NCBI GenBank assembly: GCA_030673585.1
Contig: DAOVIU010000089.1
Span: 1 to 6,021 of the forward strand
From: Pseudomonadota bacterium
Lineage (GTDB): Bacteria; Desulfobacterota; BSN033; G020346125
Direction of reading: 5' to 3'
DNA length: 6,021 nt
This document shows, piece after piece, positions 1 to 6,021 of the stretch. A program made the position numbers and the translations under genes. The first letter of the stretch is position 1. Every line of letters begins with the position of its first letter. The notes beneath the pieces were generated by a model, which was given only the letters and a program-made list of their open reading frames with translations, searched no databases and was not told the origin of the DNA.

Positions 1-679
1 CCCCGTCCCTCAGCGAGAGTCGCTGGAATCCATCCCTTCCCCCCGTTCTCAGTGGCCTCTCCAAAACCAATTGCAATCCTCCTTCCTCGTTCACCGCCCT
101 CACAACTATGTCCGACCAGCGGGAGAGTCGCTTGAAGAGATGTCCCCTTCGGCTTCCGGAAGGAATGGGGGGTTGCATCAGGAGAAAGGGGAGTCCCCTC
201 AGGTTGAGCTCCTCGAGTTTTTCGAGCATTCCCCGGAAAAGGAGGTTGACCTCCTGCTCGGGAACATCCTCATCGAGCAGCGTAGTGATGGGACCTAATA
301 GGATGGCCAATGGATTGTGATGGGGATCTATCATCGCCTCCAATCGCTCTCGAACCAAGGTGAAAAGCTGATAGCAGGTAAAGGCCCGGGCAACCATGAT
401 CTCCTTGAGGAGATGGGCCGGGGCCAGGAAATGCCTCCTCGCGAAACGGGAGACGACATAGGGATCAAAGCCGTTTGCCCCGTCCACGAAGATCGGCTTC
501 ATTCCCGATGCTGCCACAAGGCCGGCCAGATAGGAGGATAAGACCACCGTCCCTTCCCCCCAGAAGAGGGTTTTCGGGACGGGTGCCTTGGAACGATTCC
601 ATCCTTCCAGGCCCAGGAAATCGAAGATGTTAATCCCACCAAACCGCTCGGGCAGACTGCGCAACTCTTCTCTTTTCAC
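1..679 (-). CDS. RecA/Rad51-like protein downstream of lexA, degenerate P-loop (partial, C-terminus off the left edge)
   Basis: The minus strand is open from a GTG at 679 to the window edge, giving 226 codons with no stop. The frame begins 6 nt after the lexA TGA, so the two are almost certainly one transcript. An AGGAGG lies 12 nt upstream inside the end of lexA and a GAGG is closer; a TTG at 664 is an alternative start. The layout follows the RecA/Rad51 core: a beta-strand and helix near residues 39-58, then FVDGANGFDP (64-73), where Rad51-type proteins have the strand with 'D..G.F.P'. Next is an IMVARAF..YQ block (94-104), very like the 'ILVARAFNSYQ' region of that superfamily. A hydrophobic ILLGPITTLLDE strand (126-137) sits at the Walker B place, followed by a helix and a PFLLMQ strand. 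The Walker A position reads WGEGTVVLSS, with no GKT/GKS, so ATP binding is doubtful. By position and fold it resembles ImuA-type or other SOS RecA paralogues, whose role is damage tolerance with an error-prone polymerase. That role is inference. Confidence 0.8.
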   Translation of the reverse strand, partial: MKREELRSLPERFGGINIFDFLGLEGWNRSKAPVPKTLFWGEGTVVLSSYLAGLVAASGMKPIFVDGANGFDPYVVSRFARRHFLAPAHLLKEIMVARAFTCYQLFTLVRERLEAMIDPHHNPLAILLGPITTLLDEDVPEQEVNLLFRGMLEKLEELNLRGLPFLLMQPPIPSGSRRGHLFKRLSRWSDIVVRAVNEEGGLQLVLERPLRTGGRDGFQRLSLRDG

Positions 680-685
680 CCTGCC

Positions 686-1297
686 TCATACCCTCCTGAA
701 GATCCCAATGACCCGACCCAGGATTTGGAAACCCCGATCTCCTTCCCTCACCGTAACCGCCTCCCAAGCCTCGTTATCTGGCTTGAGGATGACCTCGTCC
801 CCCTTGAGGAAGAATCGTTTCACCGTTGCCTCGTCATCGATCAGGGCGACAACCACATCGCCGTTATCGGCGGAGGACTGACAGCGAACCAAGACGTAAT
901 CCCCCGGAAGGATGTAGGGGGACATGCTCTCCCCCTTCACCTGCAACAAGAAGACCTCTTCCCCCTCTGCCCAATCCCGTGCCAAGGGAACGACATCCTC
1001 GATATTTTCCACGGCCAGGGTGGGTTTTCCGGCTGACACCCTTCCCAGGATGGGAACCTCGCGGGTGGAAATCCCAGTCCTCCTCTCGGTGAAATCCAGG
1101 ATCTCAATACCACGGGATATGGTTTGTCTTCGCCTCAGGTATCCCTTCCTCTCCAGGGCTTTGAGGTGATCGAAGGCCGCCCTGGGATAGATGTGAAAAT
1201 GGCGGCCGATCTCCCTTACGGAAGGGGGATAACCGCTTTCCAGGGTGAACTCCTTTACGAAGTCCAGAATCTCTCTCTGCCGAGAGGTTAGATCCAT
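686..1297 (-). CDS. lexA: LexA repressor (SOS regulator, self-cleaving)
   Basis: LexA represses DNA-damage genes and is inactivated by RecA-stimulated self-cleavage. The 203-residue protein has the normal family length. Residues 1-60 form the winged helix-turn-helix (TSRQREILDF... PPSVREIG ... HLKALERKGYL). The scissile pair is Ala89-Gly90 in VSAGKP. The catalytic Ser124 lies in GESMSP and Lys160 in EATVKRF, so both members of the dyad and the cleavage site are intact. The ATG at 1297 is chosen over an in-frame TTG at 1321 because GGGAGG (1305-1310) lies 7 nt upstream and the protein then starts MDLTSRQRE like other LexA proteins; the TTG would also fall inside the -10 box. The recognition helix differs from E. 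coli: the SPNAAEEH stretch there is YPRAAFDH here, so the operator should differ from CTGT-N8-ACAG. The gene is probably autoregulated through the palindrome in its promoter and is co-transcribed with the RecA-like gene downstream. Confidence 0.97.
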   Translation of the reverse strand: MDLTSRQREILDFVKEFTLESGYPPSVREIGRHFHIYPRAAFDHLKALERKGYLRRRQTISRGIEILDFTERRTGISTREVPILGRVSAGKPTLAVENIEDVVPLARDWAEGEEVFLLQVKGESMSPYILPGDYVLVRCQSSADNGDVVVALIDDEATVKRFFLKGDEVILKPDNEAWEAVTVREGDRGFQILGRVIGIFRRV

Positions 1298-1304
1298 TGC
1301 CTTT

Positions 1305-1310
1305 CCTCCC
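1305..1310 (-). promoter_or_regulatory. Ribosome binding site of lexA
   Basis: GGGAGG on the minus strand, 7 nt before the ATG at 1297. It decides the lexA start against the upstream TTG at 1321. Confidence 0.85.
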
Positions 1311-1320
1311 GTTTTCCCCA

Positions 1321-1349
1321 AGTATACTATACATATGTTTAGTTGTCAA
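1321..1349 (-). promoter_or_regulatory. Sigma-70-type promoter of lexA
   Basis: On the minus strand there is a perfect -35 box TTGACA (1349-1344), a 17-bp spacer (1343-1327) and a -10 box TATACT (1326-1321), one mismatch from TATAAT. Transcription would begin near 1313-1315, leaving a leader of about 17 nt that just contains the ribosome binding site. Such a strong promoter suits a repressor gene held down by its own product. Confidence 0.88.
1326..1343. promoter_or_regulatory. Candidate LexA operator: 18-bp palindrome filling the lexA promoter spacer
   Basis: ACTATACATATGTTTAGT is an inverted repeat with 8 of 9 base pairs matched; the only mismatch is the T/T pair at 1330 and 1339. Its core ACATATGT is a perfect palindrome. 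It occupies the whole region between the -35 and -10 boxes and touches the first base of the -10, so a dimer bound here would block RNA polymerase. Autoregulation by LexA is the rule in the family, which supports the assignment. It does not resemble the E. coli (CTGT-N8-ACAG) or Bacillus (GAAC-N4-GTTC) boxes, in keeping with the changed recognition helix. No second copy was seen elsewhere in the window. Confidence 0.7.
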
Positions 1350-1462
1350 GGGGAAAATGCAAGATCTCTGGAAAACGTATCCCTTTTTGATCCGGGTGAA
1401 AAGCCAAGGGGAATATGATACAGTGATTTTATTGCCTTTTACGATTCGGAGCCAATGGTGAT

Positions 1463-2155
1463 ATGTTCCAAAGGCTGAGAGAAGACCTCCACACGGTCAT
1501 CGAAAGGGACCCGGCCGCCAAGAACCTTTTCGAGGTATTCCTCTGCTACCCCGGCCTCCATGCCATCTGGATGCATCGGATCGCTCATTTCTTTTACCGC
1601 CACCGATGGTACACCTTCGCCAGGTTCGTATCACATATCAGCCGGGCGCTAACGGGGATCGAGATCCATCCCGGGGCGACCATTGGCCGTCGCTTATTCA
1701 TCGACCATGGCATGGGGGTAGTGATCGGCGAGACGACCGAGATTGGAGACGATTGTCTCATCTATAAAGGGGTCGTGTTTGGCGGAACCACCCTGGAGAA
1801 GAAGAAACGCCATCCTACCCTGGGAAATCGCGTTGTGGTGGGTTCCAACAGCACTGTTCTCGGGGCTATTACCATAGGAGACGGGGCAAAAATTGGGTCG
1901 GGCTCAGTGGTTATAAAGGATGTCCCCCCTGGTGCCACGGTTGTCGGGGTACCGGGGAGGCTGGTTGAATCGGATATACGGAAAAGGGCCGCCATCGACT
2001 TCGAGCATGGAAACCTTCCCGACCCCCTATCGGATGTGATGAAATTGATGTTGCAACTCCACGAAAAACTGGAACACCGGGTCGAAAAGCTGGAAAAGAC
2101 ACATGAGGTGTCCAAGCAGCAACCCCAATTGAGACAATCCAGGCGGAGAAAGTGA
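1463..2155 (+). CDS. cysE: Serine O-acetyltransferase
   Basis: This cytosolic enzyme acetylates serine from acetyl-CoA to O-acetylserine, the first step of cysteine synthesis. An N-terminal helical domain (about residues 1-60, with '[17 protein letters not shown]') leads into a left-handed beta-helix of hexapeptide repeats (about 65-170). This contains [29 protein letters not shown] with the active-site His, the [13 protein letters not shown] loop and the end signature VVGVPGR. This is the short EpsC/CysE type. The C-terminus is extended by a charged helix (about 190-230, '[18 protein letters not shown]') that may form a coiled coil. It ends in RRRK, without the terminal Ile that docks into CysK in enteric CysE, so the classical cysteine synthase complex is unlikely by that route. 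The ATG at 1463 has only a weak GGAG 11 nt upstream; no better in-frame start is visible. The stop overlaps the start of the scaffold gene (TGATG), so the two are translationally coupled. Confidence 0.94.
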
Positions 2156-2580
2156 TGGAGTACCCACAATTCTTGATGGATCACTTCCAAAACCCGAGAA
2201 ATGTCGGGGAGATCGCGGATGCCGATGGGACGGGCATCGTGAAGAACGCAACGTGTGGCGACATCATGCAAATGTCCATAAAGGTGGAAAAGGACGTTAT
2301 CGTGGATGCGAGGTTCAAGACCTTCGGATGCGGCGCCGCCATTGCAACCAGCTCCATCATCACCGAAAGGATAAAGGGAAAGGGTGTTGAGCAAGCCCTC
2401 AGGATTTCGGATGAAACGGCCAAGGAGATCATGAGCCAATTACCTCAGGAGAAGTTCCCCTGCTTTACCCTGGCTGCCAATGCCCTGAAGTTGGCCGTGG
2501 ATGAGTATCGCTGCAGTAAAGGGGAAACCCATACAAAGGGGGGAATAAGCTCCGAGGAGTTGGAAAAAGCCCTTTCTTAA
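2155..2580 (+). CDS. IscU/NifU-like Fe-S cluster assembly scaffold
   Basis: A 141-residue protein of the IscU/NifU N-terminal family, which holds nascent Fe-S clusters using sulfur from a cysteine desulfurase. It begins [18 protein letters not shown], a typical opening. It keeps the three ligand cysteines: Cys34 with Asp36 in ATCGD, Cys59 in FGCGAAIA, and Cys103 in KFPCFTLA. Two features differ from standard IscU. The residue before the third Cys is Pro102, not His. The LPPVK chaperone-binding motif reads LPQEK. An extra Cys120 occurs in a short tail. The ATG at 2155 overlaps the cysE stop and has GGAG 6 nt upstream; a GTG at 2152 is less likely. No desulfurase gene is next to it; the partner must be elsewhere. 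Its linkage to cysE suggests a role tied to cysteine and sulfur supply. The gene symbol is left open because IscU, SufU and NifU subtypes cannot be separated safely here. Confidence 0.9.
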   Translation: MEYPQFLMDHFQNPRNVGEIADADGTGIVKNATCGDIMQMSIKVEKDVIVDARFKTFGCGAAIATSSIITERIKGKGVEQALRISDETAKEIMSQLPQEKFPCFTLAANALKLAVDEYRCSKGETHTKGGISSEELEKALS

Positions 2581-2600
2581 GCAGAAATTTCTGGTATAAA
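2573..2600 (+). promoter_or_regulatory. Possible promoter for the selenoprotein operon
   Basis: TATAAA at 2595-2600 is preceded by TGG, giving an extended -10 (TGGTATAAA). A weak -35-like TTTCTT at 2573-2578 lies 16 bp upstream, overlapping the end of the scaffold gene. The 65-bp gap to the next start is A/T rich compared with its surroundings. No terminator is visible after the scaffold gene, so read-through from cysE is also possible. Confidence 0.4.
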
Positions 2601-2634
2601 TATAGATAGCAATAGAACAAAAAGCCGATAACAA

Positions 2635-2639
2635 GGGAG
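2635..2639 (+). promoter_or_regulatory. Ribosome binding site of the selenoprotein gene
   Basis: GGGAG, 6 nt before the ATG at 2646. It matters because it shows that translation begins upstream of the in-frame UGA, not at the TTG (2796) after it. Confidence 0.8.
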
Positions 2640-2645
2640 ACCTCA

Positions 2646-3764
2646 ATGAGAAGAATGGTATTGTTGATCCTCATGTTCTTTCTGTTGGCCCTTTACAGAT
2701 CTGCGGAAACTGGGGAATTTACGCTCCTCTATTCCAATGATACGGGCGGGGTAATTGACCCGTGTCCCACCTGAGGAAATAAGACTGTAGGAGGGTTGGC
2801 CCGGCGGGCCACCGTTATCACGAATCTCAAAAAGGAAGGAAAAGAGCTCCTCATTCTCGACGCGGGCAATAGTCTCTTTGAGGAGAAGGGTTCCCCTTCT
2901 TCAAGGGATAGGGAGAAGGCCAGATTAATTGCAACGGCTTACCAACGGATGGGATATCAAGCCGTCAACGTTGGATCGAATGACCTTTCGGCTGGCATCG
3001 AATTCCTAAGGGAGTTGCAGAGGGGGACTCATTTACCCCTTTTGTCTGCCAACCTCCTCCAGAAAAAGGGAGGAAAACCGGTCTTCAAAACCCATATGGT
3101 GTTCGATGTAGGTGGTATAAGAGTTGGCTTGTTGAGCCTAACCTCCGATATCCGCCACCATGAAGGCGAAACCCCCCAGGGGTTTTTCATCTCCAATCCC
3201 ATAGCGGCGGCGAAAAAGGTGGCGGCCAAGCTTGAGAGGGATTGTGAGATTATCGTGGCCCTGAGTAACCTGGGCTCTTTTAAGGAATATACCAAGCTGG
3301 TTCAAGGGGTAAAGGGGATTCACTTCATCTTTGGGAGCGGAGGTAAGGGGTCCCACCATCAAACCATTCAGTCCGATAGCGGTTGGAAGGCATTGCTCTT
3401 CAAGACTTACGAGAGGGGACAGTACGTGGGGAGGGTCGACCTAAACGTAGTAAAGGGGGGCCATGATTTCGTTGACCTCAGTCGCAAGGCCCACATGGAG
3501 AAACAAATCGAGAGCATGGAAAGGCAATTGGAATCCTACCGAAGGGGAACGGGAAGCGCTAAATCCATTCCCGAGGATAAGAGGGAGGAGTCCATCAAGA
3601 GGTTGGAGGGTTTCAAGAAGAGGACGGAGGCGCGATTGGAGGAACTGGAGAAGGACTCCCGGAGAAAGAGCACCTTCATCAATACCCCCATACGCCTCGA
3701 CGATAAGGTAACGGGGGATCCCGAGATAAGGGAATTGGTAGATCGGTTCGAGAAAGGCTCATGA
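2646..3764 (+). CDS. Exported selenoprotein, UshA/5'-nucleotidase-like fold with a Cys-Pro-Thr-Sec site
   Basis: 372 residues, counting Sec43 encoded by the in-frame UGA at 2772-2774. Residues 1-20 are a signal peptide (Arg2, Arg3, then VLLILMFFLLAL), so the protein is probably periplasmic. Next comes TLLYSNDTGG (26-35), then DPCPT-Sec-GN (38-45) and GGLARRATVI (49-58), the usual opening of UshA-like metallophosphatases of this type. The frame is continuous across the UGA and the protein similarity lies on both sides of it. The expected metal-site motifs are altered: ND.HG is NDTGG, DAGD is DAGN (72-75), GNHE is GSND (110-113), LSHLG is LSNLG (206-210), and GH.H is GSGGKGSHH (230-238). Phosphatase activity is therefore doubtful and the CxxU pair is the likely functional centre. 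A charged coiled-coil region spans about 284-340, followed by a short conserved-looking tail (STFINTPIRLDD). The ATG has a good ribosome binding site. The stop overlaps the rhodanese start (ATGA). The redox role is inference; the substrate is unknown. Confidence 0.9.
2772..2774 (+). other. Selenocysteine codon (in-frame UGA, Sec43)
   Basis: The TGA lies in the frame of the ATG at 2646 (codon 43) and of the 329 sense codons that follow. It makes the motif Cys40-Pro-Thr-Sec43, a CxxC-type redox pair with the second Cys replaced. The reading assumes that the host has SelA, SelB, SelD and tRNA-Sec, none of which are in the window. Confidence 0.9.
2794..2813 (+). promoter_or_regulatory. Bacterial SECIS element
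   Basis: The hairpin GGUUGGCCCGGCGGGCCACC starts 19 nt after the UGA. G2794-G2795-U2796 pair with A2811-C2812-C2813; U2797 is bulged; G2798-C2802 pair with G2806-C2810; the loop is GGC. The E. coli fdhF SECIS upper stem (GGUUGCAGGUCUGCACC) has the same GGU/ACC base, the same bulged U and a loop starting with GG, which are the features recognised by SelB. The stem here is two base pairs longer and the apical loop lies 28 nt after the UGA, further than in fdhF. The element is entirely inside the coding region, as is usual in bacteria. Confidence 0.87.
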
Positions 3765-4291
3765 GCGGACTGGCTACCCTATCCCCAATGAAATCAATGG
3801 CTGTAAAGGCGAGGATTTCCATCTTCCAACAGGTTATCATCATTCTTCTTTTTTCCCTTGGAATGGGATTAGTGGTCAATACGCTCCGATTGAATCCCCT
3901 CCCCCTGATTGGGGATTGGTCCCACGGGTCTCTCCGGCTAAGGGGGGAAACGGATATCCCCATTATTTCCCTGGAGGATGCCACGGTAAAGTTCTTATCC
4001 GGCGAAGCCCTTTTCCTGGACGCTCGTTCCAGGGCGGACTACCAATCTGGGCACATCAAGGGGGCCTTAAATCTACCCGTCCACAAGGGGGGGTTCGGCG
4101 AAATGCTTCAGGCGTTCTCGCTGAAAATTAATCGCGGAAGGGAACTGATCGTCTATTGCGACGGCATTGGCTGTTCCTTAAGCCCTGAACTCGCCTCCGT
4201 ACTAGAAGGCCTAGGGTACAGGGATCTTAAGATCTTGATCAATGGGTGGACCGAGTGGACGATGGCGGGAATGCCCTTCGAGGTGGAGTAG
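3761..4291 (+). CDS. Membrane-anchored rhodanese-like sulfurtransferase
   Basis: A 176-residue protein with a single rhodanese domain (about residues 66-174). It moves sulfur (or possibly selenium) through a persulfide on its active-site cysteine. Domain marks are LFLDARSRADYQSGHIKGALNLP (84-106, written here across two motifs: the DAR substrate-side motif at 87-89 and GHIKGALNLP at 97-106), the active-site loop Cys133 in VYCDGIGCS, and a closing INGWTEW..AGMP. A second cysteine, Cys138, lies inside the loop. Residues 23-39 form one transmembrane helix, with Lys11, Lys16 and Arg18 before it, so by the positive-inside rule the catalytic domain should face the periplasm. The start overlaps the selenoprotein stop by ATGA, which implies translational coupling; an ATG at 3788 has no ribosome binding site. 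Partnership with the selenoprotein upstream and the MauE-like protein downstream is inferred from this tight arrangement. Confidence 0.9.
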   Translation: MSGLATLSPMKSMAVKARISIFQQVIIILLFSLGMGLVVNTLRLNPLPLIGDWSHGSLRLRGETDIPIISLEDATVKFLSGEALFLDARSRADYQSGHIKGALNLPVHKGGFGEMLQAFSLKINRGRELIVYCDGIGCSLSPELASVLEGLGYRDLKILINGWTEWTMAGMPFEVE

Positions 4292-4308
4292 ATCGCGTGA
4301 GGGGTTTT

Positions 4309-4782
4309 ATGCGGTCCATCCTCAGCCTGTACGCCACCCCTTATACTTCTGTGATATTCCGCTGGGCCGTCGGCCTGATCTTCATCTATGCGAGTACTGA
4401 TAAACTCCTCCATCCCTCGGCCTTTGCCGTCGCTGTGTATAACTATAAGCTCCTTCCCGGAAACTTCATCAACCTGGTGGCGATAACCCTTCCGTGGCTG
4501 GAGCTGGTGTGTGGAATCCTCCTCATCATCGGTTTGTTTCCCCGGGCAGCAGCCCTTATCCTGAGCATGCTCCTCATCCTCTTCTTCTCCGCTCTCTCCC
4601 TAAACCTCTACCGGGGCATCGATATCAGCTGTGGCTGTTTTGCCCTGAGCACGACTGCGGATAAGATCGGCATTTCCTATATGGCCAGAGACCTTCTGGT
4701 CTTGGCGATGAGCCTTCAAATCCTGTTCTTCGATGGAAACCTCGTGAGCATAGAAGGTCTTTTTCCCGCCAGGTACCGGTAG
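4309..4782 (+). CDS. MauE/DoxX-like inner-membrane protein
   Basis: A 157-residue protein with four predicted membrane helices, near residues 12-28, 47-67, 72-90 and 120-139. The family marks are FRWAVGLIFIYASTDKLLHP at the first helix, LPWLELVCGILLIIGL at the second, and an ISCGCF motif in the loop before the last helix. This fits the MauE branch of the DoxX-like family. MauE is needed for disulfide-bonded methylamine dehydrogenase, and DoxX relatives act in thiol or thiosulfate chemistry, so a membrane redox role is reasonable but unproven here. The ATG at 4309 has GAGG 6 nt upstream. An in-frame GTG at 4297 with GGAG 8 nt upstream would add four residues and cannot be excluded. The gene follows the rhodanese by 17 nt, in the same operon. 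No mau structural genes are present, so methylamine use is not implied. Confidence 0.87.
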   Translation: MRSILSLYATPYTSVIFRWAVGLIFIYASTDKLLHPSAFAVAVYNYKLLPGNFINLVAITLPWLELVCGILLIIGLFPRAAALILSMLLILFFSALSLNLYRGIDISCGCFALSTTADKIGISYMARDLLVLAMSLQILFFDGNLVSIEGLFPARYR

Positions 4783-4872
4783 CCCGGGTAACTTTCTTGA
4801 ATTTTTTGGCGTCTCAAGGTAACCTTTCGCCATGGTGACCGAAGGACAATTCATATCGGCTAGGGGCCAAAC

Positions 4873-5685
4873 ATGCAAGATATATTGCAGAAATTGACGG
4901 ATATCGAAAAAGAGGGACGGCAAGCGGCCTTGGCCATCGTGGTCCATACAAAGGGGTCAACCCCGAGGAAAGCGGGGGCCAAGATGATCGTCATGGAGGA
5001 TGGGAGTACCTTTGGAACCCTGGGTGGTGGCGGTCTGGAGAAAAAGGTCATCGAGGAATCCCTTGAAGCCCTGAAGGGGGGGAAAACGAAGCTGACATCC
5101 TTTACCCTCGAAGGTGACTTGGACATGATGTGTGGGGGTGAGATTGACGTCTATATCGAGCCCATCAACCAGCCGGCGAAGCTCATCATATTCGGTGCTG
5201 GTCACCTTACGAGGGCTCTGGCCCCCTTGATGCGGTCGATGGGCTTTCGGGTGACCGTGGTAGAGGATAATCCCGAAGTGCTAGGAGATGATCGCCTCGC
5301 GGATATCGAAGAGGTTAAGTCGGAGGATATGGGGTCTTACGCGGAAAAGCTTCCCCCCGAGAGCAACGCATACATTGTAATCGTTACCCGGGGATTCTCA
5401 AAGGACAAGGCCGTCCTCGAACACACCATCGGAAAGGATTTTCGCTATGTGGGGATGGTCGGGAGCGGGAAAAAAATTGGGACCATCAAGGAAGACCTGA
5501 TTTCGAAGGGAATTGAGAGGGAATGTTTCTCCAAACTCCACGCCCCCATAGGCCTGGATATTGGGGCGGAGACGCCCGAGGAGATTGCCCTCAGCATTGC
5601 GGCCGAAATTCTCTCTGTCAAAAAAGGCAAGCCCCCGTCTCGGACGCGTGGAGCTTCCTCAAGGAGCGTGGAAAAGGGTGAGTAG
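4873..5685 (+). CDS. XdhC/CoxI-family molybdenum hydroxylase maturation protein
   Basis: A 270-residue cytosolic protein. XdhC-type proteins bind molybdenum cofactor and promote its sulfuration before insertion into xanthine dehydrogenase-like enzymes. The N-terminal domain (about 1-100) has HTKGSTPRKAGAKM (25-38), GTLGGGGLE (48-56) and MCGGEIDVYIEPI (86-98) with Cys87, the usual conserved Cys of the family. The C-terminal Rossmann domain (about 102-250) begins KLIIFGAGHLTRAL (103-116), with the GxGxxxxxL fingerprint, and ends with HAPIGLDIGAETPEEIALSIAAEI (two adjacent signature motifs, 223-245). A charged tail follows. The start has AGGGG 6 nt upstream. The gene lies 90 bp after the MauE-like gene, so it may have its own promoter. 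No hydroxylase subunits are in the window. XdhC-like proteins also occur with selenium-dependent molybdenum hydroxylases, which would fit a selenium-using host, but nothing here proves that link. Confidence 0.92.
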   Translation: MQDILQKLTDIEKEGRQAALAIVVHTKGSTPRKAGAKMIVMEDGSTFGTLGGGGLEKKVIEESLEALKGGKTKLTSFTLEGDLDMMCGGEIDVYIEPINQPAKLIIFGAGHLTRALAPLMRSMGFRVTVVEDNPEVLGDDRLADIEEVKSEDMGSYAEKLPPESNAYIVIVTRGFSKDKAVLEHTIGKDFRYVGMVGSGKKIGTIKEDLISKGIERECFSKLHAPIGLDIGAETPEEIALSIAAEILSVKKGKPPSRTRGASSRSVEKGE

Positions 5686-5715
5686 GGAGGCCTCCGCCAG
5701 AGGATAAGAAATCTT

Positions 5716-6021
5716 ATGGGCCCGATAATATTTCAGATTGGTCCCCTGAGCATCCGGTGGTATGGTGTGCTCATCATGGCCGGGGTAATCCTCGGACTGG
5801 TCCTGGCAGGGCGGGAAGCCAAACGGCAGGCAGTGAACATCGAGCTCATCTACGATCTATTTTTCTATATGCTCGTAAGCGCCGTTGTGGGAGCACGGCT
5901 CTACTATGTCATCTTCTCCTGGGATCTGTACCGGAATAACCTAAAGGAGATCTTCGCCTTCTGGCACGGGGGACTCGCTATCCATGGAGCAGTTGTCGGC
6001 GGAGTTGTTTCGGCATTGATC
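5716..6021 (+). CDS. lgt: Prolipoprotein diacylglyceryl transferase (partial, 3' end off the right edge)
   Basis: Lgt is an inner-membrane enzyme that moves a diacylglyceryl group from phosphatidylglycerol to the lipobox cysteine of prolipoproteins. The first 102 codons are present and open to the edge. The start MGPIIFQIGPLSIRWYGVLI matches the family opening, including the conserved Tyr16. A first membrane helix follows (17-32), then GARLYYVIF (59-67) and FWHGGLAIHGAVVGG (82-96), with the conserved His90 region. The catalytic and signature Arg/Asn/Glu residues of later segments lie outside the window. The ATG at 5716 gives the normal N-terminus, although the nearest GAGG is 12 nt upstream, a weak spacing. 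It begins 30 nt after XdhC and could be read from the same transcript. Confidence 0.95.
   Translation, partial: MGPIIFQIGPLSIRWYGVLIMAGVILGLVLAGREAKRQAVNIELIYDLFFYMLVSAVVGARLYYVIFSWDLYRNNLKEIFAFWHGGLAIHGAVVGGVVSALI

Follow-up and report, generated by a model that had tools for sequence, protein, structure and literature searches.

A probable UshA-like selenoprotein, predicted to be exported and encoded across an in-frame UGA

The locus and its reading frame

The window, by which we mean the whole stretch of 6,021 nucleotides that was analysed, carries on its forward strand a row of genes in which a long reading frame, containing one in-frame UGA, lies between genes for a NifU/IscU-type protein and a rhodanese-domain protein. 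The features are as follows.

1463..2155, + strand: cysE, serine O-acetyltransferase (TIGR01172, over cut-off)
2152..2580, + strand: NifU/IscU-type Fe-S scaffold protein (PF01592)
2646..3764, + strand: full read-through UshA-like gene, 372 residues, Sec predicted at residue 43; UGA and frame kept in four further genomes
2646..2705, + strand: predicted signal peptide, MRRMVLLILMFFLLALYRSA (from the sequence, comparison of relatives and a helix in the structure model)
2763..2774, + strand: predicted redox motif Cys40-Pro-Thr-Sec43 (CxxC in the probable sister clade)
2772..2774, + strand: in-frame UGA, predicted Sec codon (codon 43)
2791..2816, + strand: candidate SECIS hairpin, inner stem TGGCCC/GGGCCA, apical loop GGC at 2803-2805
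2796..3764, + strand: shortened ORF of 322 aa, as in routine annotation (ORF lister and database entries)
3761..4291, + strand: rhodanese-domain protein with a hydrophobic N-terminal stretch (PF00581), overlapping the stop of the UshA-like gene by 4 nt
4309..4782, + strand: MauE/DoxX-family membrane protein with a Cys-Gly-Cys motif (PF07291)
4873..5685, + strand: XdhC/CoxI-family protein (PF13478, PF02625)

The frame opens at ATG 2646, with AAGGGAG ending 6 nt upstream, and begins with a hydrophobic leader that is predicted from its sequence to be a signal peptide; the structure model places a helix at residues 2-17, with low confidence at 16-18. Because two relatives have no ATG at codon 1, the start could be either Met1 or Met4. 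A single in-frame TGA follows at 2772-2774, and then 329 sense codons up to the closing TGA at 3762-3764. The initial annotation had described just such a frame, with a ribosome binding site, a leader, the UGA and 329 open codons, and both its coordinates and its count were correct. It had also expected routine annotation to begin the gene at 2796 or later, and the ORF lister indeed placed the start at TTG 2796. Among the matches listed, all but one of the 58 nearest database entries (P0002-P0059) likewise start 3' of the UGA column, and 57 of these 58 lack the leader and the motif. The sole one to cross the column, P0059, has a tryptophan there, which may mean that the gene caller translated UGA as Trp.

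Conservation across the UGA and its probable decoding

A genome scan and a class-level search recovered the same gene in four further draft genomes (G001, G019, G020 and G021) with 66-76% identity. Each of these copies has a single in-frame TGA, located at the same codon; the UGA is thus kept in all five window-type genes, whose 372 codons aligned with zero indels. Over the 10 pairs that they form, dN/dS was 0.13-0.51 on the 5' side of the UGA and 0.28-0.40 on the 3' side: both halves of the window gene are under purifying selection. The recurrence of the codon in four further genomes, the absence of any indel over 372 codons and dN/dS values below 1 on both sides together argue that the UGA is not there by chance.

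Among 30 related loci, the motif was DPCPTU in the four window-type copies, CxxC in six, PCGU in nine and PCP(T/S/G)U in nine, the other two being L022, without either residue (PSGR), and L031, an ordinary nucleotidase match; CPTU is present in 5/5 window-type proteins. Two trees were obtained, of 65 and 72 rows, with several long branches. Window-type rows formed one clade in both (SH-aLRT 99 and 100, respectively), as did the CxxC rows (SH-aLRT 100), and the two clades were sister groups with supports of 85 and 92, a relation that is tentative because both branches are long. In this probable sister clade, Cys stands at the UGA column with the same spacing in all six CxxC rows. Some individual loci depart from these patterns: L022 has lost both Cys and Sec and keeps the remainder of the protein, L071 keeps Sec and has Ser in place of Cys (ADSGU), and the UshA-like matches G199:C21, G338:C9 and G073:C6 contain two or three in-frame TGA.

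The genes for selenocysteine synthesis and insertion were recovered in the relatives. Both selA and selB are present in all four genomes with a window-type gene (selB of G021 being a 252-aa partial), and full-length selD, itself containing a TGA, in G001, G020 and G021, with a fragment (92 bits) in G019. Over cut-off, the class as a whole has selB in 22/23 genomes, selA in 22/23 and selD in 18/23, and the same searches of control genomes gave 2/14, 1/14 and 2/14. With 117 candidates scored per genome, a full tRNA-Sec gene was obtained in 16 of the 23 class genomes; 5/14 controls were over cut-off. A further 47-bit match in G009 was rejected, ARAGORN identifying it as a tRNA-Ser, and the class count is therefore 16 genomes with a full tRNA-Sec plus G019 with a truncated one. 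The latter (L100, 1490-1562), whose 5' part is cut by a run of N, lies about 12 kb from the UshA-like gene. It scored under the Rfam cut-off and was missed by ARAGORN, which gave no tRNA-Sec in the surroundings of this genome's selA, selB and UshA gene (L090-L092); it was found by a pattern search of nine genomes that also gave matches in both positive-control genomes. In G001, G020 and G021, for which part of the candidates were scored, tRNA-Sec was not found, which means little because these genomes are drafts. At G012:C188, G013:C36 and G017:C152, a second selB stands next to another tRNA-Sec match (51.7-56.7 bits), in addition to the first set of each genome.

Sec is by far the best reading of UGA 2772-2774, and a very likely one. 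The initial annotation had read the codon in this way, as part of a Cys-Pro-Thr-Sec pair with Cys or Sec expected at position 43 of homologues, and its proposal is supported by the UGA in 5/5 genes (four of them from further genomes), by Cys in 6/6 rows of the probable sister clade and by the sel genes of the relatives.

It had also pointed to a SECIS-like hairpin, which exists and agrees with a published model. The hairpin (2791-2816) has its apical GGC 28 nt after the UGA and an energy of -15.0 kcal/mol, within the loop, spacing and energy limits that the review PMC13188914 sets for bacterial SECIS elements (a loop of 3-9 nt, G in its first two positions, a UGA distance of 16-37 nt and an energy of at most -7.5 kcal/mol). 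However, 68% of synonymous recodings of the window also give a model hairpin at or below -7.5 kcal/mol and in 8% the hairpin is at least as stable (p 0.080), so that by itself it is weak evidence for Sec. In a free search for model hairpins, the other window-type genes gave p values of 0.030 (L013) and 0.115-0.175 (L010-L012), the best hairpin of L010 and L011 being a different one, 17 nt after the UGA. Values of p<=0.05 were reached by 1/5 window-type genes, by 6/10 other UGA genes (10 taken out of 31), by 0/5 members and 1/2 near-members of the NCBIfam family NF049981, described below, and by 0/7 Cys genes. Rfam gave no SECIS match in the window, its two matches being far under their gathering scores, and synonymous sites in the hairpin region are not unusually conserved among the five window-type genes.

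In the 31 other UGA relatives, a well-formed hairpin lies 18 or 21 nt after the UGA (6.23 of 7 pairs vs 3.97 by synonymous recoding; 21/31 at p<=0.05), in contrast to the seven Cys genes (3.14 vs 3.13), and none of the five window-type genes has it (3.8 vs 3.6). At 28 nt after the UGA, the stem of the window-type genes has 5.8 of 6 pairs vs 4.12 after recoding (individual p 0.066-0.113), and the same stem occurs at the same position in the five NF049981 members L107-L111 (6.0 of 6 vs 4.65, with no single gene at p 0.05). A shifted SECIS common to the window-type genes and NF049981 is thus plausible rather than proven. In a broader folding test, run without L022, which has neither residue, and the ordinary nucleotidase match L031, the mean z was -1.03 for 36 UGA genes and +0.54 for 7 Cys genes; the window had z -1.32 (p 0.106). 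Two genomes, G020 and G021, contain both a paralogue with the strong hairpin 18 nt after the UGA (L035 and L034, respectively) and a window-type gene without it (L012 and L011), and offer a natural test of what SelB needs.

A predicted nucleotidase fold without most of its metal site, and competing readings

The window protein is predicted to have the fold of the UshA/SoxB 5'-nucleotidase domain. The model was built from a folding alignment (A1) of the window protein with 71 of 120 listed relatives (307 being over threshold), and its N-terminal-domain fold matches both SoxB and UshA, the match ending near UshA residue 357. Only one of the eight UshA metal/catalytic residues (the binuclear metal ligands and the catalytic His) is kept. 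With seven of the eight gone, a Cys-x-x-Sec redox centre probably takes the place of hydrolysis. The reading that we favour, with a probability of roughly 0.78, is a gene whose UGA is read as Sec and whose product is a 372-residue, predicted-exported protein in which Cys-Pro-Thr-Sec forms the redox centre and the predicted 5'-nucleotidase fold lacks these seven residues. SelB and Sec-tRNA would decode the UGA, helped by the hairpin just downstream; once outside the cytoplasm, the protein would alternate between a reduced selenol/thiol pair and a selenenyl sulfide and would give electrons to a compound of sulfur or selenium, or take them from it, in replacement of the lost hydrolysis.

The protein could instead be a selenoprotein that is still a hydrolase, either a SoxB-like thiohydrolase or a nucleotidase, in which Cys and Sec are structural or act as metal ligands. 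The fold match to SoxB and UshA would agree with this, as would the His of NDTH, kept in two window-type relatives, and the 3/8 metal/catalytic residues kept in most rows of the selA-linked CxxU type considered below. However, with 1/8 of these residues in the window, a score of 46.3 bits against the SoxB model TIGR04486 (cut-off 550) and no Pfam domain found in the protein at E 0.001, we regard continued hydrolysis as rather unlikely.

The UGA could also be a true stop, separating a short leader peptide from an independent 322-residue protein that starts at TTG 2796. Database entries do begin there, and the window has no hairpin at the position where the relatives show the stronger SECIS. Against such a split, both halves are under purifying selection without an indel in 372 codons, the leader holds both the signal peptide and the NDT..DPC part of what is predicted to be a single continuous fold, and the CxxC relatives are continuous through the UGA point. 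Moreover, AGGAGGG directly abuts TTG 2796, which leaves no spacing for a ribosome site. Two separate products thus appear very improbable. Suppression of the UGA, for instance its reading as Trp, has the tryptophan of P0059 in its favour and seems less credible still: that residue may only reflect the code used by the gene caller, Trp is absent at the column in every other row read, the relatives have Sec-machinery genes, and UGA also terminates the window gene itself, so that wholesale reassignment of the code is unlikely. Although the relatives come from draft assemblies, the recurrence of this UGA on five different contigs and a dN/dS far under 1 make a sequencing error or a decaying gene hardly worth considering. 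Sequencing error, a reassigned code and an independent start were accordingly all rejected, and we consider the window gene to be a well-supported selenoprotein gene that annotation shortens.

Gene neighbourhood and known UshA-like proteins

The relatives repeat the gene order cysE, nifU, UshA-like gene, rhodanese, mauE, xdhC, lgt within the limits of their contigs; cysE and nifU matches are only partial in G019, and the G020 contig starts at the end of cysE. The rhodanese gene adjoins the UshA-like gene in three of the four relatives and is internally deleted in G021. Three of the four also have mauE, cut by the contig end in G001, and in G021 (L094) no mauE match was found between the UshA-like gene and xdhC. 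An obligatory partnership with the rhodanese and MauE was dropped in view of G021; the rhodanese and the MauE-like membrane protein, with its CGC motif, might still be partners in the mechanism proposed above, and we name them as tentative candidates.

Other UshA-like genes have other neighbours. In 12 of the 22 selA-bearing class genomes (G003, G004, G005, G006, G007, G010, G012, G013, G014, G016, G017 and G022; e.g., L078 and L106), selA has a UGA-type gene at a distance of 1.8-2.5 kb, a count based on the 44 strongest of 56 places, the 12 weak ones (<=51.3 bits) being left out. The motif is CxxU in all eight of these 12 copies that were read (L021, L025, L028-L030, L036, L038 and L039). None of the four window-type relatives (0/4) has its gene linked to selA. 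One of the places left out, a fragment at a contig end (G008:C173:4-399, 27 bits), is some 2.4 kb away from selA and might represent a 13th linked copy. The UshA-like gene and selA of G003 are separated by a B12-binding radical-SAM gene, and in L078 the intervening gene is on the same strand, in an operon-like layout. As for the CxxC form, it is flanked by two SBF-family transporter genes in L101 (G009:C91), with a UGA paralogue a few kb away, and lies near an ArsR-type regulator in L104 (G018:C121). We take the selA linkage and the neighbours of the CxxC form as leads on function, not as evidence for the window gene itself.

An UshA-like match at E 1e-20 was obtained in 127 of 395 genomes of the sampled phylum, and most listed matches contain one in-frame TGA; a scan of viral contigs gave no relative of the window protein. 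UshA-like genes are thus common in this phylum, yet the closest listed database entries mostly lack the leader and the motif. One could speculate, though we consider it doubtful as a whole, that these genes form a superfamily of exported selenoproteins that evolved from a 5'-nucleotidase through dismantling of its metal site and gain of a Cys/Sec redox pair, with branches handling selenium or sulfur outside the cytoplasm, one of them supplying Sec synthesis from a selA operon, and with the window as an undescribed branch whose SECIS lies about 10 nt further downstream. A phosphatase fold turned probable redox selenoenzyme, with one branch beside selA, offers a lead on extracytoplasmic handling of selenium or sulfur.

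The initial annotation had allowed for an earlier description, and rightly so. UshA-like selenoproteins (COG0737) were in print by 2008, PMC2398784 giving a CxU motif and 76 sequences; they also appear in PMC9312934, and PMC13188914 describes two NCBIfam models, NF041198 (CxU) and NF049981 (CxxU). The open-licence literature, to which our search was confined, gave no further account of them, and UshA is not mentioned in PMC8318568 and PMC12013277 according to a term search. Proteins of its kind had thus been described before, but the window protein lies below the cut-offs of both models. NF041198 (cut-off 275) is its best-scoring model with 241.8 bits, the four relatives scoring 224.9-242.9; with NF049981 (cut-off 140), the window reaches 117 bits and the relatives 107.5-122.6.

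The window protein shares with NF041198 and the COG0737 selenoprotein of PMC2398784 the same fold region, a hydrophobic leader and the position of Cys and Sec just before GG(L/V/I)(A)(R/K)(R/K). It differs by its CxxU motif instead of CxU (PCGU) and by matching positions 3-375 of the profile, whereas L018, a member over cut-off, matches 5-518 of 519; NF041198 also has a strong hairpin at 18 nt after the UGA. The likeness to NF049981 extends to the CxxU motif (PCPTU/PCPSU in L107-L111), a similar stretch from the UGA to GG(L/M)ARR and the stem 28 nt after the UGA, but the window-type proteins remain under its cut-off (107-123 bits vs 140) and form a separate clade in the tree. Members of NF049981 over cut-off were found in 5/395 genomes of the sampled phylum. 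The CxxU UshA-like proteins encoded beside selA have in common with the window the PCP(T/S/G)U motif and the fold family, and the three that were scored (L021, L025 and L036) are also under both NCBIfam cut-offs; they differ by a hairpin at 18-21 nt after the UGA and, at the two loci examined, by a radical-SAM gene and selA as neighbours instead of cysE and nifU. With the UshA 5'-nucleotidase and the SoxB thiosulfohydrolase, finally, the window protein shares the predicted N-terminal-domain fold, without the metal site and the C-terminal substrate domain. All five window-type proteins thus fall under both NCBIfam cut-offs and form a clade of their own within an already-known kind of protein.
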